NCBI GenBank assembly: GCA_030537855.1
Contig: JAUNVD010000007.1
Span: forward strand, 1-64,000
From: Tissierellia bacterium
GTDB taxonomy: Bacteria > Bacillota > Clostridia > Tissierellales > Peptoniphilaceae
DNA length: 64,000 bases
Direction: 5' to 3'
In this document: in pieces, positions 1 through 64,000 of the stretch
Layout: each line of letters starts with the position of its first letter
How positions within the stretch are numbered: the first letter of the stretch is position 1
Notes under the pieces: model-generated
The model's input: only the letters and a program-made list of their open reading frames with translations
Databases searched by the model: none
What the model was told of the DNA's origin: nothing
Made by a program: the position numbers and the translations under genes

Positions 1-198
1 CTCCCTAAACTCAATGACTTCATTAGGCGTGAGTTTCATCTTCCAACAAATCTGCTCTAAATTTTTCATTGTAATGTACTCCTTCTTCCCTAATTTTGCC
101 AATACATTTCCAGAAATCTCAGCGAAGTGTTGAAATTCCACTTTACCTATTTCTCATTTGACTAATTCTATCCATAAAGGTCTATAACTGACTCCCAT
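1..198 (-). pseudogene. XRE/Cro-type HTH regulator, interrupted, runs off left edge
   Basis: Minus-strand frame opening at an ATG at 198 and continuing past position 1. The translation begins MGVSYRPLWIELVK, hits an in-frame TGA at 156-154, then continues EIGKVEFQHFAEISGNVLAK and ends in the window with LTPNEVIEFRE. This is the layout of the small Cro/C1-type helix-turn-helix proteins common on clostridial mobile elements: a lead-in helix, the HTH around AEISGNVLAKLGK, then LEQICWKMKLTPNEV. A single CGA or AGA to TGA change would explain the stop. A restart at ATG 69, preceded by AGAAGGAG, could yield only a fragment without the HTH. The frame is open on both sides of the stop, so decay looks recent. 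A sequencing error cannot be excluded. Confidence 0.6.
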
Positions 199-221
199 TT
201 TTATCTTCTCAATTTTTATAG

Positions 222-545
222 TCATACTAAAGCTCTTTCTTTTATTTTTCTTACTGAATTTGAAACTATATTTACTTCAACAGACAATATTACCTCTATG
301 TCACCTATAGATTTTAATGTAAGATCTCAGCTCGTTTCTGAAAATGACCTTCTTTCATAAACTTAAGTTTGTCTATGATCTCTTAATCAACAACAACTCT
401 AACATGTTATGAATTTAAAAACCCATTGTTTAAATCCAATAATGTAGCATTCTAGACACCAATATTCCTCTTTTCTGAATTAAGTCCATCCAAAATTGTA
501 TATATTGCCTTTTCTTATCTATCAAGATTTGGGTTAGTTCTGAAT
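222..545 (-). pseudogene. unidentified decayed coding remnant
   Basis: The minus strand holds one readable frame broken by several stops. Legible stretches include EKAIYTILDGLNSEKRNIGV, NATLLDLNNGFLNS and EIIDKLKFMKEGHFQKRAE. After an apparent frameshift it continues as DLTLKSIGDIEVILSVEV and ends at TGA 224-222, only 23 bases before the start of the broken HTH gene. Amino-acid composition looks protein-like but I do not recognise the family. I infer a dead gene that was once co-transcribed with the HTH gene. Nothing further is visible between 546 and 705. Confidence 0.35.
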
Positions 546-705
546 CTTTAATTCTCTATAACCTAACCTGATACCTATAATAAATATCCCCTTTTAAATT
601 ACATTATAAATCAATATTCTAAGAAGTTAGTTCGTAACATAATAATTGTTTTTGATATAAGCATTTAACATTAACCATTCATTCACTAAACATATTCGAG
701 TAATT

Positions 706-1113
706 TTAATCCTTTAAAACTATTTTTTCCATTCGATAACAAATAAATATCATTCCCAAAATTGAGGGTGTTAAAATAATAAACATACCAATAAAATAAT
801 TATATAGATTAAAAACTTCTCCTAATATCATCGTAATCAAAGTAATAACTATTCCTATAATCCCTAACTTAATACTCGATTTATTCCAATAGATATTTCC
901 ATTCACCCAATTAGATTTACTTTTAGCAAGTCTTGGAAGAGCATAATGGGATAACCCTATATACTTATAAGAAGAGAATCTTTCTCTTCCTCTTTTAAAT
1001 TCTTCTCTAATTTCCTTTGGTGGATATGGTTTTGGATTCCTTAAATTATTATAATTAACGGCAATAATTAAAATATATATACCTAGAAATACTAAATAAA
1101 GAGTATTACTCAT
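706..1113 (-). CDS. hypothetical membrane protein, 135 aa
   Basis: Unrecognised protein. It has an N-terminal hydrophobic segment (about residues 4-20), a basic soluble stretch (about 25-75, containing PYPPKEIREEFKRGRERF), then two close membrane segments (about 82-102 and 106-128) and a short charged tail. The layout resembles SdpI-like or other small bacterial membrane proteins, but no diagnostic motif is visible. The start is supported by AGGAG eight bases upstream of ATG. It stands alone between two patches of decayed mobile-element DNA, so it may be element cargo. Function unknown. Confidence 0.6.
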   Translation of the reverse strand: MSNTLYLVFLGIYILIIAVNYNNLRNPKPYPPKEIREEFKRGRERFSSYKYIGLSHYALPRLAKSKSNWVNGNIYWNKSSIKLGIIGIVITLITMILGEVFNLYNYFIGMFIILTPSILGMIFICYRMEKIVLKD

Positions 1114-1240
1114 AAAACATCTCCTGTTTATATAGACATTTCTGATTAAACTATCTACATTATATCAATTATCTTGTTATTTTAAAATATAGCCTTTTCT
1201 TTTTAATATTAATTCAATTCTCATGCTTGTTCTGTCATCT

Positions 1241-1381
1241 CTATTTTGGTATCAATTGTTTGATCCTTTGAGATTTTGCACTAGGGTTGTCATTACCATA
1301 ACCTTTCATTAAGTTGATAACGCCCCATGCTCCAAGTTCTGTTCCTACTGCCATTACTAAAATCTTTAATACGTCAACTAC
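1241..1381 (-). pseudogene. Maff2-family conjugative-element protein fragment
   Basis: A 46-codon minus-strand frame without a start reads VVDVLKILVMAVG, then ELGAWGVINLMKGYGNDNPS and AKSQRIKQLIPK, then TAG at 1243-1241. This matches the conserved core of Maff2 proteins, small membrane proteins of Tn916/Tn1549-like conjugative elements with the hallmark GVINL-x-GYGNDNPGAKSQGIKQL. The usual C-terminal membrane helix after KQL is missing and a TAA precedes the fragment, so it is a relic. The flanking DNA (1114-1240 and 1382-1503) holds no supported gene. An open frame at 1374-1583 contains KINGKKWININATCVKEVEF, possibly another relic, but it runs through the guaA terminator. Confidence 0.6.
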
Positions 1382-1503
1382 TTATATGAAATATTCCATA
1401 TTTTTCTTCTCGTTCAAAGCTAGTAAACTCCACCTCTTTCACGCAAGTTGCATTAATATTAATCCACTTCTTTCCATTGATCTTGCACTCCTTTATTTTT
1501 AAA

Positions 1504-1540
1504 CTAAAAAAGACGACTGGAATTTTTCTTTCCAATCGCC
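1504..1540 (-). terminator. intrinsic terminator of guaA
   Basis: On the minus strand an 11-bp stem (GGCGATTGGAA with TTCCAGTCGTC, two G-T wobbles) is followed by TTTTTTAG. It lies 56 bases past the guaA stop codon. Confidence 0.75.
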
Positions 1541-1595
1541 TAATACTTTTTTCTATTTTGCAATAGTAACTGAAGATATTCAAAGCCTTATAATA

Positions 1596-3128
1596 TTACT
1601 CCCACTCAATGGTTGCTGGTGGTTTACTTGTAATATCATATACAATTCGGTTAATATGTTTTACTTCTCCTACAATTCTGGAGCTTATTTTTTCTAAGAT
1701 ATCATAGGGGATTCTTGCCCAATCTGCTGTCATAAAGTCGGTGGTGGTGACTCCTCGTAATGCTAAGGTATAATCATAGGTTCTATAATCTCCCATAACT
1801 CCTACAGAGCGGTTAGAGGTAAGAACTGCAAAGTATTGGTTGATCGCTCGTTCTAATCCTGCTTTTTTTATTTCATCTCGATAGATATAATCCGCATCTC
1901 TTAAGATATCTAATTTTTCTTTCGTGATTTCGCCAATTACACGAATTCCAAGTCCTGGTCCTGGGAATGGTTGTCTCCAAACTAGATAATCTGCAAGACC
2001 AATTTCTTCTCCCAGTTCTCTTACTTCGTCTTTAAATAAATCTCTTAAGGGTTCAATTAATCCTTTAAAGTCTACGACTTCTGGAAGGCCTCCTACATTA
2101 TGGTGACTTTTAATAACCGCTGCTTCTCCTTCTCCACTTTCGATAACATCAGGATAAATAGTTCCTTGGGCTAAGTAATCTACTTGTCCAATTTTCTTTC
2201 CTTCTTCTTCAAAGACACGTATAAATTCTTCTCCAATGATTTTACGTTTTTCTTCTGGTTCTGTGACTCCTTCTAATTTCTTCAAGAAACGTTCTTGGGC
2301 ATTGACACGAATAAAGTTCATACCAGAATCTTTAAAGGCCGCTTCTACTTCATCTCCTTCATTTTTTCGCATAAGTCCATGGTCTACAAAAATACAGGTT
2401 AGTTGGTTTCCAATAGCCTCGGTTAAAAGTTTGGCACATACGGAAGAGTCTACTCCTCCTGATAAAGCAAGTAGTACTTTTCCCTCTCCCACTTCTTCTC
2501 GAATATTGTTGATGGCAGCTTTTACATAGTTTTCCATGGTCCAATCTCCAGTACATCCACAAATATCGTAAAGGAAATTCTTTAACATATCTTTTCCTTC
2601 ATGGGTATGATGGACTTCTGGATGAAATTGAACTCCATAAATATGCTTTTTATGGTTTGCCATAGCAGCATGAACCGATAAATCTGTAGAGGCGATGGTT
2701 TCAAATTCTTCTGGTAATTTTGTTACCATATCGTGATGACTCATCCAAACTTGGTTAGTTTCCATTAATTCTTTAAAGAATGGTGAATCTATGTCTAGTT
2801 GTGTTTTCGTCTTACCAAATTCTTTAGCATCTCCTAATTCCACTTTTCCACCTAAATCTGAGGCAATAAGTTGCATCCCATAGCATATTCCTAGTATAGG
2901 AATTCCTAAGTCATAAATCTCTGTGGAAATCCTTGGTGGATTTTCATCGTAAACAGAATCTGCTCCTCCAGTAAAGATAATTCCTTCTGGTTTTTTCTCT
3001 TTTATCACTTCAAAAGCTTTTTTATAAGGAATTACTTCACAAAACACATGCCATTCTCGTACTCTTCTTGCAATAATTTGGCTATACTGTCCTCCAAAAT
3101 CAACTATTATTATTTCTTGATGATCCAT
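1596..3128 (-). CDS. guaA: GMP synthase (glutamine-hydrolysing)
   Basis: Converts XMP, glutamine and ATP to GMP in the cytoplasm, the last step of guanine nucleotide synthesis. At 510 aa it is full length. The N-terminal class I amidotransferase domain has the nucleophile Cys82 (GICYGMQL) and the partners His169 and Glu171 (FHPEVHH). The ATP pyrophosphatase domain has the P-loop SGGVDSS at 223-229. The C-terminal dimerisation domain ends in the family signature KPPATIEWE. The start is preceded by AAAGGGGGAACAAG. It forms a single-gene unit with its own terminator. A TATAAT box at 3177-3172 is the likely -10. No purine riboswitch is visible in the short leader. Confidence 0.97.
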
Positions 3129-3207
3129 CTTGTTCCCCCTTTTGATTCTACATATATAGGATACTTCCTTTATTATATCTTAATTTTTGAATCCTGTGTT
3201 AAAATTT

Positions 3208-3237
3208 TAAAAAACAGGCCGGTAAACCGACCTGTTC
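3208..3237 (-). terminator. intrinsic terminator of the dipeptidase operon
   Basis: Minus-strand stem AACAGGTCGG / CCGGCCTGTT with loop TTTA, followed by a T-run, starting directly after the dipeptidase stop codon. Confidence 0.8.
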
Positions 3238-3238
3238 T

Positions 3239-4216
3239 TTATCCTATAATATTTCTAATATAGTTTTCCATGTTTTCATGGGAAATTTTACGAATTTCTT
3301 CTTCTGTAAATCCTCGTTTTTTCATCATCGCCAAGATATTAGGAATATCTTCTTCTCCTAATAAATCCCTTGGAGTAGCTGTCAAGCCTTCTGGAGGCTT
3401 CATAGTTCCTTGGGCTTCTAATGGAAGAAAATCCATAAAGTCAAATCCAAATCCAACTTGGTCAATACCCATAATGGATACTATATGCTCTAATTGAATA
3501 ACAAGATGCTCTAAATCTTGTTTTTTCAAATCATCAGATATGAAATCACAAGCTGCATTTAATCCAACGATTCCTCCTACTTCCCGTAAAGCTTTTAGCA
3601 TATCGTCTTTTAAGTTTCTTTTATGGGAAGCTAATGCTCTTGCATTAGAATGACTTGCCATAATAGGCCCATTGGTAATCTTCATCATATCCCAAAAGCC
3701 ATCATCATTTAAATGACTCACATCTACAATCATTCCTAAATCTTGCATGAGATGAACCACTTTTTTACCTGCTTCTGTTAGTCCTCCTGAAAATTTTGGT
3801 CCTTTTGCCAAAGCATTTTCTTCGTTCCAAGTAAGTCCTGCATGACGTACTCCATCTTCATAATAATATTTTTTTAGTAGTTCTAAATCTGTTCCTAAAT
3901 GAGGTAATCCTTCCATTCCTAGGAGAACCCCTATTTTTCCTTCTTTCAGTGCCTCTTCATAGTCACTCCAAGTTAGAACTTGTTTAATAGCTTTTGCTTC
4001 TTTAAATTCATCATGGATGGATTGAAGCATTCCTGTAACCCAACCTAAATAATCATGTTGATGGGCTTCGTCTGTCCATACTACAAAAATAGATCCTGTT
4101 ACATTTCCTTTTCGAAAACTTTCTTCATAGTGATGATGAAAGACATTTCTTTCTCCTTCTCGTCTTCTGTAATGAATATCTGTAAATAAGTCTGAGTGTG
4201 CGTTAAATACACGCAT
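3239..4216 (-). CDS. membrane dipeptidase-type peptidase, family M19
   Basis: Predicted zinc dipeptidase (renal dipeptidase/MDP family, 325 aa), hydrolysing dipeptides and possibly dehydro- or D-containing ones. The family metal ligands are visible: the N-terminal HxD-type motif in NAHSDLFTDI, Glu in LLGMEGLPHLG, and histidines in VDVSHLNDDGFWD and ASHSNARAL. The segment after them (HKRNLKDDM) is also typical. There is no signal peptide, so it is probably cytosolic, as is usual for Firmicutes members. It starts 19 bases after the DUF819 gene and is surely co-transcribed with it, which suggests uptake or export linked to peptide use. A paralogue lies at 53689-54672. Confidence 0.9.
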   Translation of the reverse strand: MRVFNAHSDLFTDIHYRRREGERNVFHHHYEESFRKGNVTGSIFVVWTDEAHQHDYLGWVTGMLQSIHDEFKEAKAIKQVLTWSDYEEALKEGKIGVLLGMEGLPHLGTDLELLKKYYYEDGVRHAGLTWNEENALAKGPKFSGGLTEAGKKVVHLMQDLGMIVDVSHLNDDGFWDMMKITNGPIMASHSNARALASHKRNLKDDMLKALREVGGIVGLNAACDFISDDLKKQDLEHLVIQLEHIVSIMGIDQVGFGFDFMDFLPLEAQGTMKPPEGLTATPRDLLGEEDIPNILAMMKKRGFTEEEIRKISHENMENYIRNIIG

Positions 4217-4235
4217 GTTATCACCTTCTTTTCTC

Positions 4236-5432
4236 TTACATCAAGAAGTTACCTACAATGGTTCCAAAATAGTTCCCTACAATATATCCAAAGAGTCCAA
4301 CGAAAATTCCTGGTCCGATAAGATTTGTCCAACCTTGGGAAATCGCCATAGCAGATGCTGTTGCAGGTCCACCAATATTTGCATTGGAAGCTATAATGGC
4401 ATCCTCCATGTTAAAGTTAAAGATTTTCGCTCCTGCAAAGGTAATAAGCATGTTGATAAGAACCATAATAAAACAAAATACCAATAATAAAGGTGCGGTT
4501 TTTATTATAATTGGAATGGATGCTGGTACCCCAATTACAACGAAGAATATATAAATGAGGAAGTTCCCCACTTCGTCTGTTCCGTTAATATTATCAAAGA
4601 ACTTAGGGAATAAAGTTGCTAAAATCATCGTCAATGTTGTAATAATTAAAAATGAATTTCCAAATAATTGATTTAAAATATCCATTAACACATTAGATGT
4701 AGGTATTACACTATCAAAGAAATCTGCAATAATATTGGATACTGCCACTATAGTTGTTGCTGTTGCAAAGGTCATAGCAATATCATAAGCTGTTGTAGCT
4801 TTTTTCACTTCTTCTTTTTGATCTGTTGCTAATTTTCCATGTTTTTCGATTTCATCAATGTATGGATGGTTTAAATTATTACGGAAAAATCCAATTTTTG
4901 GTACAGCAAGAAGAACAATAAAGTATAATGCCATATTAAAGTTATCCGCAACAGTTGCTGCTGAAATCATTGTCTTTGATACATTAAAGATAGATGATAA
5001 GGCAACAAAGTTCACTCCACCACCCATGTATGATCCTGTCATAATTCCTGCAATTTGTGCTAGTTCAGGTATGAAAGATTTTAATGCAGCATGAGCTACA
5101 ATAGCACCTACAATCGTTCCTATCCCTGATATAATAAACAGAATCATAAGTTTTCCTGATTCACGAAAGATTCGTTTCATATTACTCTTAAAAAGTAACA
5201 TAGGTATACTTAAAGGTATAACATATTCCCAAACAGTATCATATACAGGAGATTCCATAGGAATTACTTTCAAGTTCGTTAATATTACTGCTCCAATAAG
5301 TCCTATAATAGCACCTGTGATTTTTTGAGCCCAAGCATACTTACTTTCTAGATAAATACTTACAGCTGTTATAACTAATAAGATTGCCCAAAGTAGCCAA
5401 GTTTGGTCTGGGTGAATTAATGCTTGATCCAT
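4236..5432 (-). CDS. DUF819 family membrane protein (YjcL-like)
   Basis: Polytopic membrane protein of 398 aa with roughly ten hydrophobic segments spread over its whole length. It shows family features of DUF819/YjcL: a conserved N-terminal block with IPLSIPMLLFKSN, a central GTIVGAIVAHAAL segment and a C-terminal ASNANIGGPATASAMA motif that resembles ion-coupled transporter re-entrant loops. Substrate unknown. It is the first gene of a two-gene operon with an M19 dipeptidase, so I infer transport of a peptide or amino acid. The opposite-strand XRE-cupin regulator is an obvious candidate for its control. The ATG start has GAAAGGAGAAAAAC upstream. Confidence 0.85.
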   Translation of the reverse strand: MDQALIHPDQTWLLWAILLVITAVSIYLESKYAWAQKITGAIIGLIGAVILTNLKVIPMESPVYDTVWEYVIPLSIPMLLFKSNMKRIFRESGKLMILFIISGIGTIVGAIVAHAALKSFIPELAQIAGIMTGSYMGGGVNFVALSSIFNVSKTMISAATVADNFNMALYFIVLLAVPKIGFFRNNLNHPYIDEIEKHGKLATDQKEEVKKATTAYDIAMTFATATTIVAVSNIIADFFDSVIPTSNVLMDILNQLFGNSFLIITTLTMILATLFPKFFDNINGTDEVGNFLIYIFFVVIGVPASIPIIIKTAPLLLVFCFIMVLINMLITFAGAKIFNFNMEDAIIASNANIGGPATASAMAISQGWTNLIGPGIFVGLFGYIVGNYFGTIVGNFLM

Positions 5433-5660
5433 GTTTTTCTCCTTTCTATTTTTAAATATCTTCCTACATGGTATTCATATCATACCCTCTTTGAAATTTT
5501 TTTATGCATAATATATCAATATTTTTTTGTAATTTTAATTTATTGATGATTTCTCCTTTTGTAGAGTTTCAAAAGAGATTCTAAATGATAATGTCAATTA
5601 ATAAAATTGAATAATCCCTTTAGTATTTTAAATTTTTTCCCTTTTTTCAAAATACTATGG

Positions 5661-5666
5661 TATAAT
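5661..5666 (+). promoter_or_regulatory. probable -10 box of the XRE-cupin gene
   Basis: Perfect TATAAT 22 bases upstream of the ATG at 5688. No good -35 element is seen at 17 bases (TCCCTT), so the promoter may need an activator or be weak. It lies in a 255-base divergent intergenic region shared with the DUF819 gene. Confidence 0.5.
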
Positions 5667-5687
5667 CTTAACATAGGGGGTGTTACT

Positions 5688-6245
5688 ATGGGTTCAAAAT
5701 TTACCGGTAACAAAATCCGAGTTTTAAGAAAAAGCAAAAATATGAGCATCAAGGATTTAGCAGAAAAAAGTGATCTTAGTACCGGTTTAATTAGTCAAAT
5801 TGAACGTGATCTTGTATCCCCTTCCGTCAATGCAATGACGAGAATTGTCCAAGCTTTGGATTCAACAATGGGTGAATTCTTTGATGAAGAATTTACAAAA
5901 GAAAGTCCAATCATTATCAAAAAGGACAAAAGAAAAGAAATTTCCGTAAATGATATGCATCGTGTATCAGAAGTGTTATCTCCAACGGATAATCGTCTTA
6001 TTGAGATGGTTCTAATGCGTTTAGGAAAACACGACGGTAAAGGGCATTTAAAGTTATCATCGCATGAGGGAGAGGAGTGCGGTTATATCATTCAAGGGCG
6101 TATGACAATACTCATTGAAGACGAAGTCTATGAATTAGAAGCAGGAGATAGTTTCTATTTTGAGAGTACTAAGCCCCATCAATATGTGAATTATGATGAT
6201 GAGGAATGTATTTCTATTTGGGCAATGACTCCGCCTAGTTATTAA
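5688..6245 (+). CDS. XRE family regulator with C-terminal cupin domain
   Basis: DNA-binding regulator of 185 aa. An N-terminal Cro/C1 helix-turn-helix (about residues 6-62, with IKDLAEKSDLSTGLISQIER) is joined to a C-terminal cupin sensor domain (about 110-180, with SHEGEECGYIIQGRMTILI and FESTKPHQY). This is the standard architecture of small-molecule-responsive regulators of amino acid or polyamine metabolism. The start at 5688 was chosen because AGGGGG lies eight bases upstream. The open frame extends further upstream but starts without a binding site there. It is divergent from the DUF819-dipeptidase operon, which I infer to be its target. Confidence 0.88.
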   Translation: MGSKFTGNKIRVLRKSKNMSIKDLAEKSDLSTGLISQIERDLVSPSVNAMTRIVQALDSTMGEFFDEEFTKESPIIIKKDKRKEISVNDMHRVSEVLSPTDNRLIEMVLMRLGKHDGKGHLKLSSHEGEECGYIIQGRMTILIEDEVYELEAGDSFYFESTKPHQYVNYDDEECISIWAMTPPSY

Positions 6246-6265
6246 TACATATGGATGAAAATCGC

Positions 6266-6300
6266 CAAAGGACCCGAAGAACGGGTCCTTTGTTATGTTT
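6266..6300. terminator. bidirectional intrinsic terminator
   Basis: Perfect 10-bp stem AAAGGACCCG / CGGGTCCTTT with a five-base loop. It lies between the convergent XRE-cupin gene and the pullulanase end of the glycogen operon and probably serves both. Confidence 0.75.
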
Positions 6301-7975
6301 CAAATATTAATATACTATTATTTTCTATTTTCTCTTCTGAAAAACAAGGAACTTTACTTTCTCCCTCTTCGGAAAATACGCGGTAAACATCTTTTATCCC
6401 ATATTTCTCTGGTTGGAAGATTATGTCTTCATTTCTGCCATTAATAGCTACATACATTGTTTTTTCTCCATAAAGACCATATAATAAAAATCCATCTTTA
6501 TTTTCCAAGACTTTACCTTCTACTTCTTTTCCTCGAAGAAGTTTTTCTTTCCGAAATTTTAGTAAATCTTTAATATATTGGTAGGTTCCATAATGATGCC
6601 ATTTTTCTGACCAATGAAGTGCGTTAACGGAAGCTGGCCCTTGATAGGTATTTTTTAAGCCTCCTTTTCCTTTTTGCCATTCATTTCCTCCAGCCATAAG
6701 GATTGGCCCCCTTGCCAAGGCCAAAAGACTCATTCCTAATTTATATTTCCGACTTAATAGTTCATCATTTCCTAATCCAAACTTTTTTAGTTGATCCCAT
6801 AAAATATAATCATCATGACAGTTCAAGTAGTAAAGATGTTTTTTCGATGGATACAAAAGAGCTTGTAATATTTTATCTCCTTCTTGAAAATCTCCACCTA
6901 AAAAACCTCCAAATCCAAAGTTATTACCACGTACAGCATCTCGAAAGACATCGTCATAGATATAAAACCCAAGATCCTCTTTAGGGCTCCACCTTAAATG
7001 TTCTGGCATAGAGTCAGGTAAGGCTGACCAAGGTTCTCCATACAAAAATATATTTGGATTGATTTTTTCCAATCTCTTTTTTGCTTCGATTAAGAATTCT
7101 CGGTCTAATAATGCCATAAGGTCAAAGCGAAAACCATCTACTTGAAATTCTCGAACCCAATATTCTAAGGTATCTAATAATAATTTTTGGATATGTGGAT
7201 GTTCTGTAGCTAATTCATTTCCCACTCCAGAACCATTGGCAATTTCCCCTTTTTTTGTCTTACGATAATAGTTTCCTTGACTTAGTAAATATAAATTAGA
7301 ATCTTTCGTTCGATAGGTATGATTAAATACAATATCAAAAATTACTCCAATTCCATCTTTGTGTAAACTATCAATCATTTTTTTACATTCACATTTTGTT
7401 TTTTTAGGATTTTCAGGACTCGTTCCATAGCCAGGATGAAGAACCCGAAAATGTTCCGGATCATAGCCCCAATTATAGTTATCTTCTTCCAAATAGGCTA
7501 AAGGATCTCCAGTCATGGTAACAAAATCTGTTGGTGGCAAGAGATGAACCATAGTAATCCCTAAATCCTTTATATGAGATCTTCCTATATTATCTAAGTT
7601 CTCAGAAAACGCAGCAAAGGTTCCTGGGTATTGAAATCCTCCTTCAGGATCTATGGAAAAATCTTTTACATGAACTTCGTAAATCACAAGGTCATCTGAA
7701 GGTTCAAAGATTCTCTTTCTTGGTTCTGATTCTTGGGCATATCGACTTCGAATCCCATACACATCTGTTTCTGTACATTGTGGATCTGTAATTTCATATC
7801 GATCATCTAAGAGAAAGGTATAGTAATCTCCAGGTTTTAATGGATTAGGGGATATGAAAAATCCTTCCTTTTCTTTTTTCATAGGAAATCGAGAATAGGT
7901 ATTTCCTTCACTTCCGTGATATATAAGAAGATCCATAGATGTAATACCAATAGCTGGACAAAATAATTTGTTCAT
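6293..7975 (-). CDS. pulA: pullulanase-type glycogen debranching enzyme (GH13)
   Basis: Hydrolyses alpha-1,6 branches in glycogen-like glucan (560 aa). A short N-terminal carbohydrate-binding-like region precedes the GH13 barrel. The type I pullulanase signature YNWGYDP is present. The four GH13 regions are visible: DIVFNHT, GFRFDLMAL (nucleophile Asp), LYGEPW (acid Glu) and NCHDDYILWD. There is no signal peptide, so it acts on intracellular glycogen. The start at 7975 was chosen because GGAGGG lies just upstream and it overlaps the preceding stop as ATGA; an ATG four codons earlier lacks a binding site. It is the last gene of the glycogen operon. A GlgX-like role is equivalent. Confidence 0.88.
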   Translation of the reverse strand: MNKLFCPAIGITSMDLLIYHGSEGNTYSRFPMKKEKEGFFISPNPLKPGDYYTFLLDDRYEITDPQCTETDVYGIRSRYAQESEPRKRIFEPSDDLVIYEVHVKDFSIDPEGGFQYPGTFAAFSENLDNIGRSHIKDLGITMVHLLPPTDFVTMTGDPLAYLEEDNYNWGYDPEHFRVLHPGYGTSPENPKKTKCECKKMIDSLHKDGIGVIFDIVFNHTYRTKDSNLYLLSQGNYYRKTKKGEIANGSGVGNELATEHPHIQKLLLDTLEYWVREFQVDGFRFDLMALLDREFLIEAKKRLEKINPNIFLYGEPWSALPDSMPEHLRWSPKEDLGFYIYDDVFRDAVRGNNFGFGGFLGGDFQEGDKILQALLYPSKKHLYYLNCHDDYILWDQLKKFGLGNDELLSRKYKLGMSLLALARGPILMAGGNEWQKGKGGLKNTYQGPASVNALHWSEKWHHYGTYQYIKDLLKFRKEKLLRGKEVEGKVLENKDGFLLYGLYGEKTMYVAINGRNEDIIFQPEKYGIKDVYRVFSEEGESKVPCFSEEKIENNSILIFET

Positions 7976-9021
7976 AGTTCCCTCCATGTGCGAACACGTC
8001 GTAATAGACCTGGTTTTAAAAAATCATCTTTAGTTAGCTTCTTATCAATCCCATCTTTTAAGTATTCATAGGTAATGGAATTTATCACTGGTAGGGAAAT
8101 AACCTTTAGTTTTTCCCGTAAAGTTCTGTCTTCATTAATTTCACTTCCTAAATATTCAAATCTTCCAGGTAAGAACAAGGTAATGGCAGGTTCCCATAAA
8201 GCTGAATTTTCTTTTAAAAATTGGTATTCATATGTTAGTTCTCGTAACAATAGATGGTCTGGAACATTTTCTTCTACTAAAAGAAATCTTCCTATATTTG
8301 GAAAACTTCGTCTATAAAAAGAACCTAGTTGGTTTAAAAATTTCTTACGTTTCTCTTTCTTCCCCTTTTTTTTTCGTTCTTTTTCTACCATTTGATATTC
8401 ATAAACTCGAGCATATTTAAATAAAAGTGCATGATGATTTCTCTTTAAGCTAATAAGCTCTCGTTCTCCTTGCCACATTGAATAAAAAACTTCTTCATCC
8501 ACATCTCCAATGATTAATGGAGTATCTAAATGGGTCATTTGTAAAAAAGCTTCCTGATATCTTTCTCTAGGATTTTCTTTTTTCAATTTATGATATTCAT
8601 TTCCCTCTCCAGTTAGGGCAACTTCTTGAGGAAAAAGACCATAGGCAGAGGTCACTTTGGGACTAAAGGCTATAATCCTTCTTTCTCGTCCTAAATATCG
8701 TAAAAAAGTAGATGACTCACTTTCTGATAACTCTTCTTTTCGATACCATAGTAACAATTCTTCTTCAGGTGATAGATTACCATCTACAATTCTTGCCCCT
8801 ACTAAAGGTTCATCTGTTAAGAAATAGTACTCTAATGGTTTGCCGTTTCTACGATGTACTAAATTTTTTCGTAAAGACCAAAGAATGGTTTCTTCCAAGT
8901 CTACCCAAGTACCATTCTCAGGAGATACTCCTCGTAACAAAAGAAGGTCGTTTTCATATTTCTTCAAAAGCTCCCACTGTTTTTCCTTGGAGAATGGATT
9001 GATAAAGTTTTTTGTATTCAT
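7972..9021 (-). CDS. unrecognised protein encoded inside the glycogen operon
   Basis: 349-aa soluble protein that I cannot assign. There is no signal peptide or membrane segment. It is rich in charged residues, with a strongly basic stretch near residues 210-230 (KERKKKGKKEKRKK) that suggests nucleic-acid or polyanion binding or an interdomain linker. Readable stretches include WVDLEETILWSLRKNL, LLLWYRKEELSESE, HLDTPLIIGDVDEEVFYSMW and LWEPAITLFLPGRFEYLG. It starts within the last 68 bases of glgA (GGGAG about 13 bases upstream) and ends with ATGA overlapping pulA, so it is translationally tied to both. I infer a role in glycogen synthesis, degradation or its regulation. The long overlap leaves the start uncertain. 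Confidence 0.75.
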   Translation of the reverse strand: MNTKNFINPFSKEKQWELLKKYENDLLLLRGVSPENGTWVDLEETILWSLRKNLVHRRNGKPLEYYFLTDEPLVGARIVDGNLSPEEELLLWYRKEELSESESSTFLRYLGRERRIIAFSPKVTSAYGLFPQEVALTGEGNEYHKLKKENPRERYQEAFLQMTHLDTPLIIGDVDEEVFYSMWQGERELISLKRNHHALLFKYARVYEYQMVEKERKKKGKKEKRKKFLNQLGSFYRRSFPNIGRFLLVEENVPDHLLLRELTYEYQFLKENSALWEPAITLFLPGRFEYLGSEINEDRTLREKLKVISLPVINSITYEYLKDGIDKKLTKDDFLKPGLLRRVRTWREL

Positions 9022-10408
9022 TTCCCGCGCTCTCCCAGCTATTATCTTGTTCCATACATTGAATTCTTAAGTGATCAAATTCTTTCGTACCATAAATTTC
9101 TAATCCTCTTTTGATTGCAAATAAAAATTCATGAGCATTGATTGGTCCAAAAGAAATTCCACTTCCCATTTTTGTGTATTTATTATAAGGTTTTACCGTA
9201 TCCACCAGTCCTCCTGTTTCTCGAACAATGGGAATGGTTCCATACGCTTGTGCATTCATTTGAGAAAGTCCACAAGGCTCAGATAAGGAAGGCATCAATA
9301 AATAATCTGCTCCTCCATATACTAAATGAGCATCTTCTTCTGAAAAGTAAATCCCAGCAGACATTTTCTTTGGATAATGTCTTTCCATTTCTCGGAACCT
9401 GTCTTCATATTTCTTTTCTCCTGTTCCTAGAACAACTAGTTGTATTTCTTCTTGTAATAGTTCATCTCCAATATGAAGAAGTAAATCCATCCCTTTAGGT
9501 TCTACTAAACGGCTAACCACTGACAATAGTGGTACATCCTTTTGAGGAAGTCCCATTTTCTTTTGTAAGATTTTTTTATTCTTCTTTTTCTTTTCTAAAG
9601 AGTTTTTATCGAAATTAAAAGGAATACTAGGATCTATCTTTGGATTATAAATTTCCATATCTAAACCATTTAAAATCCCTGTAAATTTATTTTGATATTT
9701 CTTTAATAATCCTTCTAATCCTTCTCCATAATAGGAATATTGTAGTTCTTTCGCATAATTTTTACTTACAGTACTCACTTGATCTCCATAGACAATACCA
9801 GCTTTCATAAAGTTAATCCCATCGTAGTATTGAACTCCTTCTTCATGAAAATACTTAGGAGATAAACCGCCAATAAATGTTAAACATTCTCGTGGAAAAA
9901 CCCCTTGATACTTAATATTATGAATGGTAAAGAGTGTTTTAATATCTTTATAATAGGGATCCCCTTTGGCAAAGTCTTTAATATAAAGGGGAATAAACCC
10001 GGTATGCCAGTCATTACAATGTACCAAATCTACTTTTAAGTCCATCTCTTTAATAAATTGAGTCACTGCTTTATTAAAAAAGAAAAACCTTTCTCCATCA
10101 TCTGGCTCCCCATATAATTGTTCTCGATCAAAATACCTTTTAGAGTCTATAAAGTATGTGGTAAGATGTTCTTCCTTTTTTTGAAAGATTCCTGCGTATT
10201 GACGACTAACTCCAATATCTACATAGAAGTATCCGATATAATCTAATTCTTTTCCATATTTTTCTTCAACTTGACGATATAGTGGTAAAACCCTTGCCAT
10301 TTCCACACCTTTTTTTCCTAAGGTAGATGGTAGTGCACCGGAAACATCGGCTAAACCACCAGTTTTTATATATGGAACTGATTCTGATGTGACAAATAAA
10401 ACTTTCAT
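8954..10408 (-). CDS. glgA: glycogen synthase (ADP-glucose), GT5
   Basis: Transfers glucose from ADP-glucose to the non-reducing end of glycogen (484 aa). The N-terminal KTGGLADVSGALP motif binds ADP-glucose. The C-terminal domain has the EPCGLSQMNAQAYG and RETGGLVDTV motifs of GT5 enzymes. Length is normal for bacterial GlgA. The start overlaps the glgD stop by four bases (ATGA), implying translational coupling. Its last 68 bases overlap the next, unrecognised gene. Confidence 0.96.
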   Translation of the reverse strand: MKVLFVTSESVPYIKTGGLADVSGALPSTLGKKGVEMARVLPLYRQVEEKYGKELDYIGYFYVDIGVSRQYAGIFQKKEEHLTTYFIDSKRYFDREQLYGEPDDGERFFFFNKAVTQFIKEMDLKVDLVHCNDWHTGFIPLYIKDFAKGDPYYKDIKTLFTIHNIKYQGVFPRECLTFIGGLSPKYFHEEGVQYYDGINFMKAGIVYGDQVSTVSKNYAKELQYSYYGEGLEGLLKKYQNKFTGILNGLDMEIYNPKIDPSIPFNFDKNSLEKKKKNKKILQKKMGLPQKDVPLLSVVSRLVEPKGMDLLLHIGDELLQEEIQLVVLGTGEKKYEDRFREMERHYPKKMSAGIYFSEEDAHLVYGGADYLLMPSLSEPCGLSQMNAQAYGTIPIVRETGGLVDTVKPYNKYTKMGSGISFGPINAHEFLFAIKRGLEIYGTKEFDHLRIQCMEQDNSWESAGNEYKKLYQSILQGKTVGAFEEI

Positions 10409-11535
10409 CCTTCATCCCCCGTTATAACCATTCCCTTTTCGATAACATAGGGTTGGGCTGCACTGCCTACAATGGTAACTCCATCTTCTATCACAACACC
10501 TTTGTCTACAATGGCGTTAATCACCACAGCATCTTTTCCTATTTCAGATTTTTGCATAATGATAGAGTTTCGAACCAAAGCTCCCTTTTTTATATTAACT
10601 CCTCGAAATAACAATGAATTTTCTACTTCACCATTAATAATACATCCATTTGCAGATAGAATATTTCTTGTATGAGCATCTTCCAAATAAATTGTAGATG
10701 GTTCATCCTTTGTCTTAGTGTAGATTCTAGCACCTTTTTGAAAATGTTTTTCGTAATCTTCATTATCTAGTAAATTCATATTTGCTTGGTAATAGGAACT
10801 TACATTTCTAATATTTTCCATTGTTCCAGAATATTTATAGGAATTTACAAGGAGTTTATTCTTATGGTTGTTAATCATATCCTCAACCGTTGAAGCATCT
10901 CCTTTTTCCAAGGTATCTTCTAATAATTTTATAAATAAATCCTTTTTCATAAAAAACATCCCAAGATACATATTAAACTGGGATTCTGTTCCTAAATTAA
11001 TCCCAAGGTTTAACAATGTTCCATCTTCATTTAAATGTATTTTATCTGTATTTAAATACTCCATCTTTTCATCTTGTAAAGAACAATACAGTAAGGTAAT
11101 GTCAGCATTTGTTTTAAGAAAATAATCAAAGGCTTCATCTAAATCAGGTTTTACCAAAATATTTGGTCGAGCAAAAAAGATGTATTTTTCCCGAGATCTT
11201 TTAAAAAAATGGACTGTGGAATAGTATTCTCCAATTTCTCCAAACTTTAAGGTATAATGGTCACTGGTTACAGGGGGAAATAAAAAGATTCCTTGAAATC
11301 TTCGATTTAAATCCCATGGTTGACCTGTACCAATATGGTCCATCGTAGATCGAATTTTCTTACCTGGGTAAATAGCAATAGAGGTGATTCCGTAATTAGT
11401 CATATTAGATAGTGTAAAATCCATTAAACGATAGCGGCAACCATAGGGAAGCATAGAGACAGATCGAGATTTACATAATCCTCCCATATCTCCTTCTTTA
11501 TAAACTTGACCAATTATTCCAAGTGTACGTTTCAT
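10405..11535 (-). CDS. glgD: GlgD, ADP-glucose pyrophosphorylase regulatory subunit
   Basis: 376-aa homologue of GlgC that in Firmicutes forms a hetero-oligomer with GlgC and raises its activity. The N-terminal nucleotidyltransferase fold is kept (YGCRYRLMDFTLSNM), but the catalytic GGxGxRL loop is degenerate (GIIGQVYKEGDMGGLCKSR), as expected for GlgD. The C-terminal left-handed beta-helix repeats are visible (SLLFRGVNIKKGALVRNSII). It lies directly after glgC with a nine-base gap and is coupled to glgA. Confidence 0.93.
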   Translation of the reverse strand: MKRTLGIIGQVYKEGDMGGLCKSRSVSMLPYGCRYRLMDFTLSNMTNYGITSIAIYPGKKIRSTMDHIGTGQPWDLNRRFQGIFLFPPVTSDHYTLKFGEIGEYYSTVHFFKRSREKYIFFARPNILVKPDLDEAFDYFLKTNADITLLYCSLQDEKMEYLNTDKIHLNEDGTLLNLGINLGTESQFNMYLGMFFMKKDLFIKLLEDTLEKGDASTVEDMINNHKNKLLVNSYKYSGTMENIRNVSSYYQANMNLLDNEDYEKHFQKGARIYTKTKDEPSTIYLEDAHTRNILSANGCIINGEVENSLLFRGVNIKKGALVRNSIIMQKSEIGKDAVVINAIVDKGVVIEDGVTIVGSAAQPYVIEKGMVITGDEG

Positions 11536-11544
11536 CGTTTCCTC

Positions 11545-12681
11545 CTATCCTATTACAATACCATCTGGGGAAAGAAGATATACATGATCATCATCTCCAC
11601 CAATTTTTTCATGTTCTTTAATAACCATATCTTCCATAATTATAGCATTTTCTACAATCGCCCCTTTTCCTACAATGGCGTTTGAGTGAATAACAGAGTT
11701 TTTAATAATTGCATCTTCTTTCACACATACATTTGAAAAAAGTATGGAATGTTCTACCTTTCCACCAATAATACATCCTTCATTGACCATGGAGTTTTTC
11801 ACTTCTCCATTTTCTTGTATTTTATGTGGTGGTAAATTCCTATTATGTGTATAGATTCTCCAGTCTCTATCAAATAAATTTAAAGAATCTTCAGAATCTA
11901 GTAAGTCCAAATTCGATTCCCAATAACTTTTAATCGTTCCCACATCTTTCCAGTACCCTTTAAATTTCCATGCCATCATCGTATTTCCCTCTTCTAGCAT
12001 AAGGGGTAAAATGTCTTTTCCAAAATCATGACTGGAAGCAGGAGATATATCGTCTCGAATTAAGTATTCTCGTAGTACTTCCCAACGAAAAACATAAATC
12101 CCCATAGAGGCCATATTGTTCTTTGGTTTTTCAGGCTTTTCGTCAAATTCAAAAATTTTCATAGAATCATCTACATTCACAATCCCAAATCTGGAAGCTT
12201 CTTCCCAAGGAACTTCAATGACAGAAATCGTACAATCTGCATCATGTTCCATATGGTATTCGATCATCTTTTGATAATTCATCTTGTAAATATGATCTCC
12301 AGAAAGGATTAAAACATGACTAGGATTTACTTCGTCAATATAATCCATATTTTCAAAGATAGCATTGGCAGTTCCTGTAAACCAACGTCCCCCTTCTTCA
12401 GAAGCATAAGGAGATAAGATACGAAGTCCCCCTGAAAAACGGTTTAAATCCCATGGAATTCCAATCCCAATATGTTCATTTAATTTATATGGTTTATACT
12501 GGGTTAAAATGGCAATTTCACGAATTCCTGAATTTGCAACATTAGATAGGGCAAAGTCAATAATACGATATTTCCCACCGAAGGGGACTGCTGGTTTTGC
12601 AGTATCTTTGGTCATTGCTTTTAGCCGACTACCTTGACCACCAGCTAATAACATTGCTAAGACTTTATTTTTCGTTTCCAT
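11545..12681 (-). CDS. glgC: glucose-1-phosphate adenylyltransferase
   Basis: Makes ADP-glucose from glucose-1-phosphate and ATP, the committed step of glycogen synthesis (378 aa). The intact catalytic loop [20 protein letters not shown] is followed by [14 protein letters not shown]. The sugar-phosphate region (GIPWDLNR) and C-terminal beta-helix repeats ([19 protein letters not shown]) are present. It sits 15 bases after glgB in the glycogen operon. Confidence 0.96.
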
Positions 12682-12696
12682 ATATTTTCCTTTCTC

Positions 12697-14505
12697 TTAT
12701 TTCGGTTCCTCTAACAATATTCCCCCATATCCAGGTAGGTCAATAGTAATATATTGATCCCTCCCATGAATGGAAAAATCATTCTTTGTTTTATAATTAC
12801 CCATTCCAGGTCCATGGGTTCGTAAAAGTTCTCGATAGACACCATTTTTTCTAACACCAATGGGATAATTTTTTCTCTCCACAGGGGTAAAATTAAAAGC
12901 GACGACTAATACTTCCTCATTATGTATTCGTTCATAGATTATTATACTTTCTTGATGATTTTCATGTTCCACCCAATGAAAGTTTTCATATCCACAATCT
13001 TTATAAAGCGCAGGATATTTTTGATACAAATGATTTAGGGTTTTCACAAATTCTAAGATTTCCTGATGATAGGGATACTCTAATAATAGCCAATCTAAAC
13101 CCTGCCATTCATTCCATTCAATCCACTGTCCAAACTCTCCTCCCATAAAAAGAAGTTTTTTTCCAGGTTGCGTGTATTGATATAGGAGTAATTGTTTTAG
13201 ACCATAACCTTTATCTTCATAGTTCCCTGGTAATTTATTTATTAAAGACTTTTTACCATGAACCACTTCATCATGGGAAAAGGGTAAAATATAATGTTCG
13301 TTAAATCCATACATTAAAGGAAAGGTCAAATTCTTATGATTATCCTTCCTATAAATAGGATCTAAAGTAATATAACCTAGGGTGTCATGCATCCATCCCA
13401 TATTCCATTTAAAATGAAAGCCAAGGCCACCTTCTTCCACAGGTTTTGTTACATTAGGAAAGGAAGATGAATCCTCAGCGATTAATATAGCTCCTGGTAC
13501 TTCCTTTCGTATCAATTGTGTTAGTTCTTTTATAAATGCCAATCCCACAGGATCGGCCTCCCTTATATTGGATCCTGTAAAAATCCCTTCCCCACTTAAT
13601 AAATAAGCTACTGCATCTATTCTTAATCCATCAAATTGAAATTCCTTTAACCAATAAAGAGCATTAGAATATAGGAAAGACCGAATAGGCCCCCAACCTA
13701 AATTAAAGTTTTTCGTCTGCCAATGAGGATTTTCTCCTTTTTCCCCAGAATATTCATACAATGGATCTCCGTCAAAGTTTGCCAAACCATGGGCATCCTT
13801 TACAAAATGATAGGGTACCCAATCTAAAATTAAACCAATCCCCATATTATGTGCCTTATGAATAAAATATCTTAAATCCTCAGGACTTCCAAAACGTGAA
13901 GTGGGGGAAAAATAACCTGTTTGCTGATATCCCCAGCTTCCATCATAAGGATGTTCTCCTAAAGGCATTAGTTCTATATGGGTAAACCCCATTTCTTTCA
14001 CATATGGCAATAGACTATTTGCTAATTCTCGATAGGTATAATAACGATTGTCTTCATGACGACGCCAAGAAGATAGATTTACTTCATAGATTGTCATAGG
14101 CTGATAATAGTCAAAGGAAGTTATCCTTTCTTTCGTAGGAGGTAAATCCACAATAATCGAAGCAGTGTTTGGGGCTTTTTCAGAAAACCTAGCATAAGGG
14201 TCACTTTTATAAAGCTCTTCTCCTCGACGGGTGATGACCCGATATTTATACCTATCTCCAACCTTTGCTTCGGATAACGAAATCGTCCAAAATTCTTTAT
14301 CTTGTTCACATTTCATCGGATGACTCCATGGATTCCATTCATTGAAATCTCCAACTAAATAAACTTCTCTAGCATTTGGTGCCCAAAGGGTAAATCGAAC
14401 TCCTTGTTCTTTTACAATAGCTCCCATTCTCCGGTAGGCATCGATTTCTTTTCCTTCAAAAAACAAATATTCTTTAAAAGAATCTCCACCTTCATATAAA
14501 ATCAT
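12697..14505 (-). CDS. glgB: 1,4-alpha-glucan branching enzyme
   Basis: Introduces alpha-1,6 branches into glycogen (602 aa). An N-terminal CBM48 domain (about residues 30-115, with FTLWAPNAREVYLVGDFNEW) precedes the GH13 barrel. The GH13 regions are visible: DWVPYHF, GLRIDAVAYLL (nucleophile Asp), EDSSSFP (acid Glu) and SHDEVVHGK. The protein lacks the extra N1 domain of longer GlgB forms. The ATG overlaps the herA stop by four bases and has GGAGG seven bases upstream, so the glycogen genes are coupled directly to the DNA-repair pair before them. Confidence 0.95.
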   Translation of the reverse strand: MILYEGGDSFKEYLFFEGKEIDAYRRMGAIVKEQGVRFTLWAPNAREVYLVGDFNEWNPWSHPMKCEQDKEFWTISLSEAKVGDRYKYRVITRRGEELYKSDPYARFSEKAPNTASIIVDLPPTKERITSFDYYQPMTIYEVNLSSWRRHEDNRYYTYRELANSLLPYVKEMGFTHIELMPLGEHPYDGSWGYQQTGYFSPTSRFGSPEDLRYFIHKAHNMGIGLILDWVPYHFVKDAHGLANFDGDPLYEYSGEKGENPHWQTKNFNLGWGPIRSFLYSNALYWLKEFQFDGLRIDAVAYLLSGEGIFTGSNIREADPVGLAFIKELTQLIRKEVPGAILIAEDSSSFPNVTKPVEEGGLGFHFKWNMGWMHDTLGYITLDPIYRKDNHKNLTFPLMYGFNEHYILPFSHDEVVHGKKSLINKLPGNYEDKGYGLKQLLLYQYTQPGKKLLFMGGEFGQWIEWNEWQGLDWLLLEYPYHQEILEFVKTLNHLYQKYPALYKDCGYENFHWVEHENHQESIIIYERIHNEEVLVVAFNFTPVERKNYPIGVRKNGVYRELLRTHGPGMGNYKTKNDFSIHGRDQYITIDLPGYGGILLEEPK

Positions 14506-16346
14506 ATTGGATCCTCCGGGTCAAAATATACATTCCCAAAGATATTTTCTTTTGCTTCTAATTTTCCTTCTTGGACCAGTTTTTTTAAATAATCTTTTAG
14601 TTCTTCCACACCATAATTAACCTGTGCCTTAGCAGAAAGATCTTGGATAATATACATTAAATCCCCAGCTTCGTTAATAGGAAGATATCCTTTGATATGT
14701 TGGAAAATTTTGTCCATTTTCTCTTCCTCTTTACCCCATAATTCATCAAAGGGATTTTCCTTATGGGGACTTTCTGTAAAGGCTCCACGAATTCGTCCAT
14801 AAATTGTTCGTCCCATTTGAGAAGAAGAAATAAATACATCTCCTGTTCGCAAGTAAGGAAGTCTTTTTGCCTCTTCAGAAGTAATATCTGTTTCTTCCCG
14901 AATAGTATCAATATCTGAAGCACGAACAGTACGAAAGATACATTTTGTATTTAACTGGGCTGTTATAGTTTCATCAAGTAATGTAGGTCTTTGGGTTGCT
15001 AATATTAAAAACACACCATATTTTCTACCTTCTTGAGAAATCTCCTTTAATACATTTTTTGCTGGAGTATCTACTCCCTTAGGAGCAAAATTATGGGCCT
15101 CATCGGTGACTACTACAAATGGAGGAAAATAATCTTTAACTTCCCCTCTATACTTCCCATCTCGATGCTCTCTTCGAAGATGATAAAGATGATTGATAAG
15201 ATAGGTTGAAAATACATTAAGGATTCTAGTGCTCCCTTGGATAACTACAAGTTTACCTCCTTGTAATGACTCTTCCACAGGAAGAACATCTTGGTTAAAG
15301 ATTCCCTCATACTCTAGATTTTGAAGTCTCCAGGAAATTCCTCGTACCGATTGATTATGACATTTTTTGTCATACTTATCATATACTTCTAATCGTCGCT
15401 CCCAAGTTTTTTTCTTATCTCCATCAGAATATTCAATTTCTGCTAAAATAGCTTCCCTTCCATTCATATCTTGAACTTTCAGTAAGTCATCTATTCTTTC
15501 TTTGAAGGAGTATAGATTATTCCCTTTAACGAAAAGAACATCTACCACATTACTCATTGGTTCACTTAATGGTGCCACTGCTCCTAGTAAATTCTTTATA
15601 TCTCCCCTTGTTAAATGCTCAAACTTTACTCCAATATCTTCTCCAATACTTAGAATCCGATAGGTATCTTTAAAATATCCTACCTCACCTTTTTCAGAAG
15701 GATCAGAAAAATCCATTTCATAATGAGGGTCTAAAACTAAAGTAGGCACTTTCTTTTTCATCAGTTCCTCTAAAAAGACTCGAAGACCAAAACTTTTTCC
15801 TGATCCAGATCCTCCAAATACTCCAATATGAGGATATTGATGCATTCCTCGTAAGTTTAAAAAATAGGGAACTTCTCTTTGCTCAACCCATTGTCCCTCT
15901 TCAAAAGTCCAAAGTAAATCTTTTAAATCTTCTTCCATTTCGTCATAAAGTCCATCTGTATTACGGATCACACCAAGTAAAAGTCCCTCTTTTGGATTTC
16001 CTTGTACTAAATGATCTCGAACTTCTTCAAAATGAGGGGGTCTTGCTGAACAACCTGTTAACACAGGAAAGAGTGCTTCGTTAAAGAGCCTTACTTTTGC
16101 TAGGTAAATCGTTTCATCATCCACATCATACCCCATGGCTCGTAAACTTTCCAACACACCAGCATCTACAAAATCTCCACCAACTTCTAAGGGGATAAAT
16201 CGATTATAGGTTCTAGCTTCAACAACTTCCCCTCTTAAATCCCCTTGCACTGGATCTTGTAATATCACATACTCATTAATTCTAAAATTTCGTTCTCTAC
16301 TTCCAAGCATAACTTCCTGTTGGGTTGTAACTCCCACTACTTGCAT
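14502..16346 (-). CDS. herA: HerA-type DNA translocase/helicase
   Basis: Hexameric FtsK/HerA-family ATPase that works with the NurA nuclease in DNA end processing (614 aa). It has an N-terminal HAS-barrel-like beta domain (about residues 1-60), Walker A GGSGSGKS at 178-185 and Walker B with DEAH at 415-418 (VVVTDEAHNF). The segments EGRKYGVFLILATQRP and TQLNTKCIFR follow, where HerA proteins carry sensor and arginine-finger elements. A C-terminal 100-residue extension may form a small accessory domain. It starts five bases after nurA with AGGTGATAGG upstream. The adjacency to nurA strongly supports the call. Confidence 0.9.
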   Translation of the reverse strand: MQVVGVTTQQEVMLGSRERNFRINEYVILQDPVQGDLRGEVVEARTYNRFIPLEVGGDFVDAGVLESLRAMGYDVDDETIYLAKVRLFNEALFPVLTGCSARPPHFEEVRDHLVQGNPKEGLLLGVIRNTDGLYDEMEEDLKDLLWTFEEGQWVEQREVPYFLNLRGMHQYPHIGVFGGSGSGKSFGLRVFLEELMKKKVPTLVLDPHYEMDFSDPSEKGEVGYFKDTYRILSIGEDIGVKFEHLTRGDIKNLLGAVAPLSEPMSNVVDVLFVKGNNLYSFKERIDDLLKVQDMNGREAILAEIEYSDGDKKKTWERRLEVYDKYDKKCHNQSVRGISWRLQNLEYEGIFNQDVLPVEESLQGGKLVVIQGSTRILNVFSTYLINHLYHLRREHRDGKYRGEVKDYFPPFVVVTDEAHNFAPKGVDTPAKNVLKEISQEGRKYGVFLILATQRPTLLDETITAQLNTKCIFRTVRASDIDTIREETDITSEEAKRLPYLRTGDVFISSSQMGRTIYGRIRGAFTESPHKENPFDELWGKEEEKMDKIFQHIKGYLPINEAGDLMYIIQDLSAKAQVNYGVEELKDYLKKLVQEGKLEAKENIFGNVYFDPEDPI

Positions 16347-16350
16347 CCTA

Positions 16351-17292
16351 TCACCTCATCGTTCTTAAATCCCGTTCCGATACAAAAAATCGCATATATA
16401 TCTCTCGATCTAAATATTCTTCTAACATCGCTTCCATATATTTATCAGATATTTTTGCTTGAGCATCTACAATATCCAACCATAAAGGAACCCCACGACC
16501 ATCTACTGGAGTTAAAGAAAAGACTAAATTAGAAAGTTCTTCTAAAGACTCCCCTTGTTCTGCTGGTACATCTAGTCCAATTACTTGAATGGATGTAGAT
16601 GGACGTAAAAAAGCAGATGAAAATCCTTCGTCGTACTTTTGATTCTTATCATCATCAATGAAAAGAACCTTTCCGTAAGGAAGATTTCCAAAAAGGATTT
16701 CCCGATCATAAATACCTTCCACTCGGCTAAGGATATTCGTTTTAATATCCTTAATAACACCTAATAATAAAATTCCTTGATTCAAACAAAGATTACGTAG
16801 TTCTTCCCATTTTATAGAATCATTAATCTTATATCGAATTAATCCACCATCCATCATAAGAATCTTTACCTTATGTTTTTTTACAAAGTCTATTGCCACA
16901 TCTAATTCCACACCAGCCAAAATCCTTCTTCTAGGATCAATAGGAGTTTCTTCGAAAGACTCCTTTATATGTTTATCTAAAAGTGGTGTATAAATTTCTT
17001 CTACATACTCTTCTTTTCCATCTGTACTCTTTGCAAGACCTCGATAAATTTCTACATAATGAGGATGGGCTCCACCTTTCCGATTCACCGAACCATCTAC
17101 ACCAACCACAGGACCCATTTCCTTTAATACATCTGGTTTTAACCGTTCCATCGTGGATAAAGTTCCCCCTCGTTCCGTTAAGAACTGAGTAAATTCCTTT
17201 TCTTTCCATGTTAATGCTTCTTCGTATTTATCTTTTATTAATTGATTCAAGACTTGGAGTTCTTTCCCCATTCGTTTTTCTTCTTGTCTCAT
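16351..17292 (-). CDS. nurA: NurA domain nuclease
   Basis: Predicted 5'-3' nuclease partner of HerA in DNA end resection (313 aa). The NurA fold is indicated by the catalytic-acid motif VVGVDGSVNRKGG (Asp66) and the second acid in ILMMDGGLIRYK. Further family features are the stretch LGVIKDIKTNIL and the C-terminal segment with PLWLDIVDAQAK. It lies immediately upstream of herA and overlaps the rsmI stop by four bases (ATGA). The binding site before the first ATG is weak (GAGAG); a start at residue 8 is possible. Confidence 0.88.
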   Translation of the reverse strand: MRQEEKRMGKELQVLNQLIKDKYEEALTWKEKEFTQFLTERGGTLSTMERLKPDVLKEMGPVVGVDGSVNRKGGAHPHYVEIYRGLAKSTDGKEEYVEEIYTPLLDKHIKESFEETPIDPRRRILAGVELDVAIDFVKKHKVKILMMDGGLIRYKINDSIKWEELRNLCLNQGILLLGVIKDIKTNILSRVEGIYDREILFGNLPYGKVLFIDDDKNQKYDEGFSSAFLRPSTSIQVIGLDVPAEQGESLEELSNLVFSLTPVDGRGVPLWLDIVDAQAKISDKYMEAMLEEYLDREIYMRFFVSERDLRTMR

Positions 17293-18101
17293 AATTTTAA
17301 ACTCTCTTCATACACATTATTCTTTGGTAATTGAAATTCTTTAGCAACCTCTTTTACTGCTTGAGATTTTTTCATACCTAAGTTGATTTTTCGCAACAAC
17401 TCTTCTTGAATATTAATTTCTCTTTCTTCCTTTTCTTTTCCTTCTATAATTAACACAAATTCTCCTTTTGGATAATAGGAAATTTCACCAGCTACAAATT
17501 CACTTAATCTTCCCCGTATATATTCCTCATGAACTTTTGTAAGTTCTCTTCCTATTACAATATTTCGATTCCCTAAAACCTCATATAACAAGGATAATGT
17601 CTTTTCCAGACGATGGGGACTTTCATAAAAGACGATAGGATCCCAGAAAGATTCTAATTCTTCTAAAACCTTTTTCTTATCCCCTTCCTTATGAGGCAAA
17701 AATCCGTAAAAATAATATTTCCCATTGGTACATCCACTTCCAACTACAGCAGTAAGAACTGCAGAAGGGCCAGGAAGAACTTCAACAGGAATCTTTTCCT
17801 CTTGGCATTTTTTAATTAGAATTTCACCAGGATCAGAAATACCAGGCATACCTGCATCAGAAATTAAACCAATCTTTTCTCCAGCTTTTAACCGAGAGAT
17901 TAATTCCTTAGATCTTTCCCTTTCATTATGCTTATGGTATGAAATCTTTGGTGTTTTAATATTATAATGATGTAAAAGAATACCACTTGTTCTAGTATCT
18001 TCACAAGCTATAAGATCTACTTCTGAAAGGATACGAATTCCTCGTAAAGTCATATCTTCTAAATTTCCAATAGGGGTGGGAATGATATATAATTTAGACA
18101 T
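17289..18101 (-). CDS. rsmI: 16S rRNA (cytidine1402-2'-O)-methyltransferase
   Basis: SAM-dependent methyltransferase of the tetrapyrrole-methylase fold that modifies C1402 in 16S rRNA (270 aa). The N-terminus KLYIIPTPIGNLEDMTLR is diagnostic. LISDAGMPGISDPG and PGPSAVLTAVVGSG form the SAM-binding loops, and the C-terminal basic region with KSQAVKEVAKEF is typical. The start at 18101 was chosen over an ATG six codons earlier because GAGAAGAGGG lies upstream. It overlaps the trmN6 stop by eight bases. Confidence 0.95.
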   Translation of the reverse strand: MSKLYIIPTPIGNLEDMTLRGIRILSEVDLIACEDTRTSGILLHHYNIKTPKISYHKHNERERSKELISRLKAGEKIGLISDAGMPGISDPGEILIKKCQEEKIPVEVLPGPSAVLTAVVGSGCTNGKYYFYGFLPHKEGDKKKVLEELESFWDPIVFYESPHRLEKTLSLLYEVLGNRNIVIGRELTKVHEEYIRGRLSEFVAGEISYYPKGEFVLIIEGKEKEEREINIQEELLRKINLGMKKSQAVKEVAKEFQLPKNNVYEESLKL

Positions 18102-18798
18102 TTTTTCCCTCTTCTCCATAAATATTTTTATAATCTAAGGGTCTTCCCTCTTTATCGTATAAAAATTGGGAAGGTTCTATTTTTAGAAATGATTTTCCTC
18201 CTTTTAATCCTTCCACAGCAAAAATAAAAGGTGGCTCCCCTTGTTTTTTCGATAAAAATTGAATCCTTTTTGGCTCTAATTTATAGGTTCTTAGCCATGT
18301 TAATCCATCTACCAATCTTTGTGCTGGTAAAACAAAATATCCACGACCTCCACCTTTTAATAAACGAGATGCCCCATATATAAAATCCTCTAAGGATCTA
18401 TTTTCTTCTTGTTTCGCCAAAGCTTTATAGGGAGATAATTTTTTTAAACTATTTTTAAAATAAGGTGGATTCACTAAGACAGTATCATAAGTGTTTTTAT
18501 GACTTTCTGAAAAATCTAAAACATCTTCACAATAGGCATAAACAATATCTTCCAAGTGATTATATTTTATTGATTGTTCTAGTAAATTTATAACTTCTGG
18601 AAGAATATCAACGCTATCAACACGAATAACTTCTTTTTGATAGGCAGCATATAGGGAAAGGAGCCCTGTCCCACAACCTAAGTCTGCCACCTTCCCCTTT
18701 GGACTGGCAAAGTGGGTTAAGAATACAGAATCGACACTATAAGAAAATAAATGTTTTGATTGAAAAATACTATATGTAGTACTTGGGACAAAATCCAT
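18094..18798 (-). CDS. trmN6: tRNA1(Val) (adenine37-N6)-methyltransferase-like protein
   Basis: Class I SAM methyltransferase of the YfiC/TrmN6 group (234 aa). The SAM-binding motif DLGCGTGLLSLYAA and the adenine N6-methylation motif VNPPYFKN are both clear. The substrate is inferred from the family. It is the first gene of the ten-gene operon ending in pulA. A TATAAT box lies on the minus strand at 18826-18821, shortly upstream of the ribosome site. Confidence 0.87.
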   Translation of the reverse strand: MDFVPSTTYSIFQSKHLFSYSVDSVFLTHFASPKGKVADLGCGTGLLSLYAAYQKEVIRVDSVDILPEVINLLEQSIKYNHLEDIVYAYCEDVLDFSESHKNTYDTVLVNPPYFKNSLKKLSPYKALAKQEENRSLEDFIYGASRLLKGGGRGYFVLPAQRLVDGLTWLRTYKLEPKRIQFLSKKQGEPPFIFAVEGLKGGKSFLKIEPSQFLYDKEGRPLDYKNIYGEEGKNV

Positions 18799-18922
18799 AA
18801 CTCCTCCTAACTCTTTTATTATTATATCATGAAGTATCCCTTCTGTACTCTTATCAAGACTTCTTTTAAAGTCATTCCCATAATAAAGTTTTTTATATTA
18901 TTAATCTATATTTTTATATATG

Positions 18923-18975
18923 ATAGTATAGATTGTTTAAGGGTATATAGTATATTAGTATGAATTCTATACTAT
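18923..18975 (+). promoter_or_regulatory. catalase promoter region with perfect inverted repeat
   Basis: Perfect 10-bp arms ATAGTATAGA (18923-18932) and TCTATACTAT (18966-18975) are separated by 33 bases. Further TATA-rich half-sites (GTATATAGTATATTAG) lie between them. It sits 35-87 bases upstream of the catalase ATG and covers the expected promoter. A peroxide-sensing repressor such as PerR is a plausible binder, but the repeat does not match the PerR consensus exactly. Confidence 0.45.
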
Positions 18976-19009
18976 TATAAGAAAGACGAAAGAAACTAAG
19001 GAGGTTTTT

Positions 19010-21115
19010 ATGACGAAGAAAAAGAATCCTAAGGAAGAACAGTTAAAACAGTCTTATGTAGATGACAAAGATGCTACAATGACGACAAATGAAGGTGTTC
19101 CCATTCATGAAGATAATTTTACACTAAAGGCTGGAGAACGAGGTCCTTCTCTAATGCAAGATTTTCGTTTTCAAGAAAAACTAATGCATTTTGACCGAGA
19201 AAGAATTCCTGAAAGAGTGGTTCACGCAAGGGGAACTGCTGCTCATGGAGTTTTTACATGTACCAAAAATATGAGTAAGTATACTGCAGCTAGTTTCCTG
19301 TCAAAAAAAGGGAAAGAAACACCTGTATTCTTACGTATTTCCACAGTGCAAGGTTCTAAAGGTTCTGCAGATACAGTTCGAGACCCCCATGGATTTGCAG
19401 TGAAATTTTATACTGACGAAGGTAATTTTGATATTCCAGGACTAACACATCCAGTATTTTTTATTCAAGATGCTATTAAATTTCCAGACATTATCCATGC
19501 AGTAAAACCAGAGCCTAAGAATGAAGTGCCTCAAGGCCAATCCGCTCATAATAATTTCTGGGATTTTGTTGCTAATAACCCAGAAACTTTACACAATGTA
19601 TTTTGGACTATGAGTGACCGTGCAATACCAAGATCCTATCGAATGGTAGATGGATTTGGACTTCATACTTATAAATTTGTAACAGAAGATGAAGAAGTCT
19701 TTTTTGTAAAATTCCACTTTAAACCGGAATTAGGAGTCCATTCTCTTGTTTGGGATGAAGCCCAAAAATTACAAGGAAGAGATCCTGATTTCCATCGTAA
19801 GGATTTAGAAGAAGCAATCCAAAAAGGAGATTATCCAAGATGGACCTTTGGTGTACAAATAATTCCTGAAAAAGATGAATTTATGTTTGATTTTGATATT
19901 TTAGATCCTACAAAGTTATGGCCTGAAGAATTAGTACCTGTTACAGAATGTGGTACTTTAGAATTAAATAGAACGGTGGAAAACTTTTTTGCAGAAAATG
20001 AACAAGCAGCTTTTCACCCTGGTAATTTAGTTCGTGGTATTGAAGCTAGTAATGACCCATTGCTCCAAGGTAGAATGTTCTCCTATACGGATACTCAAAT
20101 GTATCGTCTAAATGGACCGAATTTTCAAGATTTACCTATTAACAGACCATTAGTAGATGTTCATAATAATCAAAGAGATGGAAGTCATCAACATAGAATC
20201 CATACTTCCCGTACTAATTATACCAATAACTCTTTAACAGATAATGCTCCAAAGGAATGTCCTTTCCATAGTGGTGGTTATAAAGAAGTAGAAGCAGCTT
20301 TAGAAGGATTTGTTACAAAGGCTAGACCGGAAAAATTCTTGGATTTTTATACACAACCTAGAATGTTTTATAACTCATTAACAGAGCCGGAACAACAACA
20401 TATGAAAGATGCCATTAAGTTTGAGCTTACAAAATGTGATGAAGTGTCAGTTCGCCAACAAGTAATCAATTTATTAGATCGTGTAGATTCTGATATTGCC
20501 AAAGAAATTGGAGATTATCTAGGACTTAAAGTCCAAAAAGGTGGCAATGAAAAAAATAAAGATAATCATGAGGCCATAGGAACAGGAGATGGAGAAAGAA
20601 AAGACTATGACTATAAAGGAAAATCTGTGGAAAAATCAAAAGCTCTTTCCCAAGAAAATACTCCAAAAAAACCAAATACTTTAAAAGTTGGAGTTATGAT
20701 TTTAGATAATTATGATAAAGATGAAGTTATTCCTGTTTTAAAGGAAATGGAAGATGCAGGAATGTATCTAGAATTAGTATCAAATCATTTAGGGGATATG
20801 GATATGGGCAAAAAGGATAAGATGATGATTGCCGAATCCTTTACCACTACCGATGCTGTTCTTTACGATGCTTTATATGTGGCAGGGGTAAAAAACCTAG
20901 AACCAGAACTTATGGGACGTTTAAAAGGTTTTATCGATGATACCTATACTCATTTTAAACCATTAATCTTAGCTTCCGATTTTCATGATCTCCTAGAAAA
21001 AGAACGTCACGATGAACCTGGAATTCTTTTAGGGGATAAAGAAGGAAAATACAAAGATGATGTAGTAGAACTTGTAACTCAAATGAGATTCTGGGATAGA
21101 GATCAATCAAAGTAA
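19010..21115 (+). CDS. katE: large-subunit (HPII-type) catalase
   Basis: Haem catalase splitting hydrogen peroxide (701 aa, the clade 2 size). Catalytic His72 lies in VVHARGTAAHG. The distal Asn region is FFIQDAIKFPDIIHAV, and the proximal haem ligand Tyr lies in FSYTDTQMYRL. After a charged linker (about residues 515-560) the C-terminal 140 residues form the DJ-1/PfpI-like flavodoxin-fold domain found only in large catalases (KVGVMILDNYDKDEV). The ribosome site AAGGAGG is strong. It is followed by a flavodoxin gene in the same transcript, suggesting an oxidative-stress unit in an otherwise anaerobic gene set. Confidence 0.95.
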   Translation: MTKKKNPKEEQLKQSYVDDKDATMTTNEGVPIHEDNFTLKAGERGPSLMQDFRFQEKLMHFDRERIPERVVHARGTAAHGVFTCTKNMSKYTAASFLSKKGKETPVFLRISTVQGSKGSADTVRDPHGFAVKFYTDEGNFDIPGLTHPVFFIQDAIKFPDIIHAVKPEPKNEVPQGQSAHNNFWDFVANNPETLHNVFWTMSDRAIPRSYRMVDGFGLHTYKFVTEDEEVFFVKFHFKPELGVHSLVWDEAQKLQGRDPDFHRKDLEEAIQKGDYPRWTFGVQIIPEKDEFMFDFDILDPTKLWPEELVPVTECGTLELNRTVENFFAENEQAAFHPGNLVRGIEASNDPLLQGRMFSYTDTQMYRLNGPNFQDLPINRPLVDVHNNQRDGSHQHRIHTSRTNYTNNSLTDNAPKECPFHSGGYKEVEAALEGFVTKARPEKFLDFYTQPRMFYNSLTEPEQQHMKDAIKFELTKCDEVSVRQQVINLLDRVDSDIAKEIGDYLGLKVQKGGNEKNKDNHEAIGTGDGERKDYDYKGKSVEKSKALSQENTPKKPNTLKVGVMILDNYDKDEVIPVLKEMEDAGMYLELVSNHLGDMDMGKKDKMMIAESFTTTDAVLYDALYVAGVKNLEPELMGRLKGFIDDTYTHFKPLILASDFHDLLEKERHDEPGILLGDKEGKYKDDVVELVTQMRFWDRDQSK

Positions 21116-21128
21116 GGAAGTGGCTAGT

Positions 21129-21644
21129 ATGAAAGGTTTAATATCTTATAGTTCAAGAACTGGAAATACGAAAAAATTAGCAGAAACTATTTATGAACAT
21201 TTATCTTCTGTATACGATTTGGATATAAAATCTGTGAAAGAAACATTTGATCCAAAGGACTATGATTTTATTCTCCATGGAATTTGGGTTCGAATGACAG
21301 GTTTAGATAAGGATTCTAAAAAGTTTTTATCCCATTTACCAAAGGGAATGAAAGTAGGAATTTTTGGAACAAGTGGAGGAGAACATGCTTCTGCCCATTC
21401 TAAAAGACTAGATGATGCTTTAAAACATGCAGAAAATCCCTTTGAGTCCTTAGGAACAAAACTTACCTATGGAAAAGTGGATCCAAGTATGATTAGTAAA
21501 ATTGACGGAATTATCGGGAATTTACTTCCAAAGAAGATGAAGTCTTATATTAAAGAAATGTCATTACATTCAAGAGAAGCAACCGAAGAAGAAAGACTGG
21601 AAGTTGCTGATTATTTTAAAAATCAATTACAAGAAAAACTATAG
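21129..21644 (+). CDS. flavodoxin family protein
   Basis: FMN-binding electron carrier of 171 aa. The phosphate-binding loop SYSSRTGNTKKLAE lies at the N-terminus, and the ring-contact region is GIFGTSGGEHASAHSKR. The start at 21129 was preferred to a GTG three codons earlier because GGAAGTGG lies at the right distance. It starts 13 bases after the catalase stop and probably shares its transcript. Confidence 0.88.
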   Translation: MKGLISYSSRTGNTKKLAETIYEHLSSVYDLDIKSVKETFDPKDYDFILHGIWVRMTGLDKDSKKFLSHLPKGMKVGIFGTSGGEHASAHSKRLDDALKHAENPFESLGTKLTYGKVDPSMISKIDGIIGNLLPKKMKSYIKEMSLHSREATEEERLEVADYFKNQLQEKL

Positions 21645-21680
21645 AATTAGGCTCCTCGTTTTAAGGAGCCTAATTTTATT
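21645..21680 (+). terminator. intrinsic terminator of katE-flavodoxin
   Basis: Perfect 12-bp stem AATTAGGCTCCT / AGGAGCCTAATT followed by TTATTTCC. Confidence 0.85.
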
Positions 21681-21685
21681 TCCAT

Positions 21686-21723
21686 AAAAAATATCTGCCA
21701 AGACATCTTAGCAGATATTTTTT
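21686..21723 (-). terminator. terminator of the zinc-uptake operon
   Basis: Almost uninterrupted 18-bp stem (AAAAAATATCTGC..GCAGATATTTTTT with AAGA/TCTT inside). T-runs on both strands make it bidirectional. It lies 51 bases past the znuB stop. Confidence 0.75.
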
Positions 21724-21774
21724 ATATTAAAAGGGGTTAGAGAATCTAACGAATAATAATCATATTCTCAAACC

Positions 21775-22599
21775 TTATGGTAAAGGTGGTTGTGTTTGTT
21801 CATGGGATATTTTACGAACACGTCCATAAATCGTAAAGACTATCATTCCGATAACTGCATTAATAACAATGGCTCCCCCAGGTTTAATGTCAAATTTCCA
21901 AGATAGTACAATTCCAACCATCATATAAAGAACACCTAAAATAACAGTAGTAAAAAATGTACTCTTATATGATCTAGCTACGATAAGGGAAGTTGCAACA
22001 GGTAGTACCACTAAAGAAGTTACCATTAAAGCTCCTACCATTTTTACTGCTAAAGCAATGGTTACTGCTGCTAAAAAAGTAAAGATTGTATTGATTCTTT
22101 TCGTATTTACTCCAGATAATCTAGCTGTATTCGGGTCAATGGAAATTGACAATAAAGCTGCATATCTTGTAATAGACGCTACAAGAACCAAGATAAATAC
22201 TATCCCAACATTAATAACATCAATATTTGTTACTGATGAAATACTCCCAAATAAATAGGACTCAAAGGAATTTCCCCCTGGTGCAAAATCAGATAAAATT
22301 GCTGCAATCCCAAGTCCTGTACTCATAATAACTGCTGTTGCCATATCCCCATATTGAGGGAATTTTTTACGAATCGTTTCAATTAAAAATGCGGCAATCA
22401 CACAGACAATCATCGATCCAATAATCGGGTCAAAGCCCAAGATCAATCCTAAACCAACTCCTGTTAAAGATGTATGGGAGAGAGCATCTCCAATCATAGA
22501 GGTTTTTCGATTGACCATTACAATTCCAATCAATGGAATCATCACTGATAACATAAACCCTACTAAGAGGGCCTTACGCATAAATGCAAAACTTAACAT
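21775..22599 (-). CDS. znuB: metal (zinc/manganese) ABC transporter permease
   Basis: Membrane subunit of the ABC-3 family (274 aa, about eight membrane segments). The family hallmark SMIGDALSHTSLTGVGLG is near the N-terminus, and SIDPNTARLSGVNTKRIN marks the cytoplasmic coupling region. It moves the metal delivered by the ZnuA-like protein. It is the last gene of the operon; its ATG lies inside the end of znuC (seven-base overlap). Zinc is inferred from the ZinT neighbour. Confidence 0.92.
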   Translation of the reverse strand: MLSFAFMRKALLVGFMLSVMIPLIGIVMVNRKTSMIGDALSHTSLTGVGLGLILGFDPIIGSMIVCVIAAFLIETIRKKFPQYGDMATAVIMSTGLGIAAILSDFAPGGNSFESYLFGSISSVTNIDVINVGIVFILVLVASITRYAALLSISIDPNTARLSGVNTKRINTIFTFLAAVTIALAVKMVGALMVTSLVVLPVATSLIVARSYKSTFFTTVILGVLYMMVGIVLSWKFDIKPGGAIVINAVIGMIVFTIYGRVRKISHEQTQPPLP

Positions 22600-23264
22600 G
22601 ATTTTATAACTCCATCCTCTATTCTATAAGTCTCACTGACTTCTGCTATACTCTCTATCTCTTTTAACTCGTGAGTAACCATAACTACAGTAATCCCACG
22701 ATTTTGGTTTAAATCTCTTAGGGTTCGGATAAAATGTTCCTTATTATCCTTATCTACTCCAGCTGTAGGCTCGTCTAAGATTAATAGTTTTGGATTATTA
22801 ATTAAGGCTCGACAAATCATCGCCCTTTGTTGTAATCCTCCAGAAAGTTCGTTTACTGGACGATAAATATACTTTTCCATACCCATTTCTCTTAATACAG
22901 CTTTAGCTTTTTCATAATGTTTTTTGTTAGGAATTTTTAACCAGCCAAAATCCTCATAAAGATTTAAGGTTACAAGTTCTAAACATGTTATAGGGAAGGC
23001 AATAGAGTTTACTACGTTGATTTGAGGAACATATCCGATTTCCTTGTAACTTGTATAGGTTTCAATAGGTTTTCCTAAAATATTAACTTCTCCTCGTCGA
23101 GGTTTTAATTCCCCAAGCATAACTTTTAGTAAGGTGGATTTACCGCTACCATTCCCTCCAAGTATTAAAACAAATCCCCCTTCTTTAATCTTTAAATTAC
23201 AGTCATGAAGGACTAGGTCTTCATTATAGCCAAAGTCCATATCTTTAATATCTATGGCAGCCAA
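22593..23264 (-). CDS. znuC: metal ABC transporter ATP-binding protein
   Basis: ATPase subunit (223 aa) with Walker A GGNGSGKST, signature LSGGLQQRAMICRAL and Walker B LLILDEPTAG. Size and gene order match ZnuC/MntB-type importers. It lies four bases after the binding-protein gene and overlaps the permease gene. Confidence 0.93.
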   Translation of the reverse strand: MAAIDIKDMDFGYNEDLVLHDCNLKIKEGGFVLILGGNGSGKSTLLKVMLGELKPRRGEVNILGKPIETYTSYKEIGYVPQINVVNSIAFPITCLELVTLNLYEDFGWLKIPNKKHYEKAKAVLREMGMEKYIYRPVNELSGGLQQRAMICRALINNPKLLILDEPTAGVDKDNKEHFIRTLRDLNQNRGITVVMVTHELKEIESIAEVSETYRIEDGVIKSC

Positions 23265-23268
23265 GCTC

Positions 23269-24588
23269 TCACCTCCTCATTGATTCATATAGATTTTCTA
23301 AATTCATTTCCATTAAATCTACATAATTTAAATTTTTATCTCTTTGTTCTTTGGTAATATACTCCATAGAAGCTAAGGGTACAATTTCTCCACCAATTTC
23401 TTCTGCTAAAGCTTGTGCTCCTTTAGGCTGAGTACCAAATTCATAAAAGATAGTTTTTATATCTTTAGCTTGGGCAAAGTCCACTGCCTTTTTTATCGTT
23501 TTCAAACTAGGATCTTCTATACTTGTAAGTCCTTGTAATGGATATTGAATCAAATCAAAATCCCTTGCTAAATATGCATAAGCATAATGCATAACAATAA
23601 ATTCTCGATGTTCTAACTCTCGGAATTTATCATTATATTCTGCTTGTAAACTTGTTAAAGCATCTACATAATTTAATTTATTTTTTCTAAATTTTCTTTC
23701 ATATTTTGGATATTTTTTAATAAATTTATCTTGAATACTGTTAATATATCTTTTCCCATTGTCTATAGATAACCAAGAATGAGGGTCATAGGTTATCTTA
23801 TCCATACCAGAAGATGAACCTTCTAGTAGAATTTTCATTTTATCTGTATCTCTTAAAAGATCTCCATTTAAATCTAAAAGTTCATAAGGCAATAATTCTT
23901 CTGTTAAGCGATCACAGATAAATACCCAATTCCCTGCTTCTGGTAATTTATAATAAATCTGTCCAGACTCATGGCCCATCTCAATGCCGTATACTATTCC
24001 GTCTTCCACATCGATGGTTTCTTTTTGATGTATTAATTTCCCCTTTTGTTCCATGATTTTTTTACCCTTGGCCACTAATTCCTCAAGATCTAAATTATCT
24101 TTATTATTAAAAAAGGCAATTCTCATAACATCTTCATGAGTATGCCCAAAATCAAGGGTATATTTTTTCGTATCTAAATCCAAGCTTGCCATAAATTGAA
24201 AGTCTCCAATGGCAGCTGCTCCTTTATAGGTAATAAGGTCTACAGATTCTGACAAAACTAGCACATCTAAATCTGGTAAGTTTTCTCTTACTGTTTCTAC
24301 CCAAGGTTCCATATTAGCTCCGTTAACTACTAATAAGTCAGCATCGGCCAATTGTTTCATATCCTTTGGGGAAGGCTCCCATAGATGTGCCGCTTTATCT
24401 TCCGGCATAAAAGAGCGTACTTCTAGTACATCTCCTGCAACCAATTTTGTTAGATCATAAATTGGAAAAAAGGAGGTATAGACAACAGGTTTTCCAGATT
24501 CTTCTACCGCTTCTTTCTCATTACTACATCCAGCTAAAAGCAATACAAATATTAAGAAAATCAAAGGAAAAACCCATTTTTTCTTCAT
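23269..24588 (-). CDS. znuA: zinc ABC transporter substrate-binding lipoprotein with inserted domain
   Basis: Cluster A-I metal-binding lipoprotein of 439 aa; ordinary members have about 310. The lipobox is LLLAGCSNE. First lobe: VVYTSFFPIYDLTKLVAGD and the metal His in AAHLWEPSPKD. Second lobe: DPHSWLSIDNG, His in HYAYAYLARDF and EFGTQPKGAQALAEEIGGE. Between the lobes, where a His-rich loop is usual, lies an insert of roughly 130 residues (about 125-255) containing DFGHTHEDVMRIAFF and GIEMGHESGQIYYKLPE, apparently a small beta-rich domain. I infer extra metal sensing or capture. The start has TAGGAGG upstream. A strong hairpin separates it from zinT. Confidence 0.88.
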   Translation of the reverse strand: MKKKWVFPLIFLIFVLLLAGCSNEKEAVEESGKPVVYTSFFPIYDLTKLVAGDVLEVRSFMPEDKAAHLWEPSPKDMKQLADADLLVVNGANMEPWVETVRENLPDLDVLVLSESVDLITYKGAAAIGDFQFMASLDLDTKKYTLDFGHTHEDVMRIAFFNNKDNLDLEELVAKGKKIMEQKGKLIHQKETIDVEDGIVYGIEMGHESGQIYYKLPEAGNWVFICDRLTEELLPYELLDLNGDLLRDTDKMKILLEGSSSGMDKITYDPHSWLSIDNGKRYINSIQDKFIKKYPKYERKFRKNKLNYVDALTSLQAEYNDKFRELEHREFIVMHYAYAYLARDFDLIQYPLQGLTSIEDPSLKTIKKAVDFAQAKDIKTIFYEFGTQPKGAQALAEEIGGEIVPLASMEYITKEQRDKNLNYVDLMEMNLENLYESMRR

Positions 24589-24599
24589 ATAATCCTCCT

Positions 24600-24667
24600 A
24601 AAAAGAGAGGTTGAATTTGGAAATGGAGGTTCCATTGGAACCTACCATTTCAATCTTCTCCCTCTTT
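24600..24667 (-). terminator. strong hairpin between zinT and znuA (terminator/attenuator)
   Basis: On the minus strand nested stems AAAGAGG..CCTCTTT-type, GAAATGG / CCATTTC and AGGTTCC / GGAACCT close a tiny loop and are followed by TTTTTAGG. The structure fills the 89-base gap. It should stop most transcripts after zinT, with znuABC made by read-through or from an internal promoter. Confidence 0.7.
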
Positions 24668-24677
24668 ACATTATTTA

Positions 24678-25358
24678 TTATTCAGTAATTTCTTCTGTTA
24701 ATTGAGCCATAGTAGAAGATGGTTTTACAAAAGTTGGGTACCATCCCTCTTTTGCTAATAATTCATCAGCATCATCTCCATATCTCATATGGAAGTGAGT
24801 AAGAGCTTCTTCTCCATGAACAGGCATCATTAATAGAACTTTATAAGGTGCATCATCAGATTTAGCTTTGAAGATATTCCACTCTAATGTGGAAGCACCA
24901 TGTTGTACTTCTTTGGATTCTACAAATTCAAATTCAGATTCACCAATGGAATTACCGTCTTTGTCTTTAAATCCATCTAAGAAAGTAACTTTATCTCCTT
25001 CAATTACCAAACCATCAAAATCACATTGTCTTTTTGCAACATAATCAGCTTTTGCTTTGGCAACATCTACACCTTCTTTTTCTGCTAACTCTTCAAAAGC
25101 AGGTTGTAACTCCTCTTCATCAAGGTAAGCACCCATATTATTCCACTCGCCATCCCAATCTGCCATAGAAATTTCGCCACCTGTATCTTCAGCAGCTTCG
25201 TTATTATGGTTATGATTGTTTTCTACAGCTTCATTATTTGCAGCATTGTTTCCAGCGTTATTAGCAGCATTATTGCCACCATTTCCGCCACCACAAGCAG
25301 TAAGTAATAATGCGGAAGCAAGAGTTCCAACAACGATTAATTTTTTAAAGTTTTTCAT
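24678..25358 (-). CDS. zinT: ZinT-domain zinc-binding lipoprotein
   Basis: Secreted, lipid-anchored zinc chaperone (226 aa). The lipobox LLLTACGGG is followed by an Asn/Ala-rich linker and a short His-bearing stretch (ENNHNHNNEA). The ZinT/YodA calycin-like domain starts at about residue 65 with MADWDGEWNNMGAYL and ends with the zinc ligands and signature THFHMRYGDD and EGWYPTF. In streptococcal AdcA this domain is fused to the binding protein. Here it is a separate first gene, so it can be made in excess over the transporter. The promoter carries a palindrome suitable for a Zur-type repressor. Confidence 0.93.
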   Translation of the reverse strand: MKNFKKLIVVGTLASALLLTACGGGNGGNNAANNAGNNAANNEAVENNHNHNNEAAEDTGGEISMADWDGEWNNMGAYLDEEELQPAFEELAEKEGVDVAKAKADYVAKRQCDFDGLVIEGDKVTFLDGFKDKDGNSIGESEFEFVESKEVQHGASTLEWNIFKAKSDDAPYKVLLMMPVHGEEALTHFHMRYGDDADELLAKEGWYPTFVKPSSTMAQLTEEITE

Positions 25359-25382
25359 AAGAACCTCCTAAAAGTAATTGAT

Positions 25383-25422
25383 ATGATATATACAATGATA
25401 ACATATATCATTGATATTGCAA
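25383..25422 (-). promoter_or_regulatory. zinT promoter overlapped by a palindrome (candidate Zur site)
   Basis: On the minus strand TTGCAA (25422-25417), a 16-base spacer and an extended -10 TGTTATCAT (hexamer 25400-25395) form a plausible promoter. Perfect 9-bp arms ATGATATAT (25383-25391) and ATATATCAT (25403-25411) flank the -10. A repressor bound there would block transcription. Zur is inferred from gene content; the sequence is not the Bacillus Zur consensus. Confidence 0.5.
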
Positions 25423-25701
25423 CCAATTTCTATTGTTTTTTATTTTACCGTAATATTTTATAAATACCACACTTTTTTATTATTTTGTTCGATTCCAAAT
25501 ACATTTTATTAATATATTGAATCATATTTTTCTTTTTATCCACTGTATTTAAAGTTTTACAAGTGAATATTAATTATTTTTTCAATATATTTAACTGATT
25601 TTTAAATACATATGAATATTATTTAAAAAAATAAAAATATAAATAAAATTCTTTTTTATAAATAAGGTTTTAATTGATATTAAAAATCAATACCTAGTAT
25701 T
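25423..25701. other. gene-free AT-rich spacer
   Basis: Very AT-rich stretch between the zinT promoter and the terminator of the yqeB operon. I see no open frame, repeat or structured RNA in it. Confidence 0.5.
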
Positions 25702-25749
25702 AAAAAACCTCTACAATGTTTACTCATTTTTACAAACATTATAGAGGTT
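25702..25749 (-). terminator. terminator of the xanthine dehydrogenase operon
   Basis: 16-bp stem with one mismatch (AACCTCTATAATGTTT / AAACATTGTAGAGGTT on the minus strand) followed by TTTTTTA, 22 bases after the yqeB stop. Confidence 0.8.
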
Positions 25750-25771
25750 CAAATGTATCTTTAATTCTTCC

Positions 25772-26587
25772 TTAAATCTTTTTCTTCCATTTTAAATAAT
25801 AAAACCCTTCAAGAACTCCTCCACCAATATTTCTTGCTTTATCAGAAATATAATAACATGCACTTACCTCTCCTCGAGGATCAACATCTGCAATTTTCAT
25901 TCCTTTATGGACGATTGTACCATCACCAATTAATCCTCGTAATACTCCATCAAGTTTAGATTTAACAGCTACATCTTCGATTTGGGCAATCTTTTCTCCC
26001 TTTTTTACAAGATCTCCAATCTTACGAATATGTTTCAGTTCTCCAGAGTTTGGTGCATGGATGACTCTTTCAGAAGTATAACCCATAATGTCCCCAGGAA
26101 TTCCTGTGTTTTCCTGAGGAGGTCCAGAAAAAATAAGTCGCCCTAAATCATGGCCACGATTTGTTTCTACTACTAAATCCACATCTTCTCCTGCAATAAA
26201 TCCAGGTCCAACTCCAATGGTAATTGGGGCCATATTTTTATTGGTTCCTATATTCTTTTTTGCCAAAATAGCATCCACCACAGCCATAGGTTTTATCTCA
26301 TAAATAGAGTCCCCTTTTGGATCTACGTACAATGGAATATTCCCTTGATCCCATACTTTTTCAATTTCTTTTAAAGAATCGATACGAACAGCCTTTATAT
26401 CTTCAACTTCTTTTTCCCCAAAATAGACAGCATCACAAAGTGCAACTCCACGGCGAATAGCCGTTGGCTTCTCAACATCTAAAATTAAAATAGCATTTCC
26501 ACTACGATGTAATTTTTGTATAATACCTGTGGCCACATCTCCTCCACCACGAATAATGATGATTGGTTTTTCTTTATAGTACATCAT
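25772..26587 (-). CDS. yqeB: selenium-dependent molybdenum hydroxylase maturation protein YqeB (EF2563 family)
   Basis: Family of about 270 aa found with selenium-requiring molybdenum hydroxylases. The N-terminal Rossmann-like segment is PIIIIRGGGDVATGIIQKL. Further conserved blocks are VDPKGDSIYEIKPMAVVDAI, ITIGVGPGFIAGEDVDLVVE and a C-terminal biotinyl-like beta segment (HAPNSGELKHIRKIGDLVKK). The exact chemistry is unknown; it is thought to help insert selenium into the cofactor. The start is uncertain: an ATGATG pair at 26587/26584 fits the family length, although the open frame extends 15 codons further. It overlaps the mocA stop by 14 bases. Confidence 0.87.
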   Translation of the reverse strand: MMYYKEKPIIIIRGGGDVATGIIQKLHRSGNAILILDVEKPTAIRRGVALCDAVYFGEKEVEDIKAVRIDSLKEIEKVWDQGNIPLYVDPKGDSIYEIKPMAVVDAILAKKNIGTNKNMAPITIGVGPGFIAGEDVDLVVETNRGHDLGRLIFSGPPQENTGIPGDIMGYTSERVIHAPNSGELKHIRKIGDLVKKGEKIAQIEDVAVKSKLDGVLRGLIGDGTIVHKGMKIADVDPRGEVSACYYISDKARNIGGGVLEGFYYLKWKKKI

Positions 26588-27146
26588 TGATTTTCTCATA
26601 ATCTTTTGGAGTATCAATATCTGTGTGTTCAAGACCTTCTTCTATGACTACCTTTTCCACAGGGTGGTCTTTTAATAAAAGAACTCCTCCTTCATCTCCT
26701 TTTAAGGCTAGGAGACCTTCCTTCGTATTTGCTGGAAATAGCATTGGCGCACCACGTTTTCCATCATAGTATGGTACTGTTATTTTTGTAGGATCTTTTT
26801 GGAAAGTTTCGGTGATTTTTTCTACTGTCTCTTTCGAAACAAAAGGCTGGTCACAAACAAAGAACATATACCCTTCTAATTTCTCTGGTGAATTTTCCAC
26901 TCCAATTCGAATAGATTCAGACTTACCAATATGAGCATTGGGATTGTCAAAGACTTCAAATCCTTTTTCTTTTCCATATTCTAAAATATCTTTATCATTG
27001 GAAACTAAAATTTTAGGTCTAAAGTCCATTTCTGCCACTAGATCTACCGTATACTTATACATTTCTTTTCCATCAATAAGAAGTTTTAGTTTATTTTCTC
27101 CCATTCTTCTGGATAATCCTGAAGCCATAACTATTGCACTAATCAT
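26574..27146 (-). CDS. mocA: MocA-type molybdenum cofactor nucleotidyltransferase
   Basis: Predicted CTP:molybdopterin cytidylyltransferase, forming the cytosine dinucleotide form of the cofactor used by xanthine dehydrogenase-type enzymes (190 aa). The catalytic loop is VMASGLSRRMGENKL, and the metal-binding region FFVCDQPFVSKETV is typical of MocA. The start at 27146 was chosen because AGAAAGGGG lies upstream. It overlaps the end of yqeC by eight bases. Confidence 0.88.
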   Translation of the reverse strand: MISAIVMASGLSRRMGENKLKLLIDGKEMYKYTVDLVAEMDFRPKILVSNDKDILEYGKEKGFEVFDNPNAHIGKSESIRIGVENSPEKLEGYMFFVCDQPFVSKETVEKITETFQKDPTKITVPYYDGKRGAPMLFPANTKEGLLALKGDEGGVLLLKDHPVEKVVIEEGLEHTDIDTPKDYEKINDVL

Positions 27147-27834
27147 AAAATATCCCCTTTCTTCCAGAGCCATAAAAGAAATGTATATCTTTACATTCCT
27201 TTTTCAGTATTTCTATAATATTTTTCCCATACCTTAATAATTCTTTTGTATCACAACCATTTAAAAAAAAGAATTTTTCTCCCATTGCATATTGGAAAAT
27301 ACCATTTTCTTCAATGATTATCCTTTTTAATACATCTATATTCATAGTATTTCCATATCTTTTTTGAAATAATGGATATTGAAAAACAGTATCCTCTGAT
27401 AATTCCATACTTAGAGAATAGATAGGTAGGATTCCTAAGGTTTTGGTGGTACCTGGTAATATAACAGGTTCCCAAGTTTCCCATGCTTTTAGTGGAAGTC
27501 CTCGACTCCCATCTCCTTCATATATCGTATATGAAAACTCATCGATTTTTGGAAAGTTATCTTGATGGTATCCAATCATCTTCTTTCCTTTTTTTTCCTT
27601 TGCCGAAATTACTAAAGCAGTATTTGGTACATCTTTTAAGTCAAAAACTAAAGTTTCATCTTCTTTTAAATTTTCAGGAATGAGTATTTTTGTAGATACC
27701 GTTAATAAAGTCTTTCCTCTTTTTTTATATTCTCTCCCCAAATAATAGAGCATCGTCGTCTTTCCATGACAACCTACAATCCCAAGAATATCTTTTTCCT
27801 TCATATTCAATATAGAGTCTATGGATTTTTTCAT
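27139..27834 (-). CDS. yqeC: selenium-dependent hydroxylase accessory protein YqeC
   Basis: 231-aa P-loop protein of the YqeC family that accompanies YqeB. A Walker A-like motif GIVGCHGKTTMLYYLG lies at the N-terminus, followed by STKILIPE. The central EGDGSRGLPLKAW block is the family hallmark. Its molecular role is not established. It follows the xanthine dehydrogenase gene and is followed by mocA with overlap. Confidence 0.87.
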   Translation of the reverse strand: MKKSIDSILNMKEKDILGIVGCHGKTTMLYYLGREYKKRGKTLLTVSTKILIPENLKEDETLVFDLKDVPNTALVISAKEKKGKKMIGYHQDNFPKIDEFSYTIYEGDGSRGLPLKAWETWEPVILPGTTKTLGILPIYSLSMELSEDTVFQYPLFQKRYGNTMNIDVLKRIIIEENGIFQYAMGEKFFFLNGCDTKELLRYGKNIIEILKKECKDIHFFYGSGRKGIFYD

Positions 27835-27883
27835 ATTTCCCCCTACTTATGTTTATACCCATAGTTTAAAGTTTTCTCCCAAA

Positions 27884-27908
27884 AGAAAAAGGAGAGGTTC
27901 CCCTCTCC
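27884..27908 (-). terminator. hairpin after the xanthine dehydrogenase gene
   Basis: Minus-strand stem GGAGAGG / CCTCTCC with a four-base loop followed by TTTTTCTTTT, directly after the stop. It probably lowers expression of the downstream maturation genes relative to the enzyme. Confidence 0.75.
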
Positions 27909-27914
27909 TGTCTC

Positions 27915-30503
27915 TTATCTAAATTTTTTCTTTGGTCTAGAATACGCTGTTTCTTCCATTGGGAATTTCGTTCGTAACTGACCGTCTAATTTATAATATG
28001 CTCCTTGAGCTGCTGGTGCAGTTGGAATAGTTGCAATTTCTCCAATACCTTTTGCTCCATAGGCAGCATCTAGTAATTTATTTTTCTCTACATAAATTGC
28101 ATTAATATCCGGTATATCTGTACTTCTCATTAGACCTAGTGTACCAAATTTAGATTTTACTTTACAATCTTCTAGTTTAAAGTCTTCCGTTAAAGCATAA
28201 CCAAGTCCCATAAGAACTCCACCTTCAATTTGTCCTTGAATAGAAGTTGGGTTAACAACTTTTCCAGAGTCATGGGCAGCATACACCTTATCTACAAGAC
28301 CATCTTCATCTAGCACCACAAGATGAGTTGCAAATCCATAGGCAATATGACTCTTTGGATTTGGCTTGTCACTTCCAAGAGGATCCGTTGGTTCAAAGTA
28401 TTCTGCAAAGAATTCTTTTCCTTCTAATTTATGGGGATCTCCACCAACTTCATCCAATGCCTTTTTCACATCTACACATACCATACGAATGGCTTCCCCA
28501 GTTAATAGGGTTTGACGTGATCCAGAAGTTGTTCCTGAGTCCGGTGAAGTTTCTGTATTTGGAGGCATAATCTTAATTTGATCTGTTGTTAAACCAGTAT
28601 CTTGAGATAACATTTGTAGTGCAACCGTCATAAAACCTTGTCCAATATCAGATGCTGCAGAATATAATTTTAAAATTCCTTCTTCAAAGACAACTCTACA
28701 ACGTCCTTTATCTGGAAGCCCTACTCCAACACCAGCATTTTTCATGGCACATGCAATACCAGCACGGTCTTTATTTTCTTCATAAACATCTTTAACTGCT
28801 TCTAAAGTTTCTTTTAATGCTGTAGATACATCTGCAATTTGCCCATTAGGTAGTACTTTTCCAGGTTCAATCGCATTACGATATCTAATTTCCCAAGGTG
28901 AGATTCCAACTTTTTCTGCCAATAAATTTAAATTAGATTCAAAGGCAAAGTTAGATTGACAAACTCCAAACCCACGGAATGCACCAGCAGGAGGATTGTT
29001 TGTATAATAACCATATCCATGAATTTCTGTATTTTCATAAGCATAAGGTCCAGGGGCATGGGTACAAGCACGTTCTAGTACCGGGCCACAAAGGGATGCA
29101 TATGCTCCAGTATCAAAGTAAATGGTAGCTTTCAGTCCCTGAATAATTCCATTTTCATCTACACCAACTGTAAAGTCCGCTTCCATAGCATGACGTTTTG
29201 GATGGAAGGCGAGAGATTCATCACGAGTTAATTTACATTTTACAGGACGATTAAATTTCCAAGCAGCTAATGCTGATATATGTTGAACACTTACATCTTC
29301 TTTTCCACCAAAGCCGCCACCAATTAATTGATTTTCTACTACAACTTTTTCTTCTGGCCAGCCAAACATAATGGCAATTTCTTTTCTGGTGTCATAAGCT
29401 CCTTGGTCTGTTGATAATACTTTTACTCCATCTTTATAAGGCATAGCAACAGCACATTCTGGTTCTAGGAAAGCATGTTCTGTAAAAGGAGTGGAATAAT
29501 GATGTGTTACCACAAATTTTGAATTCTTTAATGCTTCTTCTGCATTACCCCTTAATACATGACGCTCTTGACAAAGATTTCCATTAGAATGAACTTTTGG
29601 AGCTCCTTCTGCCTTTGCTTCTTCAATATTACGAACAGGTTCTAATTCTTCATATTCTATTTTTACTAATTTTTTCGCTTCTGCTAAAGTATTTTCATCT
29701 TCTGCCACAACTAATGCAATGGCATCTCCCATATATCTGGTAATATCTCCTTCTGCAATCATTACATCCCAATCTTGTTGGATATGACCAACCTTATTAT
29801 TTGGAACATCCTTTGCAGTTAAAACCCCTACAACTCCAGGTAAAGCTTCTGCTTCGGAAGTATCAATGGAAAGAACTTTTGCTCTTGGATATTTTGTTCT
29901 AACAGCTGACCCATAAGCCATACCATCTAAGTAAATATCATCTGGATATACACCAATTCCAAGAACCTTATCATGGACATCTATACGATGAACACGATCT
30001 CCAATTGCCACATCTTTTTCTTGTTCTTCCATGGTTACATCTCCACGAAGAATATCAGCTGTTAAAGCAATTCCTTCTATGATTTTACGATATCCAGTAC
30101 AACGACAAATATTACCTCTAATTGCTTTTTTGATTTCATCTTCTGTAGGATTTAAATTTTGATCCAATAATGCTTTTGCACTCATTACCATTCCTGGAAT
30201 ACAGAATCCACATTGAACAGCACCTTTTTCACCAAAGGCATAGACAAATGCATCTTTTTCGTTTTGGGGAATCCCTTCTACTGTGATGATTTCTTTCCCT
30301 ACTGATTTTTTTGTTGTAGGAATACAAGCTTTTGTTGCTTTTCCATCAACTAAAATCGTACAGGTTCCACATGCTCCTTGAGAACATCCATCTTTTACAC
30401 TATGTAAATGCAAATCATCTCGTAAAAATCGGATTAGCCTCTTATCCTCCGTTGTCTCATACGTTTTCCCATTTACAGATAACTTATATACTTCTTTCGA
30501 CAT
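27915..30503 (-). CDS. xdh: selenium-dependent xanthine dehydrogenase, fused FeS and molybdopterin subunits
   Basis: Molybdenum hydroxylase of 862 aa. The N-terminal plant-type [2Fe-2S] domain has Cys40, 45, 48 and 60, and the second helical [2Fe-2S] domain has Cys98, 101, 133 and 135 (NICRCTGYRK). The large molybdopterin domain starts near residue 165 (GDRVHRIDVHDKVLG) and contains GGGFGGKEDV, GAFRGFGVCQSNFA and the catalytic Glu segment GAKGIGEIATIP. No FAD domain is present, so electrons must leave through another protein. The selenium requirement is inferred from yqeB/yqeC downstream and from the known family with this fused layout. The substrate, a purine or other N-heterocycle, is not certain. 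Confidence 0.92.
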   Translation of the reverse strand: MSKEVYKLSVNGKTYETTEDKRLIRFLRDDLHLHSVKDGCSQGACGTCTILVDGKATKACIPTTKKSVGKEIITVEGIPQNEKDAFVYAFGEKGAVQCGFCIPGMVMSAKALLDQNLNPTEDEIKKAIRGNICRCTGYRKIIEGIALTADILRGDVTMEEQEKDVAIGDRVHRIDVHDKVLGIGVYPDDIYLDGMAYGSAVRTKYPRAKVLSIDTSEAEALPGVVGVLTAKDVPNNKVGHIQQDWDVMIAEGDITRYMGDAIALVVAEDENTLAEAKKLVKIEYEELEPVRNIEEAKAEGAPKVHSNGNLCQERHVLRGNAEEALKNSKFVVTHHYSTPFTEHAFLEPECAVAMPYKDGVKVLSTDQGAYDTRKEIAIMFGWPEEKVVVENQLIGGGFGGKEDVSVQHISALAAWKFNRPVKCKLTRDESLAFHPKRHAMEADFTVGVDENGIIQGLKATIYFDTGAYASLCGPVLERACTHAPGPYAYENTEIHGYGYYTNNPPAGAFRGFGVCQSNFAFESNLNLLAEKVGISPWEIRYRNAIEPGKVLPNGQIADVSTALKETLEAVKDVYEENKDRAGIACAMKNAGVGVGLPDKGRCRVVFEEGILKLYSAASDIGQGFMTVALQMLSQDTGLTTDQIKIMPPNTETSPDSGTTSGSRQTLLTGEAIRMVCVDVKKALDEVGGDPHKLEGKEFFAEYFEPTDPLGSDKPNPKSHIAYGFATHLVVLDEDGLVDKVYAAHDSGKVVNPTSIQGQIEGGVLMGLGYALTEDFKLEDCKVKSKFGTLGLMRSTDIPDINAIYVEKNKLLDAAYGAKGIGEIATIPTAPAAQGAYYKLDGQLRTKFPMEETAYSRPKKKFR

Positions 30504-30854
30504 AATCCACCTCTCTATCTTTATTTTAATTTGATTAAAATCGAAATATTAATACGGAAAGTTACTCTTTCCACTTATTTATTATATCATGAAATACCTG
30601 TAAATAAATCAAAAAACTTGATATTTAGCCGTTTTGACGAGTAGTTTATGAATACATATCGGCATGTTATTATTTTCTCAACCCTAATATTTTCTCTAAA
30701 TAATCCATAAACATGTAGTATCTTGAAATTTATTTCATTTTAAAATGATTATATTCTTTATAAAGTATTAAAATTAAATGAATTTTAGAGAAAATTCTCA
30801 CGGATTTATTGATATGCCGTATCACTTATCCCTGTTCTCTTATCATCTTCTTAT
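30504..30854. other. gene-free region upstream of xdh
   Basis: Contains a minus-strand TATAAT (30586-30581) about 80 bases before the xdh ATG without a clear -35 box. It also contains widely spaced CGGCAT (about 30660) and ATGCCG (about 30815) half-sites that could be operators. No open frame and no recognisable purine or molybdenum-cofactor riboswitch. Confidence 0.4.
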
Positions 30855-30889
30855 AAAAATAAAAAGAGTAGCTAAAAAAGCCACTCTTT
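30855..30889 (-). terminator. terminator of the moaA-modABC operon
   Basis: Minus-strand stem AAAGAGTGGCT / AGCTACTCTTT with one wobble followed by TTATTTTTAT, 11 bases after the modC stop. Confidence 0.8.
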
Positions 30890-30899
30890 CCTAAGGTAT

Positions 30900-31985
30900 T
30901 TAGACTATTTTTTTCAATGGTCGATCCACCAATTGCCGTATATCTTTCCATTTATAATAAACATCAATATTTTTTCCACATTGTTCTTTAAACTTTAATA
31001 TTTTCGGATCAGATTTTGATGGAATTTCATGGGGAAATTCTAAGGTTAAAAGTCCTTGTTCATCATCACTAACCTGTAATAGAAAAATATCTACATCTCT
31101 ATCATGGATAATATTTAATAGTTTTCCCGTTATTTTTAAACTATCAGGAACTTCATGTAAATAAAAATCCCTTTCCCATAAGAAAATATCATCTGCATGT
31201 TTAAAATGATGTTTAGGCAATGTGATTTTCCATCGCTTTACTTCCATATGGTCCTTTTTTTCTTCCAATGGTGCAATATTTTTATATCCAAGCATTGCAG
31301 CTGCAGGAGCCGTTTTTGGATTTTGAAAGATTTCTTCTTTCGTTCCAAATTCTTGTATTGTTCCATTGGAAATCACAGCAATTTTATCACAAAGACGATA
31401 TGCTTCATCTTTATTATGTGTTACAAGTACTGTGGTTCCAGAAAAGGAACGGAGAAAAGTTCCTAAGGAATTTTCCAGTTTCCATTTTAAATTCGTATCT
31501 AAAGCCGAAAATGGTTCATCTAATAAAATTGATTTTGGACGAATACTCATCATTCTTGCCATTGCTGCACGCTGTTGTTGTCCTCCAGATAATTGATGAG
31601 GATATTTATCTCCTAAGCCTTCTAGTTGAAACTCCCCTAAAAGTTCTTTTGCCCATTTTATGTTTTCTTGTTTTGTACCTTTTAGACAAGTGGTAATATT
31701 TTCCATAATTGTCATACGTGGAAAAAGGGCATAATTTTGAAATAAATAACCCATTTTTCGGTCTCTGGCCGGTATCTTTATATTTTTTGTTGAATCGTAA
31801 AGCACTCGTTGATCCACAATAATATGACCTTGATCTGGCATAACAATTCCAGCAATGGATTTTAAAGTTAAACTTTTCCCACTTCCTGAACTACCTAAAA
31901 GACCTATAATTTCATTGCCTGCTTTTAATTGACAATTTAATGTAAAGTCTTTAAAAGATTTTTGAATATTTAGATCAATAGACAT
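30900..31985 (-). CDS. modC: molybdate ABC transporter ATP-binding protein
   Basis: ATPase of the molybdate importer (361 aa). Walker A GLLGSSGSGKSLTLKS, signature LSGGQQQRAAMARMM and Walker B SILLDEPFSALD are present. The C-terminal 120 residues replace the usual Mop/TOBE domain or are a diverged version of it. It lies four bases after modB. Confidence 0.93.
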   Translation of the reverse strand: MSIDLNIQKSFKDFTLNCQLKAGNEIIGLLGSSGSGKSLTLKSIAGIVMPDQGHIIVDQRVLYDSTKNIKIPARDRKMGYLFQNYALFPRMTIMENITTCLKGTKQENIKWAKELLGEFQLEGLGDKYPHQLSGGQQQRAAMARMMSIRPKSILLDEPFSALDTNLKWKLENSLGTFLRSFSGTTVLVTHNKDEAYRLCDKIAVISNGTIQEFGTKEEIFQNPKTAPAAAMLGYKNIAPLEEKKDHMEVKRWKITLPKHHFKHADDIFLWERDFYLHEVPDSLKITGKLLNIIHDRDVDIFLLQVSDDEQGLLTLEFPHEIPSKSDPKILKFKEQCGKNIDVYYKWKDIRQLVDRPLKKIV

Positions 31986-31989
31986 ATTA

Positions 31990-32631
31990 TCACGCTTTCT
32001 CTGTAACTTTATTTAATATCACCATAGAAACCAAAGACATTCCAACAACAACTAAAGACCATTTAAAGGCTAAACTTCGATTTCCAGCTTGTACTGCAGA
32101 ATAGATGGCTGTAGATATGGTTTGTGTTTTTCCTGGTATATTTCCAGCTATCATAATGGTAGCACCAAATTCTCCAAGAGCTCTGGCAAATGCCAAGACG
32201 ACTCCGGAAACAAGGCCTGGTCCCGCAGTGGGAACCAAGACCTTCCAAAAGATTTTCTTTTCTGTAAACCCTAAGGTTCTAGCTGCATCTAAATAATTAT
32301 CATCTACTTGGTCAAAAGCACCAAGTGCCGTTCGATACATAAGGGGAAAACTTACAACAACTGCTGATAATATTGTGGCAGGATAAGAAAAGATTAACTG
32401 TGTACCTAATTTATCATATAATGGAGCAAATGGTCCATTATTACCGAAAATAATTAATAGAAAAAATCCCACAACGGTTGGTGGTAAAACCATTGGTAAT
32501 GTAAAAATACCATCAATTAACCCACGGAAATTCCGTAAATCACGAACAAATCTTGCTGCAAATATTCCAATAAAAAAAGTAATTACCGTTGCAAAAAATG
32601 CAGTTTTAATTGAAATTGTTATGGGAGACAT
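31990..32631 (-). CDS. modB: molybdate ABC transporter permease
   Basis: Inner-membrane permease of 213 aa with about five membrane segments. The ABC coupling motif is DAARTLGFTEKKIFWKVLVP, and VLPPTVVGFFLL and ARALGEFGATIMIAGNIPG are characteristic of ModB. It starts five bases after modA. Confidence 0.94.
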   Translation of the reverse strand: MSPITISIKTAFFATVITFFIGIFAARFVRDLRNFRGLIDGIFTLPMVLPPTVVGFFLLIIFGNNGPFAPLYDKLGTQLIFSYPATILSAVVVSFPLMYRTALGAFDQVDDNYLDAARTLGFTEKKIFWKVLVPTAGPGLVSGVVLAFARALGEFGATIMIAGNIPGKTQTISTAIYSAVQAGNRSLAFKWSLVVVGMSLVSMVILNKVTEKA

Positions 32632-32636
32632 AGCTT

Positions 32637-33491
32637 TTAATTTACATTAAAACCGTATTTTTCAAAAACGGCTTTTGCCTCGTCTGTTAATAAGAAATCA
32701 TAAAAATCTTTCGCTTCTTCTTTTGACGCAGAGTCTCCAATCATAGCCATTGGATATTGTACTGGCTTATGAGTTCCTTCTGGAGCAGAAGCAACGATTT
32801 CTACTTTATCTTTTTCTGTATAAGCATCTGTTTTATAAACTGTACCACAGTCTACTTCTCCATTGGCAACCCAGTCTAAAGAGTTACGAACATCTTGACT
32901 CATAACCATTTTTTCTTTTACTGCATCCCAGTTACCTAGATTTGTAAATATTTCTTCAGAATATTGTCCCACAGGAACACTGGCAGGATCGGCAATTGCA
33001 ATTTTCGATACGGTGTCATTTGCAATGTCTTCAAATCCTGTTACCTTTGCACTGGTGTCCTTTGGAGTAATAAGAACAACTTCATTTAAAAGTAAATCAA
33101 CACGTGTTTCTTTGTCAATTAAATCTTGTTCTTCTAGTGCATTCATTTGTTTTTCTGCTGCAGAAAGGAAGATGTCTCCAGGAGCTCCTTCTTCAATTTG
33201 TGATTGAAGGGCACCGGAACTAGCATAAGAAGGATTTACTTTTACATTTGGCTGACCTTCATTATATAGTTCAATAAGTTCATTCATAGCATCTGTTAAA
33301 GAAGCTGCTGCCAATACATAAACTTCACCTTCTAATTCCTTACCTTCTGTTTTTACTGCTTCATTCTTTTCGTTCCCAGTATTATTAGCATTATTTCCAC
33401 CATTATTTCCATTGTTTCCGTTGCCTCCGCAACCAACCAATAAGGCGGCACATAATCCAATTGCCAATAATACTTTCCAACATCTTTTCAT
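32637..33491 (-). CDS. modA: molybdate-binding lipoprotein
   Basis: Extracellular molybdate receptor (284 aa). The lipobox LLVGCGGN is followed by an Asn/Gly-rich linker. The mature domain contains YVLAAASLTDAMNELIE, GAPGDIFLSAAEKQM and VPVGQYSEEIF, all typical of ModA. AGGAGG lies upstream of the ATG. The Asn-rich linker resembles that of the ZinT lipoprotein in this window. Confidence 0.95.
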   Translation of the reverse strand: MKRCWKVLLAIGLCAALLVGCGGNGNNGNNGGNNANNTGNEKNEAVKTEGKELEGEVYVLAAASLTDAMNELIELYNEGQPNVKVNPSYASSGALQSQIEEGAPGDIFLSAAEKQMNALEEQDLIDKETRVDLLLNEVVLITPKDTSAKVTGFEDIANDTVSKIAIADPASVPVGQYSEEIFTNLGNWDAVKEKMVMSQDVRNSLDWVANGEVDCGTVYKTDAYTEKDKVEIVASAPEGTHKPVQYPMAMIGDSASKEEAKDFYDFLLTDEAKAVFEKYGFNVN

Positions 33492-33566
33492 TTTGAAACC
33501 TCCTATATTTTTTAGCTTTTTTGTTTTACGAAGGGATTTACTTCTAAAAACAACTCGCTTTTATAT

Positions 33567-33591
33567 AAAAAGTCGCAAGGCGACTTTTTAC
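33567..33591 (-). terminator. attenuator-like hairpin before modA
   Basis: Minus-strand stem TAAAAAGTCGC / GCGACTTTTTA with a three-base loop and built-in T-run. It comes right after the ModE-fusion stop and only 76 bases before the modA ATG, so it either ends that transcript or attenuates read-through into modABC. Confidence 0.75.
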
Positions 33592-33593
33592 CC

Positions 33594-34496
33594 TTAATTA
33601 TATTCTTGAAAAATTTCACTAAATAATTTTTTACTTTCTTTTCGCATTAAATTTTCATATTGTTCATATTTTTCCAAAAAGATTTTTCCTTCAGGGGTTA
33701 AATAACTTTCTCCACCAGAAGAACCACCGGGACGACGTACAATCACTTCAAATCCCAGTTCCTCTTCCATGACTTTAATCATCTTCCAAGCTTTTGAATA
33801 AGACATTCCCATGGATTGGCATGCATTTTTAACAGATCCGTCAACATCAATTAATTTTAAAAGTTGACGTACTCCTGGCCCAAAAAATTTATGTTCCCTT
33901 GCAATAGATACTTTTACATAGGAACGTAAAAGCTGTGAATTATGTTCTCCAATCACTTTCGGAATGGTCTGCTCTGGTAAGTATACCACACCAGGATCAT
34001 TTGTCATCTGTTTTTTAAAACCTTCCGGTAAAAAATCAATTGCTTCTTCTACCGTTTCTTGTTGAGTATCTTTTAATTTTGATAAAATATTTTTAGGAAA
34101 ACGGAAAATATTTCCCTTTTCTTCCCCATAATAGGTAATGTAAATACCAGAATCTTCTTTCATAAGATCAAGAAGAGTATTCCCTTGGAAAAAAGGAGTT
34201 TTTACCGTCGTATATATAAAATCCTCCTCTGGAGAAAAATGCTCTATGGCTTTTAAAACACTTTCCAAATAGGTGTGAGATCGATATTCTTCATCTTGAT
34301 AAAAAATCACATCCATTTTGGCACATTGTACTTCTACTTCCTGTCCATGTTCTCCAACAACTACAATAATTTCATCAAACCCTTTTTGGAGAAAATTCAA
34401 TACCGTTCGACGTACTGTTGTTAAATTTCCATATTTTTTTAAAGGATAAAAATCATCTAATGATTCCTTTCCTCGAGCCATAATGACACCAATCAA
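33594..34496 (-). CDS. nucleotidyltransferase-like domain fused to ModE-type HTH
   Basis: 300-aa two-domain protein. Residues 1 to about 190 look like a MobA/MocA-type NTP-transferase fold (LIGVIMARGKESLDDFYPL, then a GFDEIIVVVGEHGQEV strand-loop), but the usual GxGxRxGxxK catalytic loop is degenerate. Residues about 200-300 are a ModE-type winged helix (FFGPGVRQLLKLIDVDGSV, SYSKAWKMIKVMEEELGF and RPGGSSGGESYLTPEG). I infer a molybdate- or cofactor-responsive regulator of the adjacent moaA-modABC genes. A TTG start at 34496, eight bases after AAGGAG and overlapping the mogA stop, fits better than the in-frame ATG nine codons upstream. Confidence 0.85.
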   Translation of the reverse strand: MIGVIMARGKESLDDFYPLKKYGNLTTVRRTVLNFLQKGFDEIIVVVGEHGQEVEVQCAKMDVIFYQDEEYRSHTYLESVLKAIEHFSPEEDFIYTTVKTPFFQGNTLLDLMKEDSGIYITYYGEEKGNIFRFPKNILSKLKDTQQETVEEAIDFLPEGFKKQMTNDPGVVYLPEQTIPKVIGEHNSQLLRSYVKVSIAREHKFFGPGVRQLLKLIDVDGSVKNACQSMGMSYSKAWKMIKVMEEELGFEVIVRRPGGSSGGESYLTPEGKIFLEKYEQYENLMRKESKKLFSEIFQEYN

Positions 34497-34999
34497 TGTC
34501 TTTTCTCCTTCATATTTGCACAATCTGCTGCTTCTTCTCTTAAAAGTTTTAGACCATGATCTAAAACTCCAATTACACTTTCTAAGTTTTCAGTAGCTCC
34601 CTTAGGGGAACCTGGTAAATTGATGATTAATGTATTTTTTCGTATCCCAGAAATTCCACGGGACATCATTGCTTTTTCCGTCTTTTTTAATGAATATTCC
34701 ATCATCCTATAAGAAATACCCCAAGTTTGTCGTTCAATGACTTTTGCAGTAGCTTCTGGAGTATGGTCTCTTGGAGCAAATCCAGTTCCTCCAGTGGTCA
34801 ATACTAAATCCACATTTTCTTTATCACAAATTTCAAGTAAACGATTTGCTATTCTTTCTTCATCGTCTGGAAGAATTTCCGTACCTATTACTTCATATTG
34901 TTCTTCAGGTAACATTTTAACGATAGCTTCAGTGGTAAAATCCTTAGCATTTTCAAAATAAGAACTATCAGACATTGTTAGGATTCGGACTCGAAACAT
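34493..34999 (-). CDS. mogA: MogA/MoaB-type molybdopterin adenylyltransferase
   Basis: Activates molybdopterin with ATP for metal insertion (168 aa). It carries the molybdopterin-binding signature LVLTTGGTGFAPRDHTPEAT and the NLPGSPKGATENLE motif of the MogA/MoaB fold. The start has AAAGGAGATG upstream and overlaps the MOSC gene end by 22 bases. Confidence 0.93.
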   Translation of the reverse strand: MFRVRILTMSDSSYFENAKDFTTEAIVKMLPEEQYEVIGTEILPDDEERIANRLLEICDKENVDLVLTTGGTGFAPRDHTPEATAKVIERQTWGISYRMMEYSLKKTEKAMMSRGISGIRKNTLIINLPGSPKGATENLESVIGVLDHGLKLLREEAADCANMKEKRH

Positions 35000-35418
35000 A
35001 TTTCATCTCCTTTTTTTACTTTTCCACCATGAAGAACTTTTGCAAAAACACCTTCATTAGGCATAATACAGTTCCCTACAAGATTACGAATTTCACAACC
35101 ATGGTGACATTCTTTCCCTATTTGTGTCACTTCTAAAAGTACATCTCCTATATGAAAAGAATCTCCTACCTGAACCTTCGAAAAATCCACCCCTTCGATT
35201 AATAGATTTTCTCCAAAGATACCTGGATTCATTGGAATCTTAGCTACCTTTCCAAATTCAATAAAACTTTCATAGGATAATAAACTTACTTGACGATGCC
35301 ATTTACCTCCATGAGCATCTCCTTCTAGTCCAAAATCTTTTTGAAATTCTCCTACAGGAATTTCTTCCTTTACCGTACCTTTTTTATCACTTTTACAAAT
35401 TGCTATTATTTTTCCCAT
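34978..35418 (-). CDS. MOSC domain protein
   Basis: 146-aa stand-alone MOSC (molybdenum cofactor sulfurase C-terminal) domain. Motifs include GLEGDAHGGKWHRQVSLLS, GIFGENLLIEGVDF and the conserved-Cys segment GKECHHGCEIRN, where sulfur could be carried. In such operons MOSC proteins are thought to deliver sulfur or molybdenum for the cofactor. It lies between moaA and mogA in a tight operon. Confidence 0.92.
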   Translation of the reverse strand: MGKIIAICKSDKKGTVKEEIPVGEFQKDFGLEGDAHGGKWHRQVSLLSYESFIEFGKVAKIPMNPGIFGENLLIEGVDFSKVQVGDSFHIGDVLLEVTQIGKECHHGCEIRNLVGNCIMPNEGVFAKVLHGGKVKKGDEICFESES

Positions 35419-35430
35419 CGTTCACCTCTA

Positions 35431-36399
35431 TTATCCCCCAATTTGGTTCATGTTCTTTATTTCTTTTCCCTCTACTATAAAATTATCAAATTGATTTTCC
35501 AAAGGCTTTTCTTGAAGAGCTTTTTCAATGGCTTTTTCTATTTCCCAATCCTTCGCTCCATTTTTTATTAAATTCCCTAAGTCAATACCTTTAGAAAATC
35601 CTAGACAAGTCTTTAAAAATCCTTCAGCAGTTAAACGAACTCGGTTACATTGATGACAAAAATGATGGTCTACACCTCGAATAAATCCTAAAGCCCCTTG
35701 AAATCCAGGATAGGTAAAATAAGTAGCAGGTCCATTACTTCGATATGCCATAGGAATGGGTTCTCCAAATTCTGAATTTAAGGTGGTGAGGATTTCATTT
35801 TCAGATAATCCTTGGAAATCTTTCCCACAACCAATGGGCATTAATTCAATGAAACGTATTTTAAGAGGGCTTTCCTTTGCAATATAAGCAAAATCAATAA
35901 GTTCATCTTCATTAAAACCCCTTATGGGGACCATATTTATTTTTACATTTTTATGTCCTTGTTCCAATAATTTTTCCAGAGCCCTTAAAGGATGGTGAAG
36001 TTCCCCATACCTTGTAATTTCTTTATATTTATCTTGGTCTAAAGTGTCTAGAGAAATATTGATTCCTGAAAAATATTTTGATAAGCTCAGTAAAAGATCG
36101 TCTTTTATTCCATTGGTCGTTATGGTAAGTTGATCTATTCCTTGAATTTCATATAACATAGGAATCAAGTCCTCTACTCCTCGACGGACAAAAGGTTCCC
36201 CTCCTGTAATTTTAAGTTTTCGAACTCCCATTCCAGTAAAGATTTCCACTAATCTAGTTATTTCTTCAAAGCGTAGAATATTCTGATGAGGGATATAGGC
36301 CATCCCTTCTTCAGGCATACAATACTGGCAACGTAAATTACATTTATCGGTGATGGATATTCTTAAATAATCAATGATTCTATTGTATTGATCCTTCAT
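35431..36399 (-). CDS. moaA: GTP 3',8-cyclase
   Basis: Radical SAM enzyme for the first step of molybdopterin synthesis (322 aa). The N-terminal cluster motif is C20-x3-C24-x2-C27 (ITDKCNLRCQYCMPEEG). The second [4Fe-4S] cluster lies in HHFCHQCNRVRLTAEG and KTC. The protein ends in Gly-Gly as active MoaA proteins do. It is the first gene of the operon running to modC, with a good promoter (TTGAAA, 17, TATAAT) and a structured leader. Confidence 0.96.
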   Translation of the reverse strand: MKDQYNRIIDYLRISITDKCNLRCQYCMPEEGMAYIPHQNILRFEEITRLVEIFTGMGVRKLKITGGEPFVRRGVEDLIPMLYEIQGIDQLTITTNGIKDDLLLSLSKYFSGINISLDTLDQDKYKEITRYGELHHPLRALEKLLEQGHKNVKINMVPIRGFNEDELIDFAYIAKESPLKIRFIELMPIGCGKDFQGLSENEILTTLNSEFGEPIPMAYRSNGPATYFTYPGFQGALGFIRGVDHHFCHQCNRVRLTAEGFLKTCLGFSKGIDLGNLIKNGAKDWEIEKAIEKALQEKPLENQFDNFIVEGKEIKNMNQIGG

Positions 36400-36411
36400 A
36401 TCCTTTCCCTC

Positions 36412-36461
36412 TTTCTATATTTTAAAGCGAGTTACTTTGAAAATTAACTCGCCCATAGAAA
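36412..36461 (-). promoter_or_regulatory. structured moaA leader / candidate ModE operator
   Basis: Two nested perfect stems on the minus strand, outer TTTCTAT / ATAGAAA (7 bp) and inner GCGAGTTA / TAACTCGC (8 bp), lie between the -10 box and the moaA ribosome site. They could be an RNA switch or a DNA operator. The half-site AACTCGCTTT recurs in the modA leader near 33550. Confidence 0.45.
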
Positions 36462-36476
36462 CTATTTCTTCTTTTT

Positions 36477-36505
36477 ATTATACCAAGGAATCCTTTAGGT
36501 TTCAA
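36477..36505 (-). promoter_or_regulatory. moaA operon promoter
   Basis: Minus strand TTGAAA (36505-36500), 17-base spacer, TATAAT (36482-36477). Confidence 0.75.
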
Positions 36506-36514
36506 CGAAGGAAT

Positions 36515-36552
36515 AAAAGGCCCTATGAAAGAGTTCTTCCATAGGACCTTTA
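36515..36552 (-). terminator. terminator of the maoC-CoA transferase-gntP operon
   Basis: Minus-strand stem AAAGGTCCTATG / CATAGGGCCTTT with one wobble and a T-rich tail, six bases after the permease stop. Confidence 0.75.
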
Positions 36553-36557
36553 TATTT

Positions 36558-37841
36558 TTATACTATACCCATACTTCCTAAAATTACAATGGCAATTGCT
36601 GCTAATACAGGGAATACGCAACAAACCATTCCTATATCAAAGTAAGAGTCACTATGCTTTAATCGACAAACACTTAGTAAGGTAATAACTGCTCCACAAT
36701 GTGGTAAAGTATCAAGACCACCACTTGCTACAGTAGCAACACGGTGAAAGGCTTCTGGAGAAATCCCAGCAGTTGCTGCAATTTCTAAATACTTTGGCGC
36801 CAATGCTTCTAAGGCAATCGTCATACCACCAGAAGATGAACCTGTGGCTCCAGCTAATGTTGTAATAGCCACGGCTTCAGATAGTAATGGTGAGCCACCC
36901 AGTCCAAGTAACTTTTCTGTTAAGATTGCAAATCCAGGTGCTGTCTTTACAACAGTACCAAAACCTACTGCTGCTGCTGTATTTAAAATAGATGTTACAG
37001 CTCCTGTTGCAGCTTCGTTTAATGTTTTTGCGAATTTCTTATACTGTTTAATATGTGCAACCATTAAAATCAAAATTCCAGCACCAATGGCTATAATAGC
37101 ATGCCATTTTAGTAAGTTTAGTGTTAATACTACTGTAATTAGGGAAAGAAGTCCTATTCCCCAATGGGAATGGATAACTTGATCATCTTTCACATCTGCA
37201 TATAAATCATCTACAAAATGCTCACCCTTTTTACGAAGTAAATTTTCTCGATATTTTAGCCATAAATATCCACATCCAAGCATGATACCTCCAGCAACAA
37301 TTCCTAATATAGGAGCTGCCATCGTTGTTGTTCCTAAGTACTTAGAAGCAATAAGGTTATTTAACTGAGGGCTTCCTGGAAGTGCTGTCATGGTAAAAGT
37401 AAAAGCTCCTAGGGAAATAGTTCCTGGAATCAAACGGTTTGAAATATCAGCTTCTCGGAATAATTCCACGGCCATAGGATAAATAGCAAATACTACAACA
37501 AATAAGCTAACTCCACCATAGGTAAGAGCTGCACAAGCAATCACTACAGATAAAATCGCTCGACTAGACCCTACCAAACGTCGTATTAATTGAGCAACAG
37601 CTTTTGCTGCTCCTGTCATTTCCATCATTTTCCCATAAATGGCTCCAAATAAGAATACTGGAAACCATGATTTTGTAAATCCAACTAAACCTTCCATATA
37701 GGTTTCAGTATAGGCTTCAAAAAGATTTAATCCTCCTGTTACCGCAACTACTAAAGCAGCAATGGGTGCAGCCCAAACAATATTGTATCCTCGATACGCA
37801 AGAAATACTAGTGCTGCTAATCCTAAAAATATACCTATCAT
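36558..37841 (-). CDS. GntP-family organic acid permease
   Basis: Proton-coupled transporter of 427 aa with about twelve hydrophobic segments. GntP-family features include the glycine-rich N-terminal segments, FTMTALPGSPQLNNLIAS and the C-terminal GGLDTLPHCGAVITLL. The gene order (MaoC hydratase, CoA-transferase, permease) suggests uptake of a short hydroxy acid such as 3-hydroxybutyrate rather than gluconate; this is inference. It is the last gene of the LysR-controlled operon. Confidence 0.87.
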   Translation of the reverse strand: MIGIFLGLAALVFLAYRGYNIVWAAPIAALVVAVTGGLNLFEAYTETYMEGLVGFTKSWFPVFLFGAIYGKMMEMTGAAKAVAQLIRRLVGSSRAILSVVIACAALTYGGVSLFVVVFAIYPMAVELFREADISNRLIPGTISLGAFTFTMTALPGSPQLNNLIASKYLGTTTMAAPILGIVAGGIMLGCGYLWLKYRENLLRKKGEHFVDDLYADVKDDQVIHSHWGIGLLSLITVVLTLNLLKWHAIIAIGAGILILMVAHIKQYKKFAKTLNEAATGAVTSILNTAAAVGFGTVVKTAPGFAILTEKLLGLGGSPLLSEAVAITTLAGATGSSSGGMTIALEALAPKYLEIAATAGISPEAFHRVATVASGGLDTLPHCGAVITLLSVCRLKHSDSYFDIGMVCCVFPVLAAIAIVILGSMGIV

Positions 37842-37878
37842 ATGATTCCTCCCTTTTTATCTTTTAGGGATTAAAATA

Positions 37879-39438
37879 TTATTCGAGACATAAACCAATC
37901 TTTTCATCTTTAAAAAGACTTGGATCCATTTCCTTTAAATCCTCTGCAATTTCAGGTTCAAATTCCATTTGATCTAAGATATCTTTTTGTAAATCCATCC
38001 CTGGAGCAATCTCTAACAATAATAATCCTTTTGGCGTTAATTTAAATACAGCTCGTTCTGTAATATAAAATACATTTTGTCCTGTTTCATTTGCATATTC
38101 TGCTGAAAAAGTAACTTGTTCCACTTCTTCTACAAATTTCTTCATCTTTCCTTCTTGGGTAATTTCTAATTTTCCATCCCCAATGTTTTGCTTTAATCCA
38201 CCAGCAGTAAAGGTTCCACAAAATACTACATTTTTCGTATTTTGACTAATATTAATAAATCCTCCACAACCAGCAATTCTAGGTCCAAATTTAGAAACAT
38301 TAATATTACCTTTTTTATCACATTGTGCTAAACCAAGATAGGTAATATCTAAACCCCCACCATCATAAAAATCAAATTGTTTATCTTGATCAAAGATAAT
38401 ATAGGGATTGATGGCCATTCCAAATTCTCCTCCACCAGCAGGAACTCCTCCATGGATTCCACTTTCCACAGTAAGAGTCATCTTGTGACCTTCTCCTTCT
38501 TCATTCACTACAGAACCTACCGCTTCAGGAATTCCAATTCCAAGATTCACTACCCAGTCAGACTTCATCATCATAGCACCACGACGACCTATGACTTTAC
38601 GATTATTTAATGCCATTGGTTCCATACTACCTAAGACGGTACGATGTTGACCTGAAAAATAAGGAGAAAAGGTATGGTCAAAAGCTTGTTGGTGATATTT
38701 TTCCACATCAGAAGTGGGAACAACAATATCAACTAAAGTATTTGGTATTTTAACTAATTTAGGATCTAAGGACCCTTCTTCTACCACTTCTTTTACTTGA
38801 ACAATCACAAGGCCTCCATTATTTCTACATGCAGTGGCCATTGTCGTTGCATCAAGGATTGCTCCTTCATGTTCCATGGAAATATTCCCTAGTTCATCTG
38901 CATAAGTACCACGAAGAAGTACCACATCTAATTTTGGGGTTTTATAAAATAGGAAATCTTCCCCTGCTAGATTAATTTTTGTAACAATATCTTCCTTTGA
39001 AATGTCATTTAGTTTTCCACCATCTAAATCTGGATCCACAAAGGTTTTCAAACCAACTTTCGTATAGGTTCCTGGCTTTCTACTTGCTGCATCACGATAC
39101 ATATGAGTAATAACACCTTGAGGTAAATTATAAGCTTCAATCTTATTTTCTAAAGCCATTTTTCCCATTTGTGGCACCAAGTTCCAATGTCCTCCAACCA
39201 CTCTCTTTATCATACCTTCATGACCTAAGTGGTTTAAGGAACGATCTTTACCATCACCTTGTCCTGCTGCGTAGTATAAGGTAAGATCCTTAGGATGGCC
39301 TTCATTTAAAAACCGCTCCCCTAATTTTTCTTCTACTTCTTCAGGTACATTTACACAAACAAATCCACCTGTTGCAATCGTTGCTCCGTCATCAATACGC
39401 TTGACGGCTTCTTCCGCCGTTAAAAATTCAACTGTCAT
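37879..39438 (-). CDS. acyl-CoA:acetate CoA-transferase, YdiF type
   Basis: Fused alpha-beta CoA-transferase (family I, 519 aa), moving CoA between acetyl-CoA or another acyl-CoA and a short carboxylic acid. The N-terminal alpha half has GATIATGGFVCVNVPEE. The beta half contains the catalytic Glu in LTVESGIHGGVPAGGGEFG and NLGIGIPEAVGSV. A single-chain form like this is typical of YdiF/PCT-like enzymes. Its ATG overlaps the maoC stop by one base with AAGGAGGAG upstream. Confidence 0.92.
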   Translation of the reverse strand: MTVEFLTAEEAVKRIDDGATIATGGFVCVNVPEEVEEKLGERFLNEGHPKDLTLYYAAGQGDGKDRSLNHLGHEGMIKRVVGGHWNLVPQMGKMALENKIEAYNLPQGVITHMYRDAASRKPGTYTKVGLKTFVDPDLDGGKLNDISKEDIVTKINLAGEDFLFYKTPKLDVVLLRGTYADELGNISMEHEGAILDATTMATACRNNGGLVIVQVKEVVEEGSLDPKLVKIPNTLVDIVVPTSDVEKYHQQAFDHTFSPYFSGQHRTVLGSMEPMALNNRKVIGRRGAMMMKSDWVVNLGIGIPEAVGSVVNEEGEGHKMTLTVESGIHGGVPAGGGEFGMAINPYIIFDQDKQFDFYDGGGLDITYLGLAQCDKKGNINVSKFGPRIAGCGGFINISQNTKNVVFCGTFTAGGLKQNIGDGKLEITQEGKMKKFVEEVEQVTFSAEYANETGQNVFYITERAVFKLTPKGLLLLEIAPGMDLQKDILDQMEFEPEIAEDLKEMDPSLFKDEKIGLCLE

Positions 39439-39851
39439 TATAACTCCTCCTTCGGGGGAATCACTTTTGCTTCGCCTTCGATAACAATATCCCCGGCTTC
39501 ATTTGTTACCGTAGTCTTTAAGGTAGCAATGGAAAATTTTTTCTTTTCTACAATATCGGCTACTTCAACCTTTGCTGTAAGCTCCTCACCAATAAATACT
39601 GGCTTTTTAAAAGATAATGTTTGATCTAAATAAGTAGTTCCAAGACCTGGTAAACCCATACCAATAGCTGCAGAAATAAATCCTGCTCCAATCATTCCAT
39701 GGGCAATTCTTTGACCAAACATCGTCGTTTTTGCATACTCATCATCTAAGTGAAGGGGGTTTTTATCTCCACTTACTTCTGCAAACATTTTAACATCTTC
39801 ATCAGTTACTTTCTTCTGAAAAGAATAATGGTCTCCAATTTTCAGTTTCAT
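39438..39851 (-). CDS. MaoC-like (R)-specific enoyl-CoA hydratase
   Basis: Single hot-dog-fold hydratase (137 aa), interconverting (R)-3-hydroxyacyl-CoA and enoyl-CoA. The catalytic Asp/His motif D-x4-H is in DKNPLHLDDEYA, and RIAHGMIGAGFISA is the hydratase 2 signature. The start at 39851 was chosen for its perfect AGGAGG; the open frame extends upstream across the promoter. It is the first gene of the operon. Confidence 0.92.
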   Translation of the reverse strand: MKLKIGDHYSFQKKVTDEDVKMFAEVSGDKNPLHLDDEYAKTTMFGQRIAHGMIGAGFISAAIGMGLPGLGTTYLDQTLSFKKPVFIGEELTAKVEVADIVEKKKFSIATLKTTVTNEAGDIVIEGEAKVIPPKEEL

Positions 39852-39878
39852 AGTACACCTCCTGAATAATTTAAGACC

Positions 39879-39936
39879 ATTATATAAAAACAAAAATAAT
39901 ATGTATAACGTTTTCTTTTCATATCTTGTATGAAAA
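39879..39936 (-). promoter_or_regulatory. maoC operon promoter with LysR-type palindrome
   Basis: Minus strand TATACA (39907-39902), 17-base spacer, TATAAT (39884-39879). Upstream of the -35 lies a perfect 8-bp palindrome, TTTTCATA / TATGAAAA at 39916-39936. It has the T-N11-A form and position expected for the LysR-type activator encoded just upstream. Confidence 0.6.
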
Positions 39937-39958
39937 AAGTACATAGATTGAGAAAAAA

Positions 39959-40846
39959 TTAAGGATGAGGAATATGTTTAGGAACATAATCCCAAAATAT
40001 ATTCATCACTTCTGTACACTGTCTTCGTTTACAAGTACACATAACAATATTCCATGGAAAAAAACCTTGAGCAAATGGTATGACTCTTATATTATCTAGA
40101 TGAAAACGGTGAAGTATTGGACGTGGTAATATCGTAACTCCAAAATCATTTCCCACTAGCTCACAAATATAATCCCATTGAGTACTTTTTCCTATAATAT
40201 TTGGTTCAAACCCTGCATCATGGGCTTTCTTTACAATTTGATGATGAATCATATAAGTCTCATCTAGTAAAATAAATCGCTCCCCCTTTAATTCGGAAAA
40301 ACTAATTTCTGGAGTCATTGCTAAGGGATGATCCTTGTTTACCAATAAAACAGCTTCATCACTTGCAACGACTTGTTTAAAATATTTACCCTCTTCTAAA
40401 GGAGTGATTAAGATTGCCATATCTAGACGATTATCTTCTAATAACTTATTTAAAGTATGGGCTCCTGCTTCAATAACATGGAGCTCGATATCGGGGTAAT
40501 CCTGTTTAAATTGATATACAATTTGAGAAAAATAAACTGTGGAAATCACAGGTGGAATCCCTATTACTAACTTCCCCTTAGAATTTGATAATTCATCTTT
40601 AATAATTTTTACACTTTTCTTAATTTGATGAAGTAATTTCCCTCCAGATTCATAAAGAATCATACCTTTATCTGTTAACTGAAAATGTTTACTGCTTCTA
40701 TCAATCAACACATACCCCAGTTCATCCTCAAGGTTTTTAATAGCTTTGGAAAGTGTGGATTGAGACAAATAAAGATTCTCAGATGCCTTGGTAAAGGAAC
40801 GCTCTTCACATACTTCTACATAGTACTGTAAATTCTTTAAATTCAT
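39959..40846 (-). CDS. LysR-type transcriptional regulator
   Basis: 295-aa regulator. The N-terminal winged helix has VCEERSFTKASENLYLSQST and LSKAIKNLEDELG. The periplasmic-binding-protein-like effector domain spans about residues 90-290 (KLVIGIPPVISTVYFSQIV). It lies 107 bases upstream of the maoC operon in the same direction, and the gap carries a LysR-like palindrome. I infer activation of the CoA-transferase operon by a carboxylic acid or acyl-CoA ligand. Confidence 0.93.
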   Translation of the reverse strand: MNLKNLQYYVEVCEERSFTKASENLYLSQSTLSKAIKNLEDELGYVLIDRSSKHFQLTDKGMILYESGGKLLHQIKKSVKIIKDELSNSKGKLVIGIPPVISTVYFSQIVYQFKQDYPDIELHVIEAGAHTLNKLLEDNRLDMAILITPLEEGKYFKQVVASDEAVLLVNKDHPLAMTPEISFSELKGERFILLDETYMIHHQIVKKAHDAGFEPNIIGKSTQWDYICELVGNDFGVTILPRPILHRFHLDNIRVIPFAQGFFPWNIVMCTCKRRQCTEVMNIFWDYVPKHIPHP

Positions 40847-41363
40847 AATAACTTCCTTTCCTAATAAATCCTTTCAATTTATATATATGTAAGGGGATTG
40901 GAAAAGCCTTGGGCCTTCTGATACCTTAATCCATGTAAATACAGTATAATTCAGAAGAAAATAGTATACAATACGAATAATTCATTCCATTTATGAATGG
41001 AATTCATCTAAAACGATACTATCTTTTCAGTTTTTCTTTTAGATTATCCATAAAAAACTTCTTAGAGATTCTTAAATTTCTAGATAGAAGATTTTATATA
41101 TAAAGAAATCCCATTCATACATACTATGAAAATAATTCTTCTATAAAAACTAGAATTTTACACAAATAAATTTTTTTATATAAAAAATAGTTTAAAAAAA
41201 GTGGAATTATGAAGAAAGTTCATTCCTAAATTTTAAACTTTTAACATGATTCCACTTATAAAACTTCAAATATATATTCTATTTTACTAAGTTTTTTGAA
41301 AATAATCTATATAATTTTTTATTTTTATCCTATACGAAGAAACTAATTACAGGAACTTTGCTA
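40847..41363. other. long gene-free region with hairpins
   Basis: 517 bases without a supported gene between lysR and moaC. It contains the palindrome ATTCCATT / AATGGAAT near 40985-41005 and a longer imperfect hairpin at 41199-41257, reported separately. The rest is AT-rich with no recognisable signal. Confidence 0.45.
41199..41257. repeat. 59-base imperfect palindrome
   Basis: Arms AAGTGGAATTATG (41199-41211) and CATGATTCCACTT (41245-41257) pair over 13 positions with one wobble. An inner AAAGTT / AACTTT stem follows after a 3x3 internal loop. There is no T-run, so it is not a typical terminator. It may be a small element relic or a structured RNA. Confidence 0.5.
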
Positions 41364-41404
41364 TAAATAAAGTCTCCTTCTACCAACTTTAGAGAAAGAG
41401 ACTT
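41364..41404 (-). terminator. probable terminator of the xdhC-moaC operon
   Basis: Minus-strand stem AAGTCTC / GAGACTT with a 21-base loop followed by TTATTTATAG, four bases after the moaC stop. The loop is long, so it may be weak. Confidence 0.5.
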
Positions 41405-41408
41405 CGTT

Positions 41409-41885
41409 TTAATCCTTTCTTTGAAAACTTCCGCTTTTTCCACCTTCCTTTTCTTTTAAAAGAATATTGGAAATTTTCATTTCTTTGTCCATTGCCTTAC
41501 ACATGTCATAAACCGTTAGTAAAGCAAGGGAAACTCCAGTTAAAGCTTCCATTTCCACACCAGTTTTACCATCTACTTTACAAGTAGCTACCACTTCAAA
41601 GGAATATGTGTCTTCATGGGGAATAAATTCTATGGAAGAGTTGGTAATAGGAAGGGGATGGCAAAGGGGGATTAGATCCGAAGTTTTTTTCATTGCCATA
41701 ATTCCTGCAAGTCTTGCAACACCTAAAACATCACCTTTTTTCATATTACCTTTTAAAACTCTGTGGAATGTTTCTTTTTTCATATAAATACTTCCAGATG
41801 CCACTGCTCTACGACTAGTAATTTGCTTTTCAGATACATCCACCATATGGGCATTCCCTTTTTCGTCAAAATGATTGAATGTCAT
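41409..41885 (-). CDS. moaC: cyclic pyranopterin monophosphate synthase
   Basis: Second step of molybdopterin synthesis, downstream of MoaA (158 aa, normal length). Signatures: [19 protein letters not shown], the active-site stretch [16 protein letters not shown] and [14 protein letters not shown]. Its ATG overlaps the stop of the MoeA-like gene (ATGA). It is in a different operon from moaA. Confidence 0.96.
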
Positions 41886-42853
41886 AAAAGGCCACCATGT
41901 CCCATGTCACAAATTTCTTCTCGCTGTATCTTATCCTTAGCAGCAAGTCTAGGAAGAATAAGGTCAAAAATAGTTTTTCCTGAGTACATCACACAACCTG
42001 GCAAGCCAACAATTGGAATTTCTCCAAGATATGCTAACATAAACATAGCTCCAGGTAGAACAGGAGAACCATAAGTAATAATATGATCTGCAACTTCTCC
42101 AATTGCTCCTGGCGTATTATCATCAGGATCTACACTCATGCCCCCTGAACAAAAGATGATTTCAGCCCCTTTTTCTATTAATAATTCAATTTTTTCTTTG
42201 ATCATCTCTTTGTCATCTGTCGAATTTTCTTGACCTATTTCTGTCATTCCATATCTCTTCATCTTGTTTCGAATCACATCAGTAAACTTATCTTCAATTC
42301 TTCCATAGTACACTTCATTTCCTGTAGTTACTAACCCAGCTTTTAGATTTTGGTAAGGTAGTATTTTCAGTAATTCTTGATCTTTTCCAATGACCACTGC
42401 TTTATCAACAGGTTCTCGATTAATAACAAGGGGAATAACTCGAGTGCCAGCAATTTTTCCATCTTTCTTTATAGGAGTATTCGTTAGTTTTGTTGCCATC
42501 ATAATTTCTGGAATGGAATTAATCTTATTTAAAATTTCTACATTTACTTTTAGTAAGCCATCCACTGAAGAAAATAAATCCACTTTTCCTTCTACAGGAT
42601 CTTTCATATAAATATTTTCTCCCATTCCTAACTGTCCTAAATGTTTTGCTGCTTCGTTTTCGTGATACTTACTTTCATCGTATTCATAAATAAAAATATT
42701 TTCTTTCCCCATAGAAAGAAGAACAGGAATATCCTCTTCTTTTATAATATGACCTTTTCGAAAACGAGCTCCTTTAGAAACACCTGGTATAATTTGTGTC
42801 ATATCATGACATAGGACTTGTCCTATCGCATCTTGTACTTTTACTGTTTTCAT
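41882..42853 (-). CDS. MoeA/MoaB-like molybdopterin-binding protein
   Basis: 323-aa protein with a C-terminal molybdopterin-binding (MoCF) domain: [19 protein letters not shown] and [19 protein letters not shown]. The N-terminal half is a shorter, MoeA-unlike region ([39 protein letters not shown]). This form is common beside xdhC in clostridia with selenium-dependent hydroxylases and may act in molybdenum insertion or cytosine-cofactor handling. It lies between xdhC and moaC, coupled to moaC. Confidence 0.87.
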
Positions 42854-42856
42854 ATA

Positions 42857-43816
42857 TTATCCTTTCTTTACTTTACGAAACACTTGTATCATTTCAGCAG
42901 CAATGGAAATCCCAATTTCTTCTGGAGTTTCCGCCCCAATATCTAAACCAATAGGGGAATAAAGGGAATCGATAACTTCTCTAGAAATTCCACCTGCTTC
43001 TAAAGATCTTTTCATCTCCAAAACTTTTTTTCTACTTCCAATCACTCCAACATAAGTTGGTGGATTTTTTAATAGTTTCAAGAGTATTTCTGTATCACTT
43101 TTATGACCCCTTGTCATAACACATACATAATCTTCTTTTTTTATATTTACATTCTTAGGGTTCCCAAAATTCTCTAAATAGAGGGATGTACCGATTGGAA
43201 AAGACTCTTGATCCAAAAATTCTTCTCGATCCTCAATCACATGAATATCAAAATTCAAAAAATGTAAAATTTTTGATAATGCTCTAGAAACATGACCTCC
43301 TCCAAATATAAAAACACGAGGCTGTAAATGAAGATTACTATAAAAATAAGGAATTCCTGAAATATTTATAATACTATTTGTCTTCCATTCTCGTTTCATA
43401 TATTTGGGATCTACGATAATATCAACTTTTGAGTAATCATTAAGACTAAGAAGATACTTCCCATCTTCAGACGTGGAAAGTTTTAACCATTGGTTTTTTT
43501 CTTCCGGTCCAAATCTAAAAAATCCAACACGGTTTTCTCCACCACAAATCATACCAATATTTTCAGCTTGATGATTGGTAAGACGATAAATATATTCTTC
43601 TCCTTGACGATTCTCTAATACTTTTTTTGCCCTTTGTATACTTTCAAATTCAATGGCTCCTCCTCCAATGGTTCCTACTGGAGATCCCTCTTTAGGGACC
43701 AACATACCTGCCCCTGCTCCCCTTGGTGCAGAACCATGTTTTTCTAAAATTAATACAAGGACGAAGGGAATGTTTTTTTCATAGAACTCGATACCATATT
43801 TTAATAACTCTTTCAT
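42857..43816 (-). CDS. xdhC: XdhC/CoxI family maturation factor
   Basis: 319-aa chaperone that binds, sulfurates and delivers molybdenum cofactor to xanthine dehydrogenase-type enzymes. The N-terminal XdhC domain has KHGSAPRGAGAGMLV and GTIGGGAIEFESIQRA, and the C-terminal Rossmann domain has VFIFGGGHVSRALSKIL. It is the first gene of the operon. The client is presumably the xdh product at 27915-30503. Confidence 0.93.
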   Translation of the reverse strand: MKELLKYGIEFYEKNIPFVLVLILEKHGSAPRGAGAGMLVPKEGSPVGTIGGGAIEFESIQRAKKVLENRQGEEYIYRLTNHQAENIGMICGGENRVGFFRFGPEEKNQWLKLSTSEDGKYLLSLNDYSKVDIIVDPKYMKREWKTNSIINISGIPYFYSNLHLQPRVFIFGGGHVSRALSKILHFLNFDIHVIEDREEFLDQESFPIGTSLYLENFGNPKNVNIKKEDYVCVMTRGHKSDTEILLKLLKNPPTYVGVIGSRKKVLEMKRSLEAGGISREVIDSLYSPIGLDIGAETPEEIGISIAAEMIQVFRKVKKG

Positions 43817-43861
43817 ACTTCACCTCATGTCTTATTATAACAAAGGTAGAGAAATTTTAAT

Positions 43862-43908
43862 ATAAAAACTCCCTATCTTTACAAAACCTTGTAAAAATAA
43901 GGAGTTCT
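43862..43908 (-). terminator. terminator of the DUF1002 gene
   Basis: Long minus-strand hairpin with AACTCC / GGAGTT outside and TTTACA / TGTAAA inside, followed by TTTTTAT. Confidence 0.8.
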
Positions 43909-43945
43909 TTAAAACATGATGATCTACTTTACAATGATGAAAAAA

Positions 43946-44827
43946 TTATTTTTGAAAAAGACTCATAATCCAATCAATAAATCTTGCAAAAAGTCCTTTT
44001 GATTTTTCTAACATTTCTTGGCCTTCTTCAGAAGATAAATATTCCTTAGCTTTATCAGAATACTTCTTTGCCCCTTTTTCAATTTTTTCCCAATCAATAT
44101 TTGTATTTTGCATTTTAGAAAACAATTGAACCAATCTTTCTATTTGTTGATCCGATAGATTAATATTATATTGATTAGATATATTATTAATAATCACACG
44201 AACTTCCTCTGGAGATTCTGGCATTTTATCTGCAACTTCTAATTTAATGGTATTGATTAAATCATTAGTCTTCTCTTCTCCTACATCTTCTGTAATTTCT
44301 GAGGCAATGACCATTTCTTCATTGGCAAGTTTTTTCACATCTTCTGGAATTTTTTCTCCTGTGGAAACCTCATAAGCTTTCATAATCCCTGTTAAGGCAG
44401 CAGTTCCTGATACATTAATAGGAGCTCCAACAGACACATCTGCATCTGTAACTCCAGCGGTTACAAGGGCATTACGATAAGTTGCAGGTGTAATATATTT
44501 AATATGTTCGTCTAAAGTAATATTGATTCCAGAACCTTTTTTTGTATAGGTTACCATTGCAGAGGAGATAGCTTTGGATCCTATTTTTCCTGCGGGAACA
44601 AAGTTTCCTAAATAACGATACTCTTCTTCATTAGTAACTTCAATATATTCAGCGTTTTTTGGTGGATTAAAATATTGAATCATTTGGTTTTTTTCTGTGT
44701 CTGTTAAATTGGCACCTAAACTTACAAGGGTATCCCCTTCCGCTACATCAGCAAAAACATTCCCCGTTACCATAATACATAAAAATGCCAAAGCCAAAGA
44801 CAGAGATTGTATCCATTTCTTATTCAT
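43946..44827 (-). CDS. DUF1002 family exported protein
   Basis: 293-aa secreted protein of the YpuA/DUF1002 family. A signal peptide (about residues 1-26, ending VFADVAEGD) is followed by the conserved N-terminal block SLGANLTDTEKNQMIQYF. The central AMVTYTKKGSGINITL and VGAPINVSGTAALTGIMKAY segments follow. The C-terminal helical part has SNQYNINLSDQQIERLVQLF and an amphipathic tail. Function unknown; related genes are often in envelope-stress regulons. Monocistronic, with an extended -10 box (TGCTATAAT at 44857-44849). Confidence 0.88.
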   Translation of the reverse strand: MNKKWIQSLSLALAFLCIMVTGNVFADVAEGDTLVSLGANLTDTEKNQMIQYFNPPKNAEYIEVTNEEEYRYLGNFVPAGKIGSKAISSAMVTYTKKGSGINITLDEHIKYITPATYRNALVTAGVTDADVSVGAPINVSGTAALTGIMKAYEVSTGEKIPEDVKKLANEEMVIASEITEDVGEEKTNDLINTIKLEVADKMPESPEEVRVIINNISNQYNINLSDQQIERLVQLFSKMQNTNIDWEKIEKGAKKYSDKAKEYLSSEEGQEMLEKSKGLFARFIDWIMSLFQK

Positions 44828-44848
44828 AATTTCACTCCTTTCAAGATG

Positions 44849-44857
44849 ATTATAGCA
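44849..44857 (-). promoter_or_regulatory. extended -10 of the DUF1002 gene
   Basis: Minus-strand TGCTATAAT, about 22 bases upstream of the ATG. No strong -35 is visible, which is usual for extended -10 promoters. Confidence 0.55.
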
Positions 44858-44925
44858 TAGGAGTATGTCATTTGTTTGTAAAATGAAAATCCTAGACTTT
44901 TCTTAATCTTTTTCACATAATTGAC

Positions 44926-44955
44926 ATAAAAAGACCTCCAACGATTGGAGGCCAT
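44926..44955 (-). terminator. terminator after the glutaredoxin gene
   Basis: Minus-strand stem GGCCTCCAA / TTGGAGGTC with loop TCG followed by TTTTTATG. It ends the long metG transcript. Confidence 0.85.
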
Positions 44956-44960
44956 ATCTT

Positions 44961-45191
44961 TTATTTATCTAGTAATTTTTCTAATTTACTTTTATCAAAT
45001 CCTACAATTTCTTCCCCACCTAGAACAATCACAGGAACTCCAGTATATCCTTTTTCCATAAGTTCAGATCTTGCTTCAGGGTCTGTTTGAACATTCTTCT
45101 CTTCGAAGTCCACACCTTTTTCTTTAAAATAATCCTTTGCCATCGTACAGTATGGACAAGTGCTACTTGTATATATTACTGCTTTTTCCAT
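44961..45191 (-). CDS. glutaredoxin-like thiol-disulfide protein (NrdH/YruB type)
   Basis: 76-aa cytosolic redoxin. The active site CPYC lies in YTSSTCPYCTMAKDYF, the cis-Pro loop is GVPVIVLGGEEIVGFD, and the C-terminus is a short helix. The size matches YruB/NrdH-like redoxins of Firmicutes. It follows the ArsR gene by 64 bases and ends with its own terminator, so it is plausibly part of a metal or oxidative-stress response. Confidence 0.9.
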   Translation of the reverse strand: MEKAVIYTSSTCPYCTMAKDYFKEKGVDFEEKNVQTDPEARSELMEKGYTGVPVIVLGGEEIVGFDKSKLEKLLDK

Positions 45192-45255
45192 TATTTCTCC
45201 TCCTTTATTTGCTCCATTGAGCTACTAATTATTAGTTACCCGAGGTTAAAGAATA

Positions 45256-45624
45256 TTAAACAGAATCTTTTCGATGTTTTGCGTGGTCATAACCTTCATT
45301 GAATAAACTTAAAACATGGTCGTCATCTAGTGAGTAAATCACTCTACGTCCGTCTTTTACACTCTTAATCAATTTTTTCTTTTTCAACAAACTAAGTTGA
45401 TGAGAAATGGAAGATTGACTCATATCTAATAATTCAACAATATCGGTAACACATAAATCTGACATGGATAGAGCATATATAATTTTTAATCTTGTTGGAT
45501 CTCCAAGTACTTTAAAAATAGAAGAAAGAAGATCCATAGAATCTTGGTCATTTACAAAATCTTGAAATCCCTTTTGAACCTTATTTCGTACTTCTTCATT
45601 ATTTTCATATAAATATTCCTCCAT
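45256..45624 (-). CDS. ArsR/SmtB-family metal-sensing repressor (CzrA-like)
   Basis: 122-aa winged-helix repressor with KVLGDPTRLKIIYALSMSDL and the recognition helix DMSQSSISHQLSLLKK. The C-terminal alpha5 site has Asp101, His103, His114 and His117, the same spacing as the zinc/cobalt site of CzrA. A Cys at about residue 58 (LCVTD) could form an alpha3 site. The start at 45624 was chosen for GAAGGAGG; it begins 10 bases after ksgA. Its target is not obvious, as the neighbours are housekeeping genes. Confidence 0.92.
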   Translation of the reverse strand: MEEYLYENNEEVRNKVQKGFQDFVNDQDSMDLLSSIFKVLGDPTRLKIIYALSMSDLCVTDIVELLDMSQSSISHQLSLLKKKKLIKSVKDGRRVIYSLDDDHVLSLFNEGYDHAKHRKDSV

Positions 45625-45634
45625 GATACCTCCT

Positions 45635-46537
45635 TCATGTCCCAATGTTTGGAAAATTTATAGACAAAACAATAAATTCATCTACCGTTAATTCTTCCCC
45701 ACGACGTCCTTCATGAATATTACTTGTTTCCAAAGCATGTCGAATTTCTCTTTTATCAACTGGTAAACCATAGGTTGACAAGGCATTGATAATTGTTTTA
45801 CGTCGTTTGGAAAAAGCTGCTTTTACAATTCGGAAAAACTTATCTTTTTCGATTCCTATTATCGGTTCTTTCACATCCATACGAAGGACGATAGAGTCCA
45901 CCTTTGGTTTAGGTAAGAATACGGTTTTTGGAACTTTTGTGATAATGGAAGGATTGGTGAAAAACTGTATAAAAACAGATAAAGAACCATAATCTTTAGA
46001 CCCTGGTTTTGCAACCATTCTTTGCCCAACTTCCTTTTGAACCATAACCGTAATGGAGCTTATATTTAGGTCCTCTTCCAATAGCTTTCCTAAAATTGGA
46101 GTGGTAACATAGTAGGGAAGATTCGCAACAACTTTAAAAGGTTCTTCCCCAAATTCTTTTGTAACAATATCCTTTACTTCTGCTTTTAAAATATCTTCAA
46201 ATACAATATGGATATTTGAAAAATCCTGTAAAGTATCCTTTAAAATTGGTTCTAATCCTTTGTCTATTTCGAAAGCTAGTACTTTCTTTCCTCTAAGAGC
46301 TAATTCTTCTGTTAAGGTACCAATACCAGTACCAATTTCTAGTACATTATCTTCTTTTGTAATTTCTGCACCACGTACAATTTTATTTATAATATTTCCA
46401 TCAATTAAGAAATTCTGACCTAATGATTTTGTAAAAGAAAATCCATGAGCTTCTAAAACTTCCTTTAAAACAGAAGGCCGGTACAATCTATGATGTTCGG
46501 GTTTCAAGACGCTCACATCCTTTTTCAAATTCTTCAC
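45635..46537 (-). CDS. ksgA: 16S rRNA (adenine1518/1519-N6)-dimethyltransferase
   Basis: Dimethylates two adjacent adenosines near the 3' end of 16S rRNA (up to 300 aa). The N-terminal KSLGQNFLID motif, the SAM loop EIGTGIGTLTEELA and the catalytic VVANLPYYVTTPIL are all present. The start is uncertain. The listed GTG overlaps rnmV by 50 bases; a TTG at the YRPSVLKEVLEAHGF segment would give the usual family N-terminus and nearly no overlap. Confidence 0.95.
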   Translation of the reverse strand: MKNLKKDVSVLKPEHHRLYRPSVLKEVLEAHGFSFTKSLGQNFLIDGNIINKIVRGAEITKEDNVLEIGTGIGTLTEELALRGKKVLAFEIDKGLEPILKDTLQDFSNIHIVFEDILKAEVKDIVTKEFGEEPFKVVANLPYYVTTPILGKLLEEDLNISSITVMVQKEVGQRMVAKPGSKDYGSLSVFIQFFTNPSIITKVPKTVFLPKPKVDSIVLRMDVKEPIIGIEKDKFFRIVKAAFSKRRKTIINALSTYGLPVDKREIRHALETSNIHEGRRGEELTVDEFIVLSINFPNIGT

Positions 46538-47033
46538 GAGTTATTCCAAATCCATTTAATCTCTTTAAAAACTGTTTCCCATTCCCATATCCAATACCTA
46601 AAATCTCGCTTAAATACTTTCTTCTATTATTCGACCCAGGAAATCCTACTAATTGATGCCTTCGTAAATCTTGAATGGTAAATTCATCTTTACGTTCTAT
46701 TTCCAAAGCCTTTGCATTAAAAATAGCTTCTCGTATATCCTTAGGGGAAGCATTTTCAATGCCAATATTATGATTTTTAGTAGCCTTTCTTTGGGGAAGA
46801 AAAGCATGCTTTGCATGAGGGAGCTTTTTACTTAAATCAGCTCGTATTTTTTCACCCATATAATCTGGATCGGTAAAAATAATAACTCCTCTACGAGACT
46901 GGGCTTTTTTTAATACACTAAGAAGTCTTTTTCCATAGGCATATCCACCTGTGGCTATAACTTCACAGTCTAAAGCAGACTTTACAGCAGTAATATCATC
47001 TCTGCCCTCTACCACAATAATTTCTTTAATCAT
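46488..47033 (-). CDS. rnmV: ribonuclease M5
   Basis: Matures the 5S rRNA ends (181 aa). The TOPRIM domain has the Glu motif VVEGRDDITAVKSAL and the DxD-type motif IIFTDPDYMGEKIR. The C-terminal part has the DUF4093 region (LVGFPGSNNRRKYLSEILGI). It overlaps tatD by four bases (ATGA). Confidence 0.95.
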   Translation of the reverse strand: MIKEIIVVEGRDDITAVKSALDCEVIATGGYAYGKRLLSVLKKAQSRRGVIIFTDPDYMGEKIRADLSKKLPHAKHAFLPQRKATKNHNIGIENASPKDIREAIFNAKALEIERKDEFTIQDLRRHQLVGFPGSNNRRKYLSEILGIGYGNGKQFLKRLNGFGITREEFEKGCERLETRTS

Positions 47034-47803
47034 CCTTTAATCCCATAAAATGTATTTGTATTTTTATCTGTATGCTCAACTAATTCTCCTACAGAAATCC
47101 CCTTAATCTTTGCTATTTTCTCTGCAACAAACTTAACATACATCGGCTCGTTCCTACGTCCTCGGAAAGGATCAGGAGTGAGATAGGGAGAATCTGTTTC
47201 TAGAATTAATTTATCTAGTGGCACTTGTTTTGCAACTTCTTTAGGCACCTTTGCATTTTGGAAAGTAACAACCCCTCCTAAGGCAATGTAACAACCTAAA
47301 TCTGTATAATCTTTCATCATTTCCACAGAACCACTGTAACAATGAATTAAAAATTTAGAATTAGGATATTTTTCAATATGAGCCTTAATTCGATCAAAAG
47401 TAGGTTTTGCAGCTTCACGAGAATGGATTACAATAGGTAGTCCTAGTTCTTCTGCTAGTTCCAATTGAGTTTCAAATACTTCAATTTGAATATCCCTAGG
47501 AGAATTATCATAATAAAAATCTAACCCAATTTCTCCAAAGGCAACGACCTTTTCTTCCTTTGCTAAATGTCGAAGACCATCTTCCACTTCTTGAGTATAA
47601 TTTTTTGCTTCATGGGGATGAACCCCAATGGTAGCATATACATTATCATATTTTTTTGACAATAGTACCGAATCCTTACTGGAGCGTAAATCCACTCCAA
47701 TATTTACAACATAATCGACACCATTTTTTTCTAAACTTCTAATTAGAAAATCTCGATCCCTTTTAAATCTACGATCATCTAAATGAACATGTGAATCTAT
47801 CAT
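47030..47803 (-). CDS. tatD: TatD family metal-dependent DNase
   Basis: 257-aa TIM-barrel hydrolase. Metal ligands: HVHLDD at the N-terminus, Glu in FGEIGLDFYYD, IVIHSREA, LIHCYSG and the final Asp in LETDSPYLTP. It lies nine bases after metG, the common metG-tatD-rnmV-ksgA order of Firmicutes. Confidence 0.95.
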   Translation of the reverse strand: MIDSHVHLDDRRFKRDRDFLIRSLEKNGVDYVVNIGVDLRSSKDSVLLSKKYDNVYATIGVHPHEAKNYTQEVEDGLRHLAKEEKVVAFGEIGLDFYYDNSPRDIQIEVFETQLELAEELGLPIVIHSREAAKPTFDRIKAHIEKYPNSKFLIHCYSGSVEMMKDYTDLGCYIALGGVVTFQNAKVPKEVAKQVPLDKLILETDSPYLTPDPFRGRRNEPMYVKFVAEKIAKIKGISVGELVEHTDKNTNTFYGIKG

Positions 47804-47812
47804 ATTTCCTCC

Positions 47813-49765
47813 TTAACCTAAGGAAGCACCGTCCACAATATCTTCCAATGTTGATGCAATGGTTAAATTACCCTCATCATCTTCTGCTGCTAAAAGCATA
47901 CCATTGGATTCCACACCTCGGAACTTAGCTGGCTTTAAATTTGTAAGAACCAATATTTTTTTACCTTCTAAATCTTCCGGTTTATAATACTCTTTAATAG
48001 AACTTACAATTTGACGCTTTTCCTCTCCAATTTTTAAATGCAATATATAAAGACGATCTGCATTTGGATGGTCTTCCACAGATTCTACTAATGCAACTTT
48101 AATTTCACATTTATCAAAATCATCAATGGTAATTAAATCTTTACCTTTTACTTCCTCGTTCATATCCTTTTCCTTTTCTTTCATCCTTTTCTCAAACAAT
48201 GCAGTATTGGCTTTTTCCAATTTTTCCATTTCTTTTTTCGTATCTAAACGAGGGAATATAATCTTTCCTTTCGTAATCTTATTACCCGCCTTAGATAAAC
48301 CCCAAACTTTCCCGTCTTCCCAAGAAATATTTTCCGGTAATCCTAATTGATTACGAATTTCCTTTGCCGTGTTTTGTAAATAGGGATAAATTAATATAGA
48401 AATCACACGTAAAGATTCTGCTAAATGATACATAATCGTATCTAATCTTTTTTGATCTCCTTCTTTCGCAACAATCCAAGGAGTGGTTTCATCTACATAT
48501 TTATTGGTTCTACGAACTAATTTCCAGATATCATCTAAAACAACAGAAAACTGAAAATGTTCCATCGCTTTTTCATTTTTCTCCCAAATAGAAGGAGCTA
48601 AAGTTTCTAAATCCTTATCAAATTCATTAGACTCTCCAGGTTCTGGTAAAATTCCATTACAATATTTTTCTATCATCGATACGGTTCTAGACAATAAATT
48701 CCCTAAATCATTGGCCAAATCTGAATTTAAACGATTCATAAATTTTTCTTTATTAAAATTCCCATCATTTCCAAAAGAAAATTCACGTAGTAAGAAATAC
48801 TTTAAAGCATCTACACCATAAAGTTCAATAATCGGTTCTGGATAAACCACATTACCTTTAGACTTACTCATTTTATCGTCATCAAATAAAATCCAACCAT
48901 GTCCAAAGATTTTTTCCGGTAAAGGAATTTCTAAAGCCATTAAAAGAGCTGGCCAAATAATCGTATGAAAACGCATAATTTCCTTACCAACTAAATGAAC
49001 TTGTGCTGGCCAAAACTTTTCATAATTAGATTCATCCTCTGTTCCTAAACCAAGACCTGATAAATAACAGGACAAAGCATCAATCCACACATAGACAATA
49101 TGATCCTTATCAAAGGGAACAGGAACACCCCAATCAAAAGAAGACCTAGTTACTGACAAATCATCTAAACCTTCTTTTAAAAAATTATTAATCATTTCTT
49201 TTTTACGAAATTCTGGCTGAATAAACTCTGGATGATTATCATAATATTCTAAAAGAGCATCTCTATATTTTGATAAACGGAAAAAATAAGACTCTTCCTT
49301 CGCCATATGAGTTGGTCTTCCACAATCTGGGCAATTATGATCCTTATCCATTTGACTCTCTGCCCAAAAAGCTTCACAAGGTGTACAATAAAACCCTTCA
49401 TATTCGTCCTTATATATTTCTCCTTTATCATAAAGTTTTTGAAAAAGTTCCTGAACATTTTTCTCATGAATAGGATCTGTAGATCGAATAAAAGAATCAT
49501 ATTCAATATCTAAAAGACTCCAAAGCTCTTTAGTATCTGCAACTATTTTATCCACATATTCCTTAGGAGATACCCCTACCTCTTTCGCCTTTTCTTCAAT
49601 TTTTTGACCATGTTCATCAGATCCAGTTACCATATATACATCGTAACCTTGTAATTTTTTAAATTTCTTAATAGCATCAGCTGCCACTGTACAATAGGTA
49701 TGACCAATATGCAAATTATCACTTGGATAATAAATTGGGGTGGTCACATAAAAAGTTTTTCCCAT
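47813..49765 (-). CDS. metG: methionyl-tRNA synthetase
   Basis: 650-aa class I synthetase. HIGH-type motif DNLHIGHTY, zinc-binding Cys pairs in YCTPCEAFW and NCPDCGRP, the KMSKSKGNV motif and an anticodon-binding domain. The C-terminal EMAP/OB tRNA-binding domain starts at about residue 545 (IDDFDKCEIKVALVESVEDH). Expression is controlled by the T-box leader directly upstream. Confidence 0.97.
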   Translation of the reverse strand: MGKTFYVTTPIYYPSDNLHIGHTYCTVAADAIKKFKKLQGYDVYMVTGSDEHGQKIEEKAKEVGVSPKEYVDKIVADTKELWSLLDIEYDSFIRSTDPIHEKNVQELFQKLYDKGEIYKDEYEGFYCTPCEAFWAESQMDKDHNCPDCGRPTHMAKEESYFFRLSKYRDALLEYYDNHPEFIQPEFRKKEMINNFLKEGLDDLSVTRSSFDWGVPVPFDKDHIVYVWIDALSCYLSGLGLGTEDESNYEKFWPAQVHLVGKEIMRFHTIIWPALLMALEIPLPEKIFGHGWILFDDDKMSKSKGNVVYPEPIIELYGVDALKYFLLREFSFGNDGNFNKEKFMNRLNSDLANDLGNLLSRTVSMIEKYCNGILPEPGESNEFDKDLETLAPSIWEKNEKAMEHFQFSVVLDDIWKLVRRTNKYVDETTPWIVAKEGDQKRLDTIMYHLAESLRVISILIYPYLQNTAKEIRNQLGLPENISWEDGKVWGLSKAGNKITKGKIIFPRLDTKKEMEKLEKANTALFEKRMKEKEKDMNEEVKGKDLITIDDFDKCEIKVALVESVEDHPNADRLYILHLKIGEEKRQIVSSIKEYYKPEDLEGKKILVLTNLKPAKFRGVESNGMLLAAEDDEGNLTIASTLEDIVDGASLG

Positions 49766-49774
49766 TCCTCTCCT

Positions 49775-50013
49775 CCTTTAAATAAAAATATCCCTCACTC
49801 TATATAGAGACGAAGGACATTCGTGGTACCACTCTACTTTTTCTGTTTCACAGAACTTAGGCTCACCTTTTTGATAACGGATTTCCCGCTCATGATTTGA
49901 GAATATATGTGAAGTCATATTCTGAAAACTCCTTTACAAAGTCACACCAACCCTTTGTTCTCTGAAAAAATCATTTTCGTACTCTTTTCACAAATCTTTA
50001 ATATTAACGATAA
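49775..50013 (-). promoter_or_regulatory. methionine T-box leader of metG
   Basis: The minus-strand leader carries the T-box core AGTGGTACCACG (49833-49822) and the stem I distal segment GGGTTGGTGTGAC. A specifier-loop context AGAATATGACTTC contains ATG at 49918-49916, matching methionine. The core is followed by a terminator hairpin and T-run (ATATTTTTATTT) ending just before the metG ribosome site. Uncharged tRNA(Met) is expected to pair and prevent termination. Confidence 0.92.
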
Positions 50014-50024
50014 ATATATATGTT

Positions 50025-50053
50025 ATTATACAAAATCTAAGAACAAATTGCAA
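50025..50053 (-). promoter_or_regulatory. metG promoter
   Basis: Minus strand TTGCAA (50053-50048), 17-base spacer, TATAAT (50030-50025), giving a start about ten bases before the T-box. Confidence 0.75.
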
Positions 50054-50412
50054 TTTTTATCCAAGAACTCCTTCCCCTTGAAATAATGAAAATAAAAAAC
50101 AAAATCTTTTCATGAGAATTTTTTAACATATAACCATATTATTCTTTTTTTAAATATTTTTGATTCTTATCTTTTTGTCAAAAATAAAACAACCCAAAAA
50201 GTGGGCAAAGGTTTTCTTCATTGCTATATTTTTGACAATTGTATATAAGTAGGTACATCTGATTTTTTTAATTTTATTAAATAATTTCATCATCCTTAAT
50301 CTTAGGTGGAAACACAGTATTTCCAAGGATCTTATCGATCCTAAATAAAATTTGATGTTATTGATAAGAAGTTATGTTAAAATAATAATATCTTGTTGAT
50401 AAGGGAGGTATT
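50054..50412. other. gene-free region with a two-hairpin structure
   Basis: Separates metG and the rhodanese gene. It is AT-rich, with one notable structure at 50302-50344: stems TGGAAA / TTTCCA and GGATC / GATCC in tandem, with outer TTAGG / CCTAA able to close both. It lies about 70 bases before the rhodanese ATG and could belong to its leader. No gene seen. Confidence 0.4.
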
Positions 50413-50661
50413 ATGAAAAAATACATTGATTTAAGAGAACGTAATGACTACGATAGTGGTCATGTCCCAGGAGCTTATCATCTAGATTTAAATCGTCTAT
50501 CCATTGATATTACAACTATTGCAGATTTAGAAGACGAGCTTTTATTGTATTGTTATAGTGGTAATCGTAGTGGGTTAGGTGCATCATTATTACAAGAAAT
50601 GGGATATAATGCAAAAAGTATTGGTGGTATTTCTAGATATAAAGGAGAATTGGAGTGCTAA
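50413..50661 (+). CDS. small single-domain rhodanese-like protein
   Basis: 82-aa sulfurtransferase-type domain. Conserved YIDLRERNDYDSGHVPGA at the N-terminus and active loop CYSGNRS with Cys47 and Arg52. It is shorter than the usual 100 aa because the first strand begins at the start codon. Likely a persulfide carrier in the cytosol. AGGGAGG lies upstream of ATG. Transcribed alone. Confidence 0.9.
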   Translation: MKKYIDLRERNDYDSGHVPGAYHLDLNRLSIDITTIADLEDELLLYCYSGNRSGLGASLLQEMGYNAKSIGGISRYKGELEC

Positions 50662-50741
50662 TAGTCATTTTAAAGCACTCCAAAATATAAAATTAACTAA
50701 AAATTATTTGTAACAAAAATAAAAAATATTTAAATTCCTTG

Positions 50742-50778
50742 AAAGCCTCTTACTATCACACTTGTAGAGGTTCTTTTT
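50742..50778 (+). terminator. terminator after the rhodanese gene
   Basis: Stem AAGCCTCTTAC / GTAGAGGTT with small bulges, then CTTTTTATA. A second hairpin (GGAGTGCT / AGCACTCC) overlaps the stop codon but lacks a T-run. Confidence 0.6.
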
Positions 50779-50879
50779 ATATACGTATCTTGCGTATTCA
50801 AAAATTCCTTATTTATTTTTATTTGAAATTATGTTAATATATTTAATGTGCGTTTTTTGATAAAAAACAAGGAGGAATT

Positions 50880-52310
50880 ATGGAAACCTTTACAAGCATT
50901 AATGAAAAAATTTATGGTATCGTGTGGGGCGTACCTATGTTAATACTCTTAGTTGGATGTGGAATTTATCTCACCATCCAAACAAGGGGTGTGGCATTTC
51001 GTCGTTTTGGCTTTATTTTAAAAAATACGGTCTTACGAATTTTCGATAAGCCTGACACTAGTAATGAAGGAACTGTCTCACCTTTTGAGGCATTATCCAC
51101 AGCACTTGCTGCAACAGTAGGAACAGGAAATATTGTTGGAGTTTCTGGTGCGATTTTGCTAGGAGGTCCTGGGGCTATCTTTTGGATGTGGGTTGCTGCT
51201 CTACTTGGAATGACCACGAAAATGTGTGAAGCTACATTAGCAGTAGCTTATCGTGAAGTAGATGAAAATGGAGAAGTTTCTGGAGGACCAATGTATTACA
51301 TAAGTAAAGGACTTGGTCTACCTACTTTAGGGAAAATTTTTGCGTTTTTTGGTACTTTTGCAACACTTGGGATTGGTAATACGGTCCAATCGAATTCCAT
51401 TGCTAGTACATTACAAGATAATTTTGGAATCAATAAATGGATTACAGGGTTTGTAGTGGCTGCCATTGCCTTTATTGTTATTATAGGTGGAATCAAACGA
51501 ATCGGTTCTTTTACAAGTAAAATGGTTCCTTTAATGGCTGCCTTTTATATATTTGGTGCTTTGATTGTTTTATTTATGCATCGTGCTAATTTAGGAACAG
51601 CAATACTTTCCATTTTTAAGGGAGCTTTTTCCTCAAAGGCTGCCAGCGGTGGAATTGCAGGTTATACCATTATGATGGCTTTACGAAATGGAGTGGCTCG
51701 TGGTGTCTTTACAAATGAAGCAGGACTTGGTTCTTCTCCTATTGCCCATGCAGCTGCTGTTACAGATCATCCTGCTCGTCAAGGGCTATGGGGAGTATTT
51801 GAAGTATTTTTAGATACTATTGTTGTTGCTACTATTACTGCTTTAGTTATTTTATCTACTGGAATTTGGCATGAACATGATAATGCAGCTTCCCTAGTAG
51901 CCTATTCCTTCCAAGAGGGATTTGAAGCTGGCCGTTATATTGTAACTTTTGGATTAGTATTATTTGCTCTTTCCACTATTTTAGGCTGGGAATATTATGG
52001 GGAAACCTGTGCAAAATATTTATTAGGACCAACATTTGGGAAAATGTATCGATTTGCCTTTATCCCTTTAATTGTCGTTGGAGCTGTAGCAGATCTTAAT
52101 GCTATTTGGTTAATTGCCGACAATTTAAATGGTCTTATGGCAATCCCCAATTTAATTGGATTAATCGGACTTTCCGGTGTCGTTATAAAACTTACTCGAG
52201 ATTTCTTTGATGATCCTGAAAGAATACGGGAAAATGAAGAATGGCGATCTATGGCACCAGTAAAAGAAAAGTCAAAAGTGAAATATAAACCTGGAGATGT
52301 TAGACATTAA
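50880..52310 (+). CDS. sodium:alanine (AGCS family) symporter
   Basis: Sodium- or proton-coupled amino acid importer (476 aa, about ten membrane segments). AGCS signatures: EALSTALAATVGTGNIVGVS with GGPGAIFWMWVAALLGMTTK, NGVARGVFTNEAGLGSSPIA and GWEYYGETCAKYL. The ATG is preceded by AAGGAGG. Monocistronic with its own terminator. The substrate is probably alanine or glycine. Confidence 0.95.
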   Translation: METFTSINEKIYGIVWGVPMLILLVGCGIYLTIQTRGVAFRRFGFILKNTVLRIFDKPDTSNEGTVSPFEALSTALAATVGTGNIVGVSGAILLGGPGAIFWMWVAALLGMTTKMCEATLAVAYREVDENGEVSGGPMYYISKGLGLPTLGKIFAFFGTFATLGIGNTVQSNSIASTLQDNFGINKWITGFVVAAIAFIVIIGGIKRIGSFTSKMVPLMAAFYIFGALIVLFMHRANLGTAILSIFKGAFSSKAASGGIAGYTIMMALRNGVARGVFTNEAGLGSSPIAHAAAVTDHPARQGLWGVFEVFLDTIVVATITALVILSTGIWHEHDNAASLVAYSFQEGFEAGRYIVTFGLVLFALSTILGWEYYGETCAKYLLGPTFGKMYRFAFIPLIVVGAVADLNAIWLIADNLNGLMAIPNLIGLIGLSGVVIKLTRDFFDDPERIRENEEWRSMAPVKEKSKVKYKPGDVRH

Positions 52311-52354
52311 AGGAAAAATATTTTAATAGAAGATAAAAAACTATAAATTCTAAC

Positions 52355-52400
52355 GAAAAAGATGTTGTAAAACGAAAATTCATTTTACAACATCTTTTTT
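52355..52400. terminator. bidirectional terminator
   Basis: Perfect 12-bp stem GATGTTGTAAAA / TTTTACAACATC with T-runs on both strands, between the convergent symporter and YibE/F genes. Confidence 0.9.
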
Positions 52401-53613
52401 ATTTATCCTCTATTTTTTCTTCTCTTTTCCCAATAAAGAGTGCGGAAAAGAAAGCTGTTAAAGGTATCGATAAAATCAATCCAATACTACCTGCTAAAGA
52501 ACGAATGACTTCTGTGGCAATTACATCAAGGTTAATAATTTTAAAGAAATTCGGTTGCCAAATAGAAATCATAAGAATCAGTGGTAATGCAGAACCTAAA
52601 TAAGCAAGGATTAAGGTATTACTCATAGTTCCCATCACATCTCGTCCAACGTTCATCCCTGAACGGAATAAAGCTTTAAATTTTAAACTAATATCTGTTT
52701 CCTTCACTTCACTTACTGCAGAAGCTATACTCATCCCCACATCCATAATGGCTCCTAAGGAACCCCATATAATACCTGCAAATAAAAGTTCTCTTGGATG
52801 TAATTCTATACCACTTGGCAAATAAAGAAGAACCTGAGCCTCATCCATAGTAAGTCCTGTAATATGACCTTGTAATCCTCCAATATAAGCAATTCCTCCA
52901 GCAATGGCAACACCAATTACCGTTCCTAAAATTGCTGAAATACTTTTTGTGGTAAGTCCTCCAACTAATAATATCGTTACAAAGGCAATAACTCCTGTGG
53001 AAAAGACAGCAACTAGTATAGGGTTAAAGCCCTTTAAGATTAGTGGTAATCCTAAACCTAAAAGTCCACCTACAGTGATAAGTAAAGATAGTAAAGCAAA
53101 AATTCCTTTTTTCCCACCTATGATTAATAGTAGTAGGACAAATCCTCCTAGGAAATATAATAGTACTTGACTACGATAATAATCTGCTACTTTATATACT
53201 CCTTCTTGTTGATAAATTAGAACTTTTTCACCTTTTTTTAAGGTTAAATTCGTTTGAACAAATTCACTTCGTTCATTTTCAATTTCTACAGTCTTCCCTT
53301 TTTCATCTCCAGATAAAAACTTAACTGTCACCTTTTGGACAGAATTCCCATAAGCATCTGGTTCTGTAGGTTTCGAAGCACTGGTAACAAGTGCTTTTTC
53401 ATAATCACCTTCTTCTACAAAGGCTTGGGTTGTACTTTTATCAATTTCATGTCCATCAAATTCTTGTGTTTCTTGATCTACACCATCAAATAATACATTT
53501 TCTTCCCATTTTGAATCTGTTTTAGTATTCTCTTCGTTTAATGTATTTTCTGTGGCAAATACAATGGTTGGTATCAATAGTAATAGTAAAAATATACATA
53601 GTATTCGTTTCAT
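52399..53613 (-). CDS. YibE/F family membrane protein
   Basis: 404-aa protein with an N-terminal signal segment (about residues 1-20). An extracytoplasmic beta-rich region follows (about 40-150, with KVTVKFLSGDEKGKTVEIEN). Seven or eight C-terminal membrane segments contain the YibE/F hallmark GIIWGSLGAIMDVGMSIAS and SGMNVGRDVMGTMSNTLILA. A transport role is suspected for the family but the substrate is unknown. AGGAGG lies upstream. Monocistronic. Confidence 0.9.
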   Translation of the reverse strand: MKRILCIFLLLLLIPTIVFATENTLNEENTKTDSKWEENVLFDGVDQETQEFDGHEIDKSTTQAFVEEGDYEKALVTSASKPTEPDAYGNSVQKVTVKFLSGDEKGKTVEIENERSEFVQTNLTLKKGEKVLIYQQEGVYKVADYYRSQVLLYFLGGFVLLLLIIGGKKGIFALLSLLITVGGLLGLGLPLILKGFNPILVAVFSTGVIAFVTILLVGGLTTKSISAILGTVIGVAIAGGIAYIGGLQGHITGLTMDEAQVLLYLPSGIELHPRELLFAGIIWGSLGAIMDVGMSIASAVSEVKETDISLKFKALFRSGMNVGRDVMGTMSNTLILAYLGSALPLILMISIWQPNFFKIINLDVIATEVIRSLAGSIGLILSIPLTAFFSALFIGKREEKIEDK

Positions 53614-53688
53614 ATTTCGCCTCCTATTTTTTAGTGTATCATAATTTACAATAGAAATATAGAAAAAACGAAATAATATAAATATGGT

Positions 53689-54672
53689 TTATAAAGTATC
53701 TCTTAAAAATCTTTCTCCATTTTTATATAAAAACATATCTATTTCTCTTTCTGTAAAGCCTCCTTTTTTCATGGCCTCACATAAAGATTCATATTTTTGA
53801 GGACAATCAATTTCCAAATATCCAGATACACCATCAAAATCTGTACCAAGAGCTAAAGTCTCTATTCCCCCTTTGTTTTTAATATGATGTAAATGTAAAA
53901 TCATGTCTTCAATCCTACTAACTCGATTTTTTTCTCCAGGAGAAGGATTTTTTTCATTTAAAAATGTTGGAGAAAAATTTAAACCAATAATACCACCTTT
54001 ATTTCCAATGGTTTTTATCATATCATCTGTTAAATTTCTAGGATGATTGGTGATTGCTCTAGCATTGGAATGACTTGCTAGTATTGGTTTTTTAGAATAT
54101 TTTATAATATCCCAAAATCCGCCATCACTAAGATGACTTACATCAATAAGGATCCCTAAATCATTCATCAAAGAAATAGCATCCCTTCCCCATGAGGTAA
54201 GTCCTTTTTCCATTTTTTTAGGATCTGTAGAGTTTGGATATCCAAGAGCATTCGGAAAATTCCAAGTGATACTTACCAATCGCACCCCTAATTCATATAC
54301 TTCCCTTATTTTTTCAGGGTTTGTTAAATAACGACCATCTTCAATGGTTAAAAAACAGGATGTTTTTCCTAAACTTAAATTCTTTTTATAATCTTCCCAA
54401 GAATATGCCATTTCCATTTCATGAACTTGGGAAACACCATCTTGTAAGTCCTTTGCTAAAGAATAAATATATTCTCTATCATCTACTACAGGACGTTGTA
54501 ATTCTGTGAAATCAGATGGTTGTAACATATAAATTGCAAAAAACTGTGCTTTTACTTTTGTTTCTACTAAGGATTTTAAATCTAAATGATATTTCGTATT
54601 TTCAATTACATTTTCACCAGGTATATTTTCCCAAGTTAACATTAAGGTATCACAGTGGAAATCTATATACAT
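53689..54672 (-). CDS. membrane dipeptidase-type peptidase, family M19 (second copy)
   Basis: 327-aa zinc dipeptidase. HxD motif in YIDFHCDTLML, Glu in FLTIEDGRYL, histidines in IDVSHLSDGGFWD and ASHSNARAITNHPRNL. It shares the overall layout and many motifs with the product of 3239-4216, so the two are paralogues, but this one is not linked to a DUF819 gene. It is divergent from the YeiH exporter. Confidence 0.9.
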   Translation of the reverse strand: MYIDFHCDTLMLTWENIPGENVIENTKYHLDLKSLVETKVKAQFFAIYMLQPSDFTELQRPVVDDREYIYSLAKDLQDGVSQVHEMEMAYSWEDYKKNLSLGKTSCFLTIEDGRYLTNPEKIREVYELGVRLVSITWNFPNALGYPNSTDPKKMEKGLTSWGRDAISLMNDLGILIDVSHLSDGGFWDIIKYSKKPILASHSNARAITNHPRNLTDDMIKTIGNKGGIIGLNFSPTFLNEKNPSPGEKNRVSRIEDMILHLHHIKNKGGIETLALGTDFDGVSGYLEIDCPQKYESLCEAMKKGGFTEREIDMFLYKNGERFLRDTL

Positions 54673-54818
54673 AAGTCACTTCCTTTTTTATTTTCAATTG
54701 TATCAAAGGGATGTTCTTCCGACAAGTTTACTCTTTCTTTTAACAATTTTTTCAAAGTGTTTTTATATTCTTTTTATTTTATGATAAAATATTTTTAGTA
54801 CCTATGAGGAGGTCATAT

Positions 54819-55844
54819 ATGAAACAGGAATCAAAAGGTCTTTTATTTTGTTTACTTTTAGCTGTCCCTTGTTATTATTTAGGAACTTTATTTCCCGTGA
54901 TAGGAGGGCCTGTTTTTGGTATTTTACTTGGTATTATTGTTGGTACTTTTTTACCAATACCTTCAATCCTTCACCAGGGGATTACCTTTACTTCTAAAAA
55001 AATTTTACAATATGCTGTGATTCTTTTAGGATTTGGCTTAAATATGAGGACAGTAATAGAAATTGGTACCACTAGTTTACCAATTATACTTGGAACGATA
55101 ACCACCGCTCTCTTACTTTCCTATTTTCTAGCCAAAGTATTAAATATTCCTAGAAATATTGCCACTCTTATTGGGGTAGGATCTTCAATATGTGGTGGGT
55201 CAGCTATTGCAGCTACAGCTCCTGTTATCAATGCGAAAGACCATGATATTGCCCAAGCTATTTCTGTAATCTTTTTATATAATATCCTTGCTGCCCTTAT
55301 TTTTCCCACCCTAGGTGGGCTTATTGGTTTTTCTAATGAAGGTTTTGCTTTATTTGCAGGAACAGCAGTAAATGATACCTCTAGTGTTACTGCTGCTGCA
55401 TCTTCTTGGGATGCTATCCATAAAACAGGAACTATGGTTTTAGACGAAGCAACAATTGTAAAGTTAACAAGGACTTTAGCTATCATCCCTATTACAATGG
55501 TACTAGCTATCTATGAAGCAAAGCAAAATACAAGAGGAAAAAAAGTTTCCATAAAAAAGATTTTTCCCACCTTTATTATTTACTTTTTAGTAGCATCCCT
55601 GTTAACTACTTTTGTGGATCAATTTGAAGATAATTCTTTTACTTTATTTTTAGAAAGTCTTTTTGCACAATTAAAAACTATTAGTAAATTTTTTATCGTT
55701 ATGGCAATGACTGCTATCGGTTTGAATACAGATGTTGTAAAATTAATTCGATCTGGAATCAAACCGATGGTTCAAGGTTTATGTCTTTGGATTTCCATAT
55801 CTTTTGTAAGTATACTTCTCCAAAAACTAATGGGAGTCTTTTAA
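54819..55844 (+). CDS. YeiH-family putative exporter (PSE/DUF340-like)
   Basis: 341-aa membrane protein with about ten segments. UPF0324/YeiH hallmarks: LLGFGLNMRTVIEIG, LIGVGSSICGGSAIAATAPVI and AGTAVNDTSSVTAAAS. Members are described as putative sulfate or sulfonate exporters; the substrate is unproven. The start at 54819 was chosen for GAGGAGG; an ATG five codons upstream lacks one. No LysR partner is adjacent. Confidence 0.92.
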   Translation: MKQESKGLLFCLLLAVPCYYLGTLFPVIGGPVFGILLGIIVGTFLPIPSILHQGITFTSKKILQYAVILLGFGLNMRTVIEIGTTSLPIILGTITTALLLSYFLAKVLNIPRNIATLIGVGSSICGGSAIAATAPVINAKDHDIAQAISVIFLYNILAALIFPTLGGLIGFSNEGFALFAGTAVNDTSSVTAAASSWDAIHKTGTMVLDEATIVKLTRTLAIIPITMVLAIYEAKQNTRGKKVSIKKIFPTFIIYFLVASLLTTFVDQFEDNSFTLFLESLFAQLKTISKFFIVMAMTAIGLNTDVVKLIRSGIKPMVQGLCLWISISFVSILLQKLMGVF

Positions 55845-55928
55845 AATAGTTTAACCTATTATATTAAAGGGTAAAGATAGTATGTTCATGAAAGTTTATA
55901 TTTAAAGAACTTAAAAAAGGAGGGTATT

Positions 55929-56141
55929 ATGAAATTAAGTGCAAGAAATACATTAAAAGGTAAAGTTGTAAGTGTGGAAACAGGTGCTGTCAATGGTATT
56001 GTAAAAATTGACATTGGCGGTGGGGTTATTATCACATCTTCTATTACCAATAATGCCATTAAAGAATTAGCTTTAGAAGAAGGAAAAGAAGCTTATGCTG
56101 TTATTAAAGCAAGTAATGTTATGGTTGGTGTAGATGAATAA
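55929..56141 (+). CDS. mop: Mop-type molybdate-binding protein (molbindin, TOBE domain)
   Basis: 70-aa single Mop domain: KLSARNTLKGKVVSVETGAV, then ITSSITNNAIKELAL and AYAVIKASNVMVGVDE. Such proteins assemble into hexamers that store molybdate or tungstate in the cytoplasm. It stands alone, about 12 kb from the nearest molybdenum operon, with AAGGAGG upstream and a terminator after it. Confidence 0.93.
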   Translation: MKLSARNTLKGKVVSVETGAVNGIVKIDIGGGVIITSSITNNAIKELALEEGKEAYAVIKASNVMVGVDE

Positions 56142-56143
56142 AA

Positions 56144-56197
56144 CCGCCTCTATAAAAGAGACGGCTTAGACCTAAGGTGAGTCCTTAGGTTTTTTTA
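56144..56197. terminator. back-to-back terminators for mop and ppa
   Basis: Plus strand: ACCTAAGG / CCTTAGGT (56170-56190) followed by seven T. Minus strand: CCGTCTCT / AGAGGCGG (56164-56144) followed by TTTTATT. Confidence 0.8.
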
Positions 56198-56722
56198 TAC
56201 AAATTTTTCTTGATAATGGTCCATAGCTTCTTGGATAATTTTTTTCGCTTCTTCCACACCATACACTTCTTTTACAGCTGTTTCTTTTCCTTCAAGTTCT
56301 TTATAGACTCGGAAAAAGTGACTAATTTCTTTACTAATATGTGTTGGTAGTTCTTCAATACTTTCATAATCTGCATATTCTGGATCAGCGGTTGGTACCC
56401 CTATAATTTTTTCATCAGGCTTTTCACTATCTACCATGATTAAAACTCCAATTGGTTTTACTTCCACTAAACTCATTGGTAATAAGGTTTCCGAACATAA
56501 AACTAATACATCAAGGGGATCATCATCTTTAGCATAAGTTCTAGGTATAAATCCATAGTTCGCAGGATAATGAGTTGAAGTATATAATACTCTATCTACT
56601 AATAACATTCCTGTCTTTTTATCAAGTTCATACTTTACATTTCCCTTTTTCCCAATTTCAATGACAGCCATAAATTTATTTACTCCAATACGACTATCTT
56701 CCATATCATGCCAAATATTCAT
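56195..56722 (-). CDS. ppa: inorganic pyrophosphatase, family I
   Basis: Soluble pyrophosphatase (175 aa), cleaving pyrophosphate to phosphate. Signatures: VIEIGKKGNVKYELDK, YPANYGFIPRTYAKDDDPLD with the metal-binding aspartates, and VDSEKPDEKIIGVP. Fluoride is a classic inhibitor of this enzyme family, and the gene lies in a fluoride-riboswitch operon, so it probably supplies extra enzyme under fluoride stress. The start at 56722 was chosen for GAGGAGG; it overlaps the antiporter gene by 17 bases. Confidence 0.94.
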   Translation of the reverse strand: MNIWHDMEDSRIGVNKFMAVIEIGKKGNVKYELDKKTGMLLVDRVLYTSTHYPANYGFIPRTYAKDDDPLDVLVLCSETLLPMSLVEVKPIGVLIMVDSEKPDEKIIGVPTADPEYADYESIEELPTHISKEISHFFRVYKELEGKETAVKEVYGVEEAKKIIQEAMDHYQEKFV

Positions 56723-57902
56723 GAAAACCCTCCTCAATTACTAAAAATTTCTGATACGTTTTTTCAATTAAAAATGCTCCTAATGGTGCTGTGATTAAAA
56801 TAGATAGTACAGCTACAGTAAGAGCCATATTTCCACAAGCTAAACCCATAGCTAGTGGTATTCCTCCAATAGCAGCTTGTACCGTTGCTTTTGGGGTATA
56901 AGCTATCATTGTAAAGATCTTTTCCTTAGTCGTGAAATTTGTTCCCAAACAAGAAAGAGCAACTCCTGTAACTCGAAATATTAGGGCTACTAAAATTAAT
57001 AGAACCGGGGCAAACCCAGCGGCAATAGCAAATTTTAGATTCACAGTTACCCCTACAAGGACAAATAACACTACCTCTCCTACTATCCATAGTTGAGATA
57101 CGCTTCTACCAAGTTCAAGGGATAATTCTTCATCTCCTCGTTTAATCCCAATACCTAAAAACATGATTGCTAATAAGGAAGCAAAGGGAATAGGAATAAT
57201 ATCTTCTACATAGGTCATAATAAATCCAATGGAAAAAATCAACATTAATTTTTTAGTATTTCCCATCTTAAATTTCTTCCAAAATTCTGTTAATAGTAGA
57301 CCAATGGCAAGACCAACAAAAATTCCTGTTACTAAAGAAATAGGAATATTATAAAAGCTAGCAGCTGTAATCTTTGTCCCTTTTACTAACCCAATAAATG
57401 CAGTAAATAGTACAATAACAAAAACATCATCTACTGAAGCACCAGCTAATATTAATTGTGGGATTCCCTTAGAAACTCCATACCCTTTTTCCAGTAATTG
57501 GATCATCTTTGGTACGATAACTGCAGGAGAAACTGCTGCAATAGTTGCACCTATCAACGCCGCTTCTGAAACAGTTACCCCTAGTAACTTTGGAGCTAGT
57601 AAGACAACTCCTATAATTTCAAAACAAGCAGGTAAGAAACACATCAAAATAGCAGGACGACCAATTTTATACAAATCATTTAGATTTAGAGATAGTCCAG
57701 CTCTCATTAAAATAATAATAAGTGCAATTTTACGTAATTCTGCAGAAATATTTAAAATAGAATCGTCTAATAAGTTTAATCCAAAGGGGCCAATCAAAAT
57801 TCCTGCAAGAATCATTCCAAATAATCCTGGAATATGAATTTTCTCTGCGATTTTAGCAAAGACCAATCCAAATAAAAAAATAAAAGCAATACTAATTAAC
57901 AT
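56706..57902 (-). CDS. cation:proton antiporter (Nha type) in a fluoride operon
   Basis: Monovalent cation/proton antiporter of the CPA superfamily (398 aa, about twelve segments). N-terminal GLVFAKIAEKIHIPGLFGMI and GILIGPFGLNL, the membrane-embedded ASVDDVFVIVLFTAF aspartate pair and the C-terminal TPKATVQAAIGGIPLAMGLA are typical. Antiporters of this type (NhaX) are a known gene class under fluoride riboswitch control, where they may relieve ion or pH stress from fluoride. The start at 57902 was chosen because TTTTGGAGG precedes it; the extra upstream codons lie inside the riboswitch. Confidence 0.9.
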   Translation of the reverse strand: MLISIAFIFLFGLVFAKIAEKIHIPGLFGMILAGILIGPFGLNLLDDSILNISAELRKIALIIILMRAGLSLNLNDLYKIGRPAILMCFLPACFEIIGVVLLAPKLLGVTVSEAALIGATIAAVSPAVIVPKMIQLLEKGYGVSKGIPQLILAGASVDDVFVIVLFTAFIGLVKGTKITAASFYNIPISLVTGIFVGLAIGLLLTEFWKKFKMGNTKKLMLIFSIGFIMTYVEDIIPIPFASLLAIMFLGIGIKRGDEELSLELGRSVSQLWIVGEVVLFVLVGVTVNLKFAIAAGFAPVLLILVALIFRVTGVALSCLGTNFTTKEKIFTMIAYTPKATVQAAIGGIPLAMGLACGNMALTVAVLSILITAPLGAFLIEKTYQKFLVIEEGFHEYLA

Positions 57903-57922
57903 AAAACACCTCCAAAACGCAG

Positions 57923-58013
57923 AAAAAGCTGACACCTTCTGCGTGTAATTGCAGAAGTCATCAGCTAAATAAGCGGTTTTGGCTAAGCCACGGGAGACAT
58001 CTTTCCCTTAGAA
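57923..58013 (-). promoter_or_regulatory. fluoride (crcB-type) riboswitch with terminator platform
   Basis: The minus-strand leader has the crcB aptamer pattern: GGGAAAGATGTCTCCC, an extra hairpin GGCTTAGCC, then AAAACCGC and finally GCTGATGACTTCTGC. GTC and GAC can form the pseudoknot. The last element (57965-57951) also pairs with GCAGAAGGTGTCAGC (57942-57928) followed by TTTTT, forming an intrinsic terminator that the folded aptamer would prevent. Expected outcome: fluoride switches on the antiporter and pyrophosphatase genes. Confidence 0.88.
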
Positions 58014-58017
58014 CTTT

Positions 58018-58046
58018 ATTATAGCATAAAGAAAATTTTTTGTCAC
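58018..58046 (-). promoter_or_regulatory. promoter of the fluoride operon
   Basis: Minus strand GTGACA (58046-58041), 17-base spacer, TATAAT (58023-58018). The predicted start lies at the first base of the aptamer. Confidence 0.75.
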
Positions 58047-58131
58047 TTTATTTTTTTAATACTAAAATTTTTTTAAAACGCAATAAATAGGGTATATCTA
58101 AGTACATAATAAGAAAGAAAAGAGGTATAAC

Positions 58132-58926
58132 ATGAAAAAAAGAATAGTATTTATCTTAGCAATTACAATGATCCTAAGTTTTGGAATGAATGTTTTTGCA
58201 AAACCAGAATCTGTCGATGCTCAAGTGTCAAAACAAAAGGTGACCTTTGATGACTTAGATGCTAAAATCGGGGCTTATAATATTCATGGAGAAAATTATT
58301 TTAAACTTCGTGATTTAGCAGCGTTAATCACAGGTACAAAGTCTTCCTTTAATGTTATCTATGACAAAAAAAGTGATTCTGTAACTATTATGACCAATGA
58401 AATTTACGAAAAACAAAAAGGAGATTTAGCACCTCTTCCCACAGGAAATAAAAAAGGTGTACCAACTCCTCAAAAATTATTTATTATCTATGTGGAAGAA
58501 CCGAATAAAACAAAACCTTTGGAAATCAAAGGATATAATATAGAAGGAAATAATTATTTTCGTCTACGAGATTTAGGTGAAAAAGTAGGATTTGGGGTTG
58601 CTTATAATTATAATACGAATACAGTTATGATTGATTCTGATTTTCCTGATATTAAAGATATTCCAAAAACCAATGATCAACCGGTGAACAAAAAGCCTAT
58701 TATAAAATTATTTGGATCTCCAAGAGCTTTTGAAACCATTGAAGCGAAAAAGATACTTGGTCGTTCTCATCATGGATTTGAATTTATGGACACAGATCAT
58801 AATCCAAAAGCAAAAGCAGAATTTGATGCTTTAGGAGGAGGGAAACTTCCTTTAATCGTCATTGGAGATACAAAAATATCCGGGTATGAACCAGAGAAAA
58901 TTTTAGAAGCCTTAAATAATTTATAA
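58132..58926 (+). CDS. exported stalk-domain protein with cysteine-less glutaredoxin-like tail
   Basis: 264-aa secreted protein. A signal peptide (about residues 1-23, ending NVFAKPE) is followed by two copper-amine-oxidase-N-like stalk repeats. Each has the pattern YNIHGENYFKLRDLAALITG or YNIEGNNYFRLRDLGEKVGF (about 40-90 and 120-165). The C-terminal 80 residues resemble a thioredoxin/glutaredoxin fold (IIKLFGSPRAFETIEAKKIL, then KLPLIVIGDTKISGYEPEKI with the cis-Pro). The position of the CxxC is occupied by SPRA, so it cannot be a normal thiol oxidoreductase. Likely a cell-surface binding or scaffold protein. Confidence 0.82.
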   Translation: MKKRIVFILAITMILSFGMNVFAKPESVDAQVSKQKVTFDDLDAKIGAYNIHGENYFKLRDLAALITGTKSSFNVIYDKKSDSVTIMTNEIYEKQKGDLAPLPTGNKKGVPTPQKLFIIYVEEPNKTKPLEIKGYNIEGNNYFRLRDLGEKVGFGVAYNYNTNTVMIDSDFPDIKDIPKTNDQPVNKKPIIKLFGSPRAFETIEAKKILGRSHHGFEFMDTDHNPKAKAEFDALGGGKLPLIVIGDTKISGYEPEKILEALNNL

Positions 58927-58930
58927 GATA

Positions 58931-58961
58931 AAGTTCGAGGACATCTCGAACTTTTATTTTT
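58931..58961 (+). terminator. terminator of the stalk-domain gene
   Basis: Perfect 9-bp stem AAGTTCGAG / CTCGAACTT followed by TTATTTTT. Confidence 0.88.
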
Positions 58962-59008
58962 AGGTAAATAGGGTATGTAAAAAACAAGAAGATAAAAGAG
59001 GTGATAAT

Positions 59009-59515
59009 ATGTCTATTTATGAAGTAATCCAAAATCGAAGAAGTATTCGTAAATACCAAGATCGTGAGATTCCAAAGGAAATTTTGGACAAAATTCTTGA
59101 AGCAGGACGACTTGCTCCCAGTGCTTCTAATGAGCAAAACTGGAAATTTATCATGGTTACAGAGCCAAAACTTTTACAAAAGGTAGCATCTTCTATGCCC
59201 CAAGATTTTGGAAGAGATGCAAAAGCAATATTGGTTTCCATCGGAGAAAAGGATTCTCGACAAATGCGTTGCGAACAACCAAAGGCAACGGTAGATTTAT
59301 CCATTGCCACTTCCTATATGCAATTAGTTGCTTGGGAAGAAGGTATAGGCTCTTGTTGGATTGGTTCCTTTTATGCTGATGTGGTTAAAGAAGCCTTAAA
59401 TATTCCAGAAAATATGACTCCAGTAGCTTTAACAACCTTAGGTTATCCAGGAGAAAATCCAGATCCTAGATTTCGAAAATCTAAAGATGAAGTGATTTCT
59501 TATAATAAATATTAA
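59009..59515 (+). CDS. nitroreductase family protein
   Basis: FMN-dependent NAD(P)H oxidoreductase fold (168 aa). N-terminal VIQNRRSIRKYQDREIPKEI with the FMN-phosphate-binding Arg cluster, then APSASNEQNWKFIMV and LGYPGENPDPRFRKS at the C-terminus. The electron acceptor in vivo is unknown. The ribosome site AGAGGTG precedes ATG. Monocistronic. Confidence 0.93.
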   Translation: MSIYEVIQNRRSIRKYQDREIPKEILDKILEAGRLAPSASNEQNWKFIMVTEPKLLQKVASSMPQDFGRDAKAILVSIGEKDSRQMRCEQPKATVDLSIATSYMQLVAWEEGIGSCWIGSFYADVVKEALNIPENMTPVALTTLGYPGENPDPRFRKSKDEVISYNKY

Positions 59516-59550
59516 AAAGGTTGCAGAGTTTTATTCTGCAACCTTTTAAA
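59514..59550. terminator. bidirectional terminator between nitroreductase and mgsA
   Basis: Perfect 13-bp stem AAAAGGTTGCAGA / TCTGCAACCTTTT between two convergent genes. Confidence 0.88.
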
Positions 59551-59968
59551 AACTAATCGGTTTATCTTTTCCTTTATGAATGACTTTTCGAAAGTCCAAG
59601 TATCCACGGTCCAGTCCTCGTAAAAGAACTTCTGCCGTTCCAATATTTGTCGCCAGTGGAATTTCGTAGACATCACAAAGTCGAATAAGAGCTGAAACAT
59701 CTGGTTCATGAGGCATCGGTGCTAAGGGATCCCTTAAAAAAATAATTAAATCTAGTGCATCTTCTGATATCATTGCTCCCATTTGCTGATCTCCACCATA
59801 GGGCCCTGATTTAAAACAATGAATAGATAGTCCTGTTTCTTCCATGATTCTCTTCCCAGTGGTACCTGTTGCATACAAATCATGTTGTTCCAATATATTT
59901 TGGTATGCGATGGCTAAATCTACAATCATTTCTTTTTTTCTGTCATGGGCAATTAAAGCTATTTTCAT
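59546..59968 (-). CDS. mgsA: methylglyoxal synthase
   Basis: Converts dihydroxyacetone phosphate to methylglyoxal, a phosphate-releasing bypass of lower glycolysis (140 aa). Signatures: [37 protein letters not shown] and the catalytic Asp region [16 protein letters not shown]. The start at 59968 follows GAGGTG. It lies seven bases after rtcB. It is physiologically linked to overflow from sugar or glycogen breakdown. Confidence 0.95.
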
Positions 59969-59975
59969 AGTCACC

Positions 59976-61052
59976 TCATTCTACTGATTTAAAATTATAA
60001 ATTGGTCGTATTTGTTCTTCTATGTCCACAGAATCTCCAATAGCATTGATAATTTTTTTAGAATCTTTGTAGGCCATAGGAGCTTCATCAAGGGTTTTTT
60101 TATTTGCCGTTGTAGTATAAATCCCTTCCATCTCTTTTAAAAAGGACTTAGTACTTAAATGTTTCTTTGCTTGCCTTCGAGATAGTACTCTTCCAGCCCC
60201 ATGGGGAGCAGAGTAATTCCAATCAGGATTTCCCTTTCCTGTACAAATTAAAGAGCCTTCTTTCATATTTAAAGGAATTAATACTCTTTCCCCTTTCTTT
60301 GCACGGATAGCACCTTTTCGGATAATCTTATCTTCTAAACATACATAGTTATGAATCGTTTCCCAGGTTTTTATTCCATTTTGACCTTTACCATATAGAA
60401 ATTTTTTAATCTTTTCAAAAATAAGCTTCCGATTATAAGAAGCCCACGTTTGGGTTATTTCCATATCATGTAAATAGTCTTCTAGTAACCTTCCAGTGAT
60501 AAAACTTAAATTACCATAAGGATTTTCTTTCTTCCCTTTTCTTTGATAAATATCTGCAACTTGCTTTCCTAGATTTCTACTTCCTGTATGAATTACAAGA
60601 TATTTATTTTTCATTGTATCCTCATTGATTTCTATGAAATGATTTCCTCCACCTAAGGTTCCTAAGCTACGATAAATTCTATCCACATGTTCCAGTTCTT
60701 CAAAACATCTTAGCTTAGATACAAGATTGGTATCATCTGTAGCTCTATGATGGACTTGGAATCCACTGGGAATTTCCTGACGAATGAAAAAATCCAATCC
60801 TTTCAAAGGAATATCTAATTCCCCTAGTTCTCCCACTAACATTCCACATCCAATATCCACCCCTACAATATTAGGGCAAATTTTATCATCAAAAGTTAAA
60901 GTTGTCCCAATAACACAACCAGCTCCAGAATGGGCATCTGGCATAATACGTAACTTTTGCCCTTTCATTAAAGGGGAGTTTGCTAAATCCTTGATTTGTT
61001 TTTTACCATTTGAGTCTAAATCATCTGCAAAAATCTTTATGGATTCCTTCAT
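59976..61052 (-). CDS. rtcB: RtcB-type RNA ligase
   Basis: GTP-dependent ligase joining 2',3'-cyclic phosphate and 5'-OH RNA ends (358 aa, the short bacterial form). Motifs: [18 protein letters not shown], the metal-binding [22 protein letters not shown], and the GMP-accepting His region [18 protein letters not shown]. The C-terminus [17 protein letters not shown] is conserved. It is followed by mgsA and preceded by a zinc-ribbon gene ten bases away. No RtcA, archease or RtcR is present. Confidence 0.93.
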
Positions 61053-61062
61053 AGCTTCCTTT

Positions 61063-61302
61063 CTATTTTTTTATTTTTGTCCCTGTGTAGGTAAATCCTT
61101 CTTGAATCATATCATAGTACTTCCCTTTATCTTTTCCAAAAAGAGATTTACACTTGGGACATTTTACATCTTCTCCAATAAGAATCGGGGAATGATAAAC
61201 CCTTGTTATTTTATTTTTATGACAACGAAGAACTTTCCCCGTTCCAATCTTCAAATACTTATACAGTTTTGTTTTACAATATGCACATTTAATCGTAAGC
61301 AA
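61063..61302 (-). CDS. small zinc-ribbon protein next to rtcB
   Basis: 79-aa basic protein with three Cys/His knots: CAYC (about residues 6-9), C27 with H28, and CPKC (about 48-51), plus VYHSPILIGEDVKC between. The layout suggests one or two zinc ribbons. The start is a TTG six bases after AAGGAG. The family is not identified. Being ten bases upstream of rtcB in the same direction suggests an RNA-binding or RNA-repair partner (inference). Confidence 0.75.
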   Translation of the reverse strand: MLTIKCAYCKTKLYKYLKIGTGKVLRCHKNKITRVYHSPILIGEDVKCPKCKSLFGKDKGKYYDMIQEGFTYTGTKIKK

Positions 61303-61316
61303 AGAAAACTCCTTTC

Positions 61317-61841
61317 CTAGATTATTTGAACTTGGCAGGATTGAAGGACATCAATGGCTGCTTTATGTTTTTCTGGGGTAACTCCTGCTGAACCTTTAGG
61401 ATCCACAAAGATTGGAACTTCTGTTAAATGAGCTTTTAATAATAAAGCATTGGAAATAACACAAATATCAGTACAAACTCCCATTATCCTTATAGAATCA
61501 ATCCCTTCCCTATGATTTAAATCCACTAAATAATTTGCCAAGTCTAAAGAACCAAAGGTATTTTTTTCAAAAACTTTAATATTTTTTTCCACTTGTAATG
61601 TTTTCAATGGTTCCACTAATTCATGACCTTCTGTTCCCTTAATACAATGGGGTATCGGTAAATACTTCCCTTCTTGAGTTTCTTTATAATCCTCCCCATG
61701 AGTATCTAAGGTATAAATAATTTCCCCTTGAAATTTCTTTACCTCTTCCACAACATAATGAACAACACTTTGTCCTTCCTTTGTAGCCAATGAACCATAA
61801 ATAAAATCTTTTTGCATATCAACCACAATTAAAACATCCAT
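61317..61841 (-). CDS. pncA: nicotinamidase / isochorismatase-fold hydrolase
   Basis: 174-aa cysteine hydrolase. Catalytic Asp9 in VVDMQKDF, the metal-proximal segment YTLDTHGEDYKET and the nucleophile Cys in GVCTDICVISNALLL. These match PncA, which deamidates nicotinamide in NAD salvage; a related amide substrate is possible. It lies 14 bases upstream of the zinc-ribbon gene, so pncA, zinc ribbon, rtcB and mgsA form one operon. Confidence 0.88.
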   Translation of the reverse strand: MDVLIVVDMQKDFIYGSLATKEGQSVVHYVVEEVKKFQGEIIYTLDTHGEDYKETQEGKYLPIPHCIKGTEGHELVEPLKTLQVEKNIKVFEKNTFGSLDLANYLVDLNHREGIDSIRIMGVCTDICVISNALLLKAHLTEVPIFVDPKGSAGVTPEKHKAAIDVLQSCQVQII

Positions 61842-61870
61842 GCTCTAAATCCTTTCGTTTTTCATAGATA

Positions 61871-63604
61871 TTATGCAATTTTCCATCCAATGGTTTTTTC
61901 TCTCATATTTACAAAGTCTTGATACAAACCTTTTTGCTCCATTAATTCTTTATGAGTTCCTAGTGCTTCAATCTTACCTTGGTTTAACACAATGATTTGA
62001 TCTGCATTTTCCACGGTTTTTAATCGATGGGCAATCATAATTACTGTTTTACTCTTCGTTAATTCTTCAATAGCATTTTGAACTAGATTTTCATTTTCCG
62101 GGTCAATATTTGCTGTAGCTTCATCTAGTATAATAATAGGAGCATCTTTCATAATAGCCCTTGCAAAAGAGATCCTTTGAGCTTCCCCTCCAGATAAAGA
62201 AGAACCACCTTCTCCTATTATAGTATCAAATCCATTCTCAAGTTTCATTATAAATTCATAACAATGTGCTTTTTTTGCTGCTTCTATTACCTCTTCTCGA
62301 GATTTTTCTGGAGAACCAAATTTTATATTATTGGCTATTGTATCGTTGAATAAATAAACATCTTGAAATACTACAGAAATTTGATCCCATAGTGCATCTA
62401 ATTTATAATCTCTAATATCCCTTCCATCAATGGTAATAGCACCAGAATCCACATCCCAAAATCTTGCAAGTAACATGGTAATGGTTGTCTTTCCTCCTCC
62501 AGAAGGTCCAACAATAGCTGTGGTAGTGTTTTCTTTAATTTTAAAACTTACATTTTTTATGACCTTTTCATTTTCGTAGGAAAAATCTACATTTTTAAAT
62601 TCAATATTGAAATGTTTAGGTTTTATATTTTGTCCGTCAATGTCCATAACAGGAATTTCTTCAATTTCTTTGATTTGATTCATAGAAAATCTTAGCATTT
62701 TAAAAAATGCAACAAACATCCCAGCTGTTTCTAGATGACTAAATAATAGAAAAGATGCAATAATCATAACAATCGATTCATAAATGGGCATGGAGCCGTC
62801 AATGAAAAATCGAATACTAAGGTACATAATAAGTATAGCTAAAAGCCGAATCCCAAAGGATAAAAGAAACATAAGTGGAATATAGGTTTTTTCTAAAGAA
62901 GTATTGATCCTTCGATTCCTTTCGATTTCTTTCATGTATTCTGAACTAGTATCATTTTTTAAATTAAAAGATTTTACAATTTGCATCCCTTGGACATATT
63001 CTAAGGTTTTTTCCACTAAACGCCCGTCAGATTCTATTTTCTTTCCAGAAAGCTTTTCTCCTTTTTTATTAATCATAGAAATAATAATAAAGAAATAAAT
63101 CATCGCACCAATACATACGAACCCTATTTTTAGATTAAAGTTTAAAAGTAATAAGGTCATAATCAAACTTAAGGTTAAACCTGATGTAAACTGAATTAAT
63201 ACTAAAGTTGCCACTTCTTGAAAATTATTACAGGTGTTTGTGGCAATACTTGTAATTTGACCTAGGGATTTTTTACTAAAATATCCCATAGGAACATATT
63301 TTAAATGGTCACCAATATCCATTCTCTTAGTAGCTGCAACATCATAACCAATTTCCGTTTGGAGCATGGTGGATTTAGCCTTTGAAATAATAATAAATAC
63401 CATAGCAATAGCCATAATCAAAAAGGCCTGTCCTATTAAAGAAACCTTTATATTTCCCTCTAAAATACCTTTCAAAACAATATAAATGGCTATTATTTTA
63501 GAAATATTTAAAAAACTTTCCACAATAGATAAAAGAATGGTTTTTCTTAATTTCCCTTTATCCTTCCCAATAAAGGCTTCAAAGTCTTTGTATAATTTAA
63601 ACAT
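61871..63604 (-). CDS. ABC exporter, fused permease-ATPase (second half of heterodimer)
   Basis: 577-aa ABC-B-type exporter subunit. Six membrane segments (about residues 15-300) are followed by the ATPase domain with Walker A GPSGGGKTTI, signature LSGGEAQRISFARAI and Walker B IILDEATANIDPEN. The start at 63604 was chosen for AGGAAGGTGG. It overlaps the preceding ABC gene by eight bases, the usual arrangement of heterodimeric exporters. Substrate unknown. Confidence 0.92.
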   Translation of the reverse strand: MFKLYKDFEAFIGKDKGKLRKTILLSIVESFLNISKIIAIYIVLKGILEGNIKVSLIGQAFLIMAIAMVFIIISKAKSTMLQTEIGYDVAATKRMDIGDHLKYVPMGYFSKKSLGQITSIATNTCNNFQEVATLVLIQFTSGLTLSLIMTLLLLNFNLKIGFVCIGAMIYFFIIISMINKKGEKLSGKKIESDGRLVEKTLEYVQGMQIVKSFNLKNDTSSEYMKEIERNRRINTSLEKTYIPLMFLLSFGIRLLAILIMYLSIRFFIDGSMPIYESIVMIIASFLLFSHLETAGMFVAFFKMLRFSMNQIKEIEEIPVMDIDGQNIKPKHFNIEFKNVDFSYENEKVIKNVSFKIKENTTTAIVGPSGGGKTTITMLLARFWDVDSGAITIDGRDIRDYKLDALWDQISVVFQDVYLFNDTIANNIKFGSPEKSREEVIEAAKKAHCYEFIMKLENGFDTIIGEGGSSLSGGEAQRISFARAIMKDAPIIILDEATANIDPENENLVQNAIEELTKSKTVIMIAHRLKTVENADQIIVLNQGKIEALGTHKELMEQKGLYQDFVNMREKTIGWKIA

Positions 63605-64000
63605 ATTCCACCTTCCTATCTTTTGTTTCCATATGAGCTTTATACATCGAAGCATATAAAGGTGACTTTTCCAATAGTTCACTGTGAGTCCCAGTAGCTT
63701 CTACTTTTTTATCATTAATCAGTAAAATTTGATCTGAATTTGTAATCGTTGAAAGTCGATGGGCTACTACAATCAATGTTTTCGATTGAATTAACTGGGA
63801 AATGGAAGATTGAATTACATATTCATTTTCAGGATCTGTATATGCTGTGGCTTCGTCAAATATTATAATCGGAGCATCTTTGATCATAGCCCTTGCAATA
63901 CATATTCTTTGTCTTTCCCCACCTGACAAAGAACCACCTTTTGAACCAACAATAGTATCATATCCTTGCTCTAATTCTTTAATAAAATCATGTAGCCCAC
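63597..64000 (-). CDS. ABC exporter ATPase domain, partial at right edge (first half of heterodimer)
   Basis: Only the last 134 codons are in the window. The frame is open to the edge and reads GLHDFIKELEQGYDTIVGSK, then GGSLSGGERQRICIARAM. Walker B follows (PIIIFDEATAYTDPEN) with the switch His in VVAHRLSTITNSDQI. The translation is colinear with the fused ABC exporter downstream, so this is its partner subunit with the N-terminal permease beyond the window. Confidence 0.9.
   Translation of the reverse strand, partial: GLHDFIKELEQGYDTIVGSKGGSLSGGERQRICIARAMIKDAPIIIFDEATAYTDPENEYVIQSSISQLIQSKTLIVVAHRLSTITNSDQILLINDKKVEATGTHSELLEKSPLYASMYKAHMETKDRKVEYV

Follow-up and report, generated by a model that had tools for sequence, protein, structure and literature searches.

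The glycogen operon of a Tissierellia bacterium (Clostridia; Tissierellales; Peptoniphilaceae) carries a gene between those for the glycogen synthase (glgA) and a PulA-type debranching enzyme (pulA). Its product, here called X, is probably a miniaturised, catalytically dead descendant of a glycogen phosphorylase (GlgP) that once occupied the same place in the operon, and would now serve PulA as a non-catalytic partner. The parts of this reading differ in strength. Descent from an in-operon glycogen phosphorylase is very likely, and X would then be a pseudoenzyme derived from the family of GT35 phosphorylases. The partnership with PulA, which we infer from a gene fusion only, is an evenly balanced proposition. 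The DNA analysed, called the window, comprises positions 1 to 64,000 of contig JAUNVD010000007.1 (assembly GCA_030537855.1), and the genome to which it belongs is referred to as G000.

The gene between glgA and pulA

X lies in a cluster with the order trmN6-like methyltransferase, rsmI, nurA, herA, glgB, glgC, glgD, glgA, X and pulA (Table 1). Terminator-like hairpins in this region are not more numerous than in shuffled sequence, and the support for the one listed is its position right after the pulA stop codon. The PulA of the window scores 340 bits against the type I pullulanase model TIGR02104, which is under the cut-off of 504.5. It is unusually short and is 30-39% identical to the PulA of relatives, as against 57-68% for GlgC. 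In part of the family, the last catalytic motif of PulA reads HDD in place of HDN. The genes for NurA (PF09376) and a HerA-like ATPase (14502-17292, minus strand) lie directly upstream of glgB and overlap it. HerA adjoins glgB also in loci L033, L035-L038, L042 and L046, and in L104 (genome G039), which is from another family of the order; this stable joining of a DNA-end-processing pair to a glycogen operon is puzzling.

Table 1. Coordinates of X, of features within it and of its neighbours in the window
Feature	Position	Strand	Remarks
Terminator-like hairpin	6266-6292		11 pairs; directly after pulA, closing the cluster
pulA, PulA-type debranching enzyme	6293-7975	-	Proposed partner of X; ~560 aa, with the GH13 catalytic motifs preserved
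X	7972-9021	-	349 aa with ATG start; 331 aa if the start is TTG 8967
Shine-Dalgarno GGAGGG for pulA	7980-7985	-	Inside the end of the X coding region; from sequence
Phosphorylase-aligned segment of X	8035-8304	-	Residues ~240-329; GlgP profile columns ~518-620
Lys-rich run of X	8341-8385	-	Residues ~213-227, EKERKKKGKKEKRKK; from sequence and alignment A3
Alternative TTG start of X	8965-8967	-	In frame, codon 19; read from sequence
glgA, ADP-glucose glycogen synthase	8954-10408	-	NCBIfam equivalog NF001898 above cut-off
glgD	10405-11535	-	TIGR02092 above cut-off
glgC	11545-12681	-	Paralogue match to the glgD model; 57-68% identical to the protein at the GlgC position in relatives
glgB	12697-14505	-	42-51% identical to the protein at the GlgB position in relatives

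The reading frame of X is real and coding-like. Its GC content by codon position is 0.46/0.32/0.22, and its codon score is 0.22 in frame, with -0.07 and -0.12 for the remaining frames. Both codon-position composition and codon usage match those of the neighbouring genes, and the probability of 327 codons without a stop in this frame is about 1e-11. The TGA of X overlaps the pulA ATG at 7975 in an ATGA junction. With the first ATG as start, X overlaps glgA, which ends at 8954, by 68 bases. The first-pass annotation had delimited the gene in this way, and the sequence and the coding statistics bear it out. The 68-base overlap depends on the choice of the first ATG, and the TTG at 8967 is an alternative candidate, with GGGAG (8975-8971) 3 nt upstream. 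A start at this TTG gives an X of 331 aa and a 14-base overlap with glgA, which is closer than 68 bases to the 4-base overlap of the PulA-fused relatives described below. A split or frameshifted pulA caused by a sequencing error was ruled out by the strong Shine-Dalgarno sequence of pulA, the ATGA coupling and the coding statistics of X.

By sequence alone, X is an orphan. It matches no Pfam family at E up to 1 and nothing significant in NCBIfam, PHROGs, PDB sequences or phage records. Searches of 249 genomes of the order also gave nothing significant, and a pattern-limited search of genome contigs gave nothing usable. Neither phmmer nor hmmsearch found X significant against GlgP or the PulA-fused domain, and X is carried by one genome only. 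The NCBIfam match to small_w_EgtBD (E 0.006, far below cut-off) falls on the Lys-rich stretch and was rejected as compositional. Kinship with GlgA, GlgB, GlgC, GlgD, PulA or HerA was rejected as well, with profile scores of 13-17 that are at the level of shuffles. The first-pass annotation had recognised no family in X, and this holds for the protein's own sequence; through its relatives, however, X can be traced to glycogen phosphorylase. A primer-like role, which had also been suggested and would be of the glycogenin type, finds no support, since no Pfam family whatever matches X, the self-glucosylating GT8 domain included. The same is true of a contact between the Lys-rich run and a polyanion: the run is absent from the domain of the fused relatives (alignment A3) and looks like a lineage-specific linker.

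Phosphorylase-like proteins in the slot of relatives

In 32 glycogen loci of relatives from the same family, we surveyed the interval that separates glgA from pulA, here called the slot. A GlgP-like protein or its remains occupies the slot in 18 loci and an N-terminal extension of PulA in three, ten loci have nothing there, and one has no pulA adjoining glgA. The slot GlgP homologues are ~700-800 aa long (697-807 aa) and are recognised by PF00343. An intact GlgP fills the slot in G040, from another family of the order, in the arrangement glgA-GlgP-pulA, and a degenerate one is found in G039. In C. difficile, glgP follows glgA (glgC-D-A-P-amy; PMC11423593). The intact slot GlgP of G040 and the gene order of C. 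difficile indicate that the slot ancestrally held a phosphorylase. The ten relatives with neither slot protein nor extension show that the function of the slot is dispensable. In G036 (L049:5332-8012), the slot gene consists of two overlapping frames of 444 and 576 aa, which points to a pseudogene or to an error of assembly; neighbouring lineages are without a slot gene. Direct searches with X had returned no homologues from other glg operons, an outcome that the synteny survey, together with the profile comparisons given below, reversed. The role in glycogen metabolism that had been proposed for X is supported, as the slot is phosphorylase-derived in much of the family and the domain is fused to PulA in sister lineages.

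Eighteen slot proteins (17 intact ones from this family and that of G039) were aligned with 17 canonical GlgPs. The SGTG of EASGTGNMK is lost in 18/18 slot proteins. The lysine that binds PLP is lost in ten of them and kept in all 17 canonical GlgPs. Only 2/18 keep both the K and the R of KRxHEYKRQ, which the canonical set retains. The slot proteins fall into a single clade (support 1.000), and family searches match those without the catalytic motif (L034, L039, L041, L048, L050, L052-L059, L061-L064 and L104) to PF00343 as phosphorylases. Judged by these motifs, the slot GlgP homologues are catalytically dead; the proteins of G028, G071 and G016, which retain the lysine together with most of the other motifs, are less clear cases. 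G000 itself has a canonical GlgP with all motifs intact on contig C69.

Between two close species (L052 and L061), dN/dS is 0.06 for the slot protein, 0.046 for GlgD and 0.066 for PulA. In this lineage, catalysis was therefore lost without loss of constraint, and the full-length dead slot proteins of the pair tested are under strong purifying selection.

The PulA-fused domain and the ancestry of X

In G063, G002 and G009 (L036, L038 and L046), PulA has an N-terminal extension that starts right at the end of glgA. A tree of GlgA, GlgC and GlgD places G000 as sister to these three genomes (support 1.000), and X ends where the N-terminal domain of the sister group ends and the CBM48-like part of PulA begins. 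The fused domain is ~315 aa long in L046 and L038, which belong to different genera and share 41% identity over it. G063 (L036:5867-7990) keeps only the last ~150 residues, the C-terminal half, which suggests that the retained core lies there.

The fused domain matches no Pfam phosphorylase family. In several genomes of the order, an HMM built from it detects open frames as long as a phosphorylase, and the region matched in the alignment is NDTHP..ELMRILLDEYGL. Comparison with canonical GlgP by hhalign gave E 4e-5, and the two halves of the domain each match GlgP, in the order expected. An AlphaFold2 model computed from three sequences only has a pLDDT of 68 and a pTM of 0.69. When this model was searched against the PDB with Foldseek, 50/50 among the matches listed were phosphorylases of glycogen or maltodextrin, the best with an E of 5e-5 and a probability of 1.00. 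By query length, the overall TM-scores come to only 0.33-0.38; such low values are expected when much of the parent phosphorylase has been deleted. The Foldseek matches rule out a separate family, and as modelled the fused domain is a shrunken phosphorylase.

The part of X that aligns with phosphorylase, residues ~240-325 in the profile match, falls where the C-terminal Rossmann domain begins in GlgP. Here YEYQFLKENSALWEPAITLFLPGRF..EYLGSEINEDRTLREKLKVIS of X is paired with YEYFRLKENANYDLPARTYFFGGKA..VNKDRLIKDKLRIVF of the slot proteins, and the fused domain aligns at the same segment of X in the same register. Against the slot profile, X has an hhalign score of 33.4, compared with a maximum of 24.4 for 200 window-shuffled versions. 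In the more stringent comparison with real proteins, made with an enlarged slot profile, X scores 34.7 and the highest of 119 such decoys 30.0. The C-terminal half of X also comes first against the fused domain (25.6), by a narrow margin over the best of 119 decoys (23.6). When this half is joined to the C-terminal half of the fused domain, the GlgP score rises from 32.4 to 49.1, with a maximum of 37.5 for 80 decoys, and the combined profile matches GlgP with an hhalign E of 2.2e-6 and a probability of 89%. AlphaFold2 modelled X poorly (pLDDT 37). In the Foldseek search with this model, phosphorylases make up 49/50 of the matches listed, with ~100 residues aligned; given the pLDDT and an input alignment that contained the fused domains, this list is suggestive and supportive only.

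It is quite improbable that X is an unrelated, lineage-specific protein whose similarity to GlgP arose by chance. This explanation would account for the failure of every single-sequence search to detect GlgP, and for the N-terminal half of X (residues 19-220), which resembles nothing in profile comparisons with GlgP and the fused domain. It has to contend with the first rank of X, in two separate tests with profiles, over shuffled sequences as well as 119 real proteins, with alignment registers that agree with each other, and with a slot position and a sister-group placement that predict a relationship to GlgP.

The profile tests derive X from a GT-B enzyme, which favours the idea that it retains phosphorylase or another glycosyltransferase activity, but the likelihood of this is practically negligible. 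X is less than half as long as the enzyme. In the profile alignment to GlgP, which ends before the EASGTGNMK segment with the PLP lysine, neither that segment nor KRxHEYKRQ has a counterpart in X. Of the GT-B architecture with its two Rossmann domains (~800 aa), only the start of the second domain can be recognised.

A further explanation is that X is a functionless, decaying remnant of the in-operon GlgP, kept open by chance or through translational coupling to pulA. X is extremely divergent, the slot has been lost in ten relatives and is broken into two frames in G036, and the coupling of glgA to pulA alone could preserve an open frame. Against this stand the 349 stop-free codons of X with their normal codon usage, the in-frame fusion to PulA of an equivalent domain that is conserved between genera of the sister group, and the strong purifying selection on the full-length dead slot proteins in the pair tested. 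We consider simple decay distinctly unlikely.

A possible role beside PulA

The preferred reading of X as a dead phosphorylase that partners PulA can be laid out as a series of steps. The GlgP encoded between glgA and pulA would have lost its catalytic motif across the family, with an intact GlgP kept elsewhere in the genome. In the lineage of the window and its sister group, the dead protein would have shrunk to ~150-350 residues and held on chiefly to the beginning of the C-terminal Rossmann domain. It would then have become the N-terminal domain of PulA in the sister group, and in the window it would persist as X, a separate, translationally coupled protein that is not yet fused. X may bind PulA as a non-catalytic subunit, where it might hold alpha-1,4 glucan chains during branch cleavage, or do no more than stabilise PulA. 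Phosphorylase leaves short branches behind, on which debranching enzymes act (PMC11046441), and X might let the debrancher work on glycogen or on phosphorylase-limit dextrin. That a phosphorylase became a glucan-holding subunit of a debrancher, from a full-length dead protein under selection through the miniature X to the PulA-fused domain, is put forward tentatively, as a possibility that falls somewhat short of probable.

The main argument for PulA rather than GlgA as the partner is the fusion in the sister group. X could instead be a glycogen-bound scaffold or regulator of synthesis that acts on GlgA or on GlgC/GlgD and not in debranching. X is equally close to glgA, and GlgD, a regulatory and degenerate paralogue of GlgC in Firmicutes, demonstrates that non-catalytic subunits of synthesis enzymes exist in the operon of X. 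The only fusion observed, however, is to PulA (three genomes) and none is to GlgA, and we regard a role in synthesis as unlikely, though deserving some weight. The suggestion in the first-pass annotation of an undescribed regulator or structural component may live on in the form of a non-catalytic subunit.

X shares with GT35 phosphorylases (PF00343; GlgP and MalP) the genomic slot and the profile alignment of its C-terminal half, and the fused domain of the sister group shares their fold. It differs from them in that it is less than half as long, has neither the PLP lysine motif nor KRxHEYKRQ, matches no Pfam family and has an unrecognisable N-terminal half. The dead slot GlgPs have in common with X the slot and the loss of catalytic motifs and are its best profile match, but they are full length and recognised by PF00343, whereas X is reduced to 331-349 aa. 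The PulA extension of G002, G009 and G063 lies in the same slot of a sister lineage, has the same boundary and aligns consistently with the C-terminal half of X. It is fused, lacks the Lys-rich run and is ~21-26% identical to X (alignment A3). Like X, GlgD is the degenerate paralogue of an enzyme and has been retained in the glycogen operon; unlike X, it has the length of its parent, ADP-glucose pyrophosphorylase. In plants, the debranching enzyme ISA1 has a non-catalytic associate, ISA2, which alters glucan structure (PMC12510319). By analogy only, X as proposed here would play the same part, that of a non-catalytic subunit in an alpha-1,6 debranching enzyme, with the difference that ISA2 is a dead debranching enzyme (GH13) and X would be a dead phosphorylase. 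A limited search of the open-licence literature found no published description of a bacterial pseudo-phosphorylase (pseudo-GlgP).

If this reading is true, bacterial glycogen metabolism would include a pseudoenzyme-based debranching complex analogous to plant ISA1/ISA2, and an orphan gene left blank by sequence searches would have an explanation. There would also be a wider set of PF00343 'phosphorylases' that are without the catalytic motif and yet conserved in glycogen operons. Glycogen breakdown would then have to be read differently from such genomes, as the 'glgP' of the operon would not be a working phosphorylase. The family would offer a testable case of an enzyme that first joined its pathway neighbour as a subunit and was later fused to it as a domain.

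Follow-up and report, generated by a model that had tools for sequence, protein, structure and literature searches.

A fluoride riboswitch operon in a Tissierellia bacterium whose cation/proton antiporter may stand in for the exporter CrcB

The window, a 64,000-nt stretch of DNA from a Tissierellia bacterium, carries on its minus strand, in order, a promoter-like site, a fluoride riboswitch aptamer, an intrinsic terminator, an antiporter gene and a gene for a family I inorganic pyrophosphatase. The promoter-like site (58018-58046) reads GTGACA-17-TATAAT with a TG before the second hexamer and agrees with the consensus at 11 of 12 positions; it is a consensus match only, and the region shows no excess of sites like it (13, versus 11.0 in shuffled sequences). 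The initial annotation had recognized the crcB/fluoride aptamer pattern in the leader and proposed a search with the Rfam model RF01734. The motifs it pointed to are present, and the search returned a significant minus-strand match at 57945-58016 (41.1 bits, where the gathering score is 34 bits; E 5.7e-8) that spans the full model, positions 1-64 of 64. A covariance-model search of the genome gave this aptamer as the single RF01734 match.

The terminator (57923-57965, minus strand) is a 15-bp hairpin with its 5' arm at 57965-57951 and its 3' arm at 57942-57928, followed by five T residues (57927-57923). As had been claimed from the sequence at the outset, it shares a strand with the aptamer: the 5' arm, GCTGATGACTTCTGC, is the conserved 3' segment of the aptamer. 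The 43-nt terminator fold has a predicted energy of -22.0 kcal/mol (z -5.58), and none of 200 shuffled sequences was equally stable. A simple terminator scan does not have this terminator in its list; a scan for shared-strand terminators, which is strict, was run on 51 of 58 riboswitch loci and was positive at 19 of the 51, the calls at L105 and L108 being apparently false. The model of the crcB-type fluoride riboswitch is the B. cereus crcB riboswitch with its transcription terminator. The window resembles the crcB type (RF01734) in that the terminator 5' arm comes from the 3' end of the aptamer, and differs from it in having an antiporter and a pyrophosphatase downstream rather than crcB, and in a U.U mismatch in the pseudoknot. 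The window pseudoknot (GAUGU/ACUUC) has four of five pairs, with the mismatch at the middle position. Among 85 scanned aptamers, this position is U.U in eight (the window and seven others) and A-U, U-G or G-U in 66; four of 89 aptamers, without a recognizable 3' motif, were left out of the comparison. Because of the mismatch, the response of the window riboswitch may be weaker.

Taken from its anatomy, the leader layout is a predicted fluoride-ON transcriptional switch. Without fluoride, the leader would form the 15-bp terminator and transcription would halt; Mg-bound fluoride would stabilize the aptamer, hold the terminator 5' arm and let RNA polymerase pass. Antitermination by a stabilized aptamer is the known mechanism of this riboswitch class.

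The antiporter gene (56706-57902, minus strand) encodes 398 aa with a PF00999 match of 127 bits (cut-off 26.2), and an RBS-like GGAGGTG, read from the sequence, lies ahead of it at 57907-57913 on the minus strand. The pyrophosphatase gene (56195-56722, minus strand) encodes 175 aa with a PF00719 match of 200.8 bits, and its start overlaps the end of the antiporter gene by 17 nt. The protein carries the DDDPLDV active-site stretch of family I. The starts ATG 57902 and ATG 56722 are preferred because a GGAGG-like site precedes each; the starts of the mechanical open reading frames, GTG 57935 and TTG 56737, are less likely. Beyond the pyrophosphatase gene lies a terminator-like hairpin of 7 bp followed by TTTT (56140-56164, minus strand), which was read by eye and is absent from the list of the simple scan. 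The two profile matches bear out the genes first proposed for the operon, an "Nha-type" antiporter and a pyrophosphatase, except that "Nha-type" is sharpened by sequence to NHA2/SLC9B2-like.

The operon is a known kind of gene arrangement. A 2024 review lists both Na+/H+ antiporters and pyrophosphatase among the usual cargo of fluoride riboswitches, in agreement with the initial annotation, and assigns the antiporter a part in pH homeostasis (PMC11139923). An antiporter likewise stands behind a fluoride riboswitch in the cases of Baker 2012, as cited in that review, and in Clostridium difficile CD0656-7, where the riboswitch lies ahead of an operon for a CLC and an NhaP-type antiporter (PMC11477304). 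The fluoride operon of Enterobacter cloacae FRM is also riboswitch-driven and includes a pyrophosphatase; unlike the window, it contains crcB along with a group of enzyme genes, and none of its six genes is named as an antiporter (ppaC, uspA, eno, gpmA, crcB and orf5249; PMC5533749).

By sequence, the closest solved relatives of the antiporter are mammalian NHA2/SLC9B2 (PDB 7p1i, 7b4l), at 134.6 bits, versus 33.6 for MjNhaP1 and 26.4 for NapA. NHA2 is about 30% identical to the window protein over the antiporter domain and has the SxDD and PKATVQAAIG stretches in common with it; it is an animal Na+/H+ exchanger with a long N-terminal part, unlike the window antiporter. An AlphaFold model built from 55 sequences (pLDDT 91.8, pTM 0.87) resembles the structures of Na+/H+ antiporters along almost all of its length in both Foldseek and VIA-align. 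NHA2 is the top-ranked structure in Foldseek, whereas in VIA-align it stands tenth (Z 39.7, 380 aligned, rmsd 3.2) and is outranked by archaeal MjNhaP1 in first place (Z 44.5, 380 aligned, rmsd 2.4). The D158-D159 pair, R310 and the TM10 lysine K338, all intact in the window antiporter, correspond to the cation-site residues of its relatives. In an alignment of 158 antiporter proteins, D158 is kept in 157 of 158, D159 in 158 of 158, R310 in 152 of 153 and K338 in 150 of 152, the counts for R310 and K338 excluding gap rows. An altered cation site hinting at anion transport was considered and rejected, since these residues are near invariant across the 158 proteins; their conservation fits ordinary cation/H+ exchange.

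An intact cation site and solved relatives that are Na+/H+ antiporters agree with the published view of riboswitch-linked antiporters (PMC11139923) that such proteins serve an accessory role in pH homeostasis. HF entry would acidify the cell, and the induced Na+/H+ antiporter would correct pH or ion balance only, with fluoride leaving, if at all, elsewhere. This view is also favoured by some genomes that pair the antiporter with a CLC-F-type protein, and by the single operon that holds a CLC and an NhaP-type antiporter in C. difficile (PMC11477304). The genome of the window differs from the published cases as described in those sources, in that neither CLC-F nor CrcB was detected. No crcB adjoins the operon, as had been noted from the sequence, and the CrcB profile PF02537 gave no match in the whole genome, whose assembly is 93.3% complete. 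The genome-wide search for crcB or a CLC-F channel that had been proposed found, besides this absence, one CLC, the sole PF00654 match, with GSGIP and GREGP. The CLC-F signature is GREGT/V/A with GNN, GM or GTN, instead of GREGP with GSGIP; the protein is thus of the chloride type by motif, and a CLC-F hidden in the genome was rejected. As far as profiles and motifs tell, the genome is without a recognizable exporter for the antiporter to help, which counts against the accessory role.

The association between riboswitch and antiporter is tight in the family of the window. Across its 130 genomes, RF01734 gave 65 matches in 62 genomes, five of the matches being below cut-off, and an antiporter lies downstream on the same strand of 57 of the 65, or 57 of the 60 above cut-off. 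The distance to the antiporter is 31-152 nt in 55 of these 57 and is 555 and 732 nt in the other two. The three above-cut-off matches without a full antiporter fall at a contig end (G026), at an apparent antiporter remnant (G079) and ahead of an open reading frame without a Pfam match (G086). The weak matches lie ahead of an antiporter truncated at the end of its contig (G064), near crcB (G106), and within or close to unrelated genes (G007, G081 and G096). Conversely, nine of the 66 family antiporters are without an upstream riboswitch match. Outside these counts, an above-cut-off riboswitch was found upstream of the antiporter in 58 of 69 relatives from named genomes; one of the 69 has no upstream DNA, and the remaining 10 have no fluoride riboswitch upstream even at E up to 1. 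In a phylum sample of 358 genomes, a riboswitch lies within 208 nt in 23 of the 30 antiporter genomes by listed coordinates, and direct scanning found one in two more (G300 and G337).

Pyrophosphatase belongs to an enzyme class inhibited by fluoride, and in the proposed mechanism the gene would top up this class when fluoride is present. The pyrophosphatase is a local addition and not a conserved part of the riboswitch-antiporter unit. No pyrophosphatase homologue was found in the DNA around the antiporter at the 69 named loci, 61 of which have at least 600 nt downstream, nor, the window's own aside, at the family antiporter loci searched, where L003-L032 extend only a few hundred bases beyond the antiporter. 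A conserved module of antiporter and pyrophosphatase was therefore rejected. A family II pyrophosphatase in the same genome was likewise rejected, the search with the DHHA2 profile having come back empty. In another genome, G221, a pyrophosphatase lies two genes from the antiporter.

The antiporter and CrcB are mutually exclusive in the genomes compared. Among the 130 family genomes, 66 have the antiporter, 25 have CrcB and none has both (hypergeometric probability 1e-9); in the 358 genomes of the phylum sample, the antiporter is found in 30, CrcB in 155 and both in none, versus 13 expected (1.5e-8). Because related genomes are not independent, labels were also shuffled within genera, with the genus limits of G097-G098 and G126-G127 inferred from their neighbours; zero overlap arose in 59 of 20,000 shuffles, with a mean overlap of 3.0. 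The known equivalents CrcB and CLC-F serve as a positive yardstick: they occur together in one of 14 CLC-F-type genomes of the phylum sample, versus 6.1 expected. As a negative control, PF00654 as a whole, whose family matches are nearly all of the chloride type, is found in 23 of 25 CrcB genomes of the family versus 17.7 expected, and so shows no exclusivity.

The CLC sets behind these comparisons were defined by motif. In the family, CLC typing covered 91 of the 92 genomes with a PF00654 match (G069 was left out and G081 was unclear), and in some of the CLCs GSGIP or GSGVP is combined with GMEGP or GLEGP. In the phylum sample, 23 genomes reached at least 120 bits to one query, and motif reading reduced them to 14: twelve with GREGA/T/V, and G143 and G259 with GRES, preceded by a KGM or KGTN stretch. 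Weak CLC matches in the antiporter genomes G176, G180, G365 and G440 were rejected as CLC-F by motif. The antiporter is found in two of the 14 CLC-F-type genomes (G134 and G193), versus 1.2 expected, so that no exclusivity of antiporter and CLC-F is seen in the phylum sample at this small number of genomes. In a stricter set of 10, without the GTN-stretch genomes G193, G259, G354 and G426, CrcB is found in none versus 4.3 expected, and the antiporter in one versus 0.8 expected. Narrowing by motif thus strengthened the yardstick of CrcB and CLC-F and weakened any exclusivity of antiporter and CLC-F. In the family, G067 has the antiporter together with a GREGA-type CLC whose fluoride role is uncertain.

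Additional evidence comes from gene order. In family f46, the order recA, CrcB, metallophosphoesterase in G164 (L352) corresponds to recA, antiporter, metallophosphoesterase in G475 (L356); the two pairs of flanking proteins share 87% and 75% identity, and three more genes are common to the two loci further out. CrcB is opposite in direction to its neighbours in this slot and the antiporter has the same direction as its neighbours; the sole riboswitch match of G475 is below cut-off. In genus g146, CrcB in G237 (L340) and the antiporter in G421 (L339) each lie divergently beside the same four-gene block, which is 81-92% identical and conserved on one side. In genus g65, the CLC-F of G143 and G276 (L341 and L342) directly adjoins a 199-206 aa protein and a pyrophosphatase, and in G221 (L343) the antiporter lies one gene away from the same two genes, which are 80-86% identical. 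CrcB, RecA, the phosphoesterase and the first gene of the g146 block were named by Pfam, and CLC-F by motif. Only the f46 pair has both flanks conserved, and replacement in the same slot was rejected for genera g2, g34 and g206 and family f97, where no common slot was seen. In streptococci, CrcB and CLC-F replace each other in one slot (PMC11077948).

It could be argued that the exclusivity arises artificially, from lineage, habitat or genes that were missed, and that the common slots are insertion hot spots. The genomes are drafts, a first-look filter was applied ahead of scoring, and related genomes are not independent; moreover, 39 of the 130 family genomes have neither CrcB nor the antiporter, so that absence of both is common, and no exclusivity with CLC-F is seen. 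However, CrcB was detected in 25 family and 155 phylum genomes, every one above cut-off, zero overlap is rare in the within-genus shuffles, and PF00654 as a whole is not exclusive with CrcB. Genera g2, g3, g34, g146 and g206 each hold both the antiporter and CrcB, in different genomes. In the antiporter tree, where many forks are open, the window protein clusters with proteins of Lachnospiraceae and Oscillospiraceae in a supported group, and family f1 is scattered over several places, which is what repeated gain would give. An artefact of this kind is improbable.

The co-occurrence and slot data also bear on the accessory role in pH homeostasis. A helper should accompany CrcB, yet CrcB is found in none of the 66 family and none of the 30 phylum antiporter genomes, and the antiporter occupies the place of CrcB in two genome pairs. 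An accessory role is rather unlikely for these reasons, and the data suggest that the antiporter is the cell's own fluoride-resistance transporter and not a helper. The initial annotation had left a choice between a tolerance rather than efflux unit and an antiporter that itself contributes; the same data favour the second and extend it, with the antiporter as a replacement for CrcB. The locus is thus probably a fluoride-induced resistance operon in which the antiporter stands in for CrcB as the principal fluoride-resistance transporter of the cell. Once induced, the antiporter would lower cytoplasmic fluoride, as the co-occurrence and gene-replacement patterns imply, by one of two routes: proton-coupled extrusion of fluoride itself, or emptying of the cell by way of a smaller pH gradient. 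Proton-coupled extrusion is rated slightly ahead.

In the indirect route, a special case of the replacement of CrcB, the antiporter would bind no fluoride. Fluoride that has entered as HF is trapped as F- by the pH gradient; exchange of Na+ or K+ outward for H+ inward would shrink this gradient, and fluoride would exit as HF. The conserved D158-D159, R310 and K338 suit such exchange, and the route would account for exclusivity with CrcB. Fluoride distributes according to the pH gradient in cells that lack exporters (PMC11077948), so that a protein exchanging cations for H+ could be of help even if it bound no fluoride. Emptying would, however, be limited to the external fluoride concentration, and in the family the riboswitch is tied to one antiporter clade, though bacteria usually have several cation/H+ antiporters. 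On balance, de-trapping of this kind appears somewhat unlikely.

If fluoride itself is extruded, a broader reading follows, which is put forward tentatively as a possibility. Riboswitch-linked NHA2-like antiporters might be a third prokaryotic class of fluoride exporter beside CrcB/Fluc and CLC-F, a fluoride-extruding branch of the cation/proton antiporters that has spread in Bacillota, Fusobacteriota, Cyanobacteriota and other groups and has displaced CrcB in place more than once. The exported species would be either F-, in a proton-coupled process, or a cationic complex of Mg and fluoride exchanged for protons. CLC-F (EriC-F) F-/H+ antiporters are an earlier example of a transporter superfamily with a branch specific for fluoride, and they have slots in common with CrcB in streptococci (PMC11077948) and, at a distance of one gene, with the antiporter in g65; the two are different protein families, PF00654 and PF00999. 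Two classes of fluoride export protein are counted in a 2026 paper (PMC13104614). Riboswitch-linked antiporters have been published as pH homeostasis, whereas the clade described here is CrcB-exclusive in the genomes compared. Among open-licence PMC papers, there was none joining fluoride, riboswitch and "cation proton antiporter" and, among the matches listed, no test of a riboswitch-linked antiporter as a fluoride exporter; a reading in which antiporters replace fluoride exporters did not turn up in that literature, among the matches listed. If antiporters do replace CrcB, gut and rumen anaerobes seemingly without fluoride export have a means of it, and a candidate transporter for fluoride resistance emerges that is related to human NHA2. 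An above-cut-off riboswitch lies upstream of the antiporter in all six plasmid-record relatives checked, from Bacillota, Fusobacteriota and Cyanobacteriota and down to 34% identity. In one plasmid-record relative, a CBS-domain gene lies between the riboswitch and the antiporter.

In the phylum sample (n=358), 30 of the 142 riboswitch-bearing genomes contain neither CrcB nor a fluoride-type CLC (CLC-F) nor the NHA2-like antiporter, a count made up of 29 genomes from the first tally and one further genome, G234, that was added after the CLC motif check; their riboswitches would serve other cargo. Motif reading of the CLC proteins encoded at four loci (L298, L299, L297 and L264) identified GREGAALQ and GTN motifs, which would place these proteins between the CLC-F and chloride types.

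Two of the riboswitches from the family search are not followed by a full antiporter. The genome G086 has a second fluoride riboswitch that, at 52.6 bits, is the top score of that search, and it is followed by a 238-aa ORF and then by another ORF (L003 1501-2349). A Pfam search with the 238-aa protein returned no match, and this gene is an unusual fluoride-riboswitch cargo. In G079 (L050 281-733), a riboswitch scoring above the cut-off is followed by an apparent antiporter remnant; neither a CrcB nor an antiporter match was found in this genome.

The antiporter query matched 804 plasmid records, mostly from Klebsiella and Escherichia, with query coverage of ~47% in the enterobacterial plasmid rows among the matches listed. 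One plasmid, from Enterobacter hormaechei, has an NHA-like antiporter ORF that is shortened (L332 4022-4570) and adjoins rmtB and blaTEM, with IS elements on both sides. A Peptoclostridium acidaminophilum plasmid carries, at L327 2326-4149, a riboswitch followed by genes for a CBS-domain protein, possibly a regulator of the antiporter, and then the antiporter itself.

Within the window, the divergent neighbour of the riboswitch-antiporter operon (58132-58926, plus strand) encodes a protein for which the Pfam search found no family and NCBIfam gave a weak, below-cut-off glutaredoxin-like match at the C-terminus. A T-box leader lies at 49803-49997 on the minus strand (95.5 bits against a cut-off of 93).
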